In this document: positions 1 to 64,000 of the stretch, one piece after another
Position numbering within the stretch: position 1 is the first letter of the stretch
How the letters are laid out: each line of letters starts with the position of its first letter
DNA from: Clostridium mediterraneense
GTDB lineage: Bacteria; Bacillota; Clostridia; Clostridiales; Clostridiaceae
Assembly (NCBI RefSeq): GCF_900091705.1
Contig: NZ_LT594785.1
Location: 311,640-375,639, forward strand
DNA length: 64,000 nucleotides
Direction of reading: 5' to 3'
Position numbers and translations under genes: made by a program
The notes under the pieces: generated by a model
What the model was told of the DNA's origin: nothing
What the model saw: only the letters and a program-made list of their open reading frames with translations
The model's database searches: none

Positions 1-1
1 G

Positions 2-196
2 ACAATACCTCCAATTTTAAGTGGTGCAATAGCAACTAACTCATGGCAAGGTGGATTATTATCAATAATACTATTAGTAATAGATACATTAATCTACATT
101 CCATTTGTAGGAATAGCAGCTCATAGAGATATTAAAAATCAAGAAGAAGCTATAAGAGCAGCAGAAGAGGCAGCTGTAGCAAAAAAAGAAGCTTAA
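2..196 (+). CDS. PTS sugar transporter subunit IIC, C-terminal fragment
   Basis: The window opens inside this gene; 64 codons remain before the TAA. The fragment contains TIPPILSGAIATNSW, then a hydrophobic helix with IDTLIYIPFVGIAAH, then a charged alanine/glutamate/lysine tail. This matches the end of the lactose/cellobiose-type IIC permeases (CelB family), which move a sugar across the membrane while EIIB phosphorylates it. The start and most membrane segments lie upstream, so the sugar cannot be told. A strong hairpin follows directly. The call rests on pattern similarity of the last two conserved blocks. Confidence 0.72.
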   Translation, partial: TIPPILSGAIATNSWQGGLLSIILLVIDTLIYIPFVGIAAHRDIKNQEEAIRAAEEAAVAKKEA

Positions 197-199
197 TAT

Positions 200-232
200 A
201 AAAAAGAGATGTTTTAAAAACATCTCTTTTTT
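200..232. terminator. Bidirectional rho-independent terminator
   Basis: A perfect AT-rich stem (AAAAAAGAGATGTTTT with its complement) carries an A-run on the left and a T-run on the right. It can end the PTS gene on the + strand and the hypothetical gene arriving on the - strand. Confidence 0.85.
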
Positions 233-250
233 ATTTGAAATTTTTTTATA

Positions 251-1072
251 CTAGCAATAGAATGCTTCAATTCTTCTCATATCAATTCCAAAGAAAACCC
301 ATCTCCAGTTGTTCCATCTCCAACCTGTTATAAAGTTTCTATTAGCACTTATTAAAAATGCCCAGTAAGAACGGCCATTTCTTTGCCAAATATAAGTGAA
401 TCTGTGTAGACAAAATCTAACTGTATTACTCCAATCTTGACCACCTTTAAAATTTAAATTAGAAATATTTTTAACATTCTTATTAAATTTTGATGGAATA
501 GTTGATGGTGGTAATCCTAGATTTTTTGGATAACCAGGTTGATTAAAAGGGGGAACCAAATTAACAAGTGGAATTTCATTCATAGGTGGAATCTTATTAA
601 ATGGTGGTATATTTGGTTTCATAGGACCAGGGAAAGGCATTCCAAAGTTAGGCATTGGGAGTTTGTTTAATGGTCCCATATTTAAAGGCCAAGGATTATT
701 CTTGCCTTGATTAGATTGATTACCCATAGGCTGATTACCCATAGGCTGATTACTCATAGGTTGCTTATTCATAGGTTGATTACTCATAGGATTATTATTG
801 TTATCAGGTCTTTCAGCATCTAATTCTTCTTCTGATACTTCTCTATAAAATCCATCTCTTGCTAAAAAGTTATCTCTTTCTAAATTAGGATATGAATCTT
901 CATATTCATAGTAAGCTTTAGATTCAGTTTCAAATTCATTAAATACATCAGAACTTTCTAAGTCTATATAATCGTCATTAATCTCGAATTCTCCAATTTC
1001 TCCTTCTTCTAAATCTTCTATTTCACCGTCATCAAGAACTCTAAAATAATTGACAGGATAAATAATTTCCAT
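251..1072 (-). CDS. Hypothetical low-complexity protein with pentapeptide repeats, possible spore-surface protein
   Basis: 273 residues, family not recognised. Three parts are visible: an acidic N-terminal third (about residues 15-90, many Glu/Asp), a middle rich in Pro, Asn and Met with five near-copies of a Q/K-PM-S/G-N pentapeptide (about 94-118), and an aromatic, Arg-rich C-terminus (about 215-273: many Trp and Phe, ending GIDMRRIEAFYC). There is no signal peptide or membrane helix. The ATG at 1072 has a GGAGA ribosome site 7 nt upstream. Just upstream is a close match to a SigK/SigE-type promoter, and the composition resembles spore coat or exosporium proteins. That role is inferred; a plain structural protein is equally possible. 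Confidence 0.6.
   Translation of the reverse strand: MEIIYPVNYFRVLDDGEIEDLEEGEIGEFEINDDYIDLESSDVFNEFETESKAYYEYEDSYPNLERDNFLARDGFYREVSEEELDAERPDNNNNPMSNQPMNKQPMSNQPMGNQPMGNQSNQGKNNPWPLNMGPLNKLPMPNFGMPFPGPMKPNIPPFNKIPPMNEIPLVNLVPPFNQPGYPKNLGLPPSTIPSKFNKNVKNISNLNFKGGQDWSNTVRFCLHRFTYIWQRNGRSYWAFLISANRNFITGWRWNNWRWVFFGIDMRRIEAFYC
721..790. repeat. 15-bp tandem repeat inside the 251-1072 gene
   Basis: Four full copies and one partial copy of a 15-bp unit (TACCCATAGGCTGAT and close variants) encode the pentapeptide repeat on the - strand. The first two copies are identical and the later ones diverge by a few bases, as in recent slippage expansion. Copy number may vary between strains. Confidence 0.85.
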
Positions 1073-1102
1073 AAAAATCTCCTAAGTAAATTTATAACAC
1101 TA

Positions 1103-1129
1103 TATTGTATGGTGAGAATTTGAAAAAGT
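1103..1129 (-). promoter_or_regulatory. Candidate SigK/SigE-type sporulation promoter
   Basis: On the - strand, an AC dinucleotide is followed after 16 bp by CATACAATA. This is a full match to the B. subtilis SigK form AC-N16/17-CATANNNTA and to the SigE -10 CATACANT. Transcription would start about 25 nt before the ATG of the hypothetical gene. These motifs are short, so chance cannot be excluded. Confidence 0.45.
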
Positions 1130-1177
1130 GAATTAGAAGATAGGGATAACAAAAATAAATTATTTATTTTATATTAA

Positions 1178-1220
1178 AAAGGTATATATCTGAATTTAAG
1201 TTTTTCAGATATATACCTTT
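1178..1220 (-). terminator. Terminator of the GH125 gene
   Basis: A 16-bp stem (AAAGGTATATATCTGA and its complement) with a T-run on the - strand side lies directly after the GH125 stop codon. Confidence 0.85.
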
Positions 1221-1223
1221 GAT

Positions 1224-2525
1224 TTATTTTGTATTTAAATATTTTTTATATATAAAATCTGCAAATAGTGAGTTAGACCATGCAAACCAATCTCTAGTAA
1301 ATTTAGTTGAATCATCACAGTGGAAGCCTTCATGCATATAACCTGTATCAGCATCTGTGCTAATTAAAGTTTCTACAAGACTTTCTATTTCAGACTCATC
1401 ATTAGTTGTAAGCCCTTGCATTGATAAAGCAATATGCCAAATATATTCATGTGGAGTATGAGGACTACCAATACCTCTAGCTTCTTTTCCCTCAAAGAAG
1501 AAAGGATTTTCTTTGCTTAATATAAATTTTCTTGTATTTTGATATATAGGATCATCAATTTCTTTATAACCTATATAAGGAATAGCAAGAAGACTAGGTA
1601 CATTAGCATCATCCATTAAGTTATAGTTTCCAAATCCATCAACTTCATAAGCATATATTGGTCCAAATTCTTCATGTTCAATAATTGCATATTCTTTAAT
1701 AGCTGTATCTATTTGATATTGAAGCTTAAGTGCTTTTTCTTTAATTTCAGTGTTAGAATAAATTTCTTCGCAGATTTCAGCTATGTATCCAAGTACTACA
1801 GAAGCAAACATATTAGCAGGTACAAGATATCCATATTTACAAGCATCATCACTAGGTCTAAAGCCTGACCATGTCATTCCTGTATATTTTACAGGGTTAC
1901 CAAGTCCATTATTACATAATGTATCTGTTTCTGAGCAATTTAATCTTTGGAATGTATAATCTGAATTCTTAAAATGATCTTGTTCAACAGTCCAAAGTTC
2001 TATTATTGTTTTAAATGTATTTAAGACATCTTCATTAAAGATAGAAGAATCATTAGTTTTCTTCCAATATTTATAGATTAATCTAACAGGATAGCAAAGA
2101 GAGTCTATTTCATATTTTCTTTCCCAAACCCAAGGACTATCCTTTGTTATATCATTGTCCCATTTTTTACCGTTAGCAGTTCTATTAAAAGCATTAGCAT
2201 ATGGATCAATTGCAATACATTTTAATTGTCTTTTAATTAATCCTCTAAATACATCTTTTAATATAGGATATTCATTTACAAATGGAAGATAGTGTTCTAC
2301 TTGAGAAGTAGAGTCTCTAAGCCACATTGCAGGAATATCTCCAGTAATTATAAATGTATCGTTTCCATCTTCATCTAAGATTACTGTTGTTTCCATTGTA
2401 TCTATAAAACATTTATAAAAAGTTTCTCTTAACTTTGGATTTTCTATTTCATTAGATAGATTACAAGCTAGAGTTTTTATAGTTTCTTGTAGTGTATCTA
2501 TCTTATTTACTTCGCACTTATTCAT
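1224..2525 (-). CDS. GH125 exo-alpha-1,6-mannosidase
   Basis: 433 residues, full length for GH125, a family of metal-independent inverting exo-alpha-1,6-mannosidases that trim N-glycan core mannose. Family blocks include [12 protein letters not shown] (61-72), GFRPSDDAC (221-229) and GYMHEGFH (395-402). The catalytic residues of the C. perfringens GH125 enzyme are Asp220 and Glu393; here Asp226 and Glu399 fall at the same +6 offset. There is no signal peptide, so it acts in the cytoplasm on imported oligosaccharide. The ATG has an AGGGGGA ribosome site. It lies downstream of the YesL-like gene with no terminator between and is probably cotranscribed with it. Together with the GH38 enzyme this indicates mannoside use. 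Confidence 0.93.
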
Positions 2526-2634
2526 AAAAAAGTCCCCCTAAAAAACTAAGTTATATGTTAGATTTTATAATATTAGTGAAAACCTTTAAATATATAAATA
2601 TATCTTTCTATAATAAGTTAAGTAAATTAATAGT

Positions 2635-3315
2635 TTATACACTCTTTTTAGCTTTTTCCTCAAGCTCCTTTAATAAGGCTTGGCTTGAAAACATGATTAA
2701 AAATGCAGTTATACTAGACATGAATAATACTGTTGTACTAGCTGCAAGTTCAAATAAAATTAGAGTAAAAATAAAGCAAAGTACATTAGCAATAGTTATT
2801 AATGGTCTAGTAAATAAAAGTATTAAAGAAGATTTTATAATACTTTTAATATCCATAGAAAATCTACTAATTAGTAAGAAAATATATGGAGTTATAAGTA
2901 TAAGTATTAAAAATATACCTATAAATAGTGAGCTGAAAATTAAATTATTTTGAACTTTTGAGAAAAAGTTTACATTTGTATAAAGTATGAAAACTAGTAT
3001 AAGTTCACCTATCCATATGATTGTTGAATTTTTAAAATTAGACTTAAATCCATGTATAAAGTCTGAAAGTACATTTATGTCTTTGTTTCTAATGATTTTT
3101 CCCATGCAGTATAATAACGTAGTAAATGAGGCTGCAAAAGGAATTAAGCAAACTAAGAATAGTGGTAAATATGTAGTCACTTTACTTATTCCGATAAATA
3201 TTAAAAACAATACTGTTGGTATATTAACAAGCATAAATATTAAATTAAGTGTTAAAAACCAAAAAACATAATTGAAAAAAGTAAGAATTTTTTCTAAATT
3301 AAAGATATTGTTCAT
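2635..3315 (-). CDS. YesL/DUF624 family membrane protein
   Basis: 226 residues with about five or six hydrophobic helices (near 15-35, 48-70, 98-118, 125-150, 160-185, 190-210). The N-terminal pattern and the loop IIRNKDINVLSDFIHGF fit the DUF624/YesL family. These small membrane proteins of unknown function are usually found beside YesM/YesN sensor systems and LplABC-type sugar importers, exactly as here. It is transcribed divergently from the sensor kinase and is upstream of GH125 in the same direction. An AAGGGGG site lies about 10 nt before the ATG. Function stays unknown; a role in regulating or assisting the transporter is inferred from context. Confidence 0.8.
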   Translation of the reverse strand: MNNIFNLEKILTFFNYVFWFLTLNLIFMLVNIPTVLFLIFIGISKVTTYLPLFLVCLIPFAASFTTLLYCMGKIIRNKDINVLSDFIHGFKSNFKNSTIIWIGELILVFILYTNVNFFSKVQNNLIFSSLFIGIFLILILITPYIFLLISRFSMDIKSIIKSSLILLFTRPLITIANVLCFIFTLILFELAASTTVLFMSSITAFLIMFSSQALLKELEEKAKKSV

Positions 3316-3458
3316 AAAAATGAAACCCCCTTATAAAAGACATAATAATCTAAATGTAGTAAAATAAAGTATATTTAAAAATATTTATTTTGTCAATTAT
3401 GGTATTATCAAGAAAAGAATTACTACTTAAAAATTGATATTGTTAGGGGGGCAGTCAT

Positions 3459-5162
3459 TTGAAAAGTAGAGAGAAAAATATATATAGAAGAGTCTTTACA
3501 GTTTATACTGCTGTTATAATCTTGCTTATAGTCTCGTTAGATATATATTTTTTAAAATATTTTAGTGATAGTACAAAGGATAAAAATTTATACATAAATC
3601 AGCAAATGGTAAATGAGGTAGCTGGAAAACTTGATGAGGATCTTTCAGCAACTAATAGGATAATAGATGATATTTATTATCATAAGGATGTATTATTTGA
3701 TATGCTCAATTTTATAAATATGGATTTAAGTGAGTATAAAAAGCAAAGGCTTGATACTATAAGTGAAAGTACTAATATGGGGAATATCGGTACAGAGCTT
3801 TTTATAAAAAAGATATTTAATTCATATGAAAATTTAGAGAGTGTTGCTATAGTATCATTTAGCAGAGAAATGATTAGTACCTTTAATAGAAAGAACCAAA
3901 TAAAGTATGAAAAGATAAAGGATTATAGTCGATATGTGGATAAGAAAATAATACCGCATAAGGATTCTATAACTTATATAAGAAATATAAATAATACTGA
4001 GAATTTTAATAGTGCAGGACTTCTTATGTTAACCTTTAATATGAGTAATGTTGAGAATGTAGTAAAGGAGTATGATAGCTATAATAAAGTATCTATAGTG
4101 GATTCAGATAGAAATACTATATATGACTCTAATGGTGAATATAATTTTTATTATGGAAATATCATTGATAAAAAAGAGCTATTAAGTATAAAAGGGGGAA
4201 ATTATTTAAATGCAAAATATCAAGATGAAGATATAGCTGTAATAGGTAGAATATCTAAAGGGATAGCTGATAATATACCTTTAGGTGTATATGTTACTTT
4301 AATTTGTCTAGATTTAGTTGCATTTATAATGGCTGAAGCAATTATTTATTTAAAAATTAAAAAATTAAATAATAGAATGAATAAAGTAATAGTGGCCATG
4401 GATGAGGTTAAAGATGGAAACTTTGATATATCAATAGATGTTGGAGAAGAAAATGATGAGCTTAGTTATATAGCATTTAACTTTAATGAGATGTGTAAAA
4501 GGCTAAAGGAACATATAGAAAAAAGTTATTTAGCTGAGATAAACCAAAAAAATGCTGAAATGAAAGCACTTCAAAGTCAGATAAATCCACATTTCTTATA
4601 TAATACTTTAGAAGTTATAAGGATGAAAGCTATTTGTAGTGGAAATAAAGAGGTTGGAAAAATGCTATATAATCTAGCAACTTTATTTAGAAGTCAGCTT
4701 AAAGAGAAGGATATTATAACTATAAAAAGTGAAGTTGATTATTGTAAGAAGTATCTCGAACTTTTTAAGTTTAGATATAAAGAAAAGTTTAATTATGAGA
4801 TATATTGTGATGAATATTTACTAGGAAATAAAGTTATAAAATTTATTTTACAACCTTTAGTTGAAAACTACTTAATACATGGAATTAGGCTTGAAGATGA
4901 TGATAATATGATTGTAATTTCTATAGTAAGTGAAGATAAAGATATTCTTATTCATATTGAGGATAATGGTAAAGGGATTGATATAGAGAAAATAGATGAA
5001 ATAAATGAGAAGCTTAGTGAAAAGAAACATAATACAAGATCAATAGGAATATTAAATGTTAATGAGAGAATAAAAACATTATATGGAGAAAAATATGGAG
5101 TTTTAATTACTAAGGATATAAATTTAGGTACAAAAATATTAGTAAAAATTCCAAAGATATAG
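3459..5162 (+). CDS. YesM-type sensor histidine kinase
   Basis: 567 residues, full length. Membrane helices at about 13-33 and 275-298 enclose an extracellular sensor region. A HAMP segment follows (about 299-355), then the HisKA_5-type phosphoacceptor block ALQSQINPHFLYNTLE with His378, then an ATPase domain with N box LQPLVENYLIHG (Asn470) and G box EDNGKGID (501-508). The start is TTG at 3459, chosen because AGGGGGGC sits just upstream; no ATG nearby has a ribosome site. The response regulator follows after 12 bp. Kinases of this type sense extracellular oligosaccharide or the binding protein and switch on adjacent transporter operons. The ligand here is inferred to be a mannoside. Confidence 0.93.
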   Translation: MKSREKNIYRRVFTVYTAVIILLIVSLDIYFLKYFSDSTKDKNLYINQQMVNEVAGKLDEDLSATNRIIDDIYYHKDVLFDMLNFINMDLSEYKKQRLDTISESTNMGNIGTELFIKKIFNSYENLESVAIVSFSREMISTFNRKNQIKYEKIKDYSRYVDKKIIPHKDSITYIRNINNTENFNSAGLLMLTFNMSNVENVVKEYDSYNKVSIVDSDRNTIYDSNGEYNFYYGNIIDKKELLSIKGGNYLNAKYQDEDIAVIGRISKGIADNIPLGVYVTLICLDLVAFIMAEAIIYLKIKKLNNRMNKVIVAMDEVKDGNFDISIDVGEENDELSYIAFNFNEMCKRLKEHIEKSYLAEINQKNAEMKALQSQINPHFLYNTLEVIRMKAICSGNKEVGKMLYNLATLFRSQLKEKDIITIKSEVDYCKKYLELFKFRYKEKFNYEIYCDEYLLGNKVIKFILQPLVENYLIHGIRLEDDDNMIVISIVSEDKDILIHIEDNGKGIDIEKIDEINEKLSEKKHNTRSIGILNVNERIKTLYGEKYGVLITKDINLGTKILVKIPKI

Positions 5163-5174
5163 GGGGATATATTT

Positions 5175-6695
5175 GTGTTTAAGGTTATGTTAGTTGACGA
5201 TGAAAATTTAATAGTTGAAGGGCTTAAGAATATTATAGATTGGGATAATCTTGGATTAGAAGTTGTAAATACAGCTAGTAATGGAGAAGAAGCTATAAGA
5301 AAGTTTAAGGAGCTTCCAGTTGACATAGTAATTACAGATATAAATATGCCAAAGGTTACAGGTATTGAACTTTTAAGAAGTTTAAAAGATTTAAATGATG
5401 ATGTAAAGTTTATAGTTTTAAGTGGATATGATGAGTTTTCATATGCTAAAAGTGCCATAGAACTGGGAGTTAAGTCATATATTTTAAAACCTGTTAATGA
5501 AGAAGAATTAGAAGAGGCTTTATTATCTATAATAGAAGAGGTAAATAAAGAGAAGAAAAAAGAAAAAGGTCTTTTAGAAAAAAATAATAAGTTAATAGAT
5601 TTTCTAGGGGGAAGAGTTGGTATTGATGAAATTATTGATATAAAAGATATAATTACTTTAGATTTTAATAGTAATTCTTATATTGCTTCAAATATTTCTT
5701 TTAAGGCTGATGATATAGAAAGTGTTATTGAAAATATAGATAACACTATTAGAGAATATGAAGATAAGAATTTTGAGATTATAAGGAACTATGATTCAAG
5801 TATAGTTCTTATAAAGTCTTTAAGTTCTGATATTAGTAGAGAATCTTTAAAAGAGTACTTTGAACTTATAAAAAATACTATAAAAGAAGATTTAAATATA
5901 GATGTCTTTATATCAGTTGGAAATATAGTAGATAGTGCAAAGAGTATTTCAGAAAGTTATAGAGAGTGTAGAAAAATTAAAAAACATATTTTAAGTAAGG
6001 GTTATGGAAATATAGTATTTTTTGATGAGATATTAGGAATTAAAGAAGAGAAGAAAGATTTTAAGAAAGAAATAGAAGAAATAAATAAGCTTATTATAGA
6101 GAAAAAGCCTAAGGAGATAGAAACTTATATTAAAGATATTTTTGAAAATCAAGATTTAACACCTAAGAATATTTATGATTTTTCAATTAAAGTTCTATTC
6201 CTTACAGATGAAGTTCTTAGTGAATTTAAGTTATCTAACAAATATGCTAGAGAAAGTCTTAGTAGTACAATAGTTGATTTATGTAATGAAGATACTAGAG
6301 TTAATATCGAGAATTTCTTAATTACCGAGTTGTGCGAATTAATTAAAATAGTTAGTAATAATGCTAACCAATATAGTCCAGTTGTTCAGCAAGTTATAAA
6401 TCTAATTAATGAAGATTATAAAAATGAGCTTAGTCTTAAGACTTTATCAGCTAAATATAATATTAATAGTTCATATTTAGGTCAGATTTTTACTAAAGAA
6501 GTTGGATGTTCATTCTCTGATTATTTAAATAAAGTTAAGAATACTAAGGCTAAAGAACTTATCTTAACTACTAATATGAAAATTAATAATATAGCAAAAG
6601 AAGTTGGATATACTGATACAAGTTATTTCTATAGAAAGTTTAAGAAATATTATGGTGTATGTCCTTCAACACTTAGAGAAATGAAAAATTATTAG
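5175..6695 (+). CDS. YesN-type response regulator (REC plus AraC HTH)
   Basis: 506 residues. An N-terminal receiver domain (1-120) has the acidic pair LVDDE, phosphoacceptor Asp55 in VITDINMPK and a conserved Lys in ILKPVNEEE. A variable middle region follows, then a C-terminal AraC-type double helix-turn-helix (about 405-506, with LSLKTLSAKYNINSSYLGQI and VGYTDTSYFYRKFKKYYG). The GTG start at 5175 follows AGGGGGA and is the only well-placed start. It forms an operon with the sensor kinase and is the likely activator of the transporter/mannosidase genes that begin 230 bp downstream. Confidence 0.94.
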   Translation: MFKVMLVDDENLIVEGLKNIIDWDNLGLEVVNTASNGEEAIRKFKELPVDIVITDINMPKVTGIELLRSLKDLNDDVKFIVLSGYDEFSYAKSAIELGVKSYILKPVNEEELEEALLSIIEEVNKEKKKEKGLLEKNNKLIDFLGGRVGIDEIIDIKDIITLDFNSNSYIASNISFKADDIESVIENIDNTIREYEDKNFEIIRNYDSSIVLIKSLSSDISRESLKEYFELIKNTIKEDLNIDVFISVGNIVDSAKSISESYRECRKIKKHILSKGYGNIVFFDEILGIKEEKKDFKKEIEEINKLIIEKKPKEIETYIKDIFENQDLTPKNIYDFSIKVLFLTDEVLSEFKLSNKYARESLSSTIVDLCNEDTRVNIENFLITELCELIKIVSNNANQYSPVVQQVINLINEDYKNELSLKTLSAKYNINSSYLGQIFTKEVGCSFSDYLNKVKNTKAKELILTTNMKINNIAKEVGYTDTSYFYRKFKKYYGVCPSTLREMKNY

Positions 6696-6705
6696 AATTT
6701 ATTAT

Positions 6706-6739
6706 AGAGTTGTCTTTTATAAAAAGACAGCTCTTTTTT
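6706..6739 (+). terminator. Terminator after the YesM/YesN operon
   Basis: A stem of about 11 bp (GAGTTGTCTTT with AAAGACAGCTC, one G-U pair) is followed by TTTTTTA. The transporter genes downstream therefore need their own promoter. Confidence 0.85.
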
Positions 6740-6772
6740 ATTTTATTCACAGGTATTTTAGCTTATTTTGTC

Positions 6773-6781
6773 TGTGGATAA
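6773..6781 (-). promoter_or_regulatory. Single perfect DnaA box
   Basis: TGTGGATAA, the complement of the DnaA box TTATCCACA, lies in the gap before the permease genes. A single 9-mer may be chance; it is listed because a cluster of the same motif occurs near 35.1 kb. Confidence 0.35.
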
Positions 6782-6896
6782 ATATATTTTTCATTATTAG
6801 TAAGCTAAAAATGTATGAAACTTAAATATGTACACTAAATCTAAAAATTTTAACCTATAAAGGAAAATATTACTATGTTATATTTATTTCATAACT

Positions 6897-6911
6897 TAAC
6901 AAACGTTTACA
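6897..6911 (+). promoter_or_regulatory. Candidate LacI/CcpA-type operator before the permease genes
   Basis: TAACAAACGTTTACA contains the palindromic core AAACGTTT and, on the other strand, the octamer TGTAAACG. It lies about 15 nt before the start codon of the first permease. The same octamer precedes the binding-protein gene at 12189. It matches the catabolite-responsive element consensus only partly, so a local LacI-family operator is possible. Confidence 0.35.
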
Positions 6912-6926
6912 GAAGGGAGGGGTTAG

Positions 6927-7919
6927 ATGAGTACTGAAGTATTAGTAAAAGAAAAAGTAGAAAATTCATCTAAGGTTGTTAATAAGAAGGGTAATTCAAA
7001 AAAGAAATCAAAATTTAAAAGTAATTTAGGACTATTAATCTTAACAATTCCAGGACTTGTATGGTTTTTAGTATTTGCATATTTACCTATGTTTGGGGTT
7101 TTGGTTGCATTTAAGGACTGGAGAATACATGGAGGATTCTTTGAAAGTTTATTCCAAAGTGAATGGGTTTGGTTTGATAACTTTAAGTTCTTATTCCAAA
7201 GTACAGATGCTTGGTTAATTACTAAGAATACTGTTATGTACAATGCTGTATTTATTGTGATGGGAGTTGTTCTTCCAGTAACACTAGCGATTTTATTAAA
7301 AGAAGTATTTAATAAAAAGTTATCTAAATTTTATCAAACTTCAATGTTCTTACCTTACTTTTTATCATGGGTTGTAGTTAGTTACTGCGTATACTCATTC
7401 TTAAGCCCAGATAAAGGATTCTTAAATGAAATTTTAGTAAAAATGGGTAAAGATCCAGTTTCATGGTATACAGAGTCTAAATATTGGCCTCTAATAATTA
7501 TTGTAATGAGCCAATGGAAAGGTGTAGGTTATGGAACAGTTGTTTATTTAGCATCAATATGTGGTATAGATAAGAGCTATTATGAAGCTGCACTTATAGA
7601 TGGAGCTACTAAATGGCAACAAATAAAACACATCACAATTCCTCTACTTAAACCAATTATGATTATTATGTTTATTACAGCTGTTGGTGGAATATTTAGA
7701 GCAGATTTTGGTCTATTCTATCAATTACCTAAAAACTCAGGAGCTTTATATTCTGTAACTAACGTTATAGATACTTATGTTTATAGAGGACTTATGAACC
7801 TTGGAAACATAGGAATGAGTTCAGCTGCTGCATTATATCAATCATTTGTAGGAATGATTCTTATACTTGTAACAAACGGAATAGTTAGAAAAGTTGACGA
7901 AGAGAATGCTTTCTTCTAG
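6927..7919 (+). CDS. ABC sugar transporter permease, LplB type
   Basis: 330 residues with about six membrane helices after a Lys/Ser-rich N-terminus. The conserved permease loop (EAA motif) reads YYEAALIDGATKWQQIKHI, the contact point for the ATPase. Overall pattern and length fit the LplB/YtcP-type inner-membrane subunits of the CUT1 carbohydrate importers. The ATG at 6927 has an AGGGAGGGG ribosome site. The second permease follows immediately. With the second permease, the lipoprotein (12232) and the ATPase (18353) it would form one complete oligosaccharide importer. The substrate, probably mannose-containing glycan, is inferred from the neighbouring mannosidases. Confidence 0.92.
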   Translation: MSTEVLVKEKVENSSKVVNKKGNSKKKSKFKSNLGLLILTIPGLVWFLVFAYLPMFGVLVAFKDWRIHGGFFESLFQSEWVWFDNFKFLFQSTDAWLITKNTVMYNAVFIVMGVVLPVTLAILLKEVFNKKLSKFYQTSMFLPYFLSWVVVSYCVYSFLSPDKGFLNEILVKMGKDPVSWYTESKYWPLIIIVMSQWKGVGYGTVVYLASICGIDKSYYEAALIDGATKWQQIKHITIPLLKPIMIIMFITAVGGIFRADFGLFYQLPKNSGALYSVTNVIDTYVYRGLMNLGNIGMSSAAALYQSFVGMILILVTNGIVRKVDEENAFF

Positions 7920-8894
7920 GTGAAAGGGTGTGAAAATGTTTTGGACAAGATAAAGAAAATTTTCAAAAAAAATAGTACCTCATCAGAAGCTGAGGAAAAT
8001 AGATTTAATAAAGTATCAACTAAAAGCCAAATTGCTATAAATATTTTATTTGGATTATTAGCAGCAGCTTGTATCATACCATTTGTATTTGTAATGATCA
8101 TTTCATTTACTAGTGAAGATGCATTAAGAACAAATGGATATAGTTTTTGGCCTGCTGAATGGAGTTTAGAGGCTTATAAGCATATATTCTCTTCAAGTAA
8201 CCAAATATTAAAAGCTTATGGAATAACAATAATTGTAACTATTAGTGGTACATTACTTGGACTAGCAATAATGACTATGTATGCTTATGCATTATCAAGA
8301 AAAAGTTTTGCTTACAAGAAGTTTTTCACAAAGGTTATATTTATACCAATGTTATTCTCAGGTGGTATGGTTGCATCATACTTAGTAATGGTAAACTTCT
8401 TAAATCTTAAAAATAGTTTACTTGCACTTATATTACCTTTATGTGTTAGCTCATTTAATATCATTATTCTTAGAACTTTCTTTAAAACAACAATTCCAGA
8501 ATCAATTGTTGAATCTGCAAAGATTGATGGTGCTACAGAGTGGCAATTATTTTTAAAGATAGTACTTCCTATATCTTTACCAGGTATAGCAACAGTAGGA
8601 TTATTCCTAACATTAGCTTACTGGAATGACTGGTTTAATGCCATGCTTTATATAGATGATAATAGTTTAATACCATTACAGTATCTGTTAGTAAGAATAG
8701 AAACATCAATGGAATTCTTAGTTAACAATGCATCAACAATGGGAGCTAGTGCTGCAGAAGCAGCATCTAAGATGCCAACTGAAACAGCGAAGATGGCTAT
8801 AGTTGTTATAACAACTTTACCAATAATATTTGCTTATCCATTCTTCCAAAAATATTTTGTAAATGGATTAACAGTTGGAGCAGTTAAAGAATAA
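7920..8894 (+). CDS. ABC sugar transporter permease, LplC type
   Basis: 324 residues from the GTG at 7920, with about six membrane helices and the EAA loop VESAKIDGATEWQLFLKI. The C-terminus PFFQKYFVNGLTVGAVKE is typical of LplC/YtcP permeases. The GTG at 7920 follows the previous stop codon but has no ribosome site before it. An AAAGGGTG stretch at 7923-7930 would instead serve a TTG at 7941, giving 317 residues starting with DKIKKIFKK after the initiator. I prefer TTG on this ground but keep the outer start here. It is the partner of the upstream permease. Confidence 0.9.
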   Translation: MKGCENVLDKIKKIFKKNSTSSEAEENRFNKVSTKSQIAINILFGLLAAACIIPFVFVMIISFTSEDALRTNGYSFWPAEWSLEAYKHIFSSSNQILKAYGITIIVTISGTLLGLAIMTMYAYALSRKSFAYKKFFTKVIFIPMLFSGGMVASYLVMVNFLNLKNSLLALILPLCVSSFNIIILRTFFKTTIPESIVESAKIDGATEWQLFLKIVLPISLPGIATVGLFLTLAYWNDWFNAMLYIDDNSLIPLQYLLVRIETSMEFLVNNASTMGASAAEAASKMPTETAKMAIVVITTLPIIFAYPFFQKYFVNGLTVGAVKE

Positions 8895-8928
8895 AAAATA
8901 TGTTTAAGGAAAATAAGGAGAGATAAAC

Positions 8929-11900
8929 ATGCATTACTTATTAGAAAGAATAGATAAAACTTGTAGAGAAATTGAAAAGAATATTTACAGAAATAGTATT
9001 GAAATAGAAGGTTATAAATATATAGATGGAAACTACCATAACATTGATTTAATAAAGAATGCTCCAGAAGATGGTTGGAGAGATTTCAAAAAAGGTGATT
9101 TATGGGGAGGAAGAGATTGTCATGGTTGGTTCAAGTGCTCAGTTGTAGTACCAGAAGAATTTGCTGGACAAACTATAGCATTAAACTTCCATACTTTTGA
9201 TGAAGGTTGGGATGCAACAAATCCTCAATTTATTTTATATGTTAATGGAGAACAAATCCAAGGTGTTGATATAAATCACAGAGAAATTATTTTAAGTCAC
9301 GATGCTGTTGCAGGTGAAAAATATGAAATAGATTTACATGCATATGCTGGTATGTTATCAGATAAAAAACCAACATTACATGGAAAACTTGTTGTTATTG
9401 ATATGGCTTCAAGAGAATTATACTTCAACTTAAAAGTTCCTGCAGATGTATGTAAGGAATTAGAGAAAGAAGATAAAAGAAGAATAGATATGATCACAAT
9501 GCTAAATGATGCTATCAATTTAGTAGATTTAAGAAGACCTAAGACTAAAGAATATGATGAAAGTGTAAAAGTAGCTAACGATTTCTTAAATGAAAAATTC
9601 TATGGAGAAATGTGTGGACATGAAGATGTTACTGCTACTTGTGTTGGACATACTCATATAGACGTTGCATGGCTTTGGACTGTTGCTCAAACAAGAGAAA
9701 AAGTTTCAAGAAGTTTCTCAACAGTTTTAAAACTTATGGAAGAATATCCTGAGTATATATTTATGTCATCACAACCTCAACTTTATAAATTCTTAAAAGA
9801 AGATCATCCAAAAATATATGAAAAAGTTAAGCAAAAAGTTAAAGAGGGTGTTTGGGAACCAGAAGGTTCAATGTGGCTTGAAGCTGATTGTAACGTAACT
9901 TCAGGGGAATCACTTGTAAGACAAATCATTCACGGAAAGAGATTCTTTAAAGAAGAATTTAATGTTGATAATAAAGTTCTTTGGTTACCAGATGTATTTG
10001 GTTACTCAGCAGCAATTCCTCAAATATTAAAGAAATCAGATGTTGATTACTTTATGACAACAAAAATTGCTTGGAACCAATTTAACAAAATTCCTAATGA
10101 TACATTTATGTGGAAAGGTATTGATGGTTCAGAAGTTCTAACTCACTTTATAACAACAACAGGACCGGGACAAGAAAGAGAATCACATTTTACAACTTAC
10201 AATGGTCATATTCAACCAGATGCTGTTATGGGTGCTTGGAGAAGATACCAAAATAAAAATATAAACGATGATGTTTTAATTTCCTTCGGTTGGGGAGATG
10301 GTGGTGGTGGTGCCACATTAGAAATGCTTGAAAATGGAAGAAGACTTGCAAAAGGTATTCCAGGAGCTCCTAGAGTTAAAATGGGAACATCACTTGATTA
10401 CTTCAAGAGATTAGAAGAAAAAGTTAAGGATAATAATAAGTTACCAAAATGGGTTGGAGAATTATATCTTGAATACCATAGAGGAACTTATACATCAATG
10501 GCTAGAAATAAGAGAGATAACAGAGTTTGTGAAAATCTTTATACTTCAGCAGAAAAGATTCATTCATTAGCATTAGCAGAAGGTAAGACAGATTACCCAC
10601 AAAAGAATATTAATGATTCATGGGAAACAGTATTATTAAATCAATTCCATGATATTATTCCAGGATCATCAATCAAAGAAGTTTATGATGTTACAGCTGT
10701 TGAATATAAAGAATTAATAGAAAATGCTAATAATATAGTTAAAGATGGTACAGATTTCATAGCTTCAAAAATTAACTTAAAGGATAGAAGTGTTGTTGTA
10801 ACTAATACATTAGGATTTGAAAGAAGTGATATAGCTACTTTTGAAGTTCCAAGTGATATAACAAATGTTGCTGTAATTGATGAAGATGGTAATGAAATAG
10901 TATGTCAAAATATAGACGGAAATAAGGCTATATTCTTTGCAAAAGATATACCTGCAAATGGATATAAGAGCTTTAAGATAGTAGAAGCTACAAAGACAGA
11001 TGCTCAGTTTGTTAAGTTAACAAATAAAGAAGCTGAAAATGAATTTGTTAAGATTAAGTTTGATGATAAGGGACAAATTATCTCATTCATAGATAAGAAA
11101 ACAAATAGAGAAATATTAAAAGATGGTGCAATAGGAAATGAAATTCAAGCATTTGAAGATAAACCTATGTGCTTTGATAACTGGGATATAGATATTTATT
11201 ATAAAGAAAAAATGTGGAAGGTTGATGATGTTCAAAGTATAGAAGTTGTTGAACAAGGACCTGTAAGAAGTACATTAAAGATAGAAAGAAAGTTCTTAGA
11301 ATCAACAATTACACAAAAAATATATATCTACAATGATATAGCTAGAGTAGACTTTGATTCAGTAATTGATTGGAAAGAATATGATGTTCTATTAAAGGCA
11401 GCATTCCCAATAGAAATCAATACTAGCGAAGCTACTTATGAAATCCAATACGGAAATGTTACAAGACCAACTCATAATAATACATCATGGGATGTTGCAA
11501 GATTTGAAGTTTGTGGACATAAGTGGGCTGATTTATCAGAAGGAGACTTTGGGGTTTCACTTCTTAACAACAGTAAATATGGACATGATATTCAAGATGG
11601 TAATATGAGATTAACACTTCTTAAATCAGGTACAGATCCAAATCCAGATGCTGATAAAGAAGTTCATAATTTTGTTTACTCAATTTATACTCATGAAGGA
11701 ACATGGAAAGAAGCAAATACAGCAGAAGTTGCTTATGAATTAAATAATCCATTAATAACAAAGGTTGAAGAAGCACACGAAGGAGACCTTTCTTCAGAAC
11801 TTAGTTTCGTAAAAGTTGATAAAGAAAATGTTATGATAGAAGTTATTAAGAAGGCCGAAGATTCAGACCACCTAATAATAAGAATGTATGAATATCATAA

Positions 11901-12063
11901 TAAATCAACTAAGGCTACATTAGAATTCTACAAAGAAATTGCAGAAATTAAAGAGTGTAACTTAATGGAAAGAGATTTAGAAGAGTTAACAGCTACTGGT
12001 AATAAGGTTGAGTTTACAATTAAGCCTTATGAAATTAAGACATTAAAGTTCAAATTAAAATAA
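8929..12063 (+). CDS. GH38 alpha-mannosidase
   Basis: 1,044 residues, full length for bacterial GH38, zinc-dependent retaining alpha-mannosidases. An N-terminal all-beta region (1-230) precedes the catalytic domain. The domain has GHTHIDVAWLW (zinc ligands His243 and Asp245), nucleophile Asp356 in WLPDVFGYS, and QFHDIIPGSS carrying another zinc-ligand His. The C-terminal half is beta-rich, as in the family. There is no signal peptide, so it is cytoplasmic. An AAGGAGA site sits 9 nt before the ATG, 34 bp after the permease gene. It should remove alpha-linked mannose from imported glycans, while the GH125 enzyme handles alpha-1,6 linkages. Confidence 0.95.
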   Translation: MHYLLERIDKTCREIEKNIYRNSIEIEGYKYIDGNYHNIDLIKNAPEDGWRDFKKGDLWGGRDCHGWFKCSVVVPEEFAGQTIALNFHTFDEGWDATNPQFILYVNGEQIQGVDINHREIILSHDAVAGEKYEIDLHAYAGMLSDKKPTLHGKLVVIDMASRELYFNLKVPADVCKELEKEDKRRIDMITMLNDAINLVDLRRPKTKEYDESVKVANDFLNEKFYGEMCGHEDVTATCVGHTHIDVAWLWTVAQTREKVSRSFSTVLKLMEEYPEYIFMSSQPQLYKFLKEDHPKIYEKVKQKVKEGVWEPEGSMWLEADCNVTSGESLVRQIIHGKRFFKEEFNVDNKVLWLPDVFGYSAAIPQILKKSDVDYFMTTKIAWNQFNKIPNDTFMWKGIDGSEVLTHFITTTGPGQERESHFTTYNGHIQPDAVMGAWRRYQNKNINDDVLISFGWGDGGGGATLEMLENGRRLAKGIPGAPRVKMGTSLDYFKRLEEKVKDNNKLPKWVGELYLEYHRGTYTSMARNKRDNRVCENLYTSAEKIHSLALAEGKTDYPQKNINDSWETVLLNQFHDIIPGSSIKEVYDVTAVEYKELIENANNIVKDGTDFIASKINLKDRSVVVTNTLGFERSDIATFEVPSDITNVAVIDEDGNEIVCQNIDGNKAIFFAKDIPANGYKSFKIVEATKTDAQFVKLTNKEAENEFVKIKFDDKGQIISFIDKKTNREILKDGAIGNEIQAFEDKPMCFDNWDIDIYYKEKMWKVDDVQSIEVVEQGPVRSTLKIERKFLESTITQKIYIYNDIARVDFDSVIDWKEYDVLLKAAFPIEINTSEATYEIQYGNVTRPTHNNTSWDVARFEVCGHKWADLSEGDFGVSLLNNSKYGHDIQDGNMRLTLLKSGTDPNPDADKEVHNFVYSIYTHEGTWKEANTAEVAYELNNPLITKVEEAHEGDLSSELSFVKVDKENVMIEVIKKAEDSDHLIIRMYEYHNKSTKATLEFYKEIAEIKECNLMERDLEELTATGNKVEFTIKPYEIKTLKFKLK

Positions 12064-12068
12064 TAAAT

Positions 12069-12106
12069 AAAAAGAAGTTGTCTTGAAAAAGGCATCTTCT
12101 TTTTTT
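12069..12106 (+). terminator. Internal terminator after the mannosidase gene
   Basis: The stem AAAGAAG-TTGTCTT pairs imperfectly with AAGGCA-CTTCTTT and is followed by a T-run. It separates the permease/mannosidase unit from the binding-protein gene, which then has its own upstream region. Confidence 0.8.
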
Positions 12107-12188
12107 AGTGTTATAAAAGTGAATTTATACAATGAAATATTGAAAAAGTACACTATAATAGTACCAATATTTACTATATAATTAAAAA

Positions 12189-12201
12189 TGTAAACGATAC
12201 A
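12189..12201 (+). promoter_or_regulatory. Candidate LacI/CcpA-type operator before the binding-protein gene
   Basis: TGTAAACGATACA is a near-palindrome sharing the octamer TGTAAACG with the site at 6897. A TATAAT element lies about 35 nt upstream and the start codon 31 nt downstream, so a bound protein would block transcription from this promoter region. It matches 12 of 14 positions of TGWAANCGNTNWCA when aligned at the CG. Confidence 0.4.
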
Positions 12202-12231
12202 AAATGAGTTTTAACAGAGGGGGACGTTAAT

Positions 12232-13662
12232 ATGAAGTTAAAAAAAATATTAGCTTTAGGACTAACTGGTCTTTTAGCAACTAGTGTATTAGCAGGGTGT
12301 GGTAAGAGTGAAGCAAAGTCAAATAACGGCGTTGTAACACTTAAATGGTACACAATTGGTCAAGAACCAAAGGACTTATCATTAGTTGAAGCAGAAGCTA
12401 ATAAATATTTAGAGGAAAAATTAGGTGTCAATATAGATATGAACTTTATTGACTATGGTGATTACACTCAAAAGATGTCAGTAATCATGAATACAGGGGA
12501 AAATTTTGATTTAGCATTTGTTAGTTCATGGGCAGGAGATTATTTAGGAAATGCAAGAAAAGGTGCTTTCTTAGAATTAGATCAATACCTAGACAATCAA
12601 GGTAAGGATATGAAAGCTGCTATAGATGAAAGATTCTGGGATGGAGCTAAAGTTGATGGTAAGACATATGCAGTTCCAAACCAAAAAGAAATTTCAACAG
12701 CTCCAATGTGGGCATTTACAAAAGAGTATGTTGATAAATATAACATACCATATCAAGATATAAAGACTTTAGAAGATTTAGAGCCATGGTTAAAGCTTAT
12801 AAAGGAAAAAGAACCAGATGTAGTTCCTTTCTATATCACAAAGGGATTCTCAGCTCCACAATACTTTGACCAATTAGTAGATCCAATAGGGGTTGAATAT
12901 GGACAAAAAGATTTAACAATAAAGAATATGTTTGAAACAGAAAAAATGAAATCAACATTAGATACATTAACAAGATACTATAAACTTGGATATATCAATG
13001 CAGATGCTGCTACAGCACAAGATGATAAAACAGTTAAGAGATTTGTTACTAAGGGTGATGGACAACCTTACGCTGATGTTTTATGGTCAAAGAGCTTAAA
13101 ATATGATGTTGTTGCTACTCAAATGATGGATGCTTATATTACTAATGCTTCTACAACAGGATCAATGATTGGTGTATCAAGAAATTCTAAGAATCCTGAA
13201 AAAGCAGTAGAATTCTTAAACTTATTAAATACTGATAAATATCTTAGAAACTTAATTAACTATGGAATAGAAGGAACTCACTATGAAAGAGTTAAGGAAG
13301 GTCAGATTAAGTTAAATGAAAGAGGACTTAAAGATTATAATGTTGGTTACTACACACTTGGAAACTTATTTATTACAGATGTTCTTCATAATGAACCATT
13401 AACAAAATGGGATGAATTTAAAGAATTTAATGATAAGGCTAAAGAATCACCAGCACTTGGATTTAAGTTTGATACTAAGAAAGTAAGTAATGAAATAGCT
13501 GCTATAAACAATGTTTTAGAAGAATATAAAGCAACATTATATAGTGGTTCAGTTGATAATAAAGAATATGTAGAAAAGCTAAATAAAAAGCTTAAAGAAC
13601 AAGGACTTGACAAAGTAATAGCAGAAATGCAATCACAAATTGATGCTTGGGCAAAGAAATAA
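12232..13662 (+). CDS. Extracellular solute-binding lipoprotein of the sugar importer
   Basis: 476 residues. A lipoprotein signal peptide ends in the lipobox LAGC with Cys23. The mature part begins with Lys/Ser-rich sequence, then VTLKWYTIGQEPKDL, a start typical of LplA-type family 1 solute-binding proteins. ENFDLAFVSSWAGDYLGNA and the later hinge blocks fit that family. It would be anchored outside the membrane and deliver oligosaccharide to the two permeases. The ATG has an AGAGGGGGAC site. It is preceded by a terminator and its own operator-like site and followed by a hairpin, an arrangement that often gives the binding protein higher expression than the membrane parts. Confidence 0.94.
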   Translation: MKLKKILALGLTGLLATSVLAGCGKSEAKSNNGVVTLKWYTIGQEPKDLSLVEAEANKYLEEKLGVNIDMNFIDYGDYTQKMSVIMNTGENFDLAFVSSWAGDYLGNARKGAFLELDQYLDNQGKDMKAAIDERFWDGAKVDGKTYAVPNQKEISTAPMWAFTKEYVDKYNIPYQDIKTLEDLEPWLKLIKEKEPDVVPFYITKGFSAPQYFDQLVDPIGVEYGQKDLTIKNMFETEKMKSTLDTLTRYYKLGYINADAATAQDDKTVKRFVTKGDGQPYADVLWSKSLKYDVVATQMMDAYITNASTTGSMIGVSRNSKNPEKAVEFLNLLNTDKYLRNLINYGIEGTHYERVKEGQIKLNERGLKDYNVGYYTLGNLFITDVLHNEPLTKWDEFKEFNDKAKESPALGFKFDTKKVSNEIAAINNVLEEYKATLYSGSVDNKEYVEKLNKKLKEQGLDKVIAEMQSQIDAWAKK

Positions 13663-13676
13663 AATATATTTATGAT

Positions 13677-13730
13677 TAGAAGAGAGATATATTTATTCAG
13701 TTTAAGTGAAGGATATATCTCTCCTTCTTT
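13677..13730 (+). other. mRNA hairpin after the binding-protein gene
   Basis: AGAAGAGAGATATAT pairs with ATATATCTCTCCTTCT across a loop of about 20 nt. There is only a short T-run, so it may be a leaky terminator or a 3'-end stabiliser that raises binding-protein mRNA relative to the downstream genes. Confidence 0.6.
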
Positions 13731-13757
13731 AAAAGATTTAAAAGAGAGGTTTATATT

Positions 13758-15998
13758 ATGAAATTATTAAACTATAGGGAAGTTTTAGATAAAGATTTAA
13801 AAAGATATAATGGTAGTCTTAATGGTTACAAAGGTTATAACTTAGATAATTCATCAGTAGAAGTTTACTTTTCATCTAAAAAAATTAAAATATTATATTT
13901 TAATGATTTTATAGTAAAGATCTTTATTGGTGAAGAATTTGAAGAAGAAAGAAATACTAATGCTGTTATAAAACAAATAGAAGATGTTAAGCTGACAGTT
14001 TCAGAATTAGATGAAAAGCTTGTTATCTTAGGAGAAAAAGTAATAACTATAGTAAATAAGATTAATGGTGAAATAAAATTTAAGGATTCTAATGGAAATA
14101 CAATATGTCAGGATTTCCAAGCAAGTTTTAAAGATGAGGATGGAACAGTTTATATATCAAAGGTTAATGATTGTCATGCTTATTATGGACTTGGAGAAAA
14201 AGGTGGAGAACTTAATAAAAAAGGTTATTACACAGAAAACTTTAATACTGATGATCCAGAAACAGATGATGATTCAGTAATGTATTATAAGACAATTCCG
14301 TTTTATGTAGGAGTTAACGAAAACAATTGCTATGGGATGTTCTTTGATAATAGTCACAGAAGCTTCTTCGATATGGGAGAAAAATATGAGGATAGAATAT
14401 TCTTTGGAGCAGTTGGAGGACAAATTCAGTATTATCTGATTTTAGGAGAGGATATTAAAGATGTAGTTAAGGAGTATTCAAACTTAACAGGAAAAATGGA
14501 CATGCCGCCTTTATGGAGTTTAGGATATCAACAAAATAGATTTAGCTATTTCACTCAAGAAGAAGTTAAAGATGTTATAAAAGAATTTGAGGATAGAGAA
14601 ATACCAATAGATGTTGTTTATCTAGATATAGACTATATGGATGGATTTAGAGTTATGACATTTAAGACTCCTCATTTTGATAAGGCTAAAGAATTGATAG
14701 AAGAGCTTCATCAAAAAGGGATTAAAGTTATTACAATTTTAGACCCAGGAGTAAAAGTTGATGAAGAGTATGAAATTTATAAAAGAGGAAAAGAAGGAAA
14801 TCATTTTACAACTAAAGCAGATGGTGAAGTATTTGTTGGAGCTGTTTGGCCTGGAGATAGTGCTTTCCCAGATTTCTCAAATAAGAATTGTAGAGAATGG
14901 TGGAAAACAGAATTAAAGGGTTTTATTTCTAAATATGAGATGGATGGTATTTGGAATGATATGAATGAGCCTTGTGTTTTCAATAATGATCATAAAACTA
15001 TGTTAGAAACTTGTATTCATAATTCAGATGATGGAGTTATAGAACATAGTGAATTCCATAATAGATATGGAATGGAAATGAGCAGATGTTCACATGAAGC
15101 ACAAAGAGAGCTTGATGGAAATAAGAGAGAGTTTTCAATGACAAGAGCTACTTATGCAGGTGGACAAAGGTATTCATCAGTATGGACTGGCGATAATATG
15201 AGTCTTTGGAGCCAGATGAGAATGTCAATTCCTATGAATTGTAATCTAGGTATAAGTGGATTCTCTTTTGTTGGAAATGATGTTGGAGGATTTGGCTTAG
15301 ATACTACAGAGGAGTTATTTATAAGATGGATGCAACTTGGAACATTCTTACCTATCTTTAGAAATCATTCAAATATGTATACAAGAAGACAAGAACCTTG
15401 GGCCTTTGGTAAAAATGCTGAAAATATAGCAAAGAAAGCTATTAAATTAAGATATGAATTATTACCTTATATTTATAGTGAGTTTTATAAATCATATAAA
15501 GAAGGTTTACCAGTATTTAGACCATTAGTTATGGAGTATCCAAGAGATAAAAATGTATGGAATCTAAAAGAAGAATTCATGTTTGGAGAAAGTATTTTAG
15601 TAGCTCCTGTTTTATATGAGAGTGAAAGAGAAAAGATAGTTTATCTTCCAGAGGGAGATTGGTATAGATATGATTCAGGTGAAAAATTAAGTGGAGGCAA
15701 AAGATATAGATTAAGCTGTGGTTTAGATGAAATTTTAATCTTTATTAAATCAGGAAGTATAATACCAACTTATAAAGAAAGTTATATGAATGTTGAAAGC
15801 CAACCAGATACATTTACTTATAAGGTTTATGGAAAAAATGCAAAGACGGATCATTATTATGATGATGGTAAGACTATGAAGTATAAAAATGGAGAATTTA
15901 ATCTAATTTCAATAAATGTAAATGATAAAAATATAGATATAAATTATCTAAATAAAGGCCTAGAAGAAAGGAAGAAAGAATTTATTTTTATTAATTAG
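13758..15998 (+). CDS. GH31 family alpha-glucosidase
   Basis: 746 residues, complete for GH31. An N-terminal beta-sandwich (about 1-220) precedes a (beta/alpha)8 barrel with nucleophile Asp401 in GIWNDMNEP and acid/base Asp479 in WTGDNMS. A C-terminal beta domain follows. No signal peptide. The ATG has an AGAGAGG site. Most GH31 enzymes of this size hydrolyse alpha-glucosides; some act on xylosides or sulfoquinovosides. In this mannoside locus a plausible job is removal of glucose caps from high-mannose glycans, but starch-type oligosaccharides are also possible. The ROK genes follow within 20 bp, so glucose released here may be phosphorylated at once. Confidence 0.92.
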   Translation: MKLLNYREVLDKDLKRYNGSLNGYKGYNLDNSSVEVYFSSKKIKILYFNDFIVKIFIGEEFEEERNTNAVIKQIEDVKLTVSELDEKLVILGEKVITIVNKINGEIKFKDSNGNTICQDFQASFKDEDGTVYISKVNDCHAYYGLGEKGGELNKKGYYTENFNTDDPETDDDSVMYYKTIPFYVGVNENNCYGMFFDNSHRSFFDMGEKYEDRIFFGAVGGQIQYYLILGEDIKDVVKEYSNLTGKMDMPPLWSLGYQQNRFSYFTQEEVKDVIKEFEDREIPIDVVYLDIDYMDGFRVMTFKTPHFDKAKELIEELHQKGIKVITILDPGVKVDEEYEIYKRGKEGNHFTTKADGEVFVGAVWPGDSAFPDFSNKNCREWWKTELKGFISKYEMDGIWNDMNEPCVFNNDHKTMLETCIHNSDDGVIEHSEFHNRYGMEMSRCSHEAQRELDGNKREFSMTRATYAGGQRYSSVWTGDNMSLWSQMRMSIPMNCNLGISGFSFVGNDVGGFGLDTTEELFIRWMQLGTFLPIFRNHSNMYTRRQEPWAFGKNAENIAKKAIKLRYELLPYIYSEFYKSYKEGLPVFRPLVMEYPRDKNVWNLKEEFMFGESILVAPVLYESEREKIVYLPEGDWYRYDSGEKLSGGKRYRLSCGLDEILIFIKSGSIIPTYKESYMNVESQPDTFTYKVYGKNAKTDHYYDDGKTMKYKNGEFNLISINVNDKNIDINYLNKGLEERKKEFIFIN

Positions 15999-16017
15999 AT
16001 TTTAGGGGGAAAGTTAA

Positions 16018-16899
16018 ATGATAGCTTGTTTAGATATTGGAGGAACATCAATTAAGGTTGCTGTTTCAGATAGAGAAGGAAATTTAAAAGAAAAAGGTTT
16101 TGTTAAAGTTGAAGAAACATTTGAAGCTTTAATGGGAAATATAGTTGAATGGATAAATTCAATGAAAGAAAAATATGAGATTGAAGGTGTAGCAATAAGT
16201 TCACCTGGAGCTGTAGATACAAAAACAGGAATAGTTGGAGGAGCTAGTGCAGTTCCTTGTATACATGGACCTAATTGGAAAGAAGAAATTTTAAAAAGAA
16301 CTTCATTAAAAGCAAGTATAGAAAATGATGCAAATTGTGCAGCTTTAGCAGAAGTTTTCTCAGGAACTGCAAAAGGTGTATCAGATATGATGTTCTTAGT
16401 TTGTGGTACAGGAATTGGTGGAGCAATAGTTAACAATGGAAAAATACATCACGGAAAGCATTTACATGGTGGTGAATTTGGTTACATGTTAATGGAGGAA
16501 GAAGATGGACAATTTTATAACTTCAGTGAAGTTGCTTCAACAATGTCATTCGTAAGAAGAGTTAGAAAATATTATAATGATGAATCTTGGGATGGAGTAA
16601 AAATATTTGAAGAAGCAGCAAATGGTAATGAAGTTTGTATAGAAGCTATAGAAAGATTTTATAAGAATTTAGCAATAGGAATATTTAATATTCAATATGT
16701 TTACGATCCAGAGATGATTCTACTTGGTGGAGCAATAAGCGAAAGAGAAGATTTTATTGATAGAATTAACGAAAAAATAGATGAAATAATGAGCAAAGTC
16801 GAAATCGCAAAGGTTAGACCACAGGTACTTACATGTACACATAAAAAGGATGCTAATTTAATAGGTGCTGTTGCAAATTTTATAAAGGAAGGTAATTAG
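16018..16899 (+). CDS. ROK family sugar kinase without the zinc motif
   Basis: 293 residues. It has the ROK phosphate-binding start CLDIGGTSIKVAVSD, SSPGAVDTKTG, the catalytic block IENDANCAALAE and GTGIGGAIV. The usual ROK zinc site (His plus CXCGXXGCXE) is missing: after GGEFGYML there is no cysteine cluster. Zinc-free ROK kinases exist, including some beta-glucoside kinases. No DNA-binding N-terminus is present, so it is a kinase-type rather than NagC-type ROK. An AGGGGGAAAG site precedes the ATG. It sits between GH31 and a zinc-type ROK kinase, 2 bp from the latter. Likely substrates are mannose, a mannoside or a similar hexose; this is inferred. Confidence 0.85.
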   Translation: MIACLDIGGTSIKVAVSDREGNLKEKGFVKVEETFEALMGNIVEWINSMKEKYEIEGVAISSPGAVDTKTGIVGGASAVPCIHGPNWKEEILKRTSLKASIENDANCAALAEVFSGTAKGVSDMMFLVCGTGIGGAIVNNGKIHHGKHLHGGEFGYMLMEEEDGQFYNFSEVASTMSFVRRVRKYYNDESWDGVKIFEEAANGNEVCIEAIERFYKNLAIGIFNIQYVYDPEMILLGGAISEREDFIDRINEKIDEIMSKVEIAKVRPQVLTCTHKKDANLIGAVANFIKEGN

Positions 16900-16901
16900 A
16901 T

Positions 16902-17846
16902 ATGTGCAATCAATTTTTTGTTGGAGTAGATCTTGGAGGAACTAAAATATATACAGCTTTAGCAGATGAAGAAGGAAGAATAAAAGAAGAATTCATCTTA
17001 CCAACAGAAGCGAGTAAAGGACCAGAACAAATAATAGAAAAAATAAAAGAAAGTATAAGAATAGTTACTAGAGATATAAATATTTCATTAGTAAAAGCTA
17101 TAGGAATAGGTTCACCAGGGCCTTTAGATGTAAGAAAGGGAATAATTGCTGAACCACCAAACTTACCATTTAAGAATTATGAAATAGTTAAAGATATAGA
17201 AAATGAGTTTGGAATCAAAACATATTTAGATAATGATGCTAATGCAGCTACACTAGCAGAATTTACTTTTGGAGCTGGAACTTGTTCAACAAATATGATT
17301 TTCATAACTACTAGTACAGGAGTTGGAGCAGGAGCTGTTTTAAATGGAAAATTATATAGAGGAAGTACATCAAATGCTTTAGAACTTGGTCATACAACTA
17401 TTAAGTATGATGGTAGAAGATGTGGCTGTGGAAATAGGGGATGTGTAGAAACACTTGCTTCAGGAACAGCTATTATGAGACTTGCAAATGAAGCAATTAC
17501 AAGTAATGTTGTAACAAGTCTTAAAAAATATGAAAATCCTACAGCTAAGGAAGTTTTTGCTGAAGCTGAAAATGGGGACAAGGTATCAAAGAGTATATTA
17601 AGAGAATGTTTAGGATATCTTGGAGTAGCAGTTGCAAATGCAGCAAATAGCTTTGATCCAGATGTTATAGTTGTTGGTGGTGGAGTAATTAATGGTGGAG
17701 ATATAGTTTTCGATATCATTGATGAAGAAATGCAAGATAGATGTTTAAATACAATACGTAATCATTGTAAGGTAGTACCATCAAAGCTTGGTGGAAAAGC
17801 AGGAGTTTTAGGAGCGGTAGCTCTAGCAATTGTGGAAAGTAAATAG
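16902..17846 (+). CDS. ROK family glucokinase
   Basis: 314 residues. It has the ATP-binding start VGVDLGGTKIYTALAD, the catalytic block LDNDANAATLAE and the complete ROK zinc motif ELGHTTI...CGCGNRGCVE. Length and motifs fit the GlcK-type bacterial glucokinases, which phosphorylate glucose (and sometimes mannose) in the cytoplasm. The ATG follows GGAAGG and begins two bases after the previous stop codon, so the two ROK genes are translationally close. It would feed sugar released by the GH31, GH38 and GH125 enzymes into glycolysis. Hexose preference cannot be read from the sequence. Confidence 0.88.
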   Translation: MCNQFFVGVDLGGTKIYTALADEEGRIKEEFILPTEASKGPEQIIEKIKESIRIVTRDINISLVKAIGIGSPGPLDVRKGIIAEPPNLPFKNYEIVKDIENEFGIKTYLDNDANAATLAEFTFGAGTCSTNMIFITTSTGVGAGAVLNGKLYRGSTSNALELGHTTIKYDGRRCGCGNRGCVETLASGTAIMRLANEAITSNVVTSLKKYENPTAKEVFAEAENGDKVSKSILRECLGYLGVAVANAANSFDPDVIVVGGGVINGGDIVFDIIDEEMQDRCLNTIRNHCKVVPSKLGGKAGVLGAVALAIVESK

Positions 17847-17857
17847 AGGCGATAAAT

Positions 17858-18334
17858 ATGGAAGAATGTTATGAGCAATTTTTAACTAAAAATTATGGAC
17901 CAAATCAAAATACGGTAAATACTTTATCAAGTTTATTATTATTCTTGATTGCAGTTGCAGTCTTTGGTCTTGGAAATTGGGTAATATCAATTATTATGGC
18001 TTTAATTTATCTAGGATTATTGATTTACTCAAATAATAAATTTGTGGAATATGAATATGAACTTGTTTGTGATGAATTAACTATAACAAAGATTTTAAAT
18101 AAAAAGAAAAGAAAAAGAATTGCAAATATAGAGTTAAAAAACATAATTGAAGTTGAAGCAGATAAAAAAGCTTGTAAAGTTATAGATACTTATATTGATG
18201 TTGAAAATAAGTTAAATAAAAAAGTTTTATATGTTAAAGAAAAAAATCAAATAAGAGCTTATAAAATTGCTATGGATAGAAAAATGTTAGAAATATGCAG
18301 AAGAATTAATCCAAGAGTTTTTAATGGGATTTAA
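17858..18334 (+). CDS. Small membrane protein, DUF6106-like
   Basis: 158 residues. Two hydrophobic helices (about 26-38 and 41-58) are followed by a soluble domain with VEYEYELVCDELTITKI and KKRKRIANIELKNI. The pattern resembles DUF6106, a clostridial family of two-helix membrane proteins with a PH-like cytoplasmic domain. No function is known. It lies in the same direction as its neighbours, 11 bp after glucokinase and 18 bp before the ATPase, so it is probably part of the sugar operon by transcription. Whether it has anything to do with sugar use cannot be told. Confidence 0.7.
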   Translation: MEECYEQFLTKNYGPNQNTVNTLSSLLLFLIAVAVFGLGNWVISIIMALIYLGLLIYSNNKFVEYEYELVCDELTITKILNKKKRKRIANIELKNIIEVEADKKACKVIDTYIDVENKLNKKVLYVKEKNQIRAYKIAMDRKMLEICRRINPRVFNGI

Positions 18335-18352
18335 ATTAGGGGGAAGAGTAAA

Positions 18353-19462
18353 ATGGCAAAGGTAGTATTAAAAAATATAGATAAGATATATGATGGAAAT
18401 GTTAAGGCGGTTGATAATTTTAATTTAGATATTAAAGATAAGGAATTTATAGTTTTAGTTGGTCCTTCAGGATGTGGTAAGTCAACAACTTTAAGAATGA
18501 TTGCAGGGCTTGAAGATATATCAAATGGTGAATTATATATAGGCGATGATGTTATGAATGATGTAGAGCCTAAGGATAGAGATATAGCTATGGTATTCCA
18601 AAACTATGCTTTATATCCACATATGACAGTATATGATAATATGGCCTTTGGTTTAAAGCTTAGAAAAACTCCAAAAGAAGAAATAGATAAAAAGGTTAGA
18701 GAAGCAGCTAAGATTCTTGATATGGAACATTTATTAGAAAGAAAGCCTAAGGCTCTATCAGGAGGTCAAAGACAAAGAGTTGCTATGGGAAGAGCTATAG
18801 TAAGACATCCAAAAGTTTTCTTAATGGATGAGCCTCTTTCAAACTTAGATGCAAAGCTTAGAGTTCAAATGAGAACAGAAATAGCTAAACTTTATAATAA
18901 GTTAAAAACTACATTCATATATGTAACTCACGATCAAACAGAAGCTATGACTCTTGGAACAAGAATAGTAGTTATGAAAGATGGAGTTATTCAACAAGTT
19001 GCATCACCTAAGGAAATATATGAACACCCAGCAAATATGTTTGTAGCTAGCTTTATAGGAAGTCCTCAAATGAATAATTTCTATGGTAAAACTATAGAAG
19101 AGGGTGGAAAAGTTTATCTTGAAATGCTTGGTGAAAGAATTGAGCTTCCAAAAGATAAGGCTGATAAAATAAAGGGAACAAAGCATGCAAATGCAGAAGT
19201 TATAGTTGGAATAAGACCAGAAAATATAAGCTGTAAAAAATCAGATTTAGAAAAAGATGGCGCTATAGTATTTACAGGAAAAGTTGATGTTGCCGAAAAC
19301 TTAGGAGCAGAAACATATCTTTATTTATTAGTTGAAAATAGAAATATGATTATTAAAACAACTACAGGTGAAGGATACGCTCCAGGAGATGAAGTAAGAT
19401 ATACATTAGACTTTAGCAAATTACACATATTTGATAAAGAAGAACAATACACAATATTCTAA
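18353..19462 (+). CDS. Sugar ABC transporter ATP-binding protein, MsmK/UgpC type
   Basis: 369 residues. Walker A GPSGCGKST, Q-loop AMVFQNYALYPHMTVYDNM, signature LSGGQRQRVAMGRA, Walker B VFLMDEPLSNLDA and switch VTHDQTEA are all intact. The C-terminal regulatory TOBE region (about 235-369, with GIRPENI) is present, as in MalK/MsmK proteins that power CUT1 sugar importers. An AGGGGGAAG site precedes the ATG. LplBC-type importers normally lack a cognate ATPase gene and use a shared MsmK; here it lies in the same cluster, so it probably drives the importer encoded at 6927-13662. Its stop codon overlaps the first unit of a palindromic repeat. Confidence 0.95.
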   Translation: MAKVVLKNIDKIYDGNVKAVDNFNLDIKDKEFIVLVGPSGCGKSTTLRMIAGLEDISNGELYIGDDVMNDVEPKDRDIAMVFQNYALYPHMTVYDNMAFGLKLRKTPKEEIDKKVREAAKILDMEHLLERKPKALSGGQRQRVAMGRAIVRHPKVFLMDEPLSNLDAKLRVQMRTEIAKLYNKLKTTFIYVTHDQTEAMTLGTRIVVMKDGVIQQVASPKEIYEHPANMFVASFIGSPQMNNFYGKTIEEGGKVYLEMLGERIELPKDKADKIKGTKHANAEVIVGIRPENISCKKSDLEKDGAIVFTGKVDVAENLGAETYLYLLVENRNMIIKTTTGEGYAPGDEVRYTLDFSKLHIFDKEEQYTIF

Positions 19463-19567
19463 GTGAAGCCCCAAAACTTGTTTTGGTAAGCTGAACTTAC
19501 TCAGTGAATGAAGATGAGCTGAGTTTCATAAGTAAAGCTCCAAAATTTATTTTTGCAAGCTGAACTT
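19461..19567 (+). repeat. Two copies of a 38-nt palindromic repeat after the ATPase gene
   Basis: Units at 19461-19498 and 19530-19567 are both exactly 38 nt, begin AAGT, end ACTT and fold into a long imperfect hairpin (GC.CCAAAA with TTTTGG..GC). Between them lies a second inverted repeat, ACTCAG...CTGAGT. The first unit starts inside the TAA of the ATPase gene. Two further units occur at 24507-24582. Paired differences between copies keep the stem intact. Confidence 0.85.
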
Positions 19568-19625
19568 ATTCATAAAAAGTTTAAAAGATGAAATTCATCT
19601 TTAAATAAATATTAGTCAACATGAT

Positions 19626-19668
19626 AAAGGGTTTATCTAAATTTAATAGATAAGCTCTTTGTTTTTTA
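19626..19668 (+). terminator. Terminator of the sugar-utilisation operon
   Basis: AAAG...TTATCTA pairs with TAGATAA...CTTT and is followed by GTTTTTTATT. It lies about 160 bp after the ATPase stop codon, downstream of the palindromic repeats. From here to 19827 I see no gene, only AT-rich sequence. Confidence 0.75.
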
Positions 19669-19827
19669 TTTTTATAACAAAAATTTTTTATAGAAAATTA
19701 TATTATTCTTGGAATAAGTTTATTTAATAATATTTATAATAAGTGGCAAAGTTGTTAAAAAACTAGGGTATTTTATCGAAATATAGTTGCTAAATTTAAA
19801 ATTTCTACTAAACATAACAAAAAATAA

Positions 19828-19948
19828 TTGACAAAAAGGCGAGTATATATAATAATAGAAATTGCTTCAATAGGACAATGAAGTAGGTAAATAGGTTGAA
19901 ATTAGTTCAAGCCCTGGGTATTTATACTCGGGGCTTGAACCTTTTTGT
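19828..19948 (+). ncRNA. Candidate small RNA with its own promoter and terminator
   Basis: A TTGACA -35 (19828-19833) is followed after 17 bp by AATAAT within TATATAATAATAG. Transcription from about 19860 would give an RNA of about 90 nt. It ends in a strong G+C-containing hairpin (TTCAAGCCCTGGGTA with TACTCGGGGCTTGAA) and TTTTTG. The body contains CTTCA/TGAAG and GGTTGAA/TTCAAGCC pairings, the latter competing with the terminator. No ORF longer than two codons with a ribosome site is present. A new promoter lies just downstream, so this looks like a separate transcript. It could also be an attenuator; I do not recognise a riboswitch class. Confidence 0.5.
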
Positions 19949-19959
19949 TTAAAAATGTA

Positions 19960-19988
19960 TTGACTATTTTTGGTTTTTAACTTACAAT
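19960..19988 (+). promoter_or_regulatory. SigA promoter of the carAB leader
   Basis: TTGACT at 19960-19965, 17 bp spacing and TACAAT at 19983-19988. Transcription would begin near 19995, about 25 nt before the PyrR-type binding sequence. Confidence 0.75.
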
Positions 19989-20019
19989 ATGTAGTAAGAT
20001 TTAGAAAATACACTTTAAA

Positions 20020-20180
20020 TTGGTCCCGTGAGGCCAGAAAGAGGTATAGTAATGAGAAATAAAGAATTTAACAACAATATTGCATTTCAAAAGAGAATAG
20101 CTTTGGATTTTGTATTCCAATTAATATAGAAAGGTAATAGGGGATTATGCGTAGTTTTAATCTCTCTATTACCTTTTTTT
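20020..20180 (+). promoter_or_regulatory. PyrR-type transcription attenuator upstream of carAB
   Basis: GGTCCCGTGAGGCC (20022-20035), flanked by TTGG/CCAG, matches the PyrR anti-antiterminator consensus RUCCNGNGAGGYY. About 95 nt later is a terminator: AGGTAATAGGGGATT pairs with AATCTCTCTATTACCT, followed by seven T. In known systems PyrR with UMP stabilises the first hairpin and permits termination, shutting off pyrimidine genes when UMP is high. The carAB genes immediately follow. The pyrR gene itself is not in the window. Confidence 0.8.
20052..20129 (+). CDS. Putative 25-residue leader peptide inside the pyr attenuator
   Basis: An ATG with AGAGG placed 7 nt upstream opens a 25-codon frame (MRNKEFNNNIAFQKRIALDF followed by VFQLI) ending two bases before the terminator hairpin. 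Position and ribosome site suggest it may be translated, which could couple ribosome movement to folding of the leader RNA. It may equally be a chance frame; there is no protein family to support it. Confidence 0.35.
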   Translation: MRNKEFNNNIAFQKRIALDFVFQLI

Positions 20181-20257
20181 AAAATTTTAATTTAACTAAG
20201 TTGGATAAGACCTTTTAAAGTGTGTTTTTCTAGTAAATTATTAGGAGGTCTAAATTA

Positions 20258-21283
20258 ATGAAAGCAAAGCTTATATTAGAAGATGGAACAATTTTTGAGG
20301 GTAAAGCCTTTGGATATTTAAAGGAGGCTATTGGAGAAGTAGTTTTTACAACATCAATAGCTGGATATCAAGAGGTTATAACAGACCCTTCTTATCATGG
20401 ACAAATCGTAACAATGACATATCCTTTAATAGGAAACTATGGTATTAACCTAGAAGATATTGAATCAGACTCTGTTCAAATAAAGGGTCTTATAGTAAAG
20501 GAAAAATGTTCATTCCCAAATAATTTCAGATGTGAATTAGAATTAGATTATTATTTAAAGCATAATAAGATCTTAGGCTTAGAAGATATAGATACTAGAG
20601 CTTTAACAAAGCTTTTAAGAAATAAGGGTTCTATGAAAGGTCTTATAACTTTAGATGATTTTACTTTAAGTGAAGTAGAAGAAAAGATAGCTAGATTTTC
20701 AAATGCTGATGTAGTCAAAGAAGTTTCAACAAAAGAAGCTTATAGAATTGAAGGTGCAGAAAAGAAAGTAGCTATATTAGATTTAGGTATAAAAAATAGT
20801 GTTTTATCTAATTTCATAAAAAGAGGTTGTGATATAACAATATTCCCATATAACACAAAAGCAGAAGAAATATTAAATATAAATCCAGACGTAGTATTTT
20901 TATCTAACGGTCCTGGAAATCCAGAAGATATAAAAGAAATATCAAAGGAAATAGCTAAACTTTCAGAGAAGATGAAAATAAGTGCTATAGGACTTGGACA
21001 TCAACTTTTAGCTATTGCTATGGGTGGAAAGACTTCAAAGCTTGATTTTGGTCATAGAGGATCAAATCATCCAGTAAAAGATTTAAATACAGGTAGGGTT
21101 TATATAACATCACAAAGTCAAGGATATTATGTATCAGAGGTACCAGAAGCTATGGAAGTTATCTATAAAAATGTAAATGATAGCACAGTAGCAGGACTTA
21201 AACATAAAGAGTTAGATTTACTTTCAGTACAATTTGTACCAAGTGGAGATAGTGAATTTATTTTTGATGAGTTTTTAAAGTAG
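20258..21283 (+). CDS. carA: Carbamoyl-phosphate synthase small subunit, glutaminase residues lost
   Basis: 341 residues. The N-terminal CarA domain (1-155; LEDGTIFEG, TSIAGYQEVITDPSY) and a class I amidotransferase fold (168-341; SNGPGNPED, FGHRGSNHPVKD) are clear. The nucleophile motif, normally GICLGHQ, reads AIGLGHQ, so Cys269 of E. coli is Gly245. The HPE motif (His353, Glu355) reads VPS (Val327, Ser329), and the usual QNHGY reads QSQGY. All three catalytic residues are therefore absent and the end is short. An intact glutaminase is not possible; the subunit may be structural, with the enzyme using free ammonia. An AGGAGG site precedes the ATG. carB follows after 19 bp under the same PyrR-type leader. 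Confidence 0.93.
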   Translation: MKAKLILEDGTIFEGKAFGYLKEAIGEVVFTTSIAGYQEVITDPSYHGQIVTMTYPLIGNYGINLEDIESDSVQIKGLIVKEKCSFPNNFRCELELDYYLKHNKILGLEDIDTRALTKLLRNKGSMKGLITLDDFTLSEVEEKIARFSNADVVKEVSTKEAYRIEGAEKKVAILDLGIKNSVLSNFIKRGCDITIFPYNTKAEEILNINPDVVFLSNGPGNPEDIKEISKEIAKLSEKMKISAIGLGHQLLAIAMGGKTSKLDFGHRGSNHPVKDLNTGRVYITSQSQGYYVSEVPEAMEVIYKNVNDSTVAGLKHKELDLLSVQFVPSGDSEFIFDEFLK

Positions 21284-21302
21284 TTGTTAGGAGGAAAAAT
21301 TT

Positions 21303-24300
21303 ATGCCATTAAATAAAGATATCAAAAAGGTTTTAGTTATAGGTTCAGGCCCAATAGTTATAGGACAAGCAGCTGAATTTGATTATTCAGGAACACAAGC
21401 ATGTCAAACGTTAAAGGAAGAAGGTTTAGAAGTTGTTTTAATGAACTCTAATCCAGCTACTATAATGACTGATAAAGAAGTTGCAGATAAAATTTATTTA
21501 GAGCCATTAACTGTTGAATATGTTGAAAAAGTAATAAAGAAAGAAAGACCTGACTCACTTCTTGCAGGAATGGGTGGCCAAACTGGTTTAAATTTAGCTG
21601 TTGAGCTTTATGAAAAAGGAATTTTAGAAAAGTACGGAATAAGAGTAATTGGTACATCAATTGAATCAATCAAAGAAGGAGAAGATAGAGAGCTCTTTAG
21701 AGATATGATGAAAAATATTAATGAACCAGTTATTCAAAGTGAAATAGTTCATAATTTAGAAGCAGGTTTAGAATTTGCTAAAAAGATAGGTTACCCAGTT
21801 ATAGTAAGACCAGCATATACACTTGGAGGAACTGGTGGTGGAATAGCTAATAATGAAGATGAACTTAAAGTAACACTTTCATTAGGTCTTCAATTAAGTG
21901 CTATAGGACAAGTTCTTTTAGAAAAGAGCGTTAAAGGTTGGAAAGAAATTGAGTATGAAGTAATAAGAGATTCAAAGGGAAATAAGATAGCTGTATGTAA
22001 TATGGAGAATATTGACCCTGTAGGAATTCATACAGGGGATTCAATAGTTGTAGCTCCTTGTCAAACTTTATCTAACAAAGAAACTCAAATGCTTAGAACA
22101 GCATCAATGAATATAATAGATGCTGTTAAGATAGAAGGTGGATGTAATGTACAGTTTGCTTTAAATCCAAATTCTTTTGAATACGCAGTTATAGAAATTA
22201 ATCCAAGAGTATCACGTTCATCAGCTCTTGCATCAAAAGCAACAGGATATCCAATAGCTAAAGTTGCTACGAAGATAGCACTTGGTTACACTTTAGATGA
22301 AATAGTTAACTCAGTAACTAAGAAGACATTTGCTTGCTGTGAGCCTACTATTGACTATGTAGTAGCTAAGATACCTAAGTGGCCTTTTGATAAATTTGAA
22401 GGCGCTGATAGAGTTTTAGGAACTAAAATGATGGCAACAGGAGAAGTGATGGCTATAGGTTCAAATTTTGAATCAGCATTCTTAAAGGGACTTAGATCTC
22501 TTGAAATAGGAAAATTCTCATTACAGGATAAAAAGTTTGCTAAGCTTTCAATGGAAAAGCTTAGAGAAAAAGTTATAACACCTGATGACCAAAGAATCTT
22601 TGCTTTAGCAGAAATGTTAAGAAGAGATTATAGAATAGATATGGTTTCAAGAATAACAGGAATAGATGTATTCTTCTTAGAAAAGTTCAAGAGTATTGTA
22701 AGAGAAGAAGAAAAGCTTGTTAATTCAAAGGTAGATGATTTAAATAAAGAATGGTTATTAGAGCTTAAGAAAAAAGGATTTTCTGATAAAGCTATAGGAG
22801 ATATGATTGGTGTTAAGACTGATGAAATCTATAGATTAAGAAATATATGGAGTATTAAACCAGTTTATAAGATGGTTGATACTTGTGCAGGAGAGTTTGA
22901 TGCTGTATCACCATATTATTACTCAACTTATGATGAATATGATGAAGTTGTAGTTTCTGATAAAAAGAAAGTTATTGTTATAGGTTCAGGTCCTATTAGA
23001 ATAGGACAAGGGGTTGAATTTGATTATGCTTCAGTTCATTGTGTTAAATCACTTAGATCACAAGGTATAGAAACAATAATAATTAATAATAACCCTGAAA
23101 CGGTAAGTACAGACTTTGATATATCAGATAAGCTATATTTTGAACCTTTAGTAGAAGAAGATATATTAAGTATTATTGATAAAGAAAATCCAGATGGAGT
23201 TATTCTTCAATTTGGAGGGCAAACATCAATTAAACTTGCTAAGTTCTTAAAGGATAAAAATATAAAGACACTTGGAACAACTTCAGATCAAATAGATCTT
23301 GCTGAAGATAGAGAACAATTTGATGAGCTTTTAGAAGAGCTTGGAATTGCAAGACCAAAAGGAAAAGGTATTTGGTCAGTTGAAGAGGGAGTAAAAGAAG
23401 CAGAAAAATTAGGATATCCAATTCTAGTTAGACCATCATTTGTTCTTGGTGGACAAGGAATGGAGATAACTCATGATGAAAAAGAATTAAGATTCTATTT
23501 AAGTAATGCTTTTGAAAAAGATAGTAAAAATCCAATACTTATAGATAAGTACTTAATGGGAACTGAAATAGAAGTAGATGCAATATCAGATGGTGAAGAT
23601 GTTTTAATACCTGGAATAATGGAACATTTAGAAAGAGCTGGAGTTCACTCAGGAGACAGTATAACAATGTATCCAAGTCAAAATATAACAGATAAGATTA
23701 AGGCCGATGTATTAGATTATACAAAGAAACTTGCTCTTAGAATTGGAATAAAGGGTATGATAAATATTCAGTTTATTGAATTTCAAGGTAACCTATATGT
23801 TATAGAAGTAAATCCAAGAGCATCAAGAACTGTTCCTTATATTTCAAAGGTAAGTGGAGTTCCAATAGTAGATTTAGCTACAAAGATAATGCTTGGAGCA
23901 AAGCTTAAAGATTTAGGATATGGAGTTGGAGTTTATGCAGAACCTGATTTAGTATCAGTTAAAGTTCCTGTATTCTCAACTCAAAAGCTACCAAATGTTG
24001 AAGTAAGTCTTGGACCAGAAATGAGATCAACAGGAGAAGTTTTAGGAGTAGGTAAAAATATCTATGAAGCATTACACAAAGGATTTGTAGCAGCTGGAAT
24101 GTATACTGGAGATAAAGGTAAAAAGATTCTTGCAACAATCAACAATCATGATAAGAAAGAATTTATACAAATTGCTAAAGGACTTTCAAGTTTAGGTTAC
24201 GAGTTTGTAGCAACAGAGGGAACAGCAATTTCATTAAAAGAAGCTGGAATAGAAGCAGAAATAGTTAGAAAAATTACTGAAGAAAAACCAAATATTTTAG

Positions 24301-24512
24301 ATGTAGTTGTAAATGGAGAAATTAACTTAGTTGTTAATACACCAACTAAAGGAAATGATTCAAAGAGAGATGGATTCCATATTAGAAGAGCAGCTATCGA
24401 AAGAAATATAGGTGTAATGACAGCTTTAGATACTTTAAAGGCATTAGTTGATTTACAACAACAAGGAGTACACAAAGAAGATTTAGAAATCTATGATGTA
24501 GTGCATAAGTGA
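21303..24512 (+). CDS. carB: Carbamoyl-phosphate synthase large subunit
   Basis: 1,069 residues, normal length. Two homologous ATP-grasp halves are visible: the first begins [20 protein letters not shown] and has [12 protein letters not shown]; the second begins [20 protein letters not shown] and has [13 protein letters not shown]-terminal MGS-like allosteric domain (about 935-1069) ends [15 protein letters not shown]. It makes carbamoyl phosphate from bicarbonate, two ATP and ammonia, for pyrimidines and citrulline. A TTAGGAGG site precedes the ATG. Its partner CarA seems unable to release ammonia from glutamine, so free ammonia may be the nitrogen source. The last codons overlap a palindromic repeat that supplies the TGA stop. 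Confidence 0.96.
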
Positions 24513-24582
24513 GACTCCAAATTTTAATTTGGTAAGTCGAACTTAAGTGAAAGTTCAAATCTTAATTTGAGTACTTAAACTT
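24507..24582 (+). repeat. Two adjacent copies of the 38-nt palindromic repeat at the end of carB
   Basis: Units at 24507-24544 and 24545-24582 abut directly. Each is 38 nt, AAGT...ACTT, with stems CTCCAAAT/ATTTGG and TTCAAAT/ATTTGA. The first includes the carB stop codon. The next bases, ACTCATTT...AAAATGAGT, correspond to the second inverted repeat seen after the 19461 unit. The rest of the carB-argF gap holds AT-rich sequence and the hairpin at 24728. Confidence 0.85.
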
Positions 24583-24727
24583 ACTCATTTGAATGAATAT
24601 GAAAATGAGTTGTATTGAAAGATATGAGAAGAAGTTATATTAGGGATAAAAAATTGAGTAGGCTATTTAAGTAAAAGGTATTGAGTAATTGAAGATATAG
24701 AATAATTAATTTAATAAAAATAAAAAC

Positions 24728-24770
24728 AAAAGTAACTCTTTTTGATACTATTGAAAGGAGTTACTTTTGA
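24728..24770. terminator. Hairpin terminator between carB and argF
   Basis: AAAAGTAACTC pairs with GAGTTACTTTT, with T-runs on either strand. It should end carAB transcription; argF then uses a promoter in the remaining 130 bp, where AT-rich promoter-like sequence is present but no clear hexamer pair stood out. Confidence 0.75.
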
Positions 24771-24907
24771 ATAAAATAAAAAAATGAATAATATACATTA
24801 AAAGTAGTATTTATACAGTAAAAACTTGTAATTATTAGTTTTAAAGAGTATAATTATAAATATTGTTATATATATAACAATAAGCAATAAATAAAGAGGG
24901 GCTGAGC

Positions 24908-25894
24908 GTGGCTATAAATTTAAAGGGAAAGAGCTTTTTAAGTCTTTTGGATTTTGAACCTCAGGAAATTAGATATCTTTTAGACCTAGCTCATGATTTA
25001 AAAAGGAAAAAAAGAGCCGGTATTAAGGGAAATTTATTAGAGGGAAAAAACATAGTTATTTTATTTGAGAAAACATCTACTAGAACAAGATGTGCTTTTG
25101 AAGTTGGGGCAATGGATGAAGGTGCAGGAGTAACTTTTTTAACAAACTCTCAAATGGGTAAAAAAGAGAGTATAGAAGATACTGCAAAAGTTTTAGGAAG
25201 AATGTATGATGGAATTGAATTTAGAGGATTTAAAAAGGAAACTGTAGATACTCTAGCAAAATATTCAGGAATTCCAGTATGGAATGGATTAACAGATGTT
25301 GATCATCCAACACAGATACTTGCTGATTTTATGACTATTGAAGAAAAGTTAGTAAAACCGCTTAATAAGGTTAAAGTAGTATTTGTAGGAGATATAAGAA
25401 ATAATATGAGTTATGCTTTAATGTATGGAGCTGCCAAAATGGGAATGCACTTTATAGCATTAGGGCCAAAAGAGTTAAAAGTTGATATCAATGTTTTAAA
25501 AAGGGTAGATGAGATTTCAAAAGAAACAGGGGCTGTTATAGAGGTAACTGATAAGATTATAGATGTAAAGGGTGCAGATGTTATCTATACTGATATATGG
25601 TGCTCAATGGGTGAAGAAGATAAAATGCTTGAAAGAGTAAATCTTCTAAAAGATTATAAAGTAACTAAAGATTTAATGAAACTTACTGAAAATGAAGATT
25701 GCTTATTTATGCATTGCTTACCAGCTTTTCATGATTTTAATACAGAAGTAGCTAGAAAAGCTAAAGAAGAACTTGGAGTCGATATAAGAGAAGTTGATGA
25801 TGAAGTTTTTAGAAGTAAGAATTCAGTAGTTTTTGATGAGGCAGAAAATAGGATGCATACTATAAAAGCAGTTATGGTTGCAACTATAGGATAG
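24908..25894 (+). CDS. argF: Ornithine carbamoyltransferase
   Basis: 328 residues, full length. The carbamoyl-phosphate motif STRTR (57-61), HPTQ (133-136) and the ornithine-site block MHCLPAFHD with Cys270 are intact. It transfers the carbamoyl group to ornithine to give citrulline, or runs in reverse in the arginine deiminase pathway. The GTG start at 24908 follows GAGGGGC; no ATG is better placed. No other arginine gene is adjacent, so biosynthetic (ArgF) and catabolic (ArcB) roles cannot be separated; the position after carAB favours using carbamoyl phosphate made there. Own terminator at 25895. Confidence 0.93.
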
Positions 25895-25938
25895 AAAAAA
25901 GGAGTTATGTTTTGAGTTTAAAACATAACTCCTTTTTT
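25895..25938 (+). terminator. Terminator of argF
   Basis: AAAAAAGGAGTTATGTTTT pairs with its near-perfect complement ending CTCCTTTTTT. Confidence 0.9.
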
Positions 25939-26049
25939 CATTTTTATAAAATTATATTAAAAGATAATAATAATATCTACTATAAATTGGTAAATAATGG
26001 TAAAATAAAAATAGTTTAAATATTATTATATGAGTTGAGGTAGATATTT

Positions 26050-26637
26050 ATGAATGTTAGAAGTAGAGAAAGATTTAATGGATTTTGGGTAAGTTTATTT
26101 TCATTGATGGTTGGTTATTTACTATATTTTTTTATAGGGGAAACTGTAAGTAATAAAATAGTGCCAAATAGCAGATTTGAAAGTTTAATAGCTTTATTTT
26201 TTATGACTTCTTGTATGGTCTTAATATATATATCACTTAGCTTTCTTTTAGAAAGAAAGTTACCAAAATTCTTTATATATGTTTTATGGGCTCATTATTT
26301 TATTTTATTTTTTATAATTAATTTTGCTATAAACAAAGGGGGGAGTGGATTTAGATTAAATCCTTTTAATAAATTATCATTTTCAGGATTAGAGTATGTT
26401 TTTATATTAATTAAAAATATAGCGTTATTTCTCCCAATTGGTTACCTTTTAAGAAAAGAAAATGTATTAAAGAGCTTTGCATTTGTGGTATTATTAGTTT
26501 TAACCATAGAGTTATCGCAATATGCTTTAAAGTCAGGCTATTTTGATGTAAATGATATTATATTTAGTATTATAGGTGTTTATGTAGGCTATTTTTCATT
26601 TAGAAAACCTAAGAAAAGGAGAGAAAAGAGAGAGTAA
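26050..26637 (+). CDS. VanZ-like membrane protein (first of a pair)
   Basis: 195 residues with about five hydrophobic helices. The VanZ-family pattern is visible: LNPFNKLSF, then KNIALFLPIGYLLRKE (about 123-138), then ELSQYALKSGYFDVNDIIFSIIG (154-176). VanZ proteins give low-level teicoplanin resistance in enterococci, but most VanZ-like proteins have no known role. A GAGGTAG site precedes the ATG. The next gene begins immediately after its stop codon and encodes a homologue, so the two are cotranscribed and perhaps form a complex. Confidence 0.8.
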   Translation: MNVRSRERFNGFWVSLFSLMVGYLLYFFIGETVSNKIVPNSRFESLIALFFMTSCMVLIYISLSFLLERKLPKFFIYVLWAHYFILFFIINFAINKGGSGFRLNPFNKLSFSGLEYVFILIKNIALFLPIGYLLRKENVLKSFAFVVLLVLTIELSQYALKSGYFDVNDIIFSIIGVYVGYFSFRKPKKRREKRE

Positions 26638-27252
26638 ATGAAGTATAAAGAGTTAATAATAAACTTTTTTATAAAGCTTATTTTATTAGGTATATCAGTA
26701 GTATTAGGAGCTGTATTTTATAAGGTCATAATAAGAAGATGTATCGAGAGTTTTATATTGATAAATCTTAATGGTATGAAAGGATTTATAATATATAATT
26801 TCTTTAAACTTACTACGGTAATGCTTATCTATCTAGTATTTCTAATGATTTTTAGAAGAAAAATAGGAGCAGTATTGAAATTTTTTATATTTGGTTTATA
26901 TGCAGGAACGATGTTTCTTTTATTATTTGCTAGACCAAAAGTTCAAAGAGGAATTATATTAAATCCTTTAAACTTTATGCATGGATTAGATCATGTAAGA
27001 AATCAATTATATTTAGTAGGAAATGTGATATTCTTTATTCCTATAGGATATTTACTTAGAAAGTATAAAATATGGGAAGCTGGACTTTTTGCATTATCTA
27101 TAGAGTTTAATATTGAACTATTCCAAAATGTATTTAAGCGAGGAGTATTTGATGTTAGTGATATAGTAGTAAATATGGTTGGTATCATGATTGGATATAT
27201 TGTTAGTAGGATTGTAATGGGATTTGTAAAAAGATATTCTAGTGAAAAATAA
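26638..27252 (+). CDS. VanZ-like membrane protein (second of a pair)
   Basis: 204 residues, about five membrane helices, with the same blocks as its upstream neighbour: LNPLNFMHG, GNVIFFIPIGYLLRKY and ELFQNVFKRGVFDVSDIVVN. Its ATG directly follows the upstream stop codon (TAA-ATG), and the AAGGAGAG site lies inside the upstream coding end, so translation is likely coupled. The two copies are well diverged, so this is an old duplication, not a split gene. Function unknown. Confidence 0.8.
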   Translation: MKYKELIINFFIKLILLGISVVLGAVFYKVIIRRCIESFILINLNGMKGFIIYNFFKLTTVMLIYLVFLMIFRRKIGAVLKFFIFGLYAGTMFLLLFARPKVQRGIILNPLNFMHGLDHVRNQLYLVGNVIFFIPIGYLLRKYKIWEAGLFALSIEFNIELFQNVFKRGVFDVSDIVVNMVGIMIGYIVSRIVMGFVKRYSSEK

Positions 27253-27264
27253 GTAAAAAAATAT

Positions 27265-27308
27265 TTGCTATTATTGGACAAGTTATATATAATACTATAT
27301 ATAGTATT
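27265..27308 (+). promoter_or_regulatory. Promoter with an overlapping 18-bp palindrome before the deoxyribosyltransferase gene
   Basis: TTGCTA (27265-27270), a 17-bp spacer and TATAAT (27288-27293) form a good SigA promoter. A perfect palindrome, AATACTATATATAGTATT (27291-27308), covers the end of the -10 and the expected start point. A repressor bound there would block initiation. The regulator is unknown. Confidence 0.5.
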
Positions 27309-27372
27309 TAGAAAGAAATTAAAAACAATATATTGTGTTTTTAGTTAAAATGAAGAATAGGGAGAGTTTAAC

Positions 27373-27804
27373 ATGAAAGTATATTTAGCATCACCTTTTT
27401 TCAATGATGTAGAAATCGAAAGAATGGAAAACGTAAAGAAGATATTAAGAGAAGAAAAGGGATTTGAAGTTTTTGCACCATTTGAAAACCAAAATAAACA
27501 TTTAGAATTTGGTTCAAAAGAATGGAGAGACGCTACATTTGCAGGAGATATAAATGGAATTGATACAGCTGACATCGTAGTTGCAATAATATCAAATGGA
27601 AACTATTCAGACAGTGGAACAGCTTGGGAATGTGGTTATGCATATGCAACAAAGAAACCAGTTATAATTGTTAACTTATCAGATAAGGCAGTTAACTTAA
27701 TGATAAGTGATAGTTTAACAGCTTATCTTTCATCATTAGATGAATTAAGAGCCTATGACTTTGAAAAGATGCCAAGAAAAACATACGATAACTACGTATG
27801 GTAA
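27373..27804 (+). CDS. Nucleoside 2-deoxyribosyltransferase
   Basis: 143 residues, full length for the family. It starts MKVYLASPFF, has DINGIDTADIVVA (59-71) and the active-site block DSGTAWECGYA with the likely nucleophile Glu86. These cytosolic enzymes swap the base on 2'-deoxyribonucleosides and salvage purines and pyrimidines. A GGGAGAG site precedes the ATG. It is a single-gene unit with its own promoter and terminator. Base preference cannot be read from the sequence. Confidence 0.9.
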   Translation: MKVYLASPFFNDVEIERMENVKKILREEKGFEVFAPFENQNKHLEFGSKEWRDATFAGDINGIDTADIVVAIISNGNYSDSGTAWECGYAYATKKPVIIVNLSDKAVNLMISDSLTAYLSSLDELRAYDFEKMPRKTYDNYVW

Positions 27805-27813
27805 TATACATAG

Positions 27814-27847
27814 AAAATAAGTTATCTCTTATGAGATAGCTTATTTT
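27814..27847 (+). terminator. Terminator of the deoxyribosyltransferase gene
   Basis: AAAATAAGTTATCTC pairs with GAGATAGCTTATTTT across a TTAT loop, followed by ATTTTT. Confidence 0.88.
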
Positions 27848-27949
27848 ATTTTTAAATATAAAATATAGATAATCGTCCTAATAATGAGAAAAATAAAGAT
27901 ATAACTCGAAAAGTGTTTGTAGAAAAATGGTATAAAATAAGAGTTTATG

Positions 27950-27998
27950 TTGACAGGGGAACGTTTGTTTGGTATCTTGTATATAGAACGAATGTTCT
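27950..27998 (+). promoter_or_regulatory. SigA promoter with two LexA (SOS) boxes
   Basis: TTGACA (27950-27955), 17 bp, TATCTT (27973-27978). One box, GAACGTTTGTTT (27959-27970), lies in the spacer; the other, GAACGAATGTTC (27986-27997), lies just after the -10 and is a perfect inverted repeat within AGAACGAATGTTCT. Both fit the clostridial LexA consensus GAACNNNNGTTY. LexA bound at either would occlude RNA polymerase, so the next gene should be induced by DNA damage. Confidence 0.75.
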
Positions 27999-28079
27999 CA
28001 TATGTGATTTAAATTTTTAAGAATAAAAGTTTGATTTACATAATATATATTGATTATAAGGTTAATAGGAGGTTTTTAT

Positions 28080-28349
28080 ATGAGAACAAATGTATTATTA
28101 AAAATTAGTTATAGAGTTGATGAAGAAATGAAAAAGTATAGGGAGCAAAATGGAGATAGTTACTTAAAACTTGATTCATCAAAATATCTTCTTTGGGGTG
28201 GTACATATAGAAAAAGATGTGGATCTTTAATTGTTGAAGCCAATACATATGAAGATGCAAAAAGACTAGCTTTTAATAATCCTTTCATGGGTAGTAAATA
28301 TTACTCATGTGAAATACTTGATAGAAATAGTATTTCTAAAAAATCATAG
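28080..28349 (+). CDS. Small protein of unknown function, probably SOS-induced
   Basis: 89 residues from the ATG at 28080, chosen because AATAGGAGG lies 7 nt before it; an ATG 30 bp upstream has no ribosome site. The protein is soluble-looking and Lys/Arg/Tyr-rich (SYRVDEEMKKYREQNG early, RKRCGSLIVEANTYEDAK in the middle) and has no signal or membrane helix. No family is recognised. It stands alone behind two LexA boxes. SOS-linked small proteins often halt cell division or modulate repair, but nothing in the sequence chooses between such roles. The 90-bp leader between promoter and start shows no strong hairpin. Confidence 0.75.
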   Translation: MRTNVLLKISYRVDEEMKKYREQNGDSYLKLDSSKYLLWGGTYRKRCGSLIVEANTYEDAKRLAFNNPFMGSKYYSCEILDRNSISKKS

Positions 28350-28420
28350 AAAATATCTTATACAATATATCAATATAATTAAAAAGTAAGTTATCAATTT
28401 TAAAATAAAGTGTTAGTAAA

Positions 28421-28455
28421 AAACGACTATCTCTGAGTTATTGAGATAGTCGTTT
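28421..28455 (-). terminator. Terminator of the HD-GYP gene
   Basis: ACGACTATCTC pairs with GAGATAGTCGT; on the - strand it is followed by TTTTTT. It may also stop transcription from the small SOS gene on the + strand. Confidence 0.85.
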
Positions 28456-28459
28456 GAAT

Positions 28460-29581
28460 TTAGGCTTTGTATTCAATAGATGATATTACTAAAGATAATT
28501 CTTTAGCTAAATCTATAGTTATATTATTTAATTTTTCATCAGGATTTTGAATAGTTCTGATTTTAGGTCTTAGTGGATATACAGAGTTTGTATTTTCTAC
28601 TACAGCCAAACTAGAATTACTAAGCTTAACAATAGACCCGGGTGGGTAAGGAACTACCACTCTAGAAAAAACTTTTACAATTTCAATGTCAAACATTGAA
28701 TTTACTTTAGATAGTATAAATTCAAAAGCATCATTTGGGCACATAGCTCTTTTATATGGTCTATCAGATGTTAAAGCATCATAGACATCAGCTATTGCTA
28801 CTATCTTAGCTAGAATATTTATATCATCATCCTTTGTGTTAGATGGGTATCCTGTACCATCTACTCTTTCATGATGCTGAAGTATAACCATCTTAGAACT
28901 AGTCTTTAAGCCTGGATTATCTTTTATATAATCATAGCCTTTCTTAGGATGAGTTTTTATAATCTCAAATTCTTCATCGGTTAATTTACCTGGTTTTTGA
29001 ATAATCTTTTTACCAACAAATACTTTACCTATATCATGTAGGAGTGCTCCTATACAAAGGTCCACAAGTTTATTTTTAGGAAGACCTAGTCCAACTCCTA
29101 TAACTACTGATAAGGTGGCAACATTAACAGAATGTTGATAAGTATAGTTATCCATATTTTTAATATCAACAAGACTTACAGATATATCTTTATTATTTAT
29201 AATACTTTGGCAAATTTCTTCAGATAAATTTTTTAAGGTATCAATATATGCCTCTTTTTCTTTTAAGATACTTAGTCTTTTTTTAGGATCTAAATCAAAA
29301 ACATTTGAAGAAGCAAGTTTTATACCATCAGAATAATTAAATATATCTTTTACAAGTCTAATAGATTTTTGTCTAAGTTCTGGAGAAATTACATCATTAA
29401 TCTCCTTATCGCTATACTCATCTATTATATAAAGTGAATAAATTTTAAGCTCTTTTACTTTTTTTAATAATGATTCTGTAAGATGAACACCTTCTTTAAG
29501 GAGAGCACGACCATCATTATCATAAATTGTTCTAGCAAGCACGCTGTTTATTTTTATACTTTCTATTGGAACAAGTCTCAT
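28460..29581 (-). CDS. HD-GYP domain protein, probable cyclic-di-GMP phosphodiesterase
   Basis: 373 residues. The N-terminal 110 residues start MRLVPIESIKINSVLARTI and contain the GRALLKEGVHLT block common in proteins of this architecture. The HD-GYP domain follows with HSVNVATLSV, LLHDIGKV, HPKKGYDYI and HHERVDGTGYP, so the HD metal ligands and the GYP signature are intact. Such proteins usually hydrolyse c-di-GMP; some do not. No membrane or receiver domain. The ATG has a GAGGTG site. It lies 28 bp after the glutamine synthetase gene, in the same direction, so it is probably cotranscribed with it. Confidence 0.88.
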   Translation of the reverse strand: MRLVPIESIKINSVLARTIYDNDGRALLKEGVHLTESLLKKVKELKIYSLYIIDEYSDKEINDVISPELRQKSIRLVKDIFNYSDGIKLASSNVFDLDPKKRLSILKEKEAYIDTLKNLSEEICQSIINNKDISVSLVDIKNMDNYTYQHSVNVATLSVVIGVGLGLPKNKLVDLCIGALLHDIGKVFVGKKIIQKPGKLTDEEFEIIKTHPKKGYDYIKDNPGLKTSSKMVILQHHERVDGTGYPSNTKDDDINILAKIVAIADVYDALTSDRPYKRAMCPNDAFEFILSKVNSMFDIEIVKVFSRVVVPYPPGSIVKLSNSSLAVVENTNSVYPLRPKIRTIQNPDEKLNNITIDLAKELSLVISSIEYKA

Positions 29582-29609
29582 CTAAAGCACCTCATGAAAT
29601 TATTTTTAG

Positions 29610-31514
29610 CTAAATATCTAGTAGGTTCCTTCTATAATTTCTATAAGATTTTCTAAGTAATTTCATATCTTTTTGAAGTTGTACCTGTAAGTCAGAAACT
29701 AATTGTAAATCATTATTTTCTATAGCGAGTCTTATTTGTGTAAATAAGCTTTTACTTCCATAACTATCCTTCATAATTTTTAATCTTAAATTATTTATAG
29801 CTTCCCAGTTAGATATGTCTAAATCTAAAGCTCTCTCTGAAGAGTGGAGTTTACTAAATCCTCTTATTGATTCTGCATGTCTTGGTATAATTCTATATGC
29901 AATTTCAGTTGTCCATCTTTTTAATAGAGAAGCCTTAAAACTATTAATTAGTTTATCGTCTAATATTCCATATGACTTTAGAACTTTAGTTTTTTCTATA
30001 TCCTCATCTAAAATTTTTACTACTTCATATACAGTTGCAGGTGCTTTACCAAAATAAATATCTCTTTGCTCAGGGGTAAAGAATTCATAAATATCTTCTT
30101 CACTTCTATAGGCTCTTTCTTTTTCTAAATAAATAGCATCATCACCAGGAGCTTTTGAAATTTCCTTTAGAAGAATATCTTTACTCATATTATTATTTAC
30201 TACAAATTCTATACCATCTAGCATAGCTAAATAACTAACTGCTATACATAAATATGTGTTTGTAAATGGATTTGGTGATCTAAGCTCAAATCTAGTTGCC
30301 ATTGGGCTTTCAAGGTCTCTTATAAGTCCAATAAGAATTGTTCTATTTCTTGATGGATTAGATGGTGATTGACCAAGTGAAGTAACTATACATATAGGAG
30401 CTTCAAATCCAGGACTAAGTCTTTTAAGTGCATCTGTTGTTGAAGAAATAAATGGATTTAATACTTCATAGTTTTTAAGAATTCCCATTAATGCAGCATA
30501 TCCTATTTTACTAAGATAATGATTTTTATCTTTAGTATTAAATAAGTTTATAAATTTTCCAGCTTTAGTTTTAATACAAATACCAAGGTGAGTATGTTCT
30601 CCACAACCTGCAACATCATCAATAGGTTTTGCAAGGAAAGTAGCTTCAAGACCATGAGATCTAAATGTTTCTTTAACTAATGTTCTAATAAAGAGTTCAT
30701 TATCTGCAGCTTGTAATGCAGTTGAAAACTTCCAATCTATTTCTAATTGCTCCATAATGTGATCAAATTGACCATCATTAGTTAGAGTAGCTTTAACTCC
30801 ACCAACTTCTTTATGTCCCATTTCAGGTTCAAATCCATATAAGTCCATTAAAAGTAGAGATTCTTCTAAAGCAGTTCTTACAGAACCTTTAGTTCTTGTC
30901 CAATATTGTTCTTGAAGAACTTCAGATGTTGTTAATTCTTCTATATGTGCTCTATCATTAGGAGTTTTAACCCAAAATTCAAGTTCTGTAGCAGAAGTTA
31001 ATGAAACACTGTCTATTTCATCAAAACTTATATCATAATCTTCTAAAAGATCTGGATTGTTTTTTAATAATTCTAAAGTTTTATCTTCTAAAAGTTTTAT
31101 TGAGTCCTTTAAAATATGTCTAGAATCAACAGGTTTATTATTATGCATAAGGAAACAAGGTATTCTTACAGTTCCAACTGGTTTTTGACTTATAGGATCT
31201 ATGAAATTATAGTTATAATCTACAAACCAATTAACATTTATATCAGCTACCATATCTACTTTTGCGTCATTTAAAGTTGCTATTCCAGGTAAAACAACAG
31301 ATGAACCATCAGTTTGTATTGCAGTTCCATAAAGGAAGTCATCTATTGACTCTAGAAATAGTTTAATAGGTATTTTCTCATCAGTATCATTTCCTGCTAA
31401 GTCTACACCAACTAATGAGACAAATTTTATTTCAGGGGAATTTTTAAATATTTTTCTTAAATCATTTTCATTATGATTTTCTTTGGGGATAGTATATATT
31501 AAATCAGTTCTCAT
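29610..31514 (-). CDS. Glutamine synthetase family protein, long form
   Basis: 634 residues. GS landmarks are present but divergent: latch-type QTDGSS (67-72), SATELEFWV (174-182), AGCGEHTHLG (302-311) where classical enzymes have NGSGMHVH, RLSPGFEAP (365-373), SRNRT (388-392) and TRFELRSPNP (407-416). About 170 residues follow the core, largely charged and helical. GS-I enzymes are usually 440-470 residues and GS-III about 700, so this is neither in size. Ammonia assimilation into glutamine is the likely reaction, but the altered ammonia/glutamate-site motif leaves room for another gamma-glutamyl ligase. The ATG lacks a clear ribosome site and is preceded by a long, folded leader. Confidence 0.82.
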   Translation of the reverse strand: MRTDLIYTIPKENHNENDLRKIFKNSPEIKFVSLVGVDLAGNDTDEKIPIKLFLESIDDFLYGTAIQTDGSSVVLPGIATLNDAKVDMVADINVNWFVDYNYNFIDPISQKPVGTVRIPCFLMHNNKPVDSRHILKDSIKLLEDKTLELLKNNPDLLEDYDISFDEIDSVSLTSATELEFWVKTPNDRAHIEELTTSEVLQEQYWTRTKGSVRTALEESLLLMDLYGFEPEMGHKEVGGVKATLTNDGQFDHIMEQLEIDWKFSTALQAADNELFIRTLVKETFRSHGLEATFLAKPIDDVAGCGEHTHLGICIKTKAGKFINLFNTKDKNHYLSKIGYAALMGILKNYEVLNPFISSTTDALKRLSPGFEAPICIVTSLGQSPSNPSRNRTILIGLIRDLESPMATRFELRSPNPFTNTYLCIAVSYLAMLDGIEFVVNNNMSKDILLKEISKAPGDDAIYLEKERAYRSEEDIYEFFTPEQRDIYFGKAPATVYEVVKILDEDIEKTKVLKSYGILDDKLINSFKASLLKRWTTEIAYRIIPRHAESIRGFSKLHSSERALDLDISNWEAINNLRLKIMKDSYGSKSLFTQIRLAIENNDLQLVSDLQVQLQKDMKLLRKSYRNYRRNLLDI

Positions 31515-31523
31515 AAATTTTAA

Positions 31524-31711
31524 GATAGTGCTATAATATAATAAAAGTTAATTTAATAAATATATTAATATATCGTTATAACAAAATAAGATATAAAATA
31601 GCAGTATCTATATTCACATCCTTTCTATATTTAATAAACGAATAATATGGAAATATAAGTAATTAAGGTTCGTGTTGTGTAAATTTTACCACTGATTTAA
31701 AGCACAGTCAA
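31524..31711 (-). promoter_or_regulatory. Promoter and structured leader of the glutamine synthetase gene
   Basis: On the - strand TTGACT, 17 bp and TAAAAT (31683-31711) form a strong promoter. The leader is about 160 nt. GATACTGCTAT (31598-31608) can pair, with one mismatch, with ATAGCACTATC (31524-31534), and the pairing extends into flanking A/T bases. The closing arm ends 9 nt before the ATG, where a ribosome would bind, suggesting translational control. I do not recognise the glnA RNA class. Confidence 0.45.
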
Positions 31712-31794
31712 TTTATTAAATTTCATATTTTTAGTATATTATATTAGGATGAATTATATCTTATTTAAACGAAAGTATTATGAGGAGAATTAAT

Positions 31795-32586
31795 ATGAAG
31801 GAAGAAAACATGAATTCAAATAGTCCTATAGGTTTCTTTGATTCAGGAGTAGGTGGACTTAGTGTATTAAGAGCAGCATTAGAAGTTATGCCTAATGAAA
31901 ATTACATATATTACGGAGATTCAAAAAATGCACCGTATGGAGTAAAAACAGCTGATGAAATTAGAGCATTATCATATGATGTTGTTAATTTTCTTTTAGA
32001 AAAAGGTGTAAAAGGAATAGTGGTAGCATGTAATACTGCTACATCAGTTATAGTTGCAGAACTTAGAAAGAAATATGAAGGTTTTCCTATAGTAGGGATA
32101 GAGCCAGCTTTAAAACCAGCTGTTCAATCACAAAAAGAAGGTAAGATAGTTGTAATGGCAACTAATAGAACTTTATCTGAAGGTAAATTTAATAAGCTTG
32201 TAGATAGATTAGCTAAAGAGAGAGAAGAGGATATAATTCCATTACCTTGCCCAGGACTAGTAGAATTTATTGAAAAAGGAGAACTTGAGGGAGAAAATAT
32301 AGAAAACTTCTTAAGAGAGAAGTTTGAAGTATATAAAGATGAAAAAATAGCGACTATAGTGCTTGGGTGCACACACTATCCTTTTGTAAGAGAAACAATT
32401 GCAAAAATAGTAGGAAAGGATATTGATATTATAGATGGTAGTCTTGGAACATCAAAAGAAATGAGAAGAAGACTTGATGAAATTAGACTTTTAAATAAAA
32501 GTGATAAACCAGGAAAAATTGAAATTTATAATTCATTAGATGACCCTAAAATAATAGATTTAAGCTATAGTCTTTTAGAAAAGTAA
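31795..32586 (+). CDS. murI: Glutamate racemase
   Basis: 263 residues. It has FFDSGVGGLSVLR near the start, catalytic cysteines in VACNTAT (Cys79) and VLGCTHYPF (Cys192), and the family's usual length. It converts L-glutamate to D-glutamate for peptidoglycan. The ATG at 31795 is chosen because GAGGAG lies 8 nt before it; the ATG at 31780 overlaps this ribosome site and has none of its own. The gene is divergent from glutamine synthetase and monocistronic. Confidence 0.95.
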   Translation: MKEENMNSNSPIGFFDSGVGGLSVLRAALEVMPNENYIYYGDSKNAPYGVKTADEIRALSYDVVNFLLEKGVKGIVVACNTATSVIVAELRKKYEGFPIVGIEPALKPAVQSQKEGKIVVMATNRTLSEGKFNKLVDRLAKEREEDIIPLPCPGLVEFIEKGELEGENIENFLREKFEVYKDEKIATIVLGCTHYPFVRETIAKIVGKDIDIIDGSLGTSKEMRRRLDEIRLLNKSDKPGKIEIYNSLDDPKIIDLSYSLLEK

Positions 32587-32605
32587 AAATAATAAGGAAT
32601 ATGTA

Positions 32606-32671
32606 AGCTAAGCTTAGAGTAAAGATATATAGTTAAAAATTTATATATTTTTACTTTAGCTTAGTTTTTTT
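32606..32671 (+). terminator. Terminator of murI
   Basis: A long stem (CTAAGCT...AGTAAA...ATATATA with its complement) ends in TTAGTTTTTTTATT. Confidence 0.8.
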
Positions 32672-32841
32672 ATTCACTAAAAAAGTAAAAGAAATTAATA
32701 GTATAAAAAAATTTTAAAAAAAGTTTGTGAAATTATTGACATATTTGAATCTTATTGCTATTATAATAGTATAAATAGAATTTTCTGAAAATTATAAAAA
32801 TAATAAGCAAAATAAATAATCATTGGTAAGGGGATAATGAT

Positions 32842-33114
32842 ATGATAATAAAGGTAAAAGAGTTTTTAGGTACTAAATTTAATAATGAAGATGCTATAAT
32901 TCTTAGACAGTTTATAACTAATAATTTAGATGAAGATATAGAATTAGACTTTGAAGGTGTTGAAAGAGTATCAACAACATTTCTATGCTGTCTTTTCAAT
33001 GATTTAATATATAGAAATGGTAGAGAGAATATAATTAAGAAAATTGGTGTTAAAAATTTATCAAATTACAGAGATTATTCAAGAGTAGTTAGGGGAACTA
33101 CTTTTCAGCAATAG
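32842..33114 (+). CDS. STAS-like protein (DUF4325-like)
   Basis: 90 residues. The core IELDFEGVERVSTTFLCCLFNDLI (about 33-56) matches the STAS-like DUF4325 pattern, small alpha/beta proteins related to anti-sigma-factor antagonists and sometimes paired with histidine-kinase-like partners. No partner kinase is adjacent here. There is no strong ribosome site directly before the ATG other than AAGGGGAT, which is well placed. Regulatory function is inferred from fold only. Confidence 0.75.
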   Translation: MIIKVKEFLGTKFNNEDAIILRQFITNNLDEDIELDFEGVERVSTTFLCCLFNDLIYRNGRENIIKKIGVKNLSNYRDYSRVVRGTTFQQ

Positions 33115-33170
33115 GTATATAAGTAGCTAAAATAAAAGGGCTAAATATAAATAAATTTATAGTTTTAAAC

Positions 33171-33202
33171 TGTGATGTCTACATTATGACATCACTTTTT
33201 TA
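33171..33202 (+). terminator. Terminator of the STAS-like gene
   Basis: GTGATGTC pairs with GACATCAC across a 7-nt loop, followed by TTTTTTATTTATT. Confidence 0.88.
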
Positions 33203-33332
33203 TTTATTGAACAAAGTAATATATATGTTATTGTATAATGTTTCAATGATAAGTAAAATAATATATAATAGGTTTAATGAGGATATTAATTTTATTTAAT
33301 AAAAATTAATATATTTGAAAGGAGAATTTATT

Positions 33333-33845
33333 ATGAACCCAATAGTTACAATAAAAATGAACACAGGTGACGTAATTAAAGCAGAGTTATATCCAGAAGT
33401 AGCTCCAAATACAGTTGCTAACTTTGTTAGCTTAATCAAAAAAGGATTTTATGACGGAAAGATATTCCACAGAGTAATTCCAGGATTCATGATTCAAGGA
33501 GGATGTCCAGAAGGAACAGGAATGGGTGGTCCAGGATATTCAATCATGGGAGAATTTAAATCAAACGGATTTGATAACAACTTAAAGCACACAAAAGGTG
33601 TTTTATCAATGGCTAGAGCTATGTCAAGAAACTCAGGTGGAAGCCAATTCTTTATTATGGTAGCAGATGCTCCACACTTAGATGGAGATTATGCAGCATT
33701 CGGTAAAGTTATTGAAGGAATAGAAGTTGCTGACAAGATAGTTTCAGCTCAAACAGATAGAATGGATAGACCATACGAAGATCAAGTTATGGAAAAAGTA
33801 ACAGTAGAAAATGCTGATGATATTCCAGAAGTAAAAACAATATAA
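33333..33845 (+). CDS. Cyclophilin-type peptidyl-prolyl cis-trans isomerase
   Basis: 170 residues from the ATG at 33333, which has AAGGAGA 8 nt upstream; a TTG at 33315 in the same frame lacks a ribosome site. Cyclophilin blocks are clear: FHRVIPGFMIQGG (active-site Arg and Gln), MARAMSRNSGGSQFFIM and LDGDYAAFGKV. No signal peptide, so it is cytoplasmic. It speeds proline isomerisation during folding. The DUF3783 gene follows after 43 bp, possibly in the same transcript. Confidence 0.95.
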   Translation: MNPIVTIKMNTGDVIKAELYPEVAPNTVANFVSLIKKGFYDGKIFHRVIPGFMIQGGCPEGTGMGGPGYSIMGEFKSNGFDNNLKHTKGVLSMARAMSRNSGGSQFFIMVADAPHLDGDYAAFGKVIEGIEVADKIVSAQTDRMDRPYEDQVMEKVTVENADDIPEVKTI

Positions 33846-33888
33846 GATTAAAAGATAGATTTAGTATATTAAGAAGGGAGAGAGAAAG

Positions 33889-34272
33889 ATGGAAGCTAAA
33901 AAGTGCATATTAGTTTACGGATTAGATAATGATGAAATTAAAAATCTTGAAAAACTTCGTTTTAAAGTTTTACAAGTTACTCCTGAAATGACTAAGATGA
34001 AAATCAAAGATCTTATTGCTGAAAAAGAAGAAAAAGTTGCTTCAGAAACAAAGATTGAAGGAGAAAAGATTCTTGTTTTCAATAATATACCTGATATTCA
34101 ATTAAGAACAATAGTTGAACTTACTAAGAAAATAATCAAGAAGAAGCCTATTCTTGCAACAGTTACTGTAACATCAAATGAATGGGAATTTGATTATTTA
34201 GTTGAACATCTTATGGAAGAACGTGAATGGTTCAAGACAAATAGAGGAAGTGCTATGCATGAACAAGAATAG
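33889..34272 (+). CDS. DUF3783 family protein
   Basis: 127 residues. The start KKCILVYGLDNDEIKNLEKL and the block EGEKILVFNNIPDIQLRTIV fit DUF3783, a clostridial family of unknown function, with an alpha/beta, receiver-like secondary-structure pattern. GGGAGAG precedes the ATG. Its last 14 bases overlap the start of the XRE-type regulator gene, so translation of the two is probably coupled and their functions may be linked. Confidence 0.78.
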   Translation: MEAKKCILVYGLDNDEIKNLEKLRFKVLQVTPEMTKMKIKDLIAEKEEKVASETKIEGEKILVFNNIPDIQLRTIVELTKKIIKKKPILATVTVTSNEWEFDYLVEHLMEEREWFKTNRGSAMHEQE

Positions 34273-34948
34273 AGTTGGAGAAAAAATTAAAGAAGTTAGA
34301 CTTTCTCAAGGTTTAACTCAAAAAGCTCTTGGAAAAAAGCTAGGTGTTAATGATAAATTTATTAACGATGTTGAACTTGGAAGAAAGATAATTAATGAAG
34401 CTTTAATAAGCAAGATTTCTAAAGTTTTAAAAGTAGATTTAAACGATGTAAGTATGCTTGCTACTGATGCAGAACTTGAAAAAGAAAAATCAGAAATTAG
34501 AAAACAAGAAGAAGTTAAGTATCAAAAGCCAAAAACAGAAGTTAATGAAATGTGGAGTCAAGCTTTTGGTTCAAACTTAAAGAATGTGCCTATATATAAT
34601 TATGGTCTAAATAAAGCTTTAGGTCATAGACAACTTCCTATGAGTTCAAGTAAAATTGATGGTCACGCATCAGATAAAGTATTCTATATACAAATAGAAG
34701 AAAATGATATGACTGGATTTAGAATTCAAAAGGGTGATATGGCACTTTGTTATAGTATCAAAGAAATTGAAAATAATACTATAGCTTTAGTTGAACATAA
34801 AGGAAAAAGAGTTGTAAGACAAATTAAAAAACTTGATAACTCTAAAGTTCTTTTAGTAAGTAATGGTGGAAGTATGATGACTGAAACTGCTGTAATAAAA
34901 GAATTAACTCCAATAGCAACACTTTATAGAATAGAATTTAATCTATAA
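34259..34948 (+). CDS. XRE family regulator with a degenerate S24/LexA-like C-terminal domain
   Basis: 229 residues from the ATG at 34259, served by AGAGGAAG; longer starts lie within the upstream gene. Residues 1-65 form a Cro/C1-type HTH (SQGLTQKALGKKLGVNDKFI). The C-terminal half (about 120-229) resembles the S24/LexA fold: VFYIQIEENDMTGFRIQKGDMALC, then VRQIKKLDNSKVLLVSNG. The usual catalytic Ser-Met pair of S24 peptidases reads Asp-Met, so autocleavage seems lost. It may bind a ligand or dimerise instead. The target is unknown. Confidence 0.82.
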   Translation: MNKNRVGEKIKEVRLSQGLTQKALGKKLGVNDKFINDVELGRKIINEALISKISKVLKVDLNDVSMLATDAELEKEKSEIRKQEEVKYQKPKTEVNEMWSQAFGSNLKNVPIYNYGLNKALGHRQLPMSSSKIDGHASDKVFYIQIEENDMTGFRIQKGDMALCYSIKEIENNTIALVEHKGKRVVRQIKKLDNSKVLLVSNGGSMMTETAVIKELTPIATLYRIEFNL

Positions 34949-34957
34949 TAAATTTTT

Positions 34958-35005
34958 TAAAGCTGTGCAGAAATAATAAATATTATTTCTGCACAGCTTT
35001 TTTTA
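34958..35005 (+). terminator. Terminator of the DUF3783/XRE operon
   Basis: AAAGCTGTGCAGAAATAAT pairs perfectly with ATTATTTCTGCACAGCTTT, followed by TTTTATTT. Confidence 0.93.
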
Positions 35006-35086
35006 TTTATATATTTTTATACTGATGAAATAGAAATATTTAAGATATATCTTTCTAATTTAAATTTATATAAGATTTATGAAACT

Positions 35087-35173
35087 TGTGGATAACTTTT
35101 AAGAGTGAAACCTGTGGATAACTTTTTAATTTCATATCTGTGGATAACTTTTGTTTTTTAGAATTGTGAATAA
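35087..35173 (-). repeat. Four DnaA boxes at exact 26-bp spacing
   Basis: TGTGGATAA at 35087-35095, 35113-35121 and 35139-35147, and TGTGAATAA at 35165-35173. The first three are the complement of the consensus TTATCCACA; the fourth is a TTATTCACA variant. All point the same way and start 26 bp apart, about 2.5 helical turns. Flanking bases are partly repeated too (GAAAC.TGTGGATAACTTTT). No dnaA or dnaN gene is near, so this is a DnaA-binding cluster rather than a typical origin. The gap of 448 bp around it also holds the hairpin at 35181 and the csp promoter. Confidence 0.85.
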
Positions 35174-35180
35174 GAAAAGA

Positions 35181-35250
35181 AAAAAGGCTACCAACTTCAA
35201 AAATTAAAAATTTGTATTTATAAGATTTAATTTTTGTCAGTAGGTAGCTC
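35181..35250 (-). terminator. Minus-strand terminator-like hairpin without an obvious gene
   Basis: On the - strand GCTACC...CAAAAATTAAA pairs with TTTTTAATTTTTG...GGTAGC, then CCTTTTTTCTTTTC. The T-rich tail lies on the - strand side, so it would stop leftward transcription, yet no leftward gene ends here. A short RNA starting within about 150 bp to the right is possible. Confidence 0.5.
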
Positions 35251-35338
35251 TTATTAATTATGTATTAAAAAGAAATTTATATAAATAAATTTGATAATGA
35301 CTTAATTAATTTAACACAAGGGACAAAATATTTCAATA

Positions 35339-35365
35339 ACTAAATCAACTTACTTGAATACTTTA
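35339..35365 (+). promoter_or_regulatory. Candidate SigK-type promoter of the csp gene
   Basis: AC (35339-35340), 16 bp, AATACTTTA (35357-35365): one mismatch from AC-N16/17-CATANNNTA. It lies about 30 nt before the ribosome site. csp and sleC of C. perfringens are expressed in the mother cell during sporulation, which fits. Confidence 0.4.
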
Positions 35366-35396
35366 TATATAGTAGAGTAATAAGTTTTAAATTGGG

Positions 35397-38300
35397 GTGA
35401 TTAACATAGAAACTAGTAGTTATTATTATAGGGATTTCATAAGTGGAGTACCTCAAGAAACTATAGATAATGTTATAAAGTTTATTTATGAGCATCAGGG
35501 GAGTAATGATTATATAGAAATTGTAGTTTTATTTGGGAATAATGCAGCTTTAGTTGCAGAGTCTGCTAAAGAAATAGGTGCAAAATTTGAAGACCTTGGA
35601 ATGGGCTATGGAATTATAGGTATAAAGGGAAGTGACTTTAGAAAGTTATCACAATTAAAAGGTGTTCAATATGCAGAGTTTCCTAAAATATTTACAACCA
35701 CAGGTATACAAAGTAATACTGCAAGTTGTATTCCAAGAGTTTGGGAGCAATACAATCTTAGTGGAAAAGGAGTTTTAATTGGATTTATTGATACTGGAAT
35801 AGATTATACTCATCCTTCTTTTCTTGATTCTACTGGTAAAACAAGAATTGAATATATATATGATATTTATACAGCAACATCATATAATAAAGCGCAAATA
35901 GATCAAGCTCTTGCTTCACCTGATCCACAATCAATAGTTCCAGAAGAAGACCTTATAGGACATGGGACAGCAGTAGCATCTGTTGCTGCCGGAGGTGGTA
36001 ATCTTGGAAGAAATAATTATGGTGTTGCTTATGAAGCTTCAATAGCTATGGTTAAAGTTACAGGTAAAGGTACTTTTACATCTATTTTAAGTACACAAAT
36101 TATGAGGGGACTTAAATTTCTTATTGATAAAAGTAATGAATCAAATATGCCTCTTGTTGTAAATATAAGTCTTAGTTCGAATGATGGGGCTCATAATGGA
36201 AGTAGTCTTATAGAAAAATATATTCAAGAATTTTCTCAGATTCAAAGAGTAGCTATTGTTATTGCAGCAGGAAATGAAGGTGAAGCAGGACATCACTATA
36301 GTTCTAATTTAGAACTTAGTAATGAAATTTTTTTCAATATAGCAGGTGGCGAAACAAATATGATTTTACAATTATATAAGCCACCACTATCTGAGATAAC
36401 TATAGAAGTTGTTGCACCTTCAGGACAAACAACTGGAAGAGTGTCAATTAATGAAGGTGCAAAAAGACTAAATCTTGGTGCTCAAAGATGTGTTATTTAT
36501 AATAGTGGTCCTAAACCTTTTGATGCTGCTGGTGAAATAAGTATTAATATAATTCCAAATGGAAATACCATTGATCCGGGAGAATGGCAGGTAAATATAA
36601 AAAGAATTAATCAATATGATGGTATTTTTGATATATGGTTACCTATTGCTGAGGCTTTAAGCCCTGATACAAAATTTTTGCAACCAGATCCTTTTAATAC
36701 ATTAGGAATTCCAGCAACTGTTGATGGGGTTATTTCTGTTGGAAGTTATGATTTTACTGCAAATAATTATTCTGCTTTTTCAGGTAGAGGAATACACCGA
36801 GTAGGAAGTATTAGAAAACCAGATTTGTTAGCTCCAGGTCAAAATATTATGGCAGCTAATGTAGGAGGTGGTTTTGCTCCGGAGACAGGAACTTCAGTTG
36901 CAGCACCTCAAGTAGCTGGTATGTGTGCACTTATTTTACAATGGGGAATTGTAAAAAATAATGATGCTTTTGTTTTTGGAGAAAGATTAAAATATTATTT
37001 AATTAAAGGAGCTAAAAGAACTAGAATGGATGTAGTTTATCCTACAAGAGAATCAGGGTATGGATTTATGTGTGGTGCAGATAGTATGAGTCTTTTAAGT
37101 AATGATACAAGTACTGGTGGTTTGTTATTAACTTCTGGGCAGGATGAAGAAGAGGAAAAATTAGTTTTTGCACCAAGTGGAGATAATAATGAATTAATTG
37201 ATATGAAAGATAAAAGAGCTACTCCTATACCAGGAAATATAACTAATCAAGATTTAAGTAATGTGAATATGTCTGTAAATTCTGATCCCATTTTAAATCC
37301 TAGTGGAAATCCAGATGTAAATCAAAGTTTAAATATAAGTCCAAATCAAGGAAGTATTAATTCTCCAGCTGGTGTAGTAACTAATGGAAATGCTATAAAT
37401 CAAGTCACAGGTGTTACTCAAAATATAAATCAAATAACACAATCTACTGGAGTAACTGGCTTAAATGTGGTAACAGGAGCAACTGGAGTAACTAATGAAA
37501 ATATTAATACAAATCAAGCCACAGGTGTTACTCAAAATTTAAATCAAATAACACAAATTACAGGAATAACTGGTCCAACTATGATAACAGGAGTTACTGG
37601 AGCAACATCTGTAACAGGAACAACTGGAGAAACTATATTTTCAGCAACCCAAGGATATGTAGATCTTAATATAGATAGTCAAACTGTTTATGGTAAAACA
37701 ACTAAGCTACATTATTTAACCACTGGATTTGTTGATTTTTTAGTTCAGTATAAAGGTGATTTAATTGCAGCTGTAGAAAAAATAAATGATAAGGCTTCAG
37801 CTTTTGCACTTGATAGAAATTATGCAATTGTTTCTGTAAGAGTTGAAGATTATAGACAGATTCTTTTATCAATTGATGAAATAGTTTATATAGATAGTGG
37901 TGGGGTTTATACTTTAGAAGCTGTAAGTCCGGCAGAAGCATCCCAAGCTAATACATTTCATTATAATCCATATTTAAATCTTACAGGTTATGGTACAATT
38001 ATCGGAATTATTGATACAGGAATTGATTATTTAAATAAAGATTTTATAAAAGCTGATAATACAACTAATATAATTAGAATATGGGATCAAGGAATTAGTA
38101 CTGGACCAACACCTAGCACTATATTTTTTGGAACTGAATATAAAGAACAGGATATAAATAGGGCATTAAATGAAAGTTTAAATGGAGGAGACCCATATTC
38201 AATAGTACCAAGTAGAGATATAAATGGACATGGAACTGCTATGGCAGGACTTATTGCAGGAAGAGGTAATAATGCAGAGCAAGGTATAGCTTTTGATGCA

Positions 38301-39560
38301 TCTATAGCTATGGTTAAATTACACACAGCTAATGAGCAGTATAGAAATTATTTTGGAACTAATGGTAAAACAGAATATCAATATAGAAATACAGATATTC
38401 TTCTTGGAATAAAATATTTATCAGACCTTGCTAAACAATTAGTAAAACCAATGGTAATTTTTATACCACTTGGAACTACAATAGGAGCACATGATGGAAG
38501 TTCAGTTATAGAAAGGTATATAGATGACATTTCACAAGATAGTGGACTTATTGTAGTTACATCAACAGGCAATCAAGGTCTTGCAGAAAATCATACAGCT
38601 GGAAAAATAGATAAACAAGGTGAAACAAAGAGTATAGAACTTTATGTAGATACAAATCAAACAGATTTACTTATGAATATATATATTACAAGGCCAGATA
38701 GAATGGGACTTTCAATTGTTTCTCCAGCTGGTGAAGCAGTTGGAAATATAACTCCTAAAAAGAGAGAGGGAACTGTAGTAAATTTTGTTCTTGAAGGAAG
38801 TAGTATGAATGTTATGTTTATTGAGCCAGATGAGCATACAGGTGATGAAATAATAGTAGTAAGGGCAACAAATCTTAGACCAGGAATATGGAATTTTGGA
38901 TTAATAGGTGAATATATAGTTAATGGTACCTATAATGCATGGCTTGTTCAAAGAGAACTTTTAGAACCAAAAACTAGATTTTTAAGTCCTACACAATATA
39001 CAACCTTGACACTTCCAGCAACATCATCTTATATAATTCCTGTTGCTTATTATAATCAAAATATTAATGCTACTGTTTCACAATCAGGAAGAGGTTATAC
39101 AAGAGATGGTAGAATATCGCCAATTATTGCAGCAGGTGGGGTAGATGCAATTGTAACAGCTCCTAATAATAGAAAAACAATGATGACAGGAGGAAGTATT
39201 GCAGGTGCAGTTATTTCAGGATGTTGTTGTCAACTTCTTCAATGGGGGATAGTAAATAAAAATGATGTAACTATGTATGCAAGAAAAGTACAAACTTATC
39301 TTATGAGAGGAACAGATCAAAGAATTGGAGATATATATCCAAATGAACAATGGGGATTTGGGGTTATTAATATGCAAAAGCTATTTGATAATATAAAAGG
39401 TTCTGTTTTATCAAATGATAAGAGTATAGGAACTAGTCCGGTTGGTTTTAGAGAAGATGAAAGAATATATATAGATACTGAAGAAGCAGGAATTATAGCT
39501 GTAAATAATAAAAATGAATTTAATATAGGAAGTTTATATATTAGGAATCCTATTATTTAA
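35397..39560 (+). CDS. Fused double Csp-type subtilisin germination protease
   Basis: 1,387 residues: prodomain (about 1-105), S8 protease I (about 110-570), Asn/Thr/Gly-rich linker (about 571-750), second prodomain-like part (about 751-850), S8 domain II (about 855-1340). Domain I has Asp132 (IDTGIDY), His189 (IGHGTA), oxyanion Asn293 (AAGNEG) and Ser500 (GTSVAAPQ). Domain II has Asp873, His945, Asn1059 and Ser1267, but the serine motif is altered (GGSIAGAV). Each domain carries the large insert typical of Csp proteases, which cleave pro-SleC in germinating spores; sleC follows. C. perfringens has separate cspA/B/C and C. difficile a CspBA fusion. There is no ATG start: GTG 35397 overlaps the ribosome site GGGGTGA, while ATA 35406 is ideally spaced. 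Confidence 0.9.
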   Translation: MINIETSSYYYRDFISGVPQETIDNVIKFIYEHQGSNDYIEIVVLFGNNAALVAESAKEIGAKFEDLGMGYGIIGIKGSDFRKLSQLKGVQYAEFPKIFTTTGIQSNTASCIPRVWEQYNLSGKGVLIGFIDTGIDYTHPSFLDSTGKTRIEYIYDIYTATSYNKAQIDQALASPDPQSIVPEEDLIGHGTAVASVAAGGGNLGRNNYGVAYEASIAMVKVTGKGTFTSILSTQIMRGLKFLIDKSNESNMPLVVNISLSSNDGAHNGSSLIEKYIQEFSQIQRVAIVIAAGNEGEAGHHYSSNLELSNEIFFNIAGGETNMILQLYKPPLSEITIEVVAPSGQTTGRVSINEGAKRLNLGAQRCVIYNSGPKPFDAAGEISINIIPNGNTIDPGEWQVNIKRINQYDGIFDIWLPIAEALSPDTKFLQPDPFNTLGIPATVDGVISVGSYDFTANNYSAFSGRGIHRVGSIRKPDLLAPGQNIMAANVGGGFAPETGTSVAAPQVAGMCALILQWGIVKNNDAFVFGERLKYYLIKGAKRTRMDVVYPTRESGYGFMCGADSMSLLSNDTSTGGLLLTSGQDEEEEKLVFAPSGDNNELIDMKDKRATPIPGNITNQDLSNVNMSVNSDPILNPSGNPDVNQSLNISPNQGSINSPAGVVTNGNAINQVTGVTQNINQITQSTGVTGLNVVTGATGVTNENINTNQATGVTQNLNQITQITGITGPTMITGVTGATSVTGTTGETIFSATQGYVDLNIDSQTVYGKTTKLHYLTTGFVDFLVQYKGDLIAAVEKINDKASAFALDRNYAIVSVRVEDYRQILLSIDEIVYIDSGGVYTLEAVSPAEASQANTFHYNPYLNLTGYGTIIGIIDTGIDYLNKDFIKADNTTNIIRIWDQGISTGPTPSTIFFGTEYKEQDINRALNESLNGGDPYSIVPSRDINGHGTAMAGLIAGRGNNAEQGIAFDASIAMVKLHTANEQYRNYFGTNGKTEYQYRNTDILLGIKYLSDLAKQLVKPMVIFIPLGTTIGAHDGSSVIERYIDDISQDSGLIVVTSTGNQGLAENHTAGKIDKQGETKSIELYVDTNQTDLLMNIYITRPDRMGLSIVSPAGEAVGNITPKKREGTVVNFVLEGSSMNVMFIEPDEHTGDEIIVVRATNLRPGIWNFGLIGEYIVNGTYNAWLVQRELLEPKTRFLSPTQYTTLTLPATSSYIIPVAYYNQNINATVSQSGRGYTRDGRISPIIAAGGVDAIVTAPNNRKTMMTGGSIAGAVISGCCCQLLQWGIVNKNDVTMYARKVQTYLMRGTDQRIGDIYPNEQWGFGVINMQKLFDNIKGSVLSNDKSIGTSPVGFREDERIYIDTEEAGIIAVNNKNEFNIGSLYIRNPII
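37398..37631 (+). repeat. Duplicated 117-bp unit encoding a collagen-like linker
   Basis: Two tandem copies of about 39 codons (residues 668-706 and 707-745) share NQ-TGVTQN-NQITQ followed by TG-V/I-TG triplets. Read as Gly-X-Thr, stretches such as GVTGATSVTGTTG resemble the collagen-like repeats of exosporium proteins. The DNA copies are about 80 percent alike, with several silent and a few amino-acid differences. Confidence 0.8.
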
Positions 39561-39562
39561 TC

Positions 39563-39590
39563 ACTCAAATAGAGAGAAAAGCATAAGATA
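39563..39590 (+). promoter_or_regulatory. Candidate SigK/SigE-type promoter of sleC
   Basis: AC (39563-39564), 17 bp, CATAAGATA (39582-39590), a full match to AC-N16/17-CATANNNTA in the 60-bp gap between csp and sleC. No terminator lies in the gap, so readthrough from csp is also likely. Confidence 0.45.
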
Positions 39591-39620
39591 AAGAGAAAAA
39601 TATAAAAGGAGACTAAAGCA

Positions 39621-40949
39621 GTGAGTGGAATAGGAAGATTAAGATGTCAATGTTTTAGTGGTAGTACAATACAGCCTGTAGGTAAGGCGAAAGTAACAGT
39701 AACTGATCCTCAAACTAAAAAAGAACAGGTTTTATATACAAATACTGTGGGAACTACAGAAGAAATAGAGCTTGAAACACCAGATATGTCAGCATCACAA
39801 AGTCCAGGTAATGTACCTTATTATTTATATGATGTAAAGGTAGAAAGAGAAGGATTCAATCCATTACAAATAAATGGAGCTCAAGTTTACCCAAATAGAG
39901 TTGCTATACAAAAATGTAATTTAGAGTTTTTAGATAATACTAGAGCTACTACTGTTAATGTTATAGATATATTAGCAAATACACTAGTAGGAAACTTTCC
40001 AGCTAAAATACCTGAAGACCCAATAAAACCTTTACCAAAGCCATCAGGCACTGTTGTTCTTCCAGAACCTGTAGTACCTCAATTTGTAGTAGTTCATGCT
40101 GGAACTCCTGATAATACAAGTGCTCCGAATTATACACTGCCTTATGCAGAGTATATAAAAAATGTTGCATCATCAGAAATATTTTCAACATGGCCAAATT
40201 CTACTATAAGGGCAAACATATATTGTATAATTTCATTTACACTTAATAGGATATATACTGAATGGTATAGAGGTAAGGGAAAGAATTTTGATATAACAAA
40301 TTCAACAGCTTATGACCAAGCCTTTGTTTATGGTAGAACTATTTATGATAATATAAGTGCTGTTGTTGATCAAATTTTCTCAACATTTGTTCAAAGACCA
40401 AATGAAAAACAACCACTATTAACTCAATATTGCAATGGAACTACAGTTACATGTCCTGATTGGCTTAGTCAATGGGGAAGTAAATATCTTGGAGACCAAG
40501 GAAATTCACCATATGAAATTTTAACTCATTATTTTGGATATGATCTTAATTTGGTCACAGCTCCTAAGGTTCAAGGTATACCACAATCTTTTCCAGGATA
40601 TATCTTAAAGCTTGGATATAATAATATTTATGTTAGAAGACTACAAGAGTACTTAAATTCAATTTCAAATAACTATCCTTTAATTCAAAAAGTTGCAGTT
40701 GATGGTAATTTTGGACCTGCAACAGCTAATGCAGTTAAAACTTATCAACAAATATTTAATTTACCTCAAACTGGAGAAGTTGATTATGCAACTTGGTATT
40801 CAATTTCAAACACTTATGTTGCTGTAAATAAATTAGCAGAACTTACTAGATCAATGTTAACAGATAATTATGATGAAGATGAAAACGGAATATTCTGTCC
40901 ACCAGTAATAAATGATTTAGTTAAGAATGTACCAATAGTAAAATATTAA
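39621..40949 (+). CDS. sleC: Spore cortex-lytic enzyme SleC, prepro-form
   Basis: 442 residues, close to the roughly 430-440 of known SleC proteins. The N-terminal part (about 1-120) is a carboxypeptidase-regulatory-like beta domain with TVTDPQTKKEQVLYTNT; a central catalytic region follows (about 165-310, SSEIFSTWPNSTIRANIYC); the C-terminus (about 335-400) is a peptidoglycan-binding domain with VRRLQEYLNSISNNYP and VDGNFGPATANAVKTYQ. SleC is stored as an inactive precursor in the spore and cut by Csp proteases to degrade cortex peptidoglycan on germination. The GTG start follows AAAGGAGAC. Directly downstream of the fused csp gene. Confidence 0.9.
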   Translation: MSGIGRLRCQCFSGSTIQPVGKAKVTVTDPQTKKEQVLYTNTVGTTEEIELETPDMSASQSPGNVPYYLYDVKVEREGFNPLQINGAQVYPNRVAIQKCNLEFLDNTRATTVNVIDILANTLVGNFPAKIPEDPIKPLPKPSGTVVLPEPVVPQFVVVHAGTPDNTSAPNYTLPYAEYIKNVASSEIFSTWPNSTIRANIYCIISFTLNRIYTEWYRGKGKNFDITNSTAYDQAFVYGRTIYDNISAVVDQIFSTFVQRPNEKQPLLTQYCNGTTVTCPDWLSQWGSKYLGDQGNSPYEILTHYFGYDLNLVTAPKVQGIPQSFPGYILKLGYNNIYVRRLQEYLNSISNNYPLIQKVAVDGNFGPATANAVKTYQQIFNLPQTGEVDYATWYSISNTYVAVNKLAELTRSMLTDNYDEDENGIFCPPVINDLVKNVPIVKY

Positions 40950-40954
40950 AAGAT

Positions 40955-40984
40955 AAAGGCTGCCTCTGATGAGACAGCCTTTTA
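40955..40984. terminator. Terminator between sleC and the convergent YkvI gene
   Basis: AAAGGCTG-CTC pairs with GAG-CAGCCTTT across TGAT. It serves sleC and, on the other strand, the transporter gene. Confidence 0.85.
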
Positions 40985-40987
40985 ATT

Positions 40988-42040
40988 TTATTTTTCGCCC
41001 TTCTTTAAGTAAAAAATAAAACATTGAACTATAAACACTAAACTAAGTGCACCAAAAATAGGATAAAGAGTTTTTATAAGATTTGAAAATCCTATTTGTG
41101 ATATAGGTAGTGCTATAAGCAATACTAAGAAAATTCCCTTTTTAAAGTTTAAGTTAAATGATTGCTTTAATGTTTGAGCTATAGAGAATACATCTGAAAC
41201 TTCTGTTGAGAACATTTCTCCAAGAATTATTGCCATTAACATTACTTGAATTGGTTTACCAAATCTATCAGCTACATAAAGTAAAGGAATTTCATATTCA
41301 TATATTTTAGGCTGATTAACAATAAGCATAAGATTTATGAATACACATAATAGAGTTAAAATTATAGCTCCAAGGGCAATTCCTTTAAACATTGTTTTTC
41401 TATTTCCGTATTTAGTACTTATGGGAACTATTACTCCACAACAGCAAAGAACATTATATCCAGCATAGAGAATAGTTGAAATAATCCAACCATTAGCTTT
41501 ATGTGATTCAAGGGCAAATAATTTTATAGGATTTAGAGTATCACCTGAAAAGAAGATATAAAGAATAGTAATAGTTCCTATTACAAAAATAAGAGTTGGA
41601 ACTATTACAGAATTTATTTCTACTAAACCATTTGTTCCTCTAAGTAAAGTAAGTGCAGCAATTGTAAGCATTATTAATGTTCCAACAATCTTAGGAATTC
41701 CAAAAAACTGATTTATAAGGGCTCCGCTTCCTGCAAGAATTATCGATGCACTAGAAATTAAGTAAAGTGTTGTTACTACTCCTGTAATTTTTCCCAAGAA
41801 GTTAGGACTAACAAGTGAAATTACTTCACTATAAGATTTTAGATTATTTTCTATACTTATTTTTGATATGATCGAACATAAAAGTATGTAAAATAGACCT
41901 GTAAATATTATTCCAAAGATACTTCTAACACCATATACAGTAAAAAAATTAGCTATTTCTTTACCAGAAGCAAGTCCTGCCCCAACTATCGTCCCAATAA
42001 ATATAGCTGCTATTTGAAAAACTTGTTTCCCATCTTTCAA
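40988..42040 (-). CDS. YkvI-type LeuT-fold membrane transporter
   Basis: 350 residues from a TTG at 42040, chosen because AGGGGGGAT lies 5 nt upstream and the hydrophobic part starts at once (DGKQVFQIAAIFIGTIVGAG). A longer frame to ATG 42106 would have no ribosome site. About ten membrane helices are visible. The block GTIVGAGLASGKEIANFF fits the YkvI family, predicted LeuT-fold transporters of unknown substrate, related to amino-acid/branched-chain carriers. Monocistronic and divergent from the lipoprotein gene. Confidence 0.82.
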   Translation of the reverse strand: MKDGKQVFQIAAIFIGTIVGAGLASGKEIANFFTVYGVRSIFGIIFTGLFYILLCSIISKISIENNLKSYSEVISLVSPNFLGKITGVVTTLYLISSASIILAGSGALINQFFGIPKIVGTLIMLTIAALTLLRGTNGLVEINSVIVPTLIFVIGTITILYIFFSGDTLNPIKLFALESHKANGWIISTILYAGYNVLCCCGVIVPISTKYGNRKTMFKGIALGAIILTLLCVFINLMLIVNQPKIYEYEIPLLYVADRFGKPIQVMLMAIILGEMFSTEVSDVFSIAQTLKQSFNLNFKKGIFLVLLIALPISQIGFSNLIKTLYPIFGALSLVFIVQCFIFYLKKGEK

Positions 42041-42178
42041 AAAAATCCCCCCTAAATTTAATCTTCCATATGATAAATATACAAAGATGAGATTATGTTT
42101 ATTCATAAAAGTAGTAAATAGTTTTCTAAAATCTTGGAAAACTAAAATATAAAAGCAAGTTATAGGGAGATAATAGAT

Positions 42179-43276
42179 GTGAAAAAGATAGTAGTAATTT
42201 TATTAAGTTTCTTAATGTTATTTTTAGTTTCCTGTGATAAAAAAGATAAAGAGGATCATGTAGCACAAAATTTTAATTTTGATAGTGAAAAAGCAATGGA
42301 GCTTGGGAGAGAAGCAATGGATGCTATTGCCCATAATAATTTAAAAGAATTAGAGGGAATTAGTGATTCAGAGGTTGTGGATGCAATTAAAGTACAAGAT
42401 AAGAGTACTTATAATATAACTGCTTATCAATTGCTTGATGCTGTTCAAAGAGGGAAAAAAGAGATGTATAAGTTTAATGTTGCTAAAGCAGTTAAATCTG
42501 AACCGAAGGCGATATTAGAGGAGTATTACATAAGAGTAGATAAAAAAGAAGATGATAAATACCAAATTGGTAAGATATCAGGTTCAGATAGTATATTTGC
42601 AGAAGCTCAAGGGCAACAAGTAAGAATTAGATTTAAAGATAAGGTGAATATGGATACTTTGATTAAACTTTCAGAAATACCAAGTGAGGCTTATATTAAG
42701 AGTGTATCAAGTGATATAAGAAGAGTTCCGGTTCCTAAAAAAAGCTTTAAAGCAATAGGACTTTCATTTGAGCAAAAGTTTGCTATGATAGCAACTGTTG
42801 AAGATAATAGATCTTATGTTGCAGTATTAGAGTTTAATCAGCTTCCTCCATCAGGTGGTTCATCAGATAAAGGAGGAGATAGTTCAAAGGCAGCAGGTCA
42901 AGATATGAGTATATCTTCAGGGCTACAGCAAGTTCTTGAAAAAAGTATAGCAACTAAAATAACAACATTAGATATTTTTAAGGATATTGATATTGATTAT
43001 TTAATCTTTTCTAATGATGGCAAATATAATATTATTAGCTACAAAAACGAATATGGTGTAAGTAGATTTAAATTATATAAGAATGCTGGAGATAAGGTGA
43101 AATTAAATTTTGATGATTTATTTGATCCAGAGAAATATGAGATAACTTATTTAAGTTGTCAGTATGAGAAACTTAAGTTTAATGTCAAAGCAGCTGAGGG
43201 CAAAGAAGGTATAAGAAAAGAAGTTATAGGAACATATTCCTTAGATTTAGAGGATATGAAAGTACAAAAAATATAG
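42179..43276 (+). CDS. Lipoprotein of unknown function
   Basis: 365 residues. A signal peptide with lipobox LVSC (Cys19) is followed by a charged mature protein, with a Ser/Gly/Lys-rich spacer at about 224-240 (SGGSSDKGGDSSKAAG) separating two soluble parts. No known domain is recognised. The GTG start at 42179 has GGGAGA 8 nt upstream. It faces outward on the membrane surface. The next gene is a radical SAM protein 106 bp away, separated by a weak hairpin; no functional link is evident. Confidence 0.75.
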   Translation: MKKIVVILLSFLMLFLVSCDKKDKEDHVAQNFNFDSEKAMELGREAMDAIAHNNLKELEGISDSEVVDAIKVQDKSTYNITAYQLLDAVQRGKKEMYKFNVAKAVKSEPKAILEEYYIRVDKKEDDKYQIGKISGSDSIFAEAQGQQVRIRFKDKVNMDTLIKLSEIPSEAYIKSVSSDIRRVPVPKKSFKAIGLSFEQKFAMIATVEDNRSYVAVLEFNQLPPSGGSSDKGGDSSKAAGQDMSISSGLQQVLEKSIATKITTLDIFKDIDIDYLIFSNDGKYNIISYKNEYGVSRFKLYKNAGDKVKLNFDDLFDPEKYEITYLSCQYEKLKFNVKAAEGKEGIRKEVIGTYSLDLEDMKVQKI

Positions 43277-43286
43277 TATAATAAGT

Positions 43287-43316
43287 AAGGGGATGGCTCA
43301 AGAGAGACATTCCCTT
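43287..43316 (+). terminator. Probable terminator of the lipoprotein gene
   Basis: AAGGGGATGGCTC pairs with GAGACATTCCCTT, using two G-U/mismatch positions, followed by GATTTT. The T-run is weak. Confidence 0.6.
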
Positions 43317-43382
43317 GATTTTCATATAGAATTTTTAATTTTTATATAAATACATTAAAAGAGGAAAAGGTGAGATAAAAAG

Positions 43383-44318
43383 ATGAACGAAGATAAAAAA
43401 TGGGGAGATAAAAGGTATAATAGCTTAAACTATTTCCTAAGAAATAAATTTGGAGAAAAAGTTTTTAAGATAAGTTTAGATGGTGGATTTACTTGTCCAA
43501 ATAGAGATGGAAAGGTTGCAAAGGGAGGATGTACTTTTTGTAGTTCAAGAGGGTCAGGAGACTTTGCAGGTTCAAGAATTCAACCAATTAGCGAACAGTT
43601 TGAAAATATTAAAATTATGATGAATAAGAAGTGGAAGAGTGATAAGTATATTGCATATTTCCAAGCATATACTAATACTTATGCTCCAGTAGAAGAGTTG
43701 AGACAAAAATATGAAGAGGCAATAAATAAAGAAGGTGTTGTAGCTTTAGCACTTGGAACAAGACCTGATTGTATTGACGATGAAGTTTTAGACCTTTTAG
43801 AAGAAATTAATAAAAAGCTTTATGTTTGGGTAGAGATAGGACTTCAAACTATTCATAATGAAACAGCTAGAGCTTTTAATAGAGGTTATGATTTAGAAGT
43901 ATTTGATAAAGCAATTGAAGGCTTAAAATCAAGAGGTATAGATACTGTTGTTCATGCTATTTTTGGACTTCCAGGTGAAACTAGAGAACAAATGCTTGAA
44001 ACAGTAGATTATATAGCTAAAACAGGGGTTAGAGGAGTTAAGTTCCATCTTCTTCATTTAATGAAGAATACAAGAATGGTTAAAGATTATGAAGAGGGTA
44101 GACTTAAGTTCTTAACTCAAGATGAATATGTTAGCCTAGTTTGTGAAGCTATTTCAAGAGTGCCAGAAGATATGGTAGTTCATAGATTAACAGGTGATGC
44201 TCCAAGAGATATGCTTATAGGACCTATGTGGAGTCTTAAAAAATGGGAGATTCTAAATGCTATAGATAAAACTTTAGAAGATAATAATCTTTATCAAGGT
44301 AAAAACTTTAAAGCTTAA
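43383..44318 (+). CDS. TIGR01212 family radical SAM protein (YtqA/YhcC type)
   Basis: 311 residues. The 4Fe-4S cysteines lie in GGFTCPNRDGKVAKGGCTFC, the spaced C-X(n)-CXXC arrangement of this family rather than the plain CX3CX2C. VHAIFGLPGETREQMLE and FHLLHLMKNTRM are further family blocks. The reaction of these proteins is not established here; members have been linked to tRNA modification or coenzyme biosynthesis. The ATG follows AAAGGTGAG. comB follows after 27 bp, so the two form a unit. Confidence 0.88.
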   Translation: MNEDKKWGDKRYNSLNYFLRNKFGEKVFKISLDGGFTCPNRDGKVAKGGCTFCSSRGSGDFAGSRIQPISEQFENIKIMMNKKWKSDKYIAYFQAYTNTYAPVEELRQKYEEAINKEGVVALALGTRPDCIDDEVLDLLEEINKKLYVWVEIGLQTIHNETARAFNRGYDLEVFDKAIEGLKSRGIDTVVHAIFGLPGETREQMLETVDYIAKTGVRGVKFHLLHLMKNTRMVKDYEEGRLKFLTQDEYVSLVCEAISRVPEDMVVHRLTGDAPRDMLIGPMWSLKKWEILNAIDKTLEDNNLYQGKNFKA

Positions 44319-44345
44319 TTAAAAATTAAGAAATGGGGAAGAGTT

Positions 44346-45050
44346 ATGAAAATAGATGTTGTGATATCTGCTGATCATATTAAAGAAAGTGATTTAAGTA
44401 GTAAAGCTATAGTTGTAATTGACATGTTAAGAGCAACTTCAGTTATGGTAACTGCTATTGGAAATGGTGCTAAGAGAGTTATACCAACATTAACTATAGA
44501 AGAAGCTTTTGATATAAAAAATAAATTAAAAGAAGATGTTGTTCTTGGTGGAGAAAGACAAGCAAAGAAAATAGAAGGCTTTGATTTTTCTAATTCACCA
44601 CTAGAATTTACAAAAGATAAAGTTGAAGGAAAGACAGTTGTTATGAGTACAACAAATGGAACAAGAGCTTTAACTTTATCATCAAAAGGTGAAAGAGTAT
44701 TTATAGCTTCTGTATTAAATGCTAAGGCTATGGCTAAAAAGCTTATAAGTTTAGATATGGATATTATCTTAGTTAATGCAGGAACTAATGGTGCTTTTTC
44801 AACTGATGATTTTATTTGTGGTGGATATATTATTTCAGAGATTATGAAAGAGAAAAAAGTTGTTTTAACTGATATTGCAAAGGTAGCAAAAGAAATATAT
44901 GAAAATAATAAAGATATTAGAAAGTATATAGAGGGTGCTACTCATTATGAGGTTTTAAAATCTTTAAATCTTGAAGCTGATATTGATTATTGTTCAACAA
45001 AGGATATGTTTGATATAGTTGTCGAGTATAAGGATGGAGAATTGAAATAA
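44346..45050 (+). CDS. 2-phosphosulfolactate phosphatase family protein (ComB)
   Basis: 234 residues. VVIDMLRATSVMVTA, LGGERQAKKIEGFDFSNSPLE and TTNGTRAL match the ComB family. In methanogens ComB makes sulfolactate for coenzyme M; in clostridia without coenzyme M the substrate is not known and the name is only a family label. Acidic and Arg residues of the magnesium and phosphate site appear intact. A GGGGAAG site precedes the ATG. Likely cotranscribed with the radical SAM gene. Confidence 0.85.
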   Translation: MKIDVVISADHIKESDLSSKAIVVIDMLRATSVMVTAIGNGAKRVIPTLTIEEAFDIKNKLKEDVVLGGERQAKKIEGFDFSNSPLEFTKDKVEGKTVVMSTTNGTRALTLSSKGERVFIASVLNAKAMAKKLISLDMDIILVNAGTNGAFSTDDFICGGYIISEIMKEKKVVLTDIAKVAKEIYENNKDIRKYIEGATHYEVLKSLNLEADIDYCSTKDMFDIVVEYKDGELK

Positions 45051-45151
45051 ATATTTAATTAATTTATCTCTTCTAAGAATGTATAATATATAGTAATAGA
45101 TAACAAAAGATTAATCTATTAGAATTTATACATAAACTTGGAGGGTTTAAT

Positions 45152-45577
45152 ATGTTTTTAACGGCGTTAAATAAAAAAGAAGCAAATGCTTTTGTAAATT
45201 TAGTATCAGAATTTGCTTTAGCAGATCATGATATTAATTTAGAGGAAAAGGCTTTAATAGAAGAAGCATGTGAAGAAATGGGACTAGCTGATGATTTATT
45301 AGAGTCTATGAGTCTTGAAGAGGCTATAGCTTTATTTAAAAATAGTTCAGCAAAGGTGAAAAAAATTGTTTATTTCGAACTTTTAAGACTTGGTCTTGTA
45401 GATGAAGATTATGATATGGATGAAGTTGAATTCTTAAATCATGTTTGTGAAGAATTAGAGATTGCTAGATCAGATAGATTTGCTTTTGCAGGATATTTTT
45501 ATAAGTATTCAGATACAGATAGGTTAAATACTGAAGAAGCGCAAACTGATGCAAGCATTATAATAAATAATGATTAG
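45152..45577 (+). CDS. TerB-like protein
   Basis: 141 residues, all-helical and strongly acidic. FALADHDINLEEKALIEEACEEMG and LVDEDYDMDEVEFLNHVCEELE repeat the TerB-type pattern of paired acidic helices that may bind metal. TerB domains occur in tellurite-resistance clusters, but no other ter genes are adjacent, so resistance should not be assumed. A TTGGAGG site precedes the ATG. Single gene with its own terminator. Confidence 0.72.
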   Translation: MFLTALNKKEANAFVNLVSEFALADHDINLEEKALIEEACEEMGLADDLLESMSLEEAIALFKNSSAKVKKIVYFELLRLGLVDEDYDMDEVEFLNHVCEELEIARSDRFAFAGYFYKYSDTDRLNTEEAQTDASIIINND

Positions 45578-45608
45578 AAAAGTTGTCCTTTTGGGGGCAA
45601 CTTTTTTT
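45577..45608 (+). terminator. Terminator of the TerB-like gene
   Basis: AAAAGTTGTCC pairs with GGGGCAACTTTT, followed by TTTATTTT. The stem begins at the stop codon. Confidence 0.85.
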
Positions 45609-45699
45609 ATTTTAAATATTTTTATAAATTTACTTGGATTGTATAAAACTAAAGTAATGTTAAAATTAATTTAGTAGGTTTTTCATGAGGAGGGAAAGT

Positions 45700-47457
45700 A
45701 TGAAAAGGAACGCGGCACAAAGAGAATTTAAAAAATTACAAAGTCAGTTTAAGAAGATAGAAGAAATAGTTTATAACTCAGGTACTAAGGCACTTATAGA
45801 ACATGATATTGCTATTAGGAAAAAGCTACAAACATTAGATGAAATAGAGAATATAGGTTTTAAGGGTTTTAATGAAGTAAAATTAGACTATATAGGTCTT
45901 TTAGAAAATATATCATCAAGACTTTTAGATGATTATAATAGCAAAAATGGAAGTAAGTTTAAGCTTGCTGAAGTTATAGATGGTAATTATAGAAAGCTTA
46001 TAAATTCAGGAATTATGACTATACTTGTTAAGCAGCATATTCCTAAAGTTATAGCAGAAGAGTTTGAAGCTGTTTTCCCGGATAATCCAAAAGATGAGTA
46101 TAATCTTGCTAGAAGAATGGAAAGAAAATTTTATATTCATCTTGGTGATACAAATACAGGAAAGACTTATAATGCTATGCAAAGACTTAAAGAAGCTAAA
46201 AGTGGAGTTTATTTATCACCTCTTAGAATATTAGCTCTTGAAAACTTTGAGAGATTAAATAATGAGGGTGTTATCTGTAATTTATCTACTGGTGAAGAAG
46301 AAGTTATTAAAGAAGGAGCAACTCATGTTAGCTCAACTATTGAAAAGGCAAATATTAAGAAACAATATGATATTGCTGTAATTGATGAAATTCAAATGAT
46401 TGATGACTCACAAAGAGGAGACGCTTGGACTAGAGCACTTTTAGGACTTCCAGCATCTGAAATTCATATATGTGGTGCTTTAAATAGTAAAAAGCTTTTA
46501 ATAAAGATTTTAGAGGATTGTGGAGAAGAATATGAAATAAAAGAGTATAAGAGAAATACTCCTCTTGAAGTTGAAAAGGCAGATTTTAATGTTGATGATG
46601 TAATGGAAGGAGATGCAATTGTTCTATTTTCTAAAAAGAAAGTTTTAGAAATGGCTAAGGCTTATTCAGAAAAGGGAATAAAAGCAAGTATAATTTATGG
46701 TGATTTACCTCCTGAAGTTAGAAAAAAACAATATGATCAGTTTATAAATAAAGAAAATAAAATAGTTATAACAACAGATGCGATAGGTATGGGAGTTAAT
46801 TTACCTATAAGAAGAGTTGTCTTTGTAAATACTAAGAAATTTGATGGTGAAGAGTTTAGAGAACTTAAATCACAAGAAGTTAAGCAAATAGCAGGTAGAG
46901 CTGGTAGAAAAGGAATTTATGAAGTTGGTTATGTTGCAACTATTAAAGGATGGCAAGAATTTATTAAAGAAAGAATAGAAGAAGAAGATATGGTTATAAA
47001 ATCAGCAGTTTTAGGACCTTCAGAAGCTATACTTAGAATAAAGAATATCAGACTTAAAGAAAAACTTGCTCTTTGGAGAGATAGAAGTTCAAAGCTTGAT
47101 TATTATAGAAAGATGGATATTACAGAATATCTTTTAATTCTTGATAGAATAAGTAAGTATAAGCTTAAGGATAAAGATGAATGGAATCTTTTAAAAGTTG
47201 CCTTTGATGTAAATCAAGATGAGCTTATGACTACATTTTTAAATTTTGTAGATGAATTATTTATATTAAAATATGAGGAACTTACAAAACCACAGATTTT
47301 CTCAGAAAATCTATTTGAACTTGAAATATATTATCAAAAGATAAATATGTATTATTCATTCTCAAAGATATTTAATCTTCCAATAGATATAGAGTGGGTA
47401 AATTCAGAAAGACTTAGAGTTAGTGAAGAAATTAATAATATATTAATTGGAATATAA
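45700..47457 (+). CDS. Suv3-like superfamily 2 RNA helicase
   Basis: 585 residues from the ATG at 45700, which has GAGGAGGG 7 nt upstream; the ATG at 45685 overlaps that site. Residues 149-156 are GDTNTGKT (Walker A), 229-232 DEIQ (motif II), and the C-terminal helicase lobe has TDAIGMGVNLPIRRVVF and QIAGRAGRKG. The DEIQ motif and the IHLGDTNTGKTYNAMQ block fit the Suv3 group, best known from mitochondrial RNA degradosomes. A helical N-terminal region (1-145) is of no known family. A role in RNA turnover is inferred; its partner nuclease is not in the window. Confidence 0.85.
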   Translation: MKRNAAQREFKKLQSQFKKIEEIVYNSGTKALIEHDIAIRKKLQTLDEIENIGFKGFNEVKLDYIGLLENISSRLLDDYNSKNGSKFKLAEVIDGNYRKLINSGIMTILVKQHIPKVIAEEFEAVFPDNPKDEYNLARRMERKFYIHLGDTNTGKTYNAMQRLKEAKSGVYLSPLRILALENFERLNNEGVICNLSTGEEEVIKEGATHVSSTIEKANIKKQYDIAVIDEIQMIDDSQRGDAWTRALLGLPASEIHICGALNSKKLLIKILEDCGEEYEIKEYKRNTPLEVEKADFNVDDVMEGDAIVLFSKKKVLEMAKAYSEKGIKASIIYGDLPPEVRKKQYDQFINKENKIVITTDAIGMGVNLPIRRVVFVNTKKFDGEEFRELKSQEVKQIAGRAGRKGIYEVGYVATIKGWQEFIKERIEEEDMVIKSAVLGPSEAILRIKNIRLKEKLALWRDRSSKLDYYRKMDITEYLLILDRISKYKLKDKDEWNLLKVAFDVNQDELMTTFLNFVDELFILKYEELTKPQIFSENLFELEIYYQKINMYYSFSKIFNLPIDIEWVNSERLRVSEEINNILIGI

Positions 47458-47510
47458 GCTAAATTTATAATATGATATAGTTAATAAGTTAATTAGGGGA
47501 GTGGGATTTG

Positions 47511-48125
47511 ATGTTTAATAGATTAGCTGCAGATGCATTGGGGTTATCAGATATAGGTAAAATAATAGGACCTAGTGATTATAATAAGGTTGAATCTGAT
47601 GATTATATTTTTCATGAGGATAATGAGAAAATATTTTTCTTAATAAAATCAAAATCAGATGAGTATTGTTTTACAGATAGAGCTTTAATTCATGTTGATG
47701 GTCAAAGTGCTATGAGTAAAAAGAGAAACTTGAAAAGATATAGTTATTACTTAAATAATATTAGTAATGTAAGTTTAGAAACAGCTGGAACTGTAGATTT
47801 AGATGTTGAGATTAAGTTTACTATAGGTCAAGAGATGTTTTCTATTGATGTAGATAAAAATCAATTAGAACAGCTTAAAGATTTATATAAGGCTTTAACT
47901 AGCATTAGTAGTATACAAAGAGAAAATAGACTTAATCTAGAAGATAGCCAAAAGAGTTTACAATTAGCTGCAAATTCAATTGCTAATATAAGACCTGATA
48001 CAACTCAATTAGGAATGGAATTTAAAAATATAAATGAGTATGCTTTTAGTTGGATGGTGAATAATAGAGAATTATTTACTAGAAAGGATTTCTCAGAAGT
48101 ATTTGAAAAATATATAAATAATTAA
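47511..48125 (+). CDS. PH-like domain protein
   Basis: 204 residues from ATG 47511 (AGGGGAG upstream). EKIFFLIKSKSDEYCFTDRALIHVDGQSAMSKKRNLKRYSYY (about 39-80, quoted only in part here) marks the bacterial PH-like fold of the YvbH type, in which a short beta-sandwich recognises an unknown ligand. The C-terminal 60 residues are helical. No signal peptide or membrane helix. Lies 54 bp after the helicase gene in the same direction; the function is unknown. Confidence 0.65.
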   Translation: MFNRLAADALGLSDIGKIIGPSDYNKVESDDYIFHEDNEKIFFLIKSKSDEYCFTDRALIHVDGQSAMSKKRNLKRYSYYLNNISNVSLETAGTVDLDVEIKFTIGQEMFSIDVDKNQLEQLKDLYKALTSISSIQRENRLNLEDSQKSLQLAANSIANIRPDTTQLGMEFKNINEYAFSWMVNNRELFTRKDFSEVFEKYINN

Positions 48126-48178
48126 AAAGAGACTATCTCAAAGTGGACAAAAACTCCACTTTAGGGATAGTCTTTTTG
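48124..48178 (+). terminator. Terminator of the helicase/PH-like unit
   Basis: AAAAAGAGACTATC...AAAGTGGA pairs with TCCACTTT...GATAGTCTTTTT. It begins at the stop codon of the PH-like gene. Confidence 0.9.
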
Positions 48179-48313
48179 TATTTTTAAAATATAATATCAT
48201 CTAAATTTTAATATATTTTTTTCTTATGTGCGTTTAATCACATCTAATTATTTTATTATGTTTTAAACTAAACTTATAGATTTTGAGAAAGAGATTCTGT
48301 AAGGAGGACACTT

Positions 48314-49528
48314 ATGAATATAGAAATAAAAAAGGATGTTTACTCATTAGGGGTTATAGATGATAGACCTGTTCCATTTCATAGATTAACCTTAGAAAAA
48401 GGAACTACATATAATAGTTATTTATTAAAAACTGAAAAGCCAACAATTATTGATACTGTAGATTTAATATATACAAAAGAATTTTTAAATAATGTAAAAG
48501 AGACTATAGATTTTAAAGATATACATTATATAGTAATTAATCATACTGAACCTGACCATTCAGGTGCATTAGGTGGACTAGCTGGAAGAGCTACTAATGC
48601 TAAGATAGTTTGCAGTGAAAAAGCTGTATATCATTTAAAAGAATTATATAAATTACACAATAGAGAGTTTATAGTAGTAAATGATGGAGATACACTTGAT
48701 ATAGGAGGAAAAACATTATTATTTAGAATGACTCCTTATCTTCATACTGAAGAAACAATGATTACATATTGTATAGAAGATAAAATATTATTCCCTTGTG
48801 ATATTTTTAGTACTCATCTTGCTGCAAAAGAATGTTTCGCAAGTAAGGCAAAGGAAGATATTACAGAAGATTTTACAATTTACTATAAGCTTATAATGGA
48901 ACCACATAGAAAATATGTTAGACCACTGATTGATGCTTTAAGAGATTTAGATATAGAAATGATTGCTCCATCTCATGGTTATATATTAGATGAAAATGTT
49001 CAAAAATATATTGATATATATGATAAATCTAGCCAACAAACTAAGAATGGTAAAAAAGCTACTATAGTTTATACTACAATGAGAAATGCAACAAAAAGAA
49101 TAGCTGATAAATTTAAATCTGAATTAGAAAGTGAAGATATTGAAGTTACTATTTTTAATGCAGATAGATCTAGTGAAGAAGATATATTAGCTTCAATAAA
49201 GGAATCAGATGCAATATTATTTGGTACTTCAACATTATATGGAGATTTAATAGGTTCTCTTGAAGATATATTAAAGAAATTACCTGAATTAGATTTAAGT
49301 AATAAGATTTTAGGTGCTTTTGGATCATTTGGTTGGAGTGGTGAACCTATAGAAATAATTCAAGATTATTTAAACACTACAAATGGTAATGTTTTAAATA
49401 CTTCAGAGATAATAAAATCTACTGGTATGATTGATGTTTATTTCCCAGTAAGAATTAGATTTTCATTAAATGAAGAATCAGAAAAAGATGTTATAAGAGC
49501 TGCTGATTATATTAGTTCAATAATATAA
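48314..49528 (+). CDS. fprA: FprA-type A flavoprotein (diiron flavodoxin)
   Basis: 404 residues: an N-terminal beta-lactamase-like diiron domain (1-250) and a C-terminal flavodoxin domain (about 254-404). Iron ligands are visible in NHTEPDHSG, TPYLHTEE, FPCDIFS and APSHGYI. The flavodoxin part has VYTTMRNATKRIAD and GTSTLYGDLIGS, with GAFGSFGWSGE near the FMN site. Such enzymes reduce oxygen to water, or nitric oxide, with electrons from rubredoxin and protect strict anaerobes from oxygen. TAAGGAGG precedes the ATG. Single gene with its own terminator. Confidence 0.93.
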   Translation: MNIEIKKDVYSLGVIDDRPVPFHRLTLEKGTTYNSYLLKTEKPTIIDTVDLIYTKEFLNNVKETIDFKDIHYIVINHTEPDHSGALGGLAGRATNAKIVCSEKAVYHLKELYKLHNREFIVVNDGDTLDIGGKTLLFRMTPYLHTEETMITYCIEDKILFPCDIFSTHLAAKECFASKAKEDITEDFTIYYKLIMEPHRKYVRPLIDALRDLDIEMIAPSHGYILDENVQKYIDIYDKSSQQTKNGKKATIVYTTMRNATKRIADKFKSELESEDIEVTIFNADRSSEEDILASIKESDAILFGTSTLYGDLIGSLEDILKKLPELDLSNKILGAFGSFGWSGEPIEIIQDYLNTTNGNVLNTSEIIKSTGMIDVYFPVRIRFSLNEESEKDVIRAADYISSII

Positions 49529-49557
49529 TTATTAAGCTTAATTTTCTGAAATTAAGG

Positions 49558-49610
49558 AAAAGAGAGTATCTTAAATTAGATTTATATTCTAATTTGAGAT
49601 ACTCCCTTTT
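49558..49610. terminator. Terminator of fprA
   Basis: AAAAGAGAGTATCTTAAATTAGA pairs, with small mismatches, with TCTAATTTGAGATACTCCCTTTT across a short loop, and T-rich sequence follows. It may also serve the convergent EamA gene. Confidence 0.88.
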
Positions 49611-49655
49611 ATTTTTTATTTAAATCTTTGTAGGATAAAATTTATTAATTATATA

Positions 49656-50081
49656 TTAGAATAAAGCTACTAAGATAGCTCCAACTCCTATAAATATTAC
49701 ACCTATAAATGCTTTTATAGATAAGGTTTCTTTAAATATTAAAGCTGATAAAATAACAGTTAAAACTATTGAAAGCTTGTCTATTGGAGCTACTTGAGTA
49801 ACCTTTCCGTATTTTAAAGCTATATTCATGAATAACCATGATAAAGCTCCACATACTCCTGTTAAAACAAGGAATACTAAATCTTTTTTATAGTTAAATA
49901 TGTTTACACCTGTAAAATCATTTTTTCCAATTGATATTATTATAAAGAATACTGCCATTATAATTGCTTTGATTGTTCCAGCAAGAGAAGAACTTAAATT
50001 TTGTACTCCAAGTTTAGTAAATATCGTTGAAAGACTTGCTGTAAGTGCTGCAAGTAATGCATAAATAAGCCATGTTCCCAT
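49656..50081 (-). CDS. EamA/DMT family small membrane protein
   Basis: 141 residues with four or five membrane helices (about 3-24, 33-52, 64-88, 94-114, 118-140). One EamA unit is present: TKLGVQNLSSSLAGTIKA, GALSWLFMNIALKYGKVTQVAPI and KETLSIKAFIGVIFIGVGAI. Full-length DMT carriers usually contain two such units, so this half-size protein probably works as a dimer. Substrate unknown. The ATG follows an AGGAGG site on the - strand. Confidence 0.85.
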   Translation of the reverse strand: MGTWLIYALLAALTASLSTIFTKLGVQNLSSSLAGTIKAIIMAVFFIIISIGKNDFTGVNIFNYKKDLVFLVLTGVCGALSWLFMNIALKYGKVTQVAPIDKLSIVLTVILSALIFKETLSIKAFIGVIFIGVGAILVALF

Positions 50082-50158
50082 TAAAATACCTCCTATTAAC
50101 TAATAATTATTATTAATTATATAATGTTTGCTTTTAAATTATATCATATATAGTTACA

Positions 50159-50190
50159 TTTTATAAAAGAATATATATTCTTTTATAAAA
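50159..50190. other. Perfect 32-bp palindrome between divergent genes
   Basis: TTTTATAAAAGAATAT is followed directly by its exact reverse complement, with no loop. It lies 77 bp before the EamA start and 80 bp before the ABC-F start. A terminator is unlikely between divergent genes; an operator or a cruciform-forming site is possible. Confidence 0.6.
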
Positions 50191-50270
50191 AAATATTTAG
50201 ATTTTTTTAGGATATATTGAGAGATATGTTATTATTTAATTAGTAATTATTTTAGAAAAGGATGATTTAA

Positions 50271-52196
50271 ATGAATTTGATTACTTTAGAAAATATAACT
50301 AAGAGTTTTTCTGAAAAAGTTTTAATAGATAATATATCACTTGGTATTAACGAAGGTGAAAAGATAGGAGTAATTGGTGTCAATGGTGCTGGTAAATCTA
50401 CATTTTTAAAGATTGCAGCAGGTGTTTTAGAACCAGATGAAGGTGTTATTACTAAAGGTAATAGAGTAAGAATAGAGTATCTTTCACAAAGACCAAATTA
50501 TGATGAAGATGCTACTGTTTTAGAACAAGTATTTAAAGGGAATTCTGATGAGATGAAAATACTTGGAGAATATGAAAGTGTGCTAGAGTTAATAAATAAG
50601 TCTCCAGAAGATGAGAACTTACATAAAAAATTAATGGATTTACAAGTAAAAGTTGATGCTTTAAATCTATGGGATTTAGAAAGTGAAGCTAAGATGGTTC
50701 TAACAAAGCTTGGAGTAAATGATTTTTCTGCTAAGGTTAAAAATTTATCTGGTGGACAAAGAAAAAGAATAGCTCTTGCTTCAGCTCTTATTACTCCTTG
50801 TGAGTTATTAATTATGGATGAGCCTACTAACCATTTAGATAATGAAACTATAAATTGGCTTGAAGATTATTTAAATTCAAGAAAAGGTGCTCTTCTTATG
50901 ATTACTCACGATAGATATTTCCTTGATAGAGTAACTAATAGAATTCTTGAAGTAGATAGAGGGAGAGTATTTAGTTATGATGGAAACTATTCAATGTTTC
51001 TTGAAAAGAAAATGGAAAGAATAGATAGAGAAAGAAGTATGGAAGCTAAAAGACAAAGCCTTATTAAAAAAGAACTTGCTTGGGTTAGAAGAGGAGCAAA
51101 AGCTAGAACAACTAAACAAAAAGCAAGACTTCAAAGATTTGATGAGCTTACAAGTATTGAAAGTTTTAAAGAATATGAAGATATAGAAATATCAGTTACA
51201 GGAAGTAGATTAGGTAAAAAAATAATTGAATTCCATGATATATCAAAGAGTTTTGGAGATAAAGTTTTAATAAAAGATTTTAACTATATAACTGTTAAAC
51301 AAGATAGAATAGGTATCATTGGTGATAATGGAATGGGTAAATCTACTTTAATCAAGATGATTGAAGGTAGAATTATGCCAGATTCAGGTGAAATAGTAAA
51401 AGGTGAAACAGTTAATGTAGGTTGCTTCTCACAAGATAGTGATGAAATGGATCTTAATATGAGAGCTATTGATTATATCAAAGAAGTTGCAGAATATATT
51501 CCAACAGCAACAGGAGAAAGAATTACAGCTGGTGAAATGTGTGAAAAGTTCTTATTTGATGGAACAATGCAATATACACTTATAGGCAAGCTTTCAGGTG
51601 GAGAAAGAAGAAGACTTCAATTGCTAAGAGTTCTTATGGGAGGACCTAATGTACTTTTACTTGATGAGCCTACAAATGATTTAGATATTGAAACTCTTAA
51701 AATTCTAGAAGATTATTTAGATAGTTTTGCAGGAGTAGTTATGGTTGTATCTCATGATAGATATTTCCTTGATAGAGTATGTAGAAAAATATTTGCTTAT
51801 GAAGGAAATGGTATTGTAAGAGAATATACAGGTAACTATAGTGATTATTTAATTAAAAAGGAAATAGAAAATGCACAACTTAAAGCAGCTGAAGAACCAG
51901 TTGAAAAAGTGAAGAAATCTAATGATAGAAAAGATAATAAAGATACTAAGAAAATGAAGTTCTCTTATAAAGAACAAAAAGAATTTGATACTATAGATGC
52001 AGATATAGAAGCTCTTGAAATGAAAATTGAAGAACTTGATAATGCTATGGCAGCTAGTGCTACAGAATATTCAAAGCTTCAAGATTTAATGAAGGAAAAA
52101 GAAGCTGTAGAAGAAGAACTTCAACATAAGTATGAAAGATGGGAATACTTAAACGAACTTGCAGCTGAAATAGAAGAAAATAAGAAAAATAAATAA
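50271..52196 (+). CDS. ABC-F family ATPase
   Basis: 641 residues and no membrane helix. Two ATPase cassettes: first GVNGAGKST, LSGGQRKRIALA, LLIMDEPTNHLD; second GDNGMGKST, LSGGERRRLQLL, VLLLDEPTNDLD. Between them lies a charged linker (about 240-310: RRGAKARTTKQKARLQR), and the C-terminus (about 535-641) is a Lys/Glu-rich coiled coil. This is the ABC-F design, with Uup/YfmR-like length and coiled coil; such proteins act on the ribosome to relieve stalling or protect against antibiotics. Resistance cannot be assumed. AAAAGGATG provides the ribosome site. Own terminator downstream. Confidence 0.93.
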   Translation: MNLITLENITKSFSEKVLIDNISLGINEGEKIGVIGVNGAGKSTFLKIAAGVLEPDEGVITKGNRVRIEYLSQRPNYDEDATVLEQVFKGNSDEMKILGEYESVLELINKSPEDENLHKKLMDLQVKVDALNLWDLESEAKMVLTKLGVNDFSAKVKNLSGGQRKRIALASALITPCELLIMDEPTNHLDNETINWLEDYLNSRKGALLMITHDRYFLDRVTNRILEVDRGRVFSYDGNYSMFLEKKMERIDRERSMEAKRQSLIKKELAWVRRGAKARTTKQKARLQRFDELTSIESFKEYEDIEISVTGSRLGKKIIEFHDISKSFGDKVLIKDFNYITVKQDRIGIIGDNGMGKSTLIKMIEGRIMPDSGEIVKGETVNVGCFSQDSDEMDLNMRAIDYIKEVAEYIPTATGERITAGEMCEKFLFDGTMQYTLIGKLSGGERRRLQLLRVLMGGPNVLLLDEPTNDLDIETLKILEDYLDSFAGVVMVVSHDRYFLDRVCRKIFAYEGNGIVREYTGNYSDYLIKKEIENAQLKAAEEPVEKVKKSNDRKDNKDTKKMKFSYKEQKEFDTIDADIEALEMKIEELDNAMAASATEYSKLQDLMKEKEAVEEELQHKYERWEYLNELAAEIEENKKNK

Positions 52197-52203
52197 AAAT
52201 AGA

Positions 52204-52237
52204 AATAGCCTTAGAATACTCTAGGGCTATTTTTTAT
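52204..52237. terminator. Terminator between ABC-F and the convergent GNAT gene
   Basis: AATAGCCTTAGA pairs with TCTAGGGCTATT, followed by TTTTATTTT. Confidence 0.88.
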
Positions 52238-52238
52238 T

Positions 52239-52742
52239 TTATAAGAGTTTTTCAAAAGCTACACGAGCTGTTCCGTCAGATACATAAATTACACCGCAGT
52301 ACTTAAAATTATTCTTCTTAAGTAATTTTTGCATAGATAAATTATCTTTATGAGTATCAACTTTAATACTATGTACCTCTCTTTCTAAACACATTTTTTC
52401 TGCCTTTTTAATAATTTCTGATGATAATCCAAGACCTTTATATTTATTATCAACAGCAATTCTATGAATAACTGCAAACTTATTATTACTAAGCCAGCTA
52501 CCGTCATAAATATGATCATAATTTGAGTCCCCATCAAAAGAAAGTGCAGTAGTTGCAACAATTTCACCATCTTTTATTAAAACATAACTATCATTATTTT
52601 TAATATCATTTCTTATAGTTTCAGCATTTGGATAATTATTTTGCCACTGATCAATATTATTTTCTTTAAAGTAATTTTGAGCTTGTTTGATTATAATCAT
52701 TATTCTATCAATATCAGCTTCAATTGATTTACGAAATTCCAT
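52239..52742 (-). CDS. GNAT family N-acetyltransferase
   Basis: 167 residues. The GNAT acetyl-CoA motif is IHRIAVDNKYKGLGLSSEII (about 99-118), with IKVDTHKDNLSMQKLLKKNNFKYCG downstream (partly quoted). It should acetylate a small molecule or a protein amine; the substrate cannot be told. TAGGGGG precedes the ATG on the - strand. Single gene. The 245-bp gap to the next gene holds only AT-rich sequence. Confidence 0.88.
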   Translation of the reverse strand: MEFRKSIEADIDRIMIIIKQAQNYFKENNIDQWQNNYPNAETIRNDIKNNDSYVLIKDGEIVATTALSFDGDSNYDHIYDGSWLSNNKFAVIHRIAVDNKYKGLGLSSEIIKKAEKMCLEREVHSIKVDTHKDNLSMQKLLKKNNFKYCGVIYVSDGTARVAFEKLL

Positions 52743-52987
52743 ATAATTTACCCCCTAAATATTATGTGAATTAAAGAACTAAAAAAATTATTATACATAA
52801 TTATACTATTATAAATTTTTTTGCTCTATATTATTATTTTTTTGATATATAGATACTAAGTTATCGTTAATTTTTATAGATAACAAAAGTCACAAAATAG
52901 AATTTAGAAAATATATTGAAAATATGAATACATTTATGTAATTAAAAATATGTATTTTAATAAAGTATAGGTGAAAGAGGAAGTTTT

Positions 52988-53599
52988 ATGTATCCTAAAT
53001 TTGTTGATAAAAATAATATTGAAAAAATAGAAGATGTACAAAATGGAAGATTATTTAAATTATCAATACCATTAAATTTTAAAGGTGGAAAAAGACTTTT
53101 AGTTATAAGTAGAGGGGTAAAGCCTTTTGAGTTTGATGGTTACAATAAGATGGTTTTAAGAATACTAAATTATATAAAGCATAAAAAGAATGAAGAGTTT
53201 ATTGGAGTATCTAGAGTAGACATAGTTTTTTTATTTCCTGTTATGGAATATGAATGTTCAAGTTTAGAAAATATTTTATATGAATATGGAGAAAAATATT
53301 TAATAGGAAATGATGGCTTTTATGATGAAAAAGGAAATCTTATAAAGAATGATGAAGTAATATTTGAATCTATGATGAGTGCAAATTACTTAATATTAGC
53401 ATGGGGGGATATGCCATCAGAATTATGTCAACTTAGCAAAGAGCGAATAAAGTATTTATTAAAAGGCTATAAAATAATAAAAAATAATAGTATTGATGTA
53501 AAGGAATCATATACTGTTGGGGCTTTAACAAATAATTGTTGTCCAAAGCACTGTTTAGCGTGGAAAAATACAGATGAACTTTTTGAAATTGAATTATAA
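52988..53599 (+). CDS. DUF1643-like protein
   Basis: 203 residues. RLLVISRGVKPFEFDGY, RVDIVFLFPVMEYE, LILAWGDMP and a C-terminal NNCCPKHCLAW follow the order of conserved blocks in DUF1643 (hydrophobic strand, N/W-rich middle, terminal HP-type motif), but each is changed. The residues usually preceding the terminal motif differ, so assignment is tentative. AGAGGAAG precedes the ATG. No operon partner; function unknown. Confidence 0.6.
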   Translation: MYPKFVDKNNIEKIEDVQNGRLFKLSIPLNFKGGKRLLVISRGVKPFEFDGYNKMVLRILNYIKHKKNEEFIGVSRVDIVFLFPVMEYECSSLENILYEYGEKYLIGNDGFYDEKGNLIKNDEVIFESMMSANYLILAWGDMPSELCQLSKERIKYLLKGYKIIKNNSIDVKESYTVGALTNNCCPKHCLAWKNTDELFEIEL

Positions 53600-53601
53600 A
53601 A

Positions 53602-53631
53602 AAAGAACATGAGAATTAACTCATGTTCTTT
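53602..53631. terminator. Terminator after the DUF1643-like gene
   Basis: AAAGAACATGAG pairs with CTCATGTTCTTT across a short loop, serving convergent genes on both strands. Confidence 0.85.
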
Positions 53632-53651
53632 CTATGTTAATTTAAATTCTA

Positions 53652-53879
53652 TTAGAATAATCCTTCTTTATGATCATCGATTAATTCAAGAATTTTATCT
53701 TTACATCTCATACCTCTGCATGAACCTGTACCAGCTCCTGTTGCTTCTTGAATTTTTTCAAATGTATCAGCGCCATTTTTTATAGCATCTTTAATTGTTT
53801 TTCTTGAAACTGCTTTACATATACAAACTTTAGTTATTTTATCAAGAACTTCTTGATTTAAATTGTTATCAGTACTCAT
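53652..53879 (-). CDS. BFD-like [2Fe-2S]-binding protein
   Basis: 75 residues. Four cysteines, Cys19, Cys21, Cys54 and Cys59 (VCICK and GSCRGMRC), give the CXC...CX4C cluster motif of bacterioferritin-associated ferredoxin-like domains. They bind a [2Fe-2S] cluster and pass electrons. No bacterioferritin gene is adjacent; similar small proteins occur as domains of amino-acid oxidoreductases. AGGAGG lies 8 nt before the ATG on the - strand. Confidence 0.88.
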   Translation of the reverse strand: MSTDNNLNQEVLDKITKVCICKAVSRKTIKDAIKNGADTFEKIQEATGAGTGSCRGMRCKDKILELIDDHKEGLF

Positions 53880-54071
53880 ATATTAGTCCTCCTGAACTTT
53901 CTTGTGAATTATTTATAATTATCAAACTTATGAATTGCTTATTAATGTCAAAATTGGATGAAACATGTTGGTTACATATTTCTATTCAATTATCCCATAG
54001 CAAATAAATATAGTCAATAAAAATTATTAATTAATATAATTTATTAAGTATCTTAAATACTTATTTTAAAA

Positions 54072-55016
54072 TTAATGTTTAAATAATGCTTTATATCCTA
54101 ATATTATGAAATTTATAGTTACATAAAGAACAACTATTGAACAAATAATAAGCTCTATATTAGAAATTACTTTAAATAAATTAGAGTACCATATACTATA
54201 CTTAGAAACATATATATTAGTTTTCCACATAGCAATTACACTTATTGCAAGTGGAAAAGTAAAAGCAGCACATCCAGGCATAAATCCCATTTTATAAAAT
54301 TTAGGTAATTCTATGTAGATTAAAATAACATTTAATATTGATGTTATTATAAGAAATAGAAGAATTAAAATATTTGGATTAGCTGAAGTTGTATAATAAG
54401 AAGCTAATACAAGACTTGATGCAGCAGGTAAAATTCCCATTGTTGCACAATCACATACCTCAATTTTAGGTTTATAAAAGTAAATTCTATATATAAGTAT
54501 TGGATAAAATGGTATATATAGAATTAATGCTATATATGTCAAAAATTCAGCTATATGAGGGAATCCCATTCCAAGACTTCCAGCACTAGCAGTACAATAT
54601 CCAACAAGGACAACATTCCAAGATGGTAAAATTGATTTAAATTTAAAATTCTTAAGTCTTAAAGTAAAGAATAAGAAAAATATTGAAAAATGAATTATGA
54701 TACTTATAATCCAAAGTATTCTAGCAAAAGGTTTATTATAAGGTAAAAGATAAACACAAAAGCTCATTAAAATCATATCTATTGTTGGATAAAAGCTTCC
54801 TGCTACTGGATGGTTTAATTCTTTCCAAACTTGTTTTGGATGTAAAATTAGTTTTAGTAACATTAAAGAAAGTGCTATTAATCCAAAGATTATTCCTAGT
54901 GGTTTTAAAAAATGAATTCCATGAATATCCCAAATATTACTTATAGATATAAATCCTAAAGCTGCTCCGACGCAGGCTATTGGGAAACTCTTAAGTTTTT
55001 CATGATATTTTATCAT
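54072..55016 (-). CDS. TDT family transporter (TehA/C4-dicarboxylate type)
   Basis: 314 residues, about ten membrane helices. IACVGAALGFISISNIW, NHPVAGSFYPTIDM and GMGFPHIAEFLTYIA fit the tellurite-resistance/dicarboxylate transporter family, whose members carry malate-like acids, chloride or sulfite, or act as TehA-like channels. Substrate unknown. AAAGGAGA precedes the ATG on the - strand. Single gene. The next 200 bp toward the T-box are AT-rich without a gene. Confidence 0.82.
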   Translation of the reverse strand: MIKYHEKLKSFPIACVGAALGFISISNIWDIHGIHFLKPLGIIFGLIALSLMLLKLILHPKQVWKELNHPVAGSFYPTIDMILMSFCVYLLPYNKPFARILWIISIIIHFSIFFLFFTLRLKNFKFKSILPSWNVVLVGYCTASAGSLGMGFPHIAEFLTYIALILYIPFYPILIYRIYFYKPKIEVCDCATMGILPAASSLVLASYYTTSANPNILILLFLIITSILNVILIYIELPKFYKMGFMPGCAAFTFPLAISVIAMWKTNIYVSKYSIWYSNLFKVISNIELIICSIVVLYVTINFIILGYKALFKH

Positions 55017-55179
55017 TATTTTTCTCCTTTATAAAAATATTATGTATTTGGGTATATATATAATGTAAAATGATTTTTAAAATTAAATGAGTATAAATAT
55101 ATTATAAATTAGAGTTTTAGGGCATAATTAAAAAATAGGTTAATAATAAAATATTTTAAAGAATCAAAATAATTGTATA

Positions 55180-55490
55180 TTGATAAATTAATTTTAATGG
55201 TATAAAATATAAGGTGATTTGAATAAAAAGAAACTGTGAGTAGGAAAAGTACTTAAGATTAGCTTTTATAGAGAGTAATTGGTTGCTGGAAAATTACAAA
55301 GTCTCTTAAGGAATATCACCTAGGAGTTAGAAGCTGAAAGGCAAAACCTATTAAGCGATCTCGCTATCCAGCGTTAAAGGATAGAGTATGTATGTACTTG
55401 AATTTTAAGTATTTCTAATTTTAGAGGTGCTTTATAGCCTTAGGTGGTATAACGAGTGTAAGCTTCGTCCTGTTGGATGAGGTTTTTTTG
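55180..55490 (+). promoter_or_regulatory. T-box riboswitch of ileS, isoleucine specifier
   Basis: TTGATA (55180), 17 bp and TAAAAT (55203) form the promoter. The leader carries stem I landmarks (GAGAGTAATTGGTTGCTGG, 55270-55288), a specifier ATC at 55315-55317 within GAATATCACC, the T-box AGGTGGTATAACGAG (55442-55456) whose TGGT pairs with an ACCA tRNA end, and a terminator CTTCGTCC/GGATGAGG plus T7 (55462-55490). Uncharged tRNA-Ile should promote readthrough into ileS. The rest of the 551-bp gap has no other feature. Confidence 0.92.
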
Positions 55491-55567
55491 TTTATATAAA
55501 GTAATTTTTTAATTTATAGATTATTTTATAAATATAAAAATAGTTAAAACTGAAAGGAGCGAATTAA

Positions 55568-58500
55568 ATGTATAAAAAAGTTGAACTTACAAATGGATTT
55601 GTAGGTATGGAACAAGAAGTTGCAAAATTTTGGGAAAGCAGAAATGTAATCAAGAAAAATTTTGACTTAAATCAAGATGGAGAATATTTCACATTTTATG
55701 ATGGACCTCCAACAGCTAACGGAAAACCTCACGTAGGTCACGTTTTAACAAGAGTTATGAAAGATATAATCCCAAGATTTAAGGTTATGAAGGGATATAA
55801 AGTTATAAGAAAAGCTGGATGGGATACACATGGTCTACCAGTTGAACTTGAAATAGAAAAGAAGCTTGGAATTTCAGGTAAAGAACAAATCGAAGAATAT
55901 GGAGTAGAGAAGTTCGTTGAAGAATGTAAAAACAGCGTGTTCACATATGTGAATATGTGGGAAAAGATGACTAACCAAATTGGTTACTGGGTTGATATGG
56001 AAAATCCATATGTTACTTATCACAATCCATATATAGAATCAGTATGGTGGGCATTAAAACAAATATGGGATAAAGACTTATTATACAAAGGTCATAAAGT
56101 TATGCCTTACTGTCCAAGATGTGGTACAGGACTTTCATCACACGAAGTTTCACAAGGATACAAGGATGTTAAAGATCTTACAGCAATAGCTAAATTTAAA
56201 GTTAAGGGTGAAGAAAATAAGTATATCTTAGCTTGGACAACAACACCTTGGACATTACCTTCAAATGTAGCTTTATGTATAAATAAGGCTTACACATATA
56301 TTGAAGCTAAGGTTGGAGATGAAATATTAGTTCTCGCTAAAGATCTTGCAGGAAAAGTTCTTGGGGAAGATTATGAAATCATAAGAGAATTCCAAGGTTC
56401 AGAACTTTTAGGAACAGAATATGAACAATTATTACCATTCCACAAACCAGAAGGAAAAGCTTTTGTTGTTGTACATGGTGATTATGTAACATTATCAGAT
56501 GGTACAGGGGTAGTTCATATAGCTCCAGCATATGGTGAAGACGATAATTTAATCGGAAAACAAAATGGATTAGCATTTATTAACTTAGTTGATGGTAAGG
56601 GTGAATTCACAGAAGAAGTTACTCCTTGGGCTGGAATGAATGTTAAGAAATGTGATCAAAAGATTTGTGATTACTTAGAAGAAAGAAATCAATTATTCAA
56701 AGCTGAAAAGCACATGCACTCATATCCACATTGTTGGAGATGTGATACACCACTTCTTTACTATCCAAGAGAAAGTTGGTTTATTGCAATGAGTACTTTA
56801 AGAGATAATCTTTTAAAGAACAATGATAAAATAAACTGGTATCCAGATAACATTAGAACAGGTAGATTTGGTAAATTCTTAGAAAATGTTATTGACTGGG
56901 GTATCTCAAGAGATAGATATTGGGGAACACCTCTTCCAATATGGGAATGTGAATGTGGTCACAGAGAATGTATCGGAAGTATTGAAGAATTAAAGGCTAA
57001 AGGAATTAATGTTCCAGATGATATAGAATTACACAAACCATACATTGATAATGTTCACTTAAATTGTGAAAAGTGTGGAAAAGAAATGGAAAGAGTTAAA
57101 GAAGTTATTGACTGTTGGTTCGATTCAGGATCAATGCCATTTGCTCAACATCACTATCCATTTGAAAATAAAGAATTATTCGAAGCTAACTACCCAGCTC
57201 AATTTATTTCAGAAGCTGTTGACCAAACAAGAGGATGGTTCTATACACAAGTAGCTATATCAACTGCTTTATTTGATAGAAACCCATTTGAAAACTGTAT
57301 AGTTTTAGGTCACGTTCTTGATAAGAAGGGACTTAAGATGTCAAAATCTAAGGGTAATGTTGTAGATCCATTTGATGTATTAAACTCACAAGGTGCAGAT
57401 GCAACAAGATGGCATTTCTACACAGCTAGTGCTCCATGGCTTCCAACAAGATTCTCAATAGATGATGTTGCAGAAGCTCAAAGAAAGTTCTTAAGTACAC
57501 TTTGGAATGTTTACTCATTCTATGTTTTATATGCAGATATAGATAAGTTCAATCCATTAGAATACAAGGACTTTGTTTCAGAAAATGTTATGGATAAATG
57601 GATAATGTCTAAGCTTAATACATTAATTAAAGATGTTGAAGCAGGACTTGATTCATATGATATAACAAATTCAGCTCTTAAGATTGAAGAATTTACAGAT
57701 GAATTATCAAACTGGTATGTAAGAAGAAATAGAGCTAGATATTGGGCAGAAAACTTAACTGATGATAAGATAGGTGCTTATGTAACATTATATAGAGTAC
57801 TTGTAACACTTGCTAAGGTTGCAGCTCCATTTGTACCATTTATTACAGAAGAAATCTACCAAAACTTAGTTGTAGGATTAGATAAGAATGCAGAAGAAAG
57901 TATCCACTTAACTAAATGGCCTGTAGTAGATGAATCAGCTATAAATCCAGCATTAGAAGCAGAAATGGATCTTGCTTATAAGATTGTTAAGCTTGGAAGA
58001 AGTGCTAGAAATACAGCTAACATCAAGAACAGACAACCGCTTTCAGAAATGTTAATCTCAACTACTGCGCTTCCAGAATATTATGGAGAAATTATCAGAG
58101 ATGAGCTTAATATCAAGAAGGTTGAATTTGGATCAGACGTTTCTAAATACGTTAACTTTGAAATCAAACCTAACTTACCTGTTTTAGGAAGAGCTTACGG
58201 AAAGATGATTCCTGGAATAAGAAAAGAAATTGCTGCAAGAAACCAAATGGCACTTGCTCAAAAGATAGGTAACGGTGAAGTAGAAGTTATAAATGTTGAT
58301 GGAACAGAAATTGAATTAAATTCAGAAAACTTACTTGTAACAATGAGCGGTCTTGAAGGATTTGGTTTTGCTGGTGAAGGTGAAGTTGGAGTAGTTCTTG
58401 ATACAACAATCACAGATGAATTAAGAGAAGAAGGTCATGTAAGAGAAATAATATCAAAGATTCAAAACATGAGAAAAGAAAGTGGATTTGAAGTTGCTGA

Positions 58501-58675
58501 TAAGATAGCTCTTTATGTGGCAGATAATGATATGTTACTTGAAGTAGTTAAGAAGTTTGAAGATCATATCAAGAAAGAAACATTAACAGTAGAAGTTATC
58601 TATGGTGCTGAAGTAAATTATGTTGAAACAGTAATAAATGGTGAAAAACTTCAAATGTTTGTTGAAAAGAAATAA
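55568..58675 (+). CDS. ileS: Isoleucyl-tRNA synthetase
   Basis: 1,035 residues. HIGH motif HVGH at 55-58 and KMSKS at 590-594 are intact; [14 protein letters not shown] marks the editing domain, and the anticodon-binding region and a beta-rich C-terminus follow. The length and [16 protein letters not shown] pattern fit the longer type (IleRS2), which in other bacteria is less sensitive to mupirocin than IleRS1; that is a family property, not shown here. AAAGGAG precedes the ATG. Controlled by the T-box leader. Confidence 0.97.
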
Positions 58676-58685
58676 GATTCATAAT

Positions 58686-58727
58686 AAAAAAGTAGTTATC
58701 TCTAAAAAAGAGATAACTCTTTTTTTG
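58686..58727 (+). terminator. Terminator of ileS
   Basis: AGTAGTTATCTCT pairs with AGAGATAACTCT, with A- and T-runs beside it. Confidence 0.9.
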
Positions 58728-58787
58728 TATAGAATTAATTGATATTAATAAAAGATAATCAGAGTTGTTACTAAAGTAGTAACTAAA

Positions 58788-58811
58788 TTGAAAACGTATT
58801 GAAAAACATTA
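58788..58811 (+). promoter_or_regulatory. Possible CcpA-type site before the LacI-family gene
   Basis: TTGAAAACGTATTGA (58788 on) matches 12 of 14 positions of TGWAANCGNTNWCA and carries a direct repeat of TTGAAAA. It lies about 110 bp before the regulator start, so self-control is conceivable. Weak evidence. Confidence 0.25.
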
Positions 58812-58908
58812 ATTTATTGAATATAATTAATGTAGTAAATAAAATGTAAAAATAGTGTTTAAGTATGGATAAATATCAGTGATAATATAGGTGGGAGATG
58901 ATAGAATA

Positions 58909-59904
58909 ATGGCGACTTCAATAAAAGATGTTGCGAAAGAAGCGGGAGTTTCTATAGCTACGGTATCAAGAGTTTTAAATGACATAGATGTTGTAAATGA
59001 AGAAACAAAAAAGAAAGTTCAAGATGCAATAAAAAAATTAGGTTATAGACCTAATATAGTTGCAAGAAGTTTAAAAACACAAAGAACTAGAACAATAGGA
59101 ATAGTTGTACCTGATATATCAAGTCAATTATATCCAGAAATAGTTAGAGGTGCTGAAGACGTTGCAAATATTTATAAATATAATGTAATGCTTTGTAATT
59201 CAGATTTTGATATTGAAAAAGAAAAAGAATATTTAAGAGTTTTAAGGGAAAAAATGGTTGATGGAATTCTTTATATGAGTTCAGCATTAGAAGACGAAAT
59301 ACTTGACTTAATAAATGAACTTGATATAAAAACAGTTCTTGTTGAAACAAGTGATAAAGAAGGAAAGCTTCCAAGTGTTAGTATAGATAATGTTAGGGCA
59401 AGCTATGATGCAACTAAATATCTTATTGAAAAGGGTAGAAAAAATATAGCTTTTATAGGAATTGAAAAAAGTGAAAAAAATGCTTTTGGAATGAGATGTG
59501 AAGGTTATGAAAAAGCTTTAACAGATAGTAATATAAAATATGATAAGGAACTTTGCTACTTCAATAATTTAAAAATTAAGAGTGGTAGAGAAGGCGTTCT
59601 TGAATTATTAGATAGAGGACAAAAATTTGATGCTATAGTTTGTGCGTCAGATGAAATAGCAGTAGGGGCAATAAATACTTTAAGAGAAAAAGGTATTAGA
59701 GTTCCAGAAGATGTTTCAGTTATTGGATTTAATAATATTGAAATAGCTAAGAATTTTTACCCAAGTATAACAACAGTTGCTCAACCTATGTATGATATGG
59801 GTTCAGTTGCTATGAGAATGCTCATAAAACTTCTTAATAAACAAGAATTAGAAGAAGCTTATTATGAACTTCCATATGAGCTTATTGAAAGAAGCAGTTG
59901 TTAA
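58909..59904 (+). CDS. ccpA: LacI family regulator, probable CcpA
   Basis: 331 residues from ATG 58909; GGTGGGAG 11 nt upstream supports it, whereas GTG 58891 overlaps that site. An N-terminal LacI helix-turn-helix (IKDVAKEAGVSIATVSRVLN, hinge NIVARSLKTQRT) precedes a periplasmic-binding-type sugar domain (about 61-331). The sequence follows the pattern of clostridial CcpA proteins, the master regulators of carbon catabolite control. A local sugar repressor is the alternative, but no sugar gene is adjacent and the HTH/hinge and C-terminus agree with CcpA. It may bind the CG-centred sites upstream of the sugar genes near 6.9 and 12.2 kb. Confidence 0.8.
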   Translation: MATSIKDVAKEAGVSIATVSRVLNDIDVVNEETKKKVQDAIKKLGYRPNIVARSLKTQRTRTIGIVVPDISSQLYPEIVRGAEDVANIYKYNVMLCNSDFDIEKEKEYLRVLREKMVDGILYMSSALEDEILDLINELDIKTVLVETSDKEGKLPSVSIDNVRASYDATKYLIEKGRKNIAFIGIEKSEKNAFGMRCEGYEKALTDSNIKYDKELCYFNNLKIKSGREGVLELLDRGQKFDAIVCASDEIAVGAINTLREKGIRVPEDVSVIGFNNIEIAKNFYPSITTVAQPMYDMGSVAMRMLIKLLNKQELEEAYYELPYELIERSSC

Positions 59905-59921
59905 TTTAATATTTAGAAAAT

Positions 59922-59954
59922 ATGAGTTATCTCAAGATGAGATAACTCTTTTTG
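59922..59954 (+). terminator. Terminator of the LacI-family gene
   Basis: GAGTTATCTC pairs with GAGATAACTC and is followed by TTTTTG. Confidence 0.88.
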
Positions 59955-60069
59955 TTTTATGTAAATTTATTAATAAAGAAAGAATAATATGAAAATAAAC
60001 ATAATAATATCAATTAAATAAGTAATTATTTGATATTATATTTTTATAATAATCAAAAGGGGGATAAGG

Positions 60070-60771
60070 ATGAAGAATAATACATCAGCACTTGTTAATG
60101 AGTGTTTTAATGGAAAAATGAGTATACCTACTTTCTTAAAATTAGTTTTTGCTATATTCAAAGAAAATATAACTGATATAACTATAATGGCTGTAATAGT
60201 TAATGCTCCTTTTTTAATATCTAAGTTAATAGTTGAAAAGGGTGGATATTTAGAATTAATTGTTAATTTTATTGTAGTAGCTTTAAATGTAATGTTGACT
60301 GTTGGGATAATAAAACTTATAGATAGTAGATCTAAAGGAAATTATATTACTTGGAGCAAGGCTATTTTATCAATAAAAGAAAATTGGATGATACCAACAG
60401 GGGCAATTTTAGTTCAAAACTTATTAATAACTCTAGGGGCTCAATTCTTTAGTCTTTTAGGAATTATAGTTAATATTATGCTTATAGTATCAATTCCACT
60501 TGCAACTTTAGGTGGTAGAAATATAGTAACAAGTATTATAGATAGTGTTAACTTAGTTAAGATTAATTTTTTTGATGTTGCAGCTAAAATTCTTATATTA
60601 TCAGCAATACTTGGTATAGTAATGGTTGGAGTTACAACTTTATCTTCTGCTAATGCAGTTGTAGCTATGGTAGGAGCTATTGCAATGGGGATTTTATCAA
60701 CTATAGTTACTTTAGCAAGTATAGTATTATTTTATAATTTACCAGTTGCAAATAACAAAAATACTTTTTAA
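60070..60771 (+). CDS. Multi-pass membrane protein of unknown function
   Basis: 233 residues, about six membrane helices (near 40-55, 68-84, 110-135, 134-150, 168-188, 195-225). It has an N-terminal cytoplasmic stretch and no enzyme motif. The SIRSKGNYITWSKAILSIK-like loop and small Ala/Gly/Ser-rich helices resemble DUF975/glycerophosphoryl-diester-type membrane subunits, but no family is recognised with confidence. AAAGGGGGAT precedes the ATG. The next gene is also a membrane protein; they may work together, but nothing shows it. Confidence 0.65.
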   Translation: MKNNTSALVNECFNGKMSIPTFLKLVFAIFKENITDITIMAVIVNAPFLISKLIVEKGGYLELIVNFIVVALNVMLTVGIIKLIDSRSKGNYITWSKAILSIKENWMIPTGAILVQNLLITLGAQFFSLLGIIVNIMLIVSIPLATLGGRNIVTSIIDSVNLVKINFFDVAAKILILSAILGIVMVGVTTLSSANAVVAMVGAIAMGILSTIVTLASIVLFYNLPVANNKNTF

Positions 60772-60910
60772 TGAATAAGAGTTAGATAGAACTTAGACTT
60801 TTATTTCAAAAGACTCATTTTATAAGTAGTATCAACGTATATATGAATGTATGTGTTCTTCTAGTTTATATTAGAAGACTTAGCAATTATATAGAGGGTG
60901 ATAAGAGGTT

Positions 60911-61627
60911 TTGAGAAAGGAAGTTCTGAAACAAAATCTAAAAATTATTTTTATTATTGGTATATTATTTTTTTTAATCCCAATATTATCAGGAAGTCTA
61001 CTTTTTGAATCTATTTTAGTATTAACAGATTCTAATTTACTTAATTCTTTAGTAAGTATTTTATTAGGCTTAGTTATAATTTCTTTAGTAGTTTTCGTGG
61101 GTGATTTTGGGGTTTTTGTAGGTGTGGATTATTTCATCTCAAAGGTAAATAATGAAGATAAAAAAATATTAGAATGTGTAGAAAAGCTATATTTTAATAA
61201 GAAAAATTTATTATCTCATTATTTTTTAAGTTTATTATTTATAGTAATCTTTAAGCTATTATTTTCTAGTTTTAATAATTTAACTTTAAATAATAAAACA
61301 ACTTTATTTTTAGATTTAATAATTTTATTAGTATTTAGTAGTTGTTTAAATTATCTAATTATATTAGCAATATCAATGTCTAAGAATAATTATAATTTTA
61401 AAACTGCTTTAAAAGGTTTATACAGTAGGATTAAATTAAATTTTGGGAAACAATTATTAGTTACTTTCTTTATAAGTATTATTGTATTTAGTCCTTTTAT
61501 TTTATTTAAGGACATACCAGTTTTAATGGTTATAGGTTTTAGTGTTTTAAGTATGTTTATTTCATTTATAGTTTCATATATAAGTTCATTTAATATTGAT
61601 GAGAGTTTAGATGATTTTTTCATATAA
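60911..61627 (+). CDS. Multi-pass membrane protein of unknown function
   Basis: 238 residues, rich in Leu/Ile/Phe, with about six membrane helices. It starts TTG at 60911; AGAGGGTGAT lies 8 nt upstream. No conserved motif is seen. Its charged N-terminus (RKEVLKQNLK) and the repeated helical layout resemble the previous gene, though direct similarity is low. A gap of 139 bp with a weak inverted repeat (TCTTCTA/TAGAAGA, 60857-60881) separates the two. Confidence 0.65.
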   Translation: MRKEVLKQNLKIIFIIGILFFLIPILSGSLLFESILVLTDSNLLNSLVSILLGLVIISLVVFVGDFGVFVGVDYFISKVNNEDKKILECVEKLYFNKKNLLSHYFLSLLFIVIFKLLFSSFNNLTLNNKTTLFLDLIILLVFSSCLNYLIILAISMSKNNYNFKTALKGLYSRIKLNFGKQLLVTFFISIIVFSPFILFKDIPVLMVIGFSVLSMFISFIVSYISSFNIDESLDDFFI

Positions 61628-61633
61628 AGTAAA

Positions 61634-61667
61634 GAAAGAACTGTTTCGTATAGAAACAGTTTTTTTA
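61634..61667 (+). terminator. Terminator of the membrane protein gene
   Basis: AAAGAACTGTTTC pairs with GAAACAGTTTTTT. Confidence 0.85.
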
Positions 61668-61776
61668 TTTGGGAATATTATTATATAAAATATTATATTT
61701 ATGGGAATACATTGTAAAAATATAAGTAATACTTTATACTATATACTTATTGTAGATTTAACATAAGGGGGATATT

Positions 61777-63150
61777 ATGGATAAACAAAAAGAATTGGGA
61801 AACCAATCAGTGATAAAATTACTAGTACAGTATTCACTTCCAGCTATAATAGCAATGATGGTTAATTCACTATATACAACTGTTGATAGAATGTTTATAG
61901 GAAGAATACCTGGAATAGGCTCAATAGCTATGAGTGGTGTTGGAATGACTATGCCTATTACATATGTTGTAATGGGACTCGGGATGTTAATTGGTGTTGG
62001 TACAGCTGCAAGTATTTCTATAAAACTTGGAGCTCAAAAAAGAGGAGTTGCAGAAAAGTTACTTGGAAATGCTGTTACACTTACTATAATAATTAGTGCT
62101 ATAGTTACAGTTTTAGGTCTAGCTTTTTCAGGTAAGATATTATCTATGCTTGGAACAAGTGAATTAACTTTAAAATATGCTATACAATTTATAAATATAT
62201 TATTAGCAGGAACAATATTTAATGTTGCAGGGTTTGCTTTAAATCAAACTATAAGATCTGATGGAAATCCTAAAATAGCTATGGTTACTATGCTTATAGG
62301 AGCTATAACTAATATAGTATTAGATCCTATATTTATTTTTGTATTTGATCTTGGAATAGCAGGTGCTGCTTATGCAACAGTAATATCACAAGCAGTTTCA
62401 ACCATATTTATTATTCATTATTTTACAAAGGGTAAATCTAATTTAAAAATAAAAAAAGAAAACTTAAAGCTTGAGAGACCTTTAGTTTTAAAAATATTTG
62501 CTATCGGTATGGCACCTTGTGCTATGCAAATTGCAGCTAGTTTAGTTCAAGTTGTATCTAATTCAGCTTTAATTAAAAATGGTGGAGATGATGCTGTTGC
62601 AGCAATGGCTATAATATCATCTATTTCAATGATATTTTTAATGCCTATTTTTGGATTGAATCAAGGGTCTCAGCCGATAGTAGGATTTAATTATGGTGCA
62701 AAAAAATATATAAGAGTTAAACAAGCACTTTTATATCCTATAATAGTTGCAACTATTATATGTTCTATTGGAGCTGTATTAATTCAGGTTTTTCCAGAGT
62801 ATGCAATAAAATTATTTAATGATGATCCAAGTCTTATTAAAACAGGTAGTATAGGAATAAGAATTTTCCTTTCAATGTTACCTATAATAGGATTCCAAAT
62901 AATAAGTTCAAACTACTTCCAAGCTGTTGGTAAAGCTAAAGTCGCTATGTTTTTAAGTTTACTTAGACAAGTTATACTTTTAATACCATTACTTATTATC
63001 TTACCAAACTTCTGGGGACTTACAGGTGTTTGGCTTGCTGGAGCTATTGCAGATTTAGTTTCATCAATAGTTACAGGTGCATTTATAGTTAGAGAAATGA
63101 AACTTCTTCATAAACAAGAAGAGGCTGAATTAGTAGCTGATGCTATATAA
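61777..63150 (+). CDS. MATE family efflux transporter
   Basis: 457 residues, twelve membrane helices in two similar halves. PAIIAMMVNSLYTTVDRMFIGR near the start, GVGTAASISIKLGAQ and GLNQGSQPIVGFNYGA at the start of the second half fit MATE/DinF-type multidrug exporters driven by sodium or protons. The substrate cannot be read. AAGGGGG precedes the ATG. Single gene. Confidence 0.93.
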   Translation: MDKQKELGNQSVIKLLVQYSLPAIIAMMVNSLYTTVDRMFIGRIPGIGSIAMSGVGMTMPITYVVMGLGMLIGVGTAASISIKLGAQKRGVAEKLLGNAVTLTIIISAIVTVLGLAFSGKILSMLGTSELTLKYAIQFINILLAGTIFNVAGFALNQTIRSDGNPKIAMVTMLIGAITNIVLDPIFIFVFDLGIAGAAYATVISQAVSTIFIIHYFTKGKSNLKIKKENLKLERPLVLKIFAIGMAPCAMQIAASLVQVVSNSALIKNGGDDAVAAMAIISSISMIFLMPIFGLNQGSQPIVGFNYGAKKYIRVKQALLYPIIVATIICSIGAVLIQVFPEYAIKLFNDDPSLIKTGSIGIRIFLSMLPIIGFQIISSNYFQAVGKAKVAMFLSLLRQVILLIPLLIILPNFWGLTGVWLAGAIADLVSSIVTGAFIVREMKLLHKQEEAELVADAI

Positions 63151-63153
63151 AAT

Positions 63154-63189
63154 AAAAGCTTAGTCTTATTTTAAGGCTAAGCTTTTTTT
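63154..63189 (+). terminator. Terminator of the MATE gene
   Basis: AAAAGCTTAGTCTTA pairs with AAGGCTAAGCTTTT, followed by a T-run. Confidence 0.9.
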
Positions 63190-63222
63190 GTTCTAAATTA
63201 TAAGTAATTAAGAAATAAATGG

Positions 63223-63268
63223 ATAGGTATTTTATTTTTTAATTTACAAATACAATAGGTATTTTATT
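63223..63268 (+). repeat. Two 14-bp direct repeats before the SH3 gene
   Basis: ATAGGTATTTTATT occurs at 63223-63236 and 63255-63268, 32 bp apart (about three helical turns), followed by an inverted repeat, AATAAAGGT...ACCTTATT. Spacing on one face of the helix suggests a possible regulator site; it is weak evidence in such AT-rich DNA. Confidence 0.35.
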
Positions 63269-63433
63269 ATTAATAATAAAGGTAAACCTTATTTGAAAAT
63301 TTATATTAATTAATAAATATACAGTTTTTTATATATATAATATTTTTATAGACTTGTAATATAAGTATAGTTACTAATAAACTAAAATTAGAATTAGAAT
63401 AGAATTAGAAAATTAATATAGGAGAAAAAACAA

Positions 63434-63853
63434 ATGAATAATAAGATGTTATTTAAACTGATGTCTACTGTAACTGTAGCAGGAACAATTATAGCTACTA
63501 TTATTATATTACCTACTGTTCAACAAAGAAGTAATAGAATAGTACGTAATGAATTATTATTAACTCATAGAGAACCAAGTACATATAATACTGCCCATGA
63601 AAATAACTTGATTTTATATAGTAATTATCAAGAGGGTGACTTAGATGGAATAAATGTTAAAGGATATGTAAAAGAAGATATGCAATTAATGTCTAATCCA
63701 TTTAAAGGTTCCACTGTAATAGGAAATATAAAAAAAGGTAGTACAATAAATGTATTAGCAAGAATTGCTTTATGGTATAAAGTTGAATATAATGGTAATG
63801 TAGGTTATATTTTTTCAAGAAATACTGAATACAAAAACCCTGTAGATATATAA
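63434..63853 (+). CDS. Membrane-anchored SH3 domain protein
   Basis: 139 residues. A membrane helix at about 6-26 is an uncleaved anchor or signal peptide. A short spacer follows, then an SH3_3-type domain (about 75-135: KGYVKEDMQLMSNPFKGSTV, IKKGSTINVLARIALWYKVE). Bacterial SH3 domains of this type bind cell-wall peptides. No hydrolase domain is attached, so it may be an adaptor or a sensor on the cell surface. ATAGGAGAA precedes the ATG. The terminator overlaps its last codons. Confidence 0.82.
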   Translation: MNNKMLFKLMSTVTVAGTIIATIIILPTVQQRSNRIVRNELLLTHREPSTYNTAHENNLILYSNYQEGDLDGINVKGYVKEDMQLMSNPFKGSTVIGNIKKGSTINVLARIALWYKVEYNGNVGYIFSRNTEYKNPVDI

Positions 63854-63867
63854 ATCTACAGGGTTTA
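63836..63867 (+). terminator. Terminator overlapping the end of the SH3 gene
   Basis: AAACCCTGTAGAT pairs perfectly with ATCTACAGGGTTT, followed by ATTTTTG. The stop codon lies within the hairpin loop. Confidence 0.9.
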
Positions 63868-63890
63868 TTTTTGCTAAGACACTTATAATT

Positions 63891-64000
63891 TTAAAGAATA
63901 CCTTCTTGTTTTAGTACTTCTTCTAGTTCGTGAACTTTTTCTGTTAAAGATACAAACTTATTTTTTAGGTCATCTTTTGAAAGACTTCCACTTTGTAAAC
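63891..64000 (-). CDS. C-terminal fragment of an unidentified protein
   Basis: The last 36 codons or so of a leftward gene that begins beyond the window. The fragment contains LSKDDLKNKFVSLTEKVHEL and ends EVLKQEGIL, a heptad-like helix suggestive of a coiled coil. The family is not recognised. The frame is set by a TAA at 63891-63893 and the lack of any other open frame on this strand. Confidence 0.55.
   Translation of the reverse strand, partial: LQSGSLSKDDLKNKFVSLTEKVHELEEVLKQEGIL

Follow-up and report, generated by a model that had tools for sequence, protein, structure and literature searches.

Whether bacterial replication is timed by titration of DnaA on chromosomal sites has been debated for decades, and the direct evidence from E. 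coli is recent. The datA and DARS elements of E. coli are, like the belt of perfect TTATCCACA boxes described here, non-oriC DnaA-box clusters, and they alter DnaA availability; they are single loci that need IHF/Fis and act on the ATP/ADP state, whereas the belt consists of many small islands. In E. coli, DnaA boxes are concentrated near oriC and DnaA is titrated, and in both E. coli and Salmonella the boxes, as here, accumulate around oriC with titration as their proposed use (PMC12371093). For E. coli a mild enrichment of about 2 SD across some 900 loosely defined boxes is described (PMC12371093); in the present genome, by contrast, it is 13-fold, confined to the perfect 9-mer and biased towards one arm.

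The belt is best read as a larger counterpart of the DnaA-box clusters (DBCs) of B. subtilis (Okumura et al., 2012), taken here as they are presented in PMC5295017 and PMC4447404. As far as those accounts go, deletion of six clusters leads to early initiation (PMC5295017), and four of the six (trmE, yydA, ywcI/vpr, ywlC) lie, by the coordinates in PMC4447404, less than about 440 kb from oriC on the trmE/rpmH side; like the belt, they are clusters of consensus boxes outside oriC on the same side of the origin, and another cluster, gcp/ydiF, lies between gene 3' ends, where sites here are mostly at the 3' ends of genes. Unlike the B. subtilis clusters so described, the belt comprises about 35 evenly spaced loci on one arm, has defined geometries (direct at 26-27 bp, inverted at 21-22 bp, convergent at 30 bp), and includes boxes apparently kept by codon choice; YabA was also undetected, with no match in seven of seven genomes of the genus by a search that finds the B. 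subtilis and Lactococcus proteins.

The window (the whole stretch analysed, 64,000 nucleotides, C5:311640-375639 of a 3.08-Mb assembly in five contigs) contains three belt sites, one of them the array of four boxes between a regulator gene and csp. Gene calls are longest ORFs. The features are:

3935..3943, minus strand: single belt box within a 567-aa ORF, in-frame GTG-GAT-AA
6743..6781, no strand assigned: second belt site, an intergenic convergent pair TTATTCACA / TGTGGATAA with starts 30 bp apart
34250..34948, plus strand: HTH_3 + Peptidase_S24 regulator gene (longest ORF starts at 34202), the cluster's left neighbour in most relatives
34961..35005, plus strand: ordinary intrinsic terminator of the regulator gene, a GC-richer stem and T run separate from the boxes
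35087..35095, minus strand: DnaA box 1, TTATCCACA, reading TGTGGATAACTTTT on the plus strand
35113..35121, minus strand: DnaA box 2, TTATCCACA, extended AAGTTATCCACAGG, 26 bp from box 1
35139..35147, minus strand: DnaA box 3, TTATCCACA, extended AAGTTATCCACAG, 26 bp from box 2
35165..35173, minus strand: DnaA box 4, the variant TTATTCACA, 26 bp from box 3
35187..35250, minus strand: long terminator-like hairpin (z = -4.7) with a T run after it, separating the boxes from csp
35305..35396, plus strand: block upstream of csp conserved in two sister species as well, ATTTAACACAA..TTCAATAAC..GAATA
35397..39560, plus strand: csp, a fused two-domain germination protease of 1387 aa (CspB prodomain and subtilase domains)

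Read directly from the sequence, the array is three TGTGGATAA and one TGTGAATAA on one strand at 35087-35173, with start-to-start distances of 26, 26 and 26 bp, in a 448-bp gap between the end of the upstream ORF at 34948 and the start of csp at 35397; the first-pass annotation had described the four boxes, their coordinates, phasing, single direction and gap exactly. It had also judged the pattern too regular for chance, and this is borne out: 150 simulated 64-kb windows (second-order Markov) gave zero direct pairs at 24-28 bp and zero equally spaced triples, against three and two, respectively, in the real window. About 3e-10 equally spaced four-box arrays would be expected by chance genome-wide, and the direct-pair pattern has nine matches in the whole genome against none for its reversed control. 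An Rfam search of the region returned chance microRNA matches only.

DBCs have been defined as at least three boxes averaging under 100 bp apart (as quoted in PMC7561715); the array has four at 26 bp, lies outside oriC yet in its neighbourhood (C5:346.7 kb, against C5:135.7-137.9 kb for oriC), and its boxes match those of the organism's own origin, the same AGTTATCCACA being present in oriC. An origin would be expected to adjoin dnaA and dnaN, and neither gene is in the window, as had been pointed out in setting the array apart from the usual oriC, which is 210 kb away. A second oriC was rejected on these grounds, the true one having been located elsewhere: it is flanked by dnaN and dnaA on one side and by rnpA, jag, mnmE, mnmG and rsmG on the other, holds 24 TTATCCACA copies and coincides with a change in the sign of GC skew, which changes again near 1.5-1.6 Mb. 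The organism's DnaA is canonical, with a GRDHTT motif, and the boxes of oriC and of the belt share both their sequence and the same AAGTTATCCACA flank.

The surroundings of the array have some features of their own. The gene name csp from the first-pass annotation holds, with the product a Csp germination protease (CspB prodomain plus subtilase) and not a cold-shock protein. Its two subtilase units are fused through a collagen-like, GVTG-rich linker; the fused form also occurs in genome G003, while G002 and G005 have separate csp genes. The peptidoglycan-binding protein encoded after csp is probably SleC. No minus-strand gene is evident at the hairpin at 35187-35250, which could end an antisense or small transcript. 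The block at 35305-35396, beyond the boxes on the csp side, is probably the csp promoter region.

A genome-wide count and cluster map, which the first-pass annotation had proposed as a check, gave 103 TTATCCACA copies concentrated near oriC. Outside oriC there are 79, of which 61 lie in C5:1-717.5k, a stretch that includes the origin: the mnmE side holds 55, the last of them at 704 kb (9.7 per 100 kb), and the dnaN side six (4.4 per 100 kb). The other 2.37 Mb of the genome has 18 (0.76 per 100 kb). The density on the mnmE-side replichore is thus 13-fold over background (Poisson P about 3e-40), a skew to one arm that assumes that contigs C1-C4 (451 kb, three TTATCCACA listed) belong on the dnaN side or far off. 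Beyond +567 kb the density equals background. On the mnmE side the belt extends from oriC as far as +567 kb; on the dnaN side it is weak and reaches -130 kb. Three near-identical 9-mers, TTAT[AGT]CACA, are a good internal control: they are unenriched in the same stretch, with 18 found and 21 expected. The extended, oriC-type AGTTATCCACA occurs 48 times, against five for its reversed control, and all copies fall at C5:88-633 kb, less than 500 kb from oriC. Leading-strand composition bias was considered and rejected, because the GC-skew arm reaches about 1.5 Mb while the boxes end at 704 kb, and because the near-identical 9-mers are unenriched.

Another feature of the belt is the regularity of its spacing. 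The mnmE-side loci (about 34-35) are some 17 kb apart and more even than random placement would give: the coefficient of variation of locus spacing is 0.54-0.57, against about 0.93 for random placement (P <= 0.0006, merging distances up to 1 kb), a result that is the same at every merging distance tried and that comes from a test devised after the map was seen.

Boxes are arranged in several ways: in direct arrays at 26-27 bp (the four-box array here and others at 461.8, 473.5 and 528.2 kb), in inverted pairs TGTGGATAACTTTT-AAAAGTTATCCACA whose starts are separated by 21-22 bp, in convergent pairs 30 bp apart, and singly. The inverted-pair pattern has 6-10 matches in the source genome, G003 and G004, and 0-1 in the other 185 genomes of the family. 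Belt sites are mostly at gene 3' ends, most intergenic clusters starting 5-140 bp past a stop codon, and roughly one in two inverted pairs is a canonical terminator, recalling the paired DNA-uptake sequences that serve as terminators. Outside the window, intrinsic terminators with stems made of two inverted DnaA boxes are found at C5:259374, 413923, 473485, 517099 and 573447 (loci L066, L069, L054, L055 and L070), one of the five starting 5 bp past a stop codon. Intragenic boxes occur in a short-chain dehydrogenase (SDR) gene, a methionyl-tRNA synthetase (metG-like) gene, spoIIE and an sbcC-like gene; the SDR and methionyl-tRNA synthetase genes each contain an inverted pair, the latter shared with G004. 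A purely terminator-derived motif was rejected in view of these two intragenic pairs, and a copied repeat or MITE in view of the four geometries and the unrelated spacer sequences.

Within genes the box reads T-GTG-GAT-AA (Val-Asp-Asn/Lys). GTG makes up 4.7% of valine codons overall, and it is used in 21 of 65 T-preceded Val-Asp-Asn/Lys sites, where it completes a box, compared with four of 62 otherwise (Fisher P 2.6e-4); this enrichment suggests that even single boxes in genes near oriC are maintained. For the rest of the genome the share is about 6%, a rough estimate, since the samples there were centred on boxes, and the comparison with the coding sites is likewise an estimate.

Conservation in relatives, the support that the first-pass annotation had looked for, was found at the regulator/csp locus, where a cluster is present in seven of eight testable other species, with altered geometry and in three of them inside csp; G001 and G005, in which contig ends cut the gap, are left out of this count. 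In G003 (a convergent pair), G004 (direct at 26 and convergent at 30 bp) and G006 (three tight boxes), clusters occupy the regulator-csp interval or immediately precede csp. G002 has no cluster at csp; about 7 kb away, in the gap between carB and a VanZ-like gene, it has a 26-bp array of four boxes with a fifth box 67 bp on, and the corresponding carB site of G001 also carries an array. These five-box arrays (three or four boxes at 26 bp; L056:13209-13362 and L057:520-791) include, in G001, two nearly identical versions on different contigs. Four further Clostridium genomes, named or catalogued, were found through the regulator (about 55% identity), and all four (a horse-faeces MAG, C. polynesiense, D53t1 and K13) have boxes at the locus. 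In the first three these are in-frame boxes within csp prodomain codons, at distances of 21 and 63 bp. The MAG and D53t1 use GTG at three of three box sites, against GTG shares of 8.5% and 4.4%, respectively, among valine codons in the genes examined; the C. polynesiense codons are weak evidence, because GTG is commoner there (25%). K13 lacks the csp coding boxes and has two in the intergenic gap, with upstream genes nearly identical to those of D53t1. The csp-locus boxes thus show turnover with retention, presence being kept while position and geometry change, and the promoter-proximal block of csp is conserved separately from them.

Beyond this locus, about 29 of 37 extended-box loci retrieved from G003 and G004, which include some duplicate contigs of G004, map to the same 717 kb of the source genome. 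Boxes in the jag-mnmE gap of G001 and G002 (L158:2104-2149 and L160:2157) are in the position of the B. subtilis trmE cluster, which suggests an old conserved site. Across the family such a belt is not the rule: few AGTTATCCACA occur in most of the 188 genomes surveyed, with 29 copies counted in G005. G084 and G162 have 66 and 51, mostly singletons on many contigs and often at contig ends; as scattered singletons these were set aside, probably representing a different, repeat-borne motif of other clostridial genera.

What might such boxes be for? One possibility is that DnaA at the array is a transcription factor tying csp, or the regulator upstream, to replication status, as at the B. subtilis sda promoter. 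The array is indeed upstream of csp, a cluster is next to csp in eight species including the source species, and B. subtilis DnaA regulates genes adjoining its clusters (PMC4447404); but at least about 220 bp and a hairpin separate the boxes from the csp start, their geometry varies freely, the promoter-proximal block is conserved apart from them, they fall within csp codons in three species, and elsewhere in the belt dozens of sites adjoin unrelated genes or are inside genes (metG-like, spoIIE, sbcC-like). We consider this role unlikely, and less likely than titration. That the boxes are mere by-products of terminator stems, dispersed repeats, or codon or composition bias is very improbable. 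Terminators do account for about half of the inverted pairs and many boxes do encode Val-Asp-Asn/Lys, but terminators and codons are genome-wide and the belt is localised; moreover, single-letter variants of the box are unenriched, the reversed control is flat, palindromes also occur within genes, and four geometries exclude one copied repeat.

Another possibility is that the belt marks out a domain around the origin, to be used in folding, segregation or the capture of the chromosome during sporulation, and is read through DnaA or by another protein recognising the motif. The even spacing of about 17 kb, the sharp end at +567 kb and the skew to one replichore would suit such a mark, and evenness in particular is better explained by it than by titration, which does not obviously need it; even spacing could equally well serve a structural role. 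Against this, the motif does not differ from the DnaA box of oriC, even in its flank, no second protein is known to read it, and the known origin-domain marks (parS, Noc sites) differ in sequence. A domain-marking role is also judged to be unlikely.

The reading that we favour, as a probable one, is that the four boxes form a high-affinity island for DnaA binding, one of many in a titration belt of perfect TTATCCACA boxes near the origin. DnaA would bind the belt boxes; dozens of them would be duplicated by the forks soon after initiation, leaving too little free DnaA for oriC and blocking re-initiation until enough new DnaA had been made. How many boxes there are and where they lie would be under selection, rather than their geometry or the neighbouring gene, and boxes would therefore sit where they are cheapest: at gene 3' ends, in terminator stems and on synonymous codons. 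DnaA occupancy of the belt and its effect on initiation are predictions from sequence; the pattern fits initiator titration because the boxes match oriC, are duplicated early, ignore neighbouring genes and are placed where they disturb least. The first-pass annotation had offered titration and control of neighbouring genes as alternatives. Titration accords with perfect boxes near oriC, with conserved position and changing geometry, and with placement at gene 3' ends, while gene control is weakened by the independently conserved promoter block and by boxes inside csp in three Clostridium genomes. Similar arrays scattered over the genome without conservation would have counted against the proposal; those found are origin-proximal and conserved.

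A broader proposal is more tentative, and we hold it as a possibility somewhat short of even: that in this genus, where YabA goes undetected, the main limit on initiation is a DnaA-titration “ruler”: about 60 perfect boxes, evenly spaced and mostly on one arm, that lie no more than 570 kb from oriC, are concealed in terminator stems and are maintained by selection even at synonymous codons. Whether some 55 boxes could affect initiation strongly would depend on the number of DnaA copies. A Firmicute without detectable YabA whose perfect boxes form a compact, strongly defined, one-sided and even set would make a clean natural test system, one in which putative replication-control sites constrain codon choice and terminator sequence.

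Follow-up and report, generated by a model that had tools for sequence, protein, structure and literature searches.

An ordinary CspB-CspA/C-type fusion beside sleC in Clostridium mediterraneense and a probable near-cognate AUA start shared by cspB genes of two clostridial families

The stretch of Clostridium mediterraneense DNA analyzed here (64,000 nucleotides, hereafter the window) carries on its forward strand a single open frame of 1,387 codons, at positions 35397-39560, that encodes two subtilase domains of the S8 family. The first-pass annotation had described two such domains in one frame, each with the catalytic Asp/His/Ser and an oxyanion Asn, and this description held when the frame was checked for breaks, as neither a stop codon nor a frameshift was found between the two domains in ORF 35397-39560. 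The protein length of 1,387 residues given in that annotation counts from a GTG at 35397; the frame is indeed open from there, but this GTG is probably not the start, and initiation at the likely start codon, an ATA at 35406, would give a cspB-cspX fusion gene at 35406-39560 (plus strand) with a product of 1,384 residues. Residue numbers below are counted from the GTG. As had also been noted, sleC is the neighbor of the fused gene. It begins 60 nt downstream (39621-40949, plus strand), encodes the pro-form of a cortex lytic enzyme with a PG_binding_1 domain, the predicted substrate of CspB, and is preceded by the Shine-Dalgarno (SD) sequence AAGGAG before its GTG at 39621. SleC homologues lie 3' of cspB in most loci.

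Domain 1 was identified as CspB by its prodomain, its jelly-roll subtilase fold, its intact triad and its grouping in the CspB tree. The prodomain (PF18425; 35448-35687, plus strand, residues 18-97) scored 53.1 bits in Pfam against a cut-off of 25, and the subtilase and jelly-roll domain (35706-37103, plus strand, residues 105-569) aligned over its full length with C. perfringens CspB (4i0w, chain B) at 614.8 bits. The latter is the closest characterized CspB and belongs to a sister clade, where sleC likewise lies downstream. The triad of domain 1 is D132/H189/S500 with the oxyanion N293, and these four residues (DHNS) were present in all 93 aligned CspB rows. With sleC adjacent at the locus, domain 1 is predicted to cleave pro-SleC. 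The NCBIfam model for CspBA of the C. difficile type (NF040809) matched the window protein with 677.6 bits, below its curated cut-off of 1250 bits.

In the genome of the window, S8 matches were limited to the two halves of this frame and one unrelated S8 protein of 393 residues (C5:179262). The latter was considered as a third csp gene and rejected, as it leaves too little room for a jelly roll and had no match in the full-length Csp search. The S8 and Csp searches of this genome found no third csp gene, which adds to the earlier statement that only two domains lie at the locus. The genome does hold GerA, GerC and permease genes of germinant receptors, which rules out that such receptors are missing, as they are in C. 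difficile. Two YabG-family genes were also observed (G000:C5:759098-759952 and 245001-245807).

Domain 2 (37695-39431, plus strand) has its own prodomain and the triad D873/H945/S1267 with N1059, and matched the structures of C. difficile CspA and CspC with 230-243 bits. Its AlphaFold model (pLDDT 84.9, pTM 0.89) had CspC 6mw4 (TM 0.86/0.90) and CspA 9pr9 as its best PDB matches. These comparisons identify domain 2 as a subtilase of the CspA/C type whose triad is intact, and the two halves belong to different Csp types, a result that the first-pass annotation had named as support for its reading. In trees of second domains it is assignable to neither CspA nor CspC specifically, because the C. 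difficile CspA and CspC pair together outside all Clostridiaceae domains of this type (support 97); the names CspA and CspC, as read from this topology, reflect separate duplications.

The serine motif of domain 2, GGSIAGAV, was confirmed to be altered, but the alteration does not amount to decay. Amongst 119 CspA/C-type domains, the serine is mostly preceded by Ser, Ala or Gly and is not followed by Pro, while the catalytic Ser itself is kept in 112 of them; the changed motif is thus, by alignment, a signature of CspA/C-type domains as a whole. Occasional Ser-to-Cys replacements at the catalytic position were seen in L082:5676, in L050:5018 and in the fourth domains of L070 and L087. Domain 2 cannot be classed as a pseudoprotease of the C. 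difficile kind, since its triad residues are present, whereas the four catalytic positions are DQNA in C. difficile CspA and DTNG in CspC. C. difficile thus has a pseudoprotease as its second domain and another encoded by a separate cspC, in contrast to the window, with its intact second triad and no third csp gene.

These observations raise the possibility that SleC processing is shared between two active proteases, domain 2 being one of them rather than a regulator. Asp, His, Asn and Ser were kept in all 60 fused second domains tested, and other Clostridiaceae Csps have been predicted to be active (PMC12880746). However, the Pro and Thr beside the nucleophile are gone across the CspA/C type, some relatives of this type carry Ser-to-Cys changes or have lost the triad, C. 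difficile CspA and CspC are pseudoproteases that regulate germination, and conserved residues alone are no proof of activity for domain 2. We regard a second active protease as a serious reading, but somewhat less likely than not.

The two domains are joined by a linker of 196 residues (37107-37694, plus strand) that is rich in Asn, Thr and Gly, contains only 4 Lys/Arg, and includes 11 imperfect Gly-x-Thr triplets; these are too few and too broken for a true collagen helix, which was ruled out. It is the longest linker seen amongst fusions of CspB with one CspA/C-type domain (B-X), most relatives having 0-46 residues. Linker sequences are not conserved, those of the relatives being wholly different, and the nearest relative has a Lys/Glu-rich linker in place of the Gly-x-Thr type.

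To place the fusion, csp loci were gathered from relatives and named genomes, with families inferred by similarity. Amongst 91 distinct Clostridiaceae cspB genes, 57 are B-X fusions, 4 are longer chains that start with B-X, and another 6 have sleC as their fusion partner; the remaining 24 stand alone, a few of them cut by contig ends. The fusion to a second Csp domain, present in 61 of the 91, is accordingly widespread in the family as judged from these loci, and frames of 1,083-1,150 codons likewise hold the majority of the cspB genes of the C. difficile family. Fusions with two intact triads were published in 2013 for C. butyricum, C. botulinum E3, C. acetobutylicum and Ca. Arthromitus (PMC3567191); as in the window, CspB comes first and a CspA/C-type domain second, and the window protein differs from them in its 196-residue Gly/Thr/Asn-rich linker. 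Rarity of the fusion is not supported, as most cspB genes of Clostridiaceae carry it, it is frequent in the C. difficile family as well, and it has been known since 2013. According to a later paper (PMC6636752), Csp proteins of Clostridiaceae are made only as separate chains; the fused loci contradict that statement, although they add no new kind of protein.

Other architectures were encountered in the same set. In six loci, CspB and SleC share a single open frame of 1,065-1,081 codons, which joins the protease to its own zymogen substrate (L132:7438-10632, L097, L116, L095, L107 and L147); these come from C. beijerinckii, C. chromiireducens and relatives. Other loci hold three or four Csp domains in one chain, either B-X-X-X of up to 2,451 residues or X-X-X of about 1,780 residues; they were found in C. 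paridis, C. intestinale, C. gasigenes and relatives (L087:7441-14769, L089:7435-14469, L070:3878-11230, L150:7462-13032 and L083:11169-16508).

In the CspB tree, the window gene falls in a clade with full support (100%) together with two metagenome species (G005 and G006), one of which is fused while the other is broken by a contig end within the linker. The sister group of the window clade (97) is an unfused clade that holds C. perfringens CspB 4i0w, and the surrounding branches are mostly fused. The first-pass annotation had proposed that the fusion may have arisen independently, here in the window's small clade. Separate genes do occur in the named relatives nearest to it (C. perfringens type, C. 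tarantellae and Sarcina ventriculi), but the fused state is found in the next sister clade and on almost every deeper branch, and the ancestor shared with the unfused C. perfringens-type clade requires 11 changes if fused and 12 if unfused, a margin of one change. Trees of domain 2, in which the window clade joins separate CspA/C-type (X) genes of its genus (99), agree with a fused ancestor. Independent origin is consequently unlikely, and the fusion is probably ancestral in the family and was lost in the relatives of C. perfringens.

The start of the gene required separate consideration. The SD sequence GGGGTGATT (35394-35402, plus strand) pairs with the 16S rRNA tail better than that of any other of the window's 46 ORFs (pairing score 13.1), and the ATA at 35406-35408, at a spacing of 8, is the sole in-frame codon at SD spacing. 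The GTG at 35397, which ORF finders call as the start, lies inside GGGGTGATT. Both G005 and the C. perfringens-type relatives have ATG at the position that corresponds to the ATA.

The same pattern extends over the cspB genes. Under a fixed scoring scheme, which took the fraction of genes having a canonical start at a good SD, such a start was found for 33% of 90 cspB genes, compared to 98.6% for sleC (71 genes) and 85% for other ORFs of 150 codons or more (700 ORFs). When the one in-frame codon lying 7-9 nt past the best SD was taken from each of 91 cspB genes, it was ATA in 47, while ATA makes up 6.2% of codons. A curated tally of the 91 Clostridiaceae genes, in which about 29 start calls were corrected by hand, gave 50 ATA, 8 ACG, 17 ATG, 6 TTG, 5 GTG, 3 ATT/ATC and 2 ambiguous cases. 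Were the ATA a plain Ile codon, drift to ATT would be expected; in the conserved Ile columns of these genes, the share of ATA has a median of 59% and does not exceed 82%. Counted from a conserved Pro, ATA, ACG, ATG, GTG and TTG interchange at slot -14, the window has ATA where C. perfringens-type genes have ATG at slot -15, and slot -22 shows 6 ATA and 3 ATG. The start states are clustered on the tree, with 19 changes compared to at least 29 in shuffles. An association between fusion and a non-canonical start was not significant in these data, the independent pairs being too few. Additional CspX genes of expanded clusters also show an SD followed by ATA with no good canonical start (L083:5448 and 11169, L086:5321, L087:5604 and L150:13022).

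The pattern is clearer still in the C. difficile family. There, the slot was taken as the codon before [NDE]-Tyr-Glu-Val-x-Val-Lys-Tyr, and amongst 30 cspB genes it holds 16 ATA, 6 TTG, 5 GTG, 2 ATG and 1 ATC, preceded by strong SDs such as GGAGGTGATT. Three of these genes have an in-frame TAA immediately 5' of the ATA. The sequence GAGGTGATTATAATAAATTATGA is present in 8 of 8 genomes of the C. difficile-type genus, one of which encodes a prodomain region identical over 119 residues to that of the C. difficile CspB in the PDB. C. difficile CspBA thus resembles the window gene in being a CspB-first fusion with an SD and ATA at the same slot in its genus. The C. perfringens-type relatives examined differ from the window in having separate csp genes with ATG starts, and distant cspB genes that appear to be from Lachnospiraceae, a family name assigned by similarity, have ATG.

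The alternative is initiation at the annotated in-frame GTG 35397, which would leave the ATA three codons further on as a plain Ile codon. GTG is one of the regular start codons, and both the window and many relatives have it in frame; C. difficile is one of these relatives, and its structure constructs start MIIINYEL, at the GTG in the SD. Against this, GTG 35397 is part of the SD and has none of its own (upstream pairing score 4.6 compared to 13.1), and sister genes carry ATG, TTG or GTG exactly at the ATA slot. Moreover, 20 Clostridiaceae cspB genes have no in-frame ATG, GTG or TTG between the upstream stop and ten codons beyond the slot, and in these, as in 5 of 30 genes of the second family, the GTG position lacks a canonical codon, yet the SD with ATA or ACG is kept. 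We consider the GTG improbable as the start, which is probably ATA 35406. The set as a whole points to AUA initiation through the absence of a usable AUG, GUG or UUG, a properly spaced SD and conservation across species, while the window gene itself has the GTG within its SD.

AUA starts under extended SDs have been described for infC, ccpN and citZ of S. aureus, where such starts gave about 10-30% of the AUG yield in reporters (PMC13009471). The AUA/AUU starts with extended SDs of infC, ccpN and cvfC1 (PMC13009471) share with the csp genes a conserved near-cognate start and a strong SD, and there the yield is reduced. The Staphylococcus starts come from ribosome profiling, whereas the clostridial csp starts are inferred from sequence, with ACG as an added variant. 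Literature searches returned no report of an AUA start for csp genes. We consider it likely that the cspB genes of two families, C. difficile CspBA amongst them, are translated from a conserved near-cognate AUA or ACG that limits the dose of the SleC-activating protease, in which case the annotated N-terminus of C. difficile CspBA would be three residues too long. A weak start is not essential everywhere, because about 30% of cspB genes start with ATG, GTG or TTG.

The following sequence of events is proposed. The AUA at 35406 under its strong SD would give weak translation initiation of cspB-cspX, and since a weak non-AUG start is conserved in most cspB genes of the two families, the protease may be kept scarce relative to its zymogen substrate; this scarcity is suggested because AUA starts lower the yield in S. 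aureus reporters, by analogy. sleC genes, mostly with AUG and an SD, would be strongly translated, leaving the activator below the level of the zymogen. By analogy with C. difficile work (PMC12880746), CspB would remove its own prodomain, a YabG-type protease may cut the two domains apart within or close to the linker while the spore is assembled, and domain 2 may dimerize and control CspB, which upon germination would cleave pro-SleC. Altogether, the window gene is an ordinary clostridial CspB-CspA/C fusion, predicted to act on the product of the adjacent sleC, and the combined account of a fusion gene, an AUA start, a scarce protease and C. difficile-like processing is considered probable.

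An AUA start would account for the mismatch between the position of the SD and the starts used by gene finders and in published constructs. If true, it would be an unusually deep and widely conserved non-AUG start in bacteria, in a gene that sets the moment at which dormancy of the spore ends, and the weak start offers a simple, testable hypothesis for how the trigger protease may be kept scarce relative to SleC.
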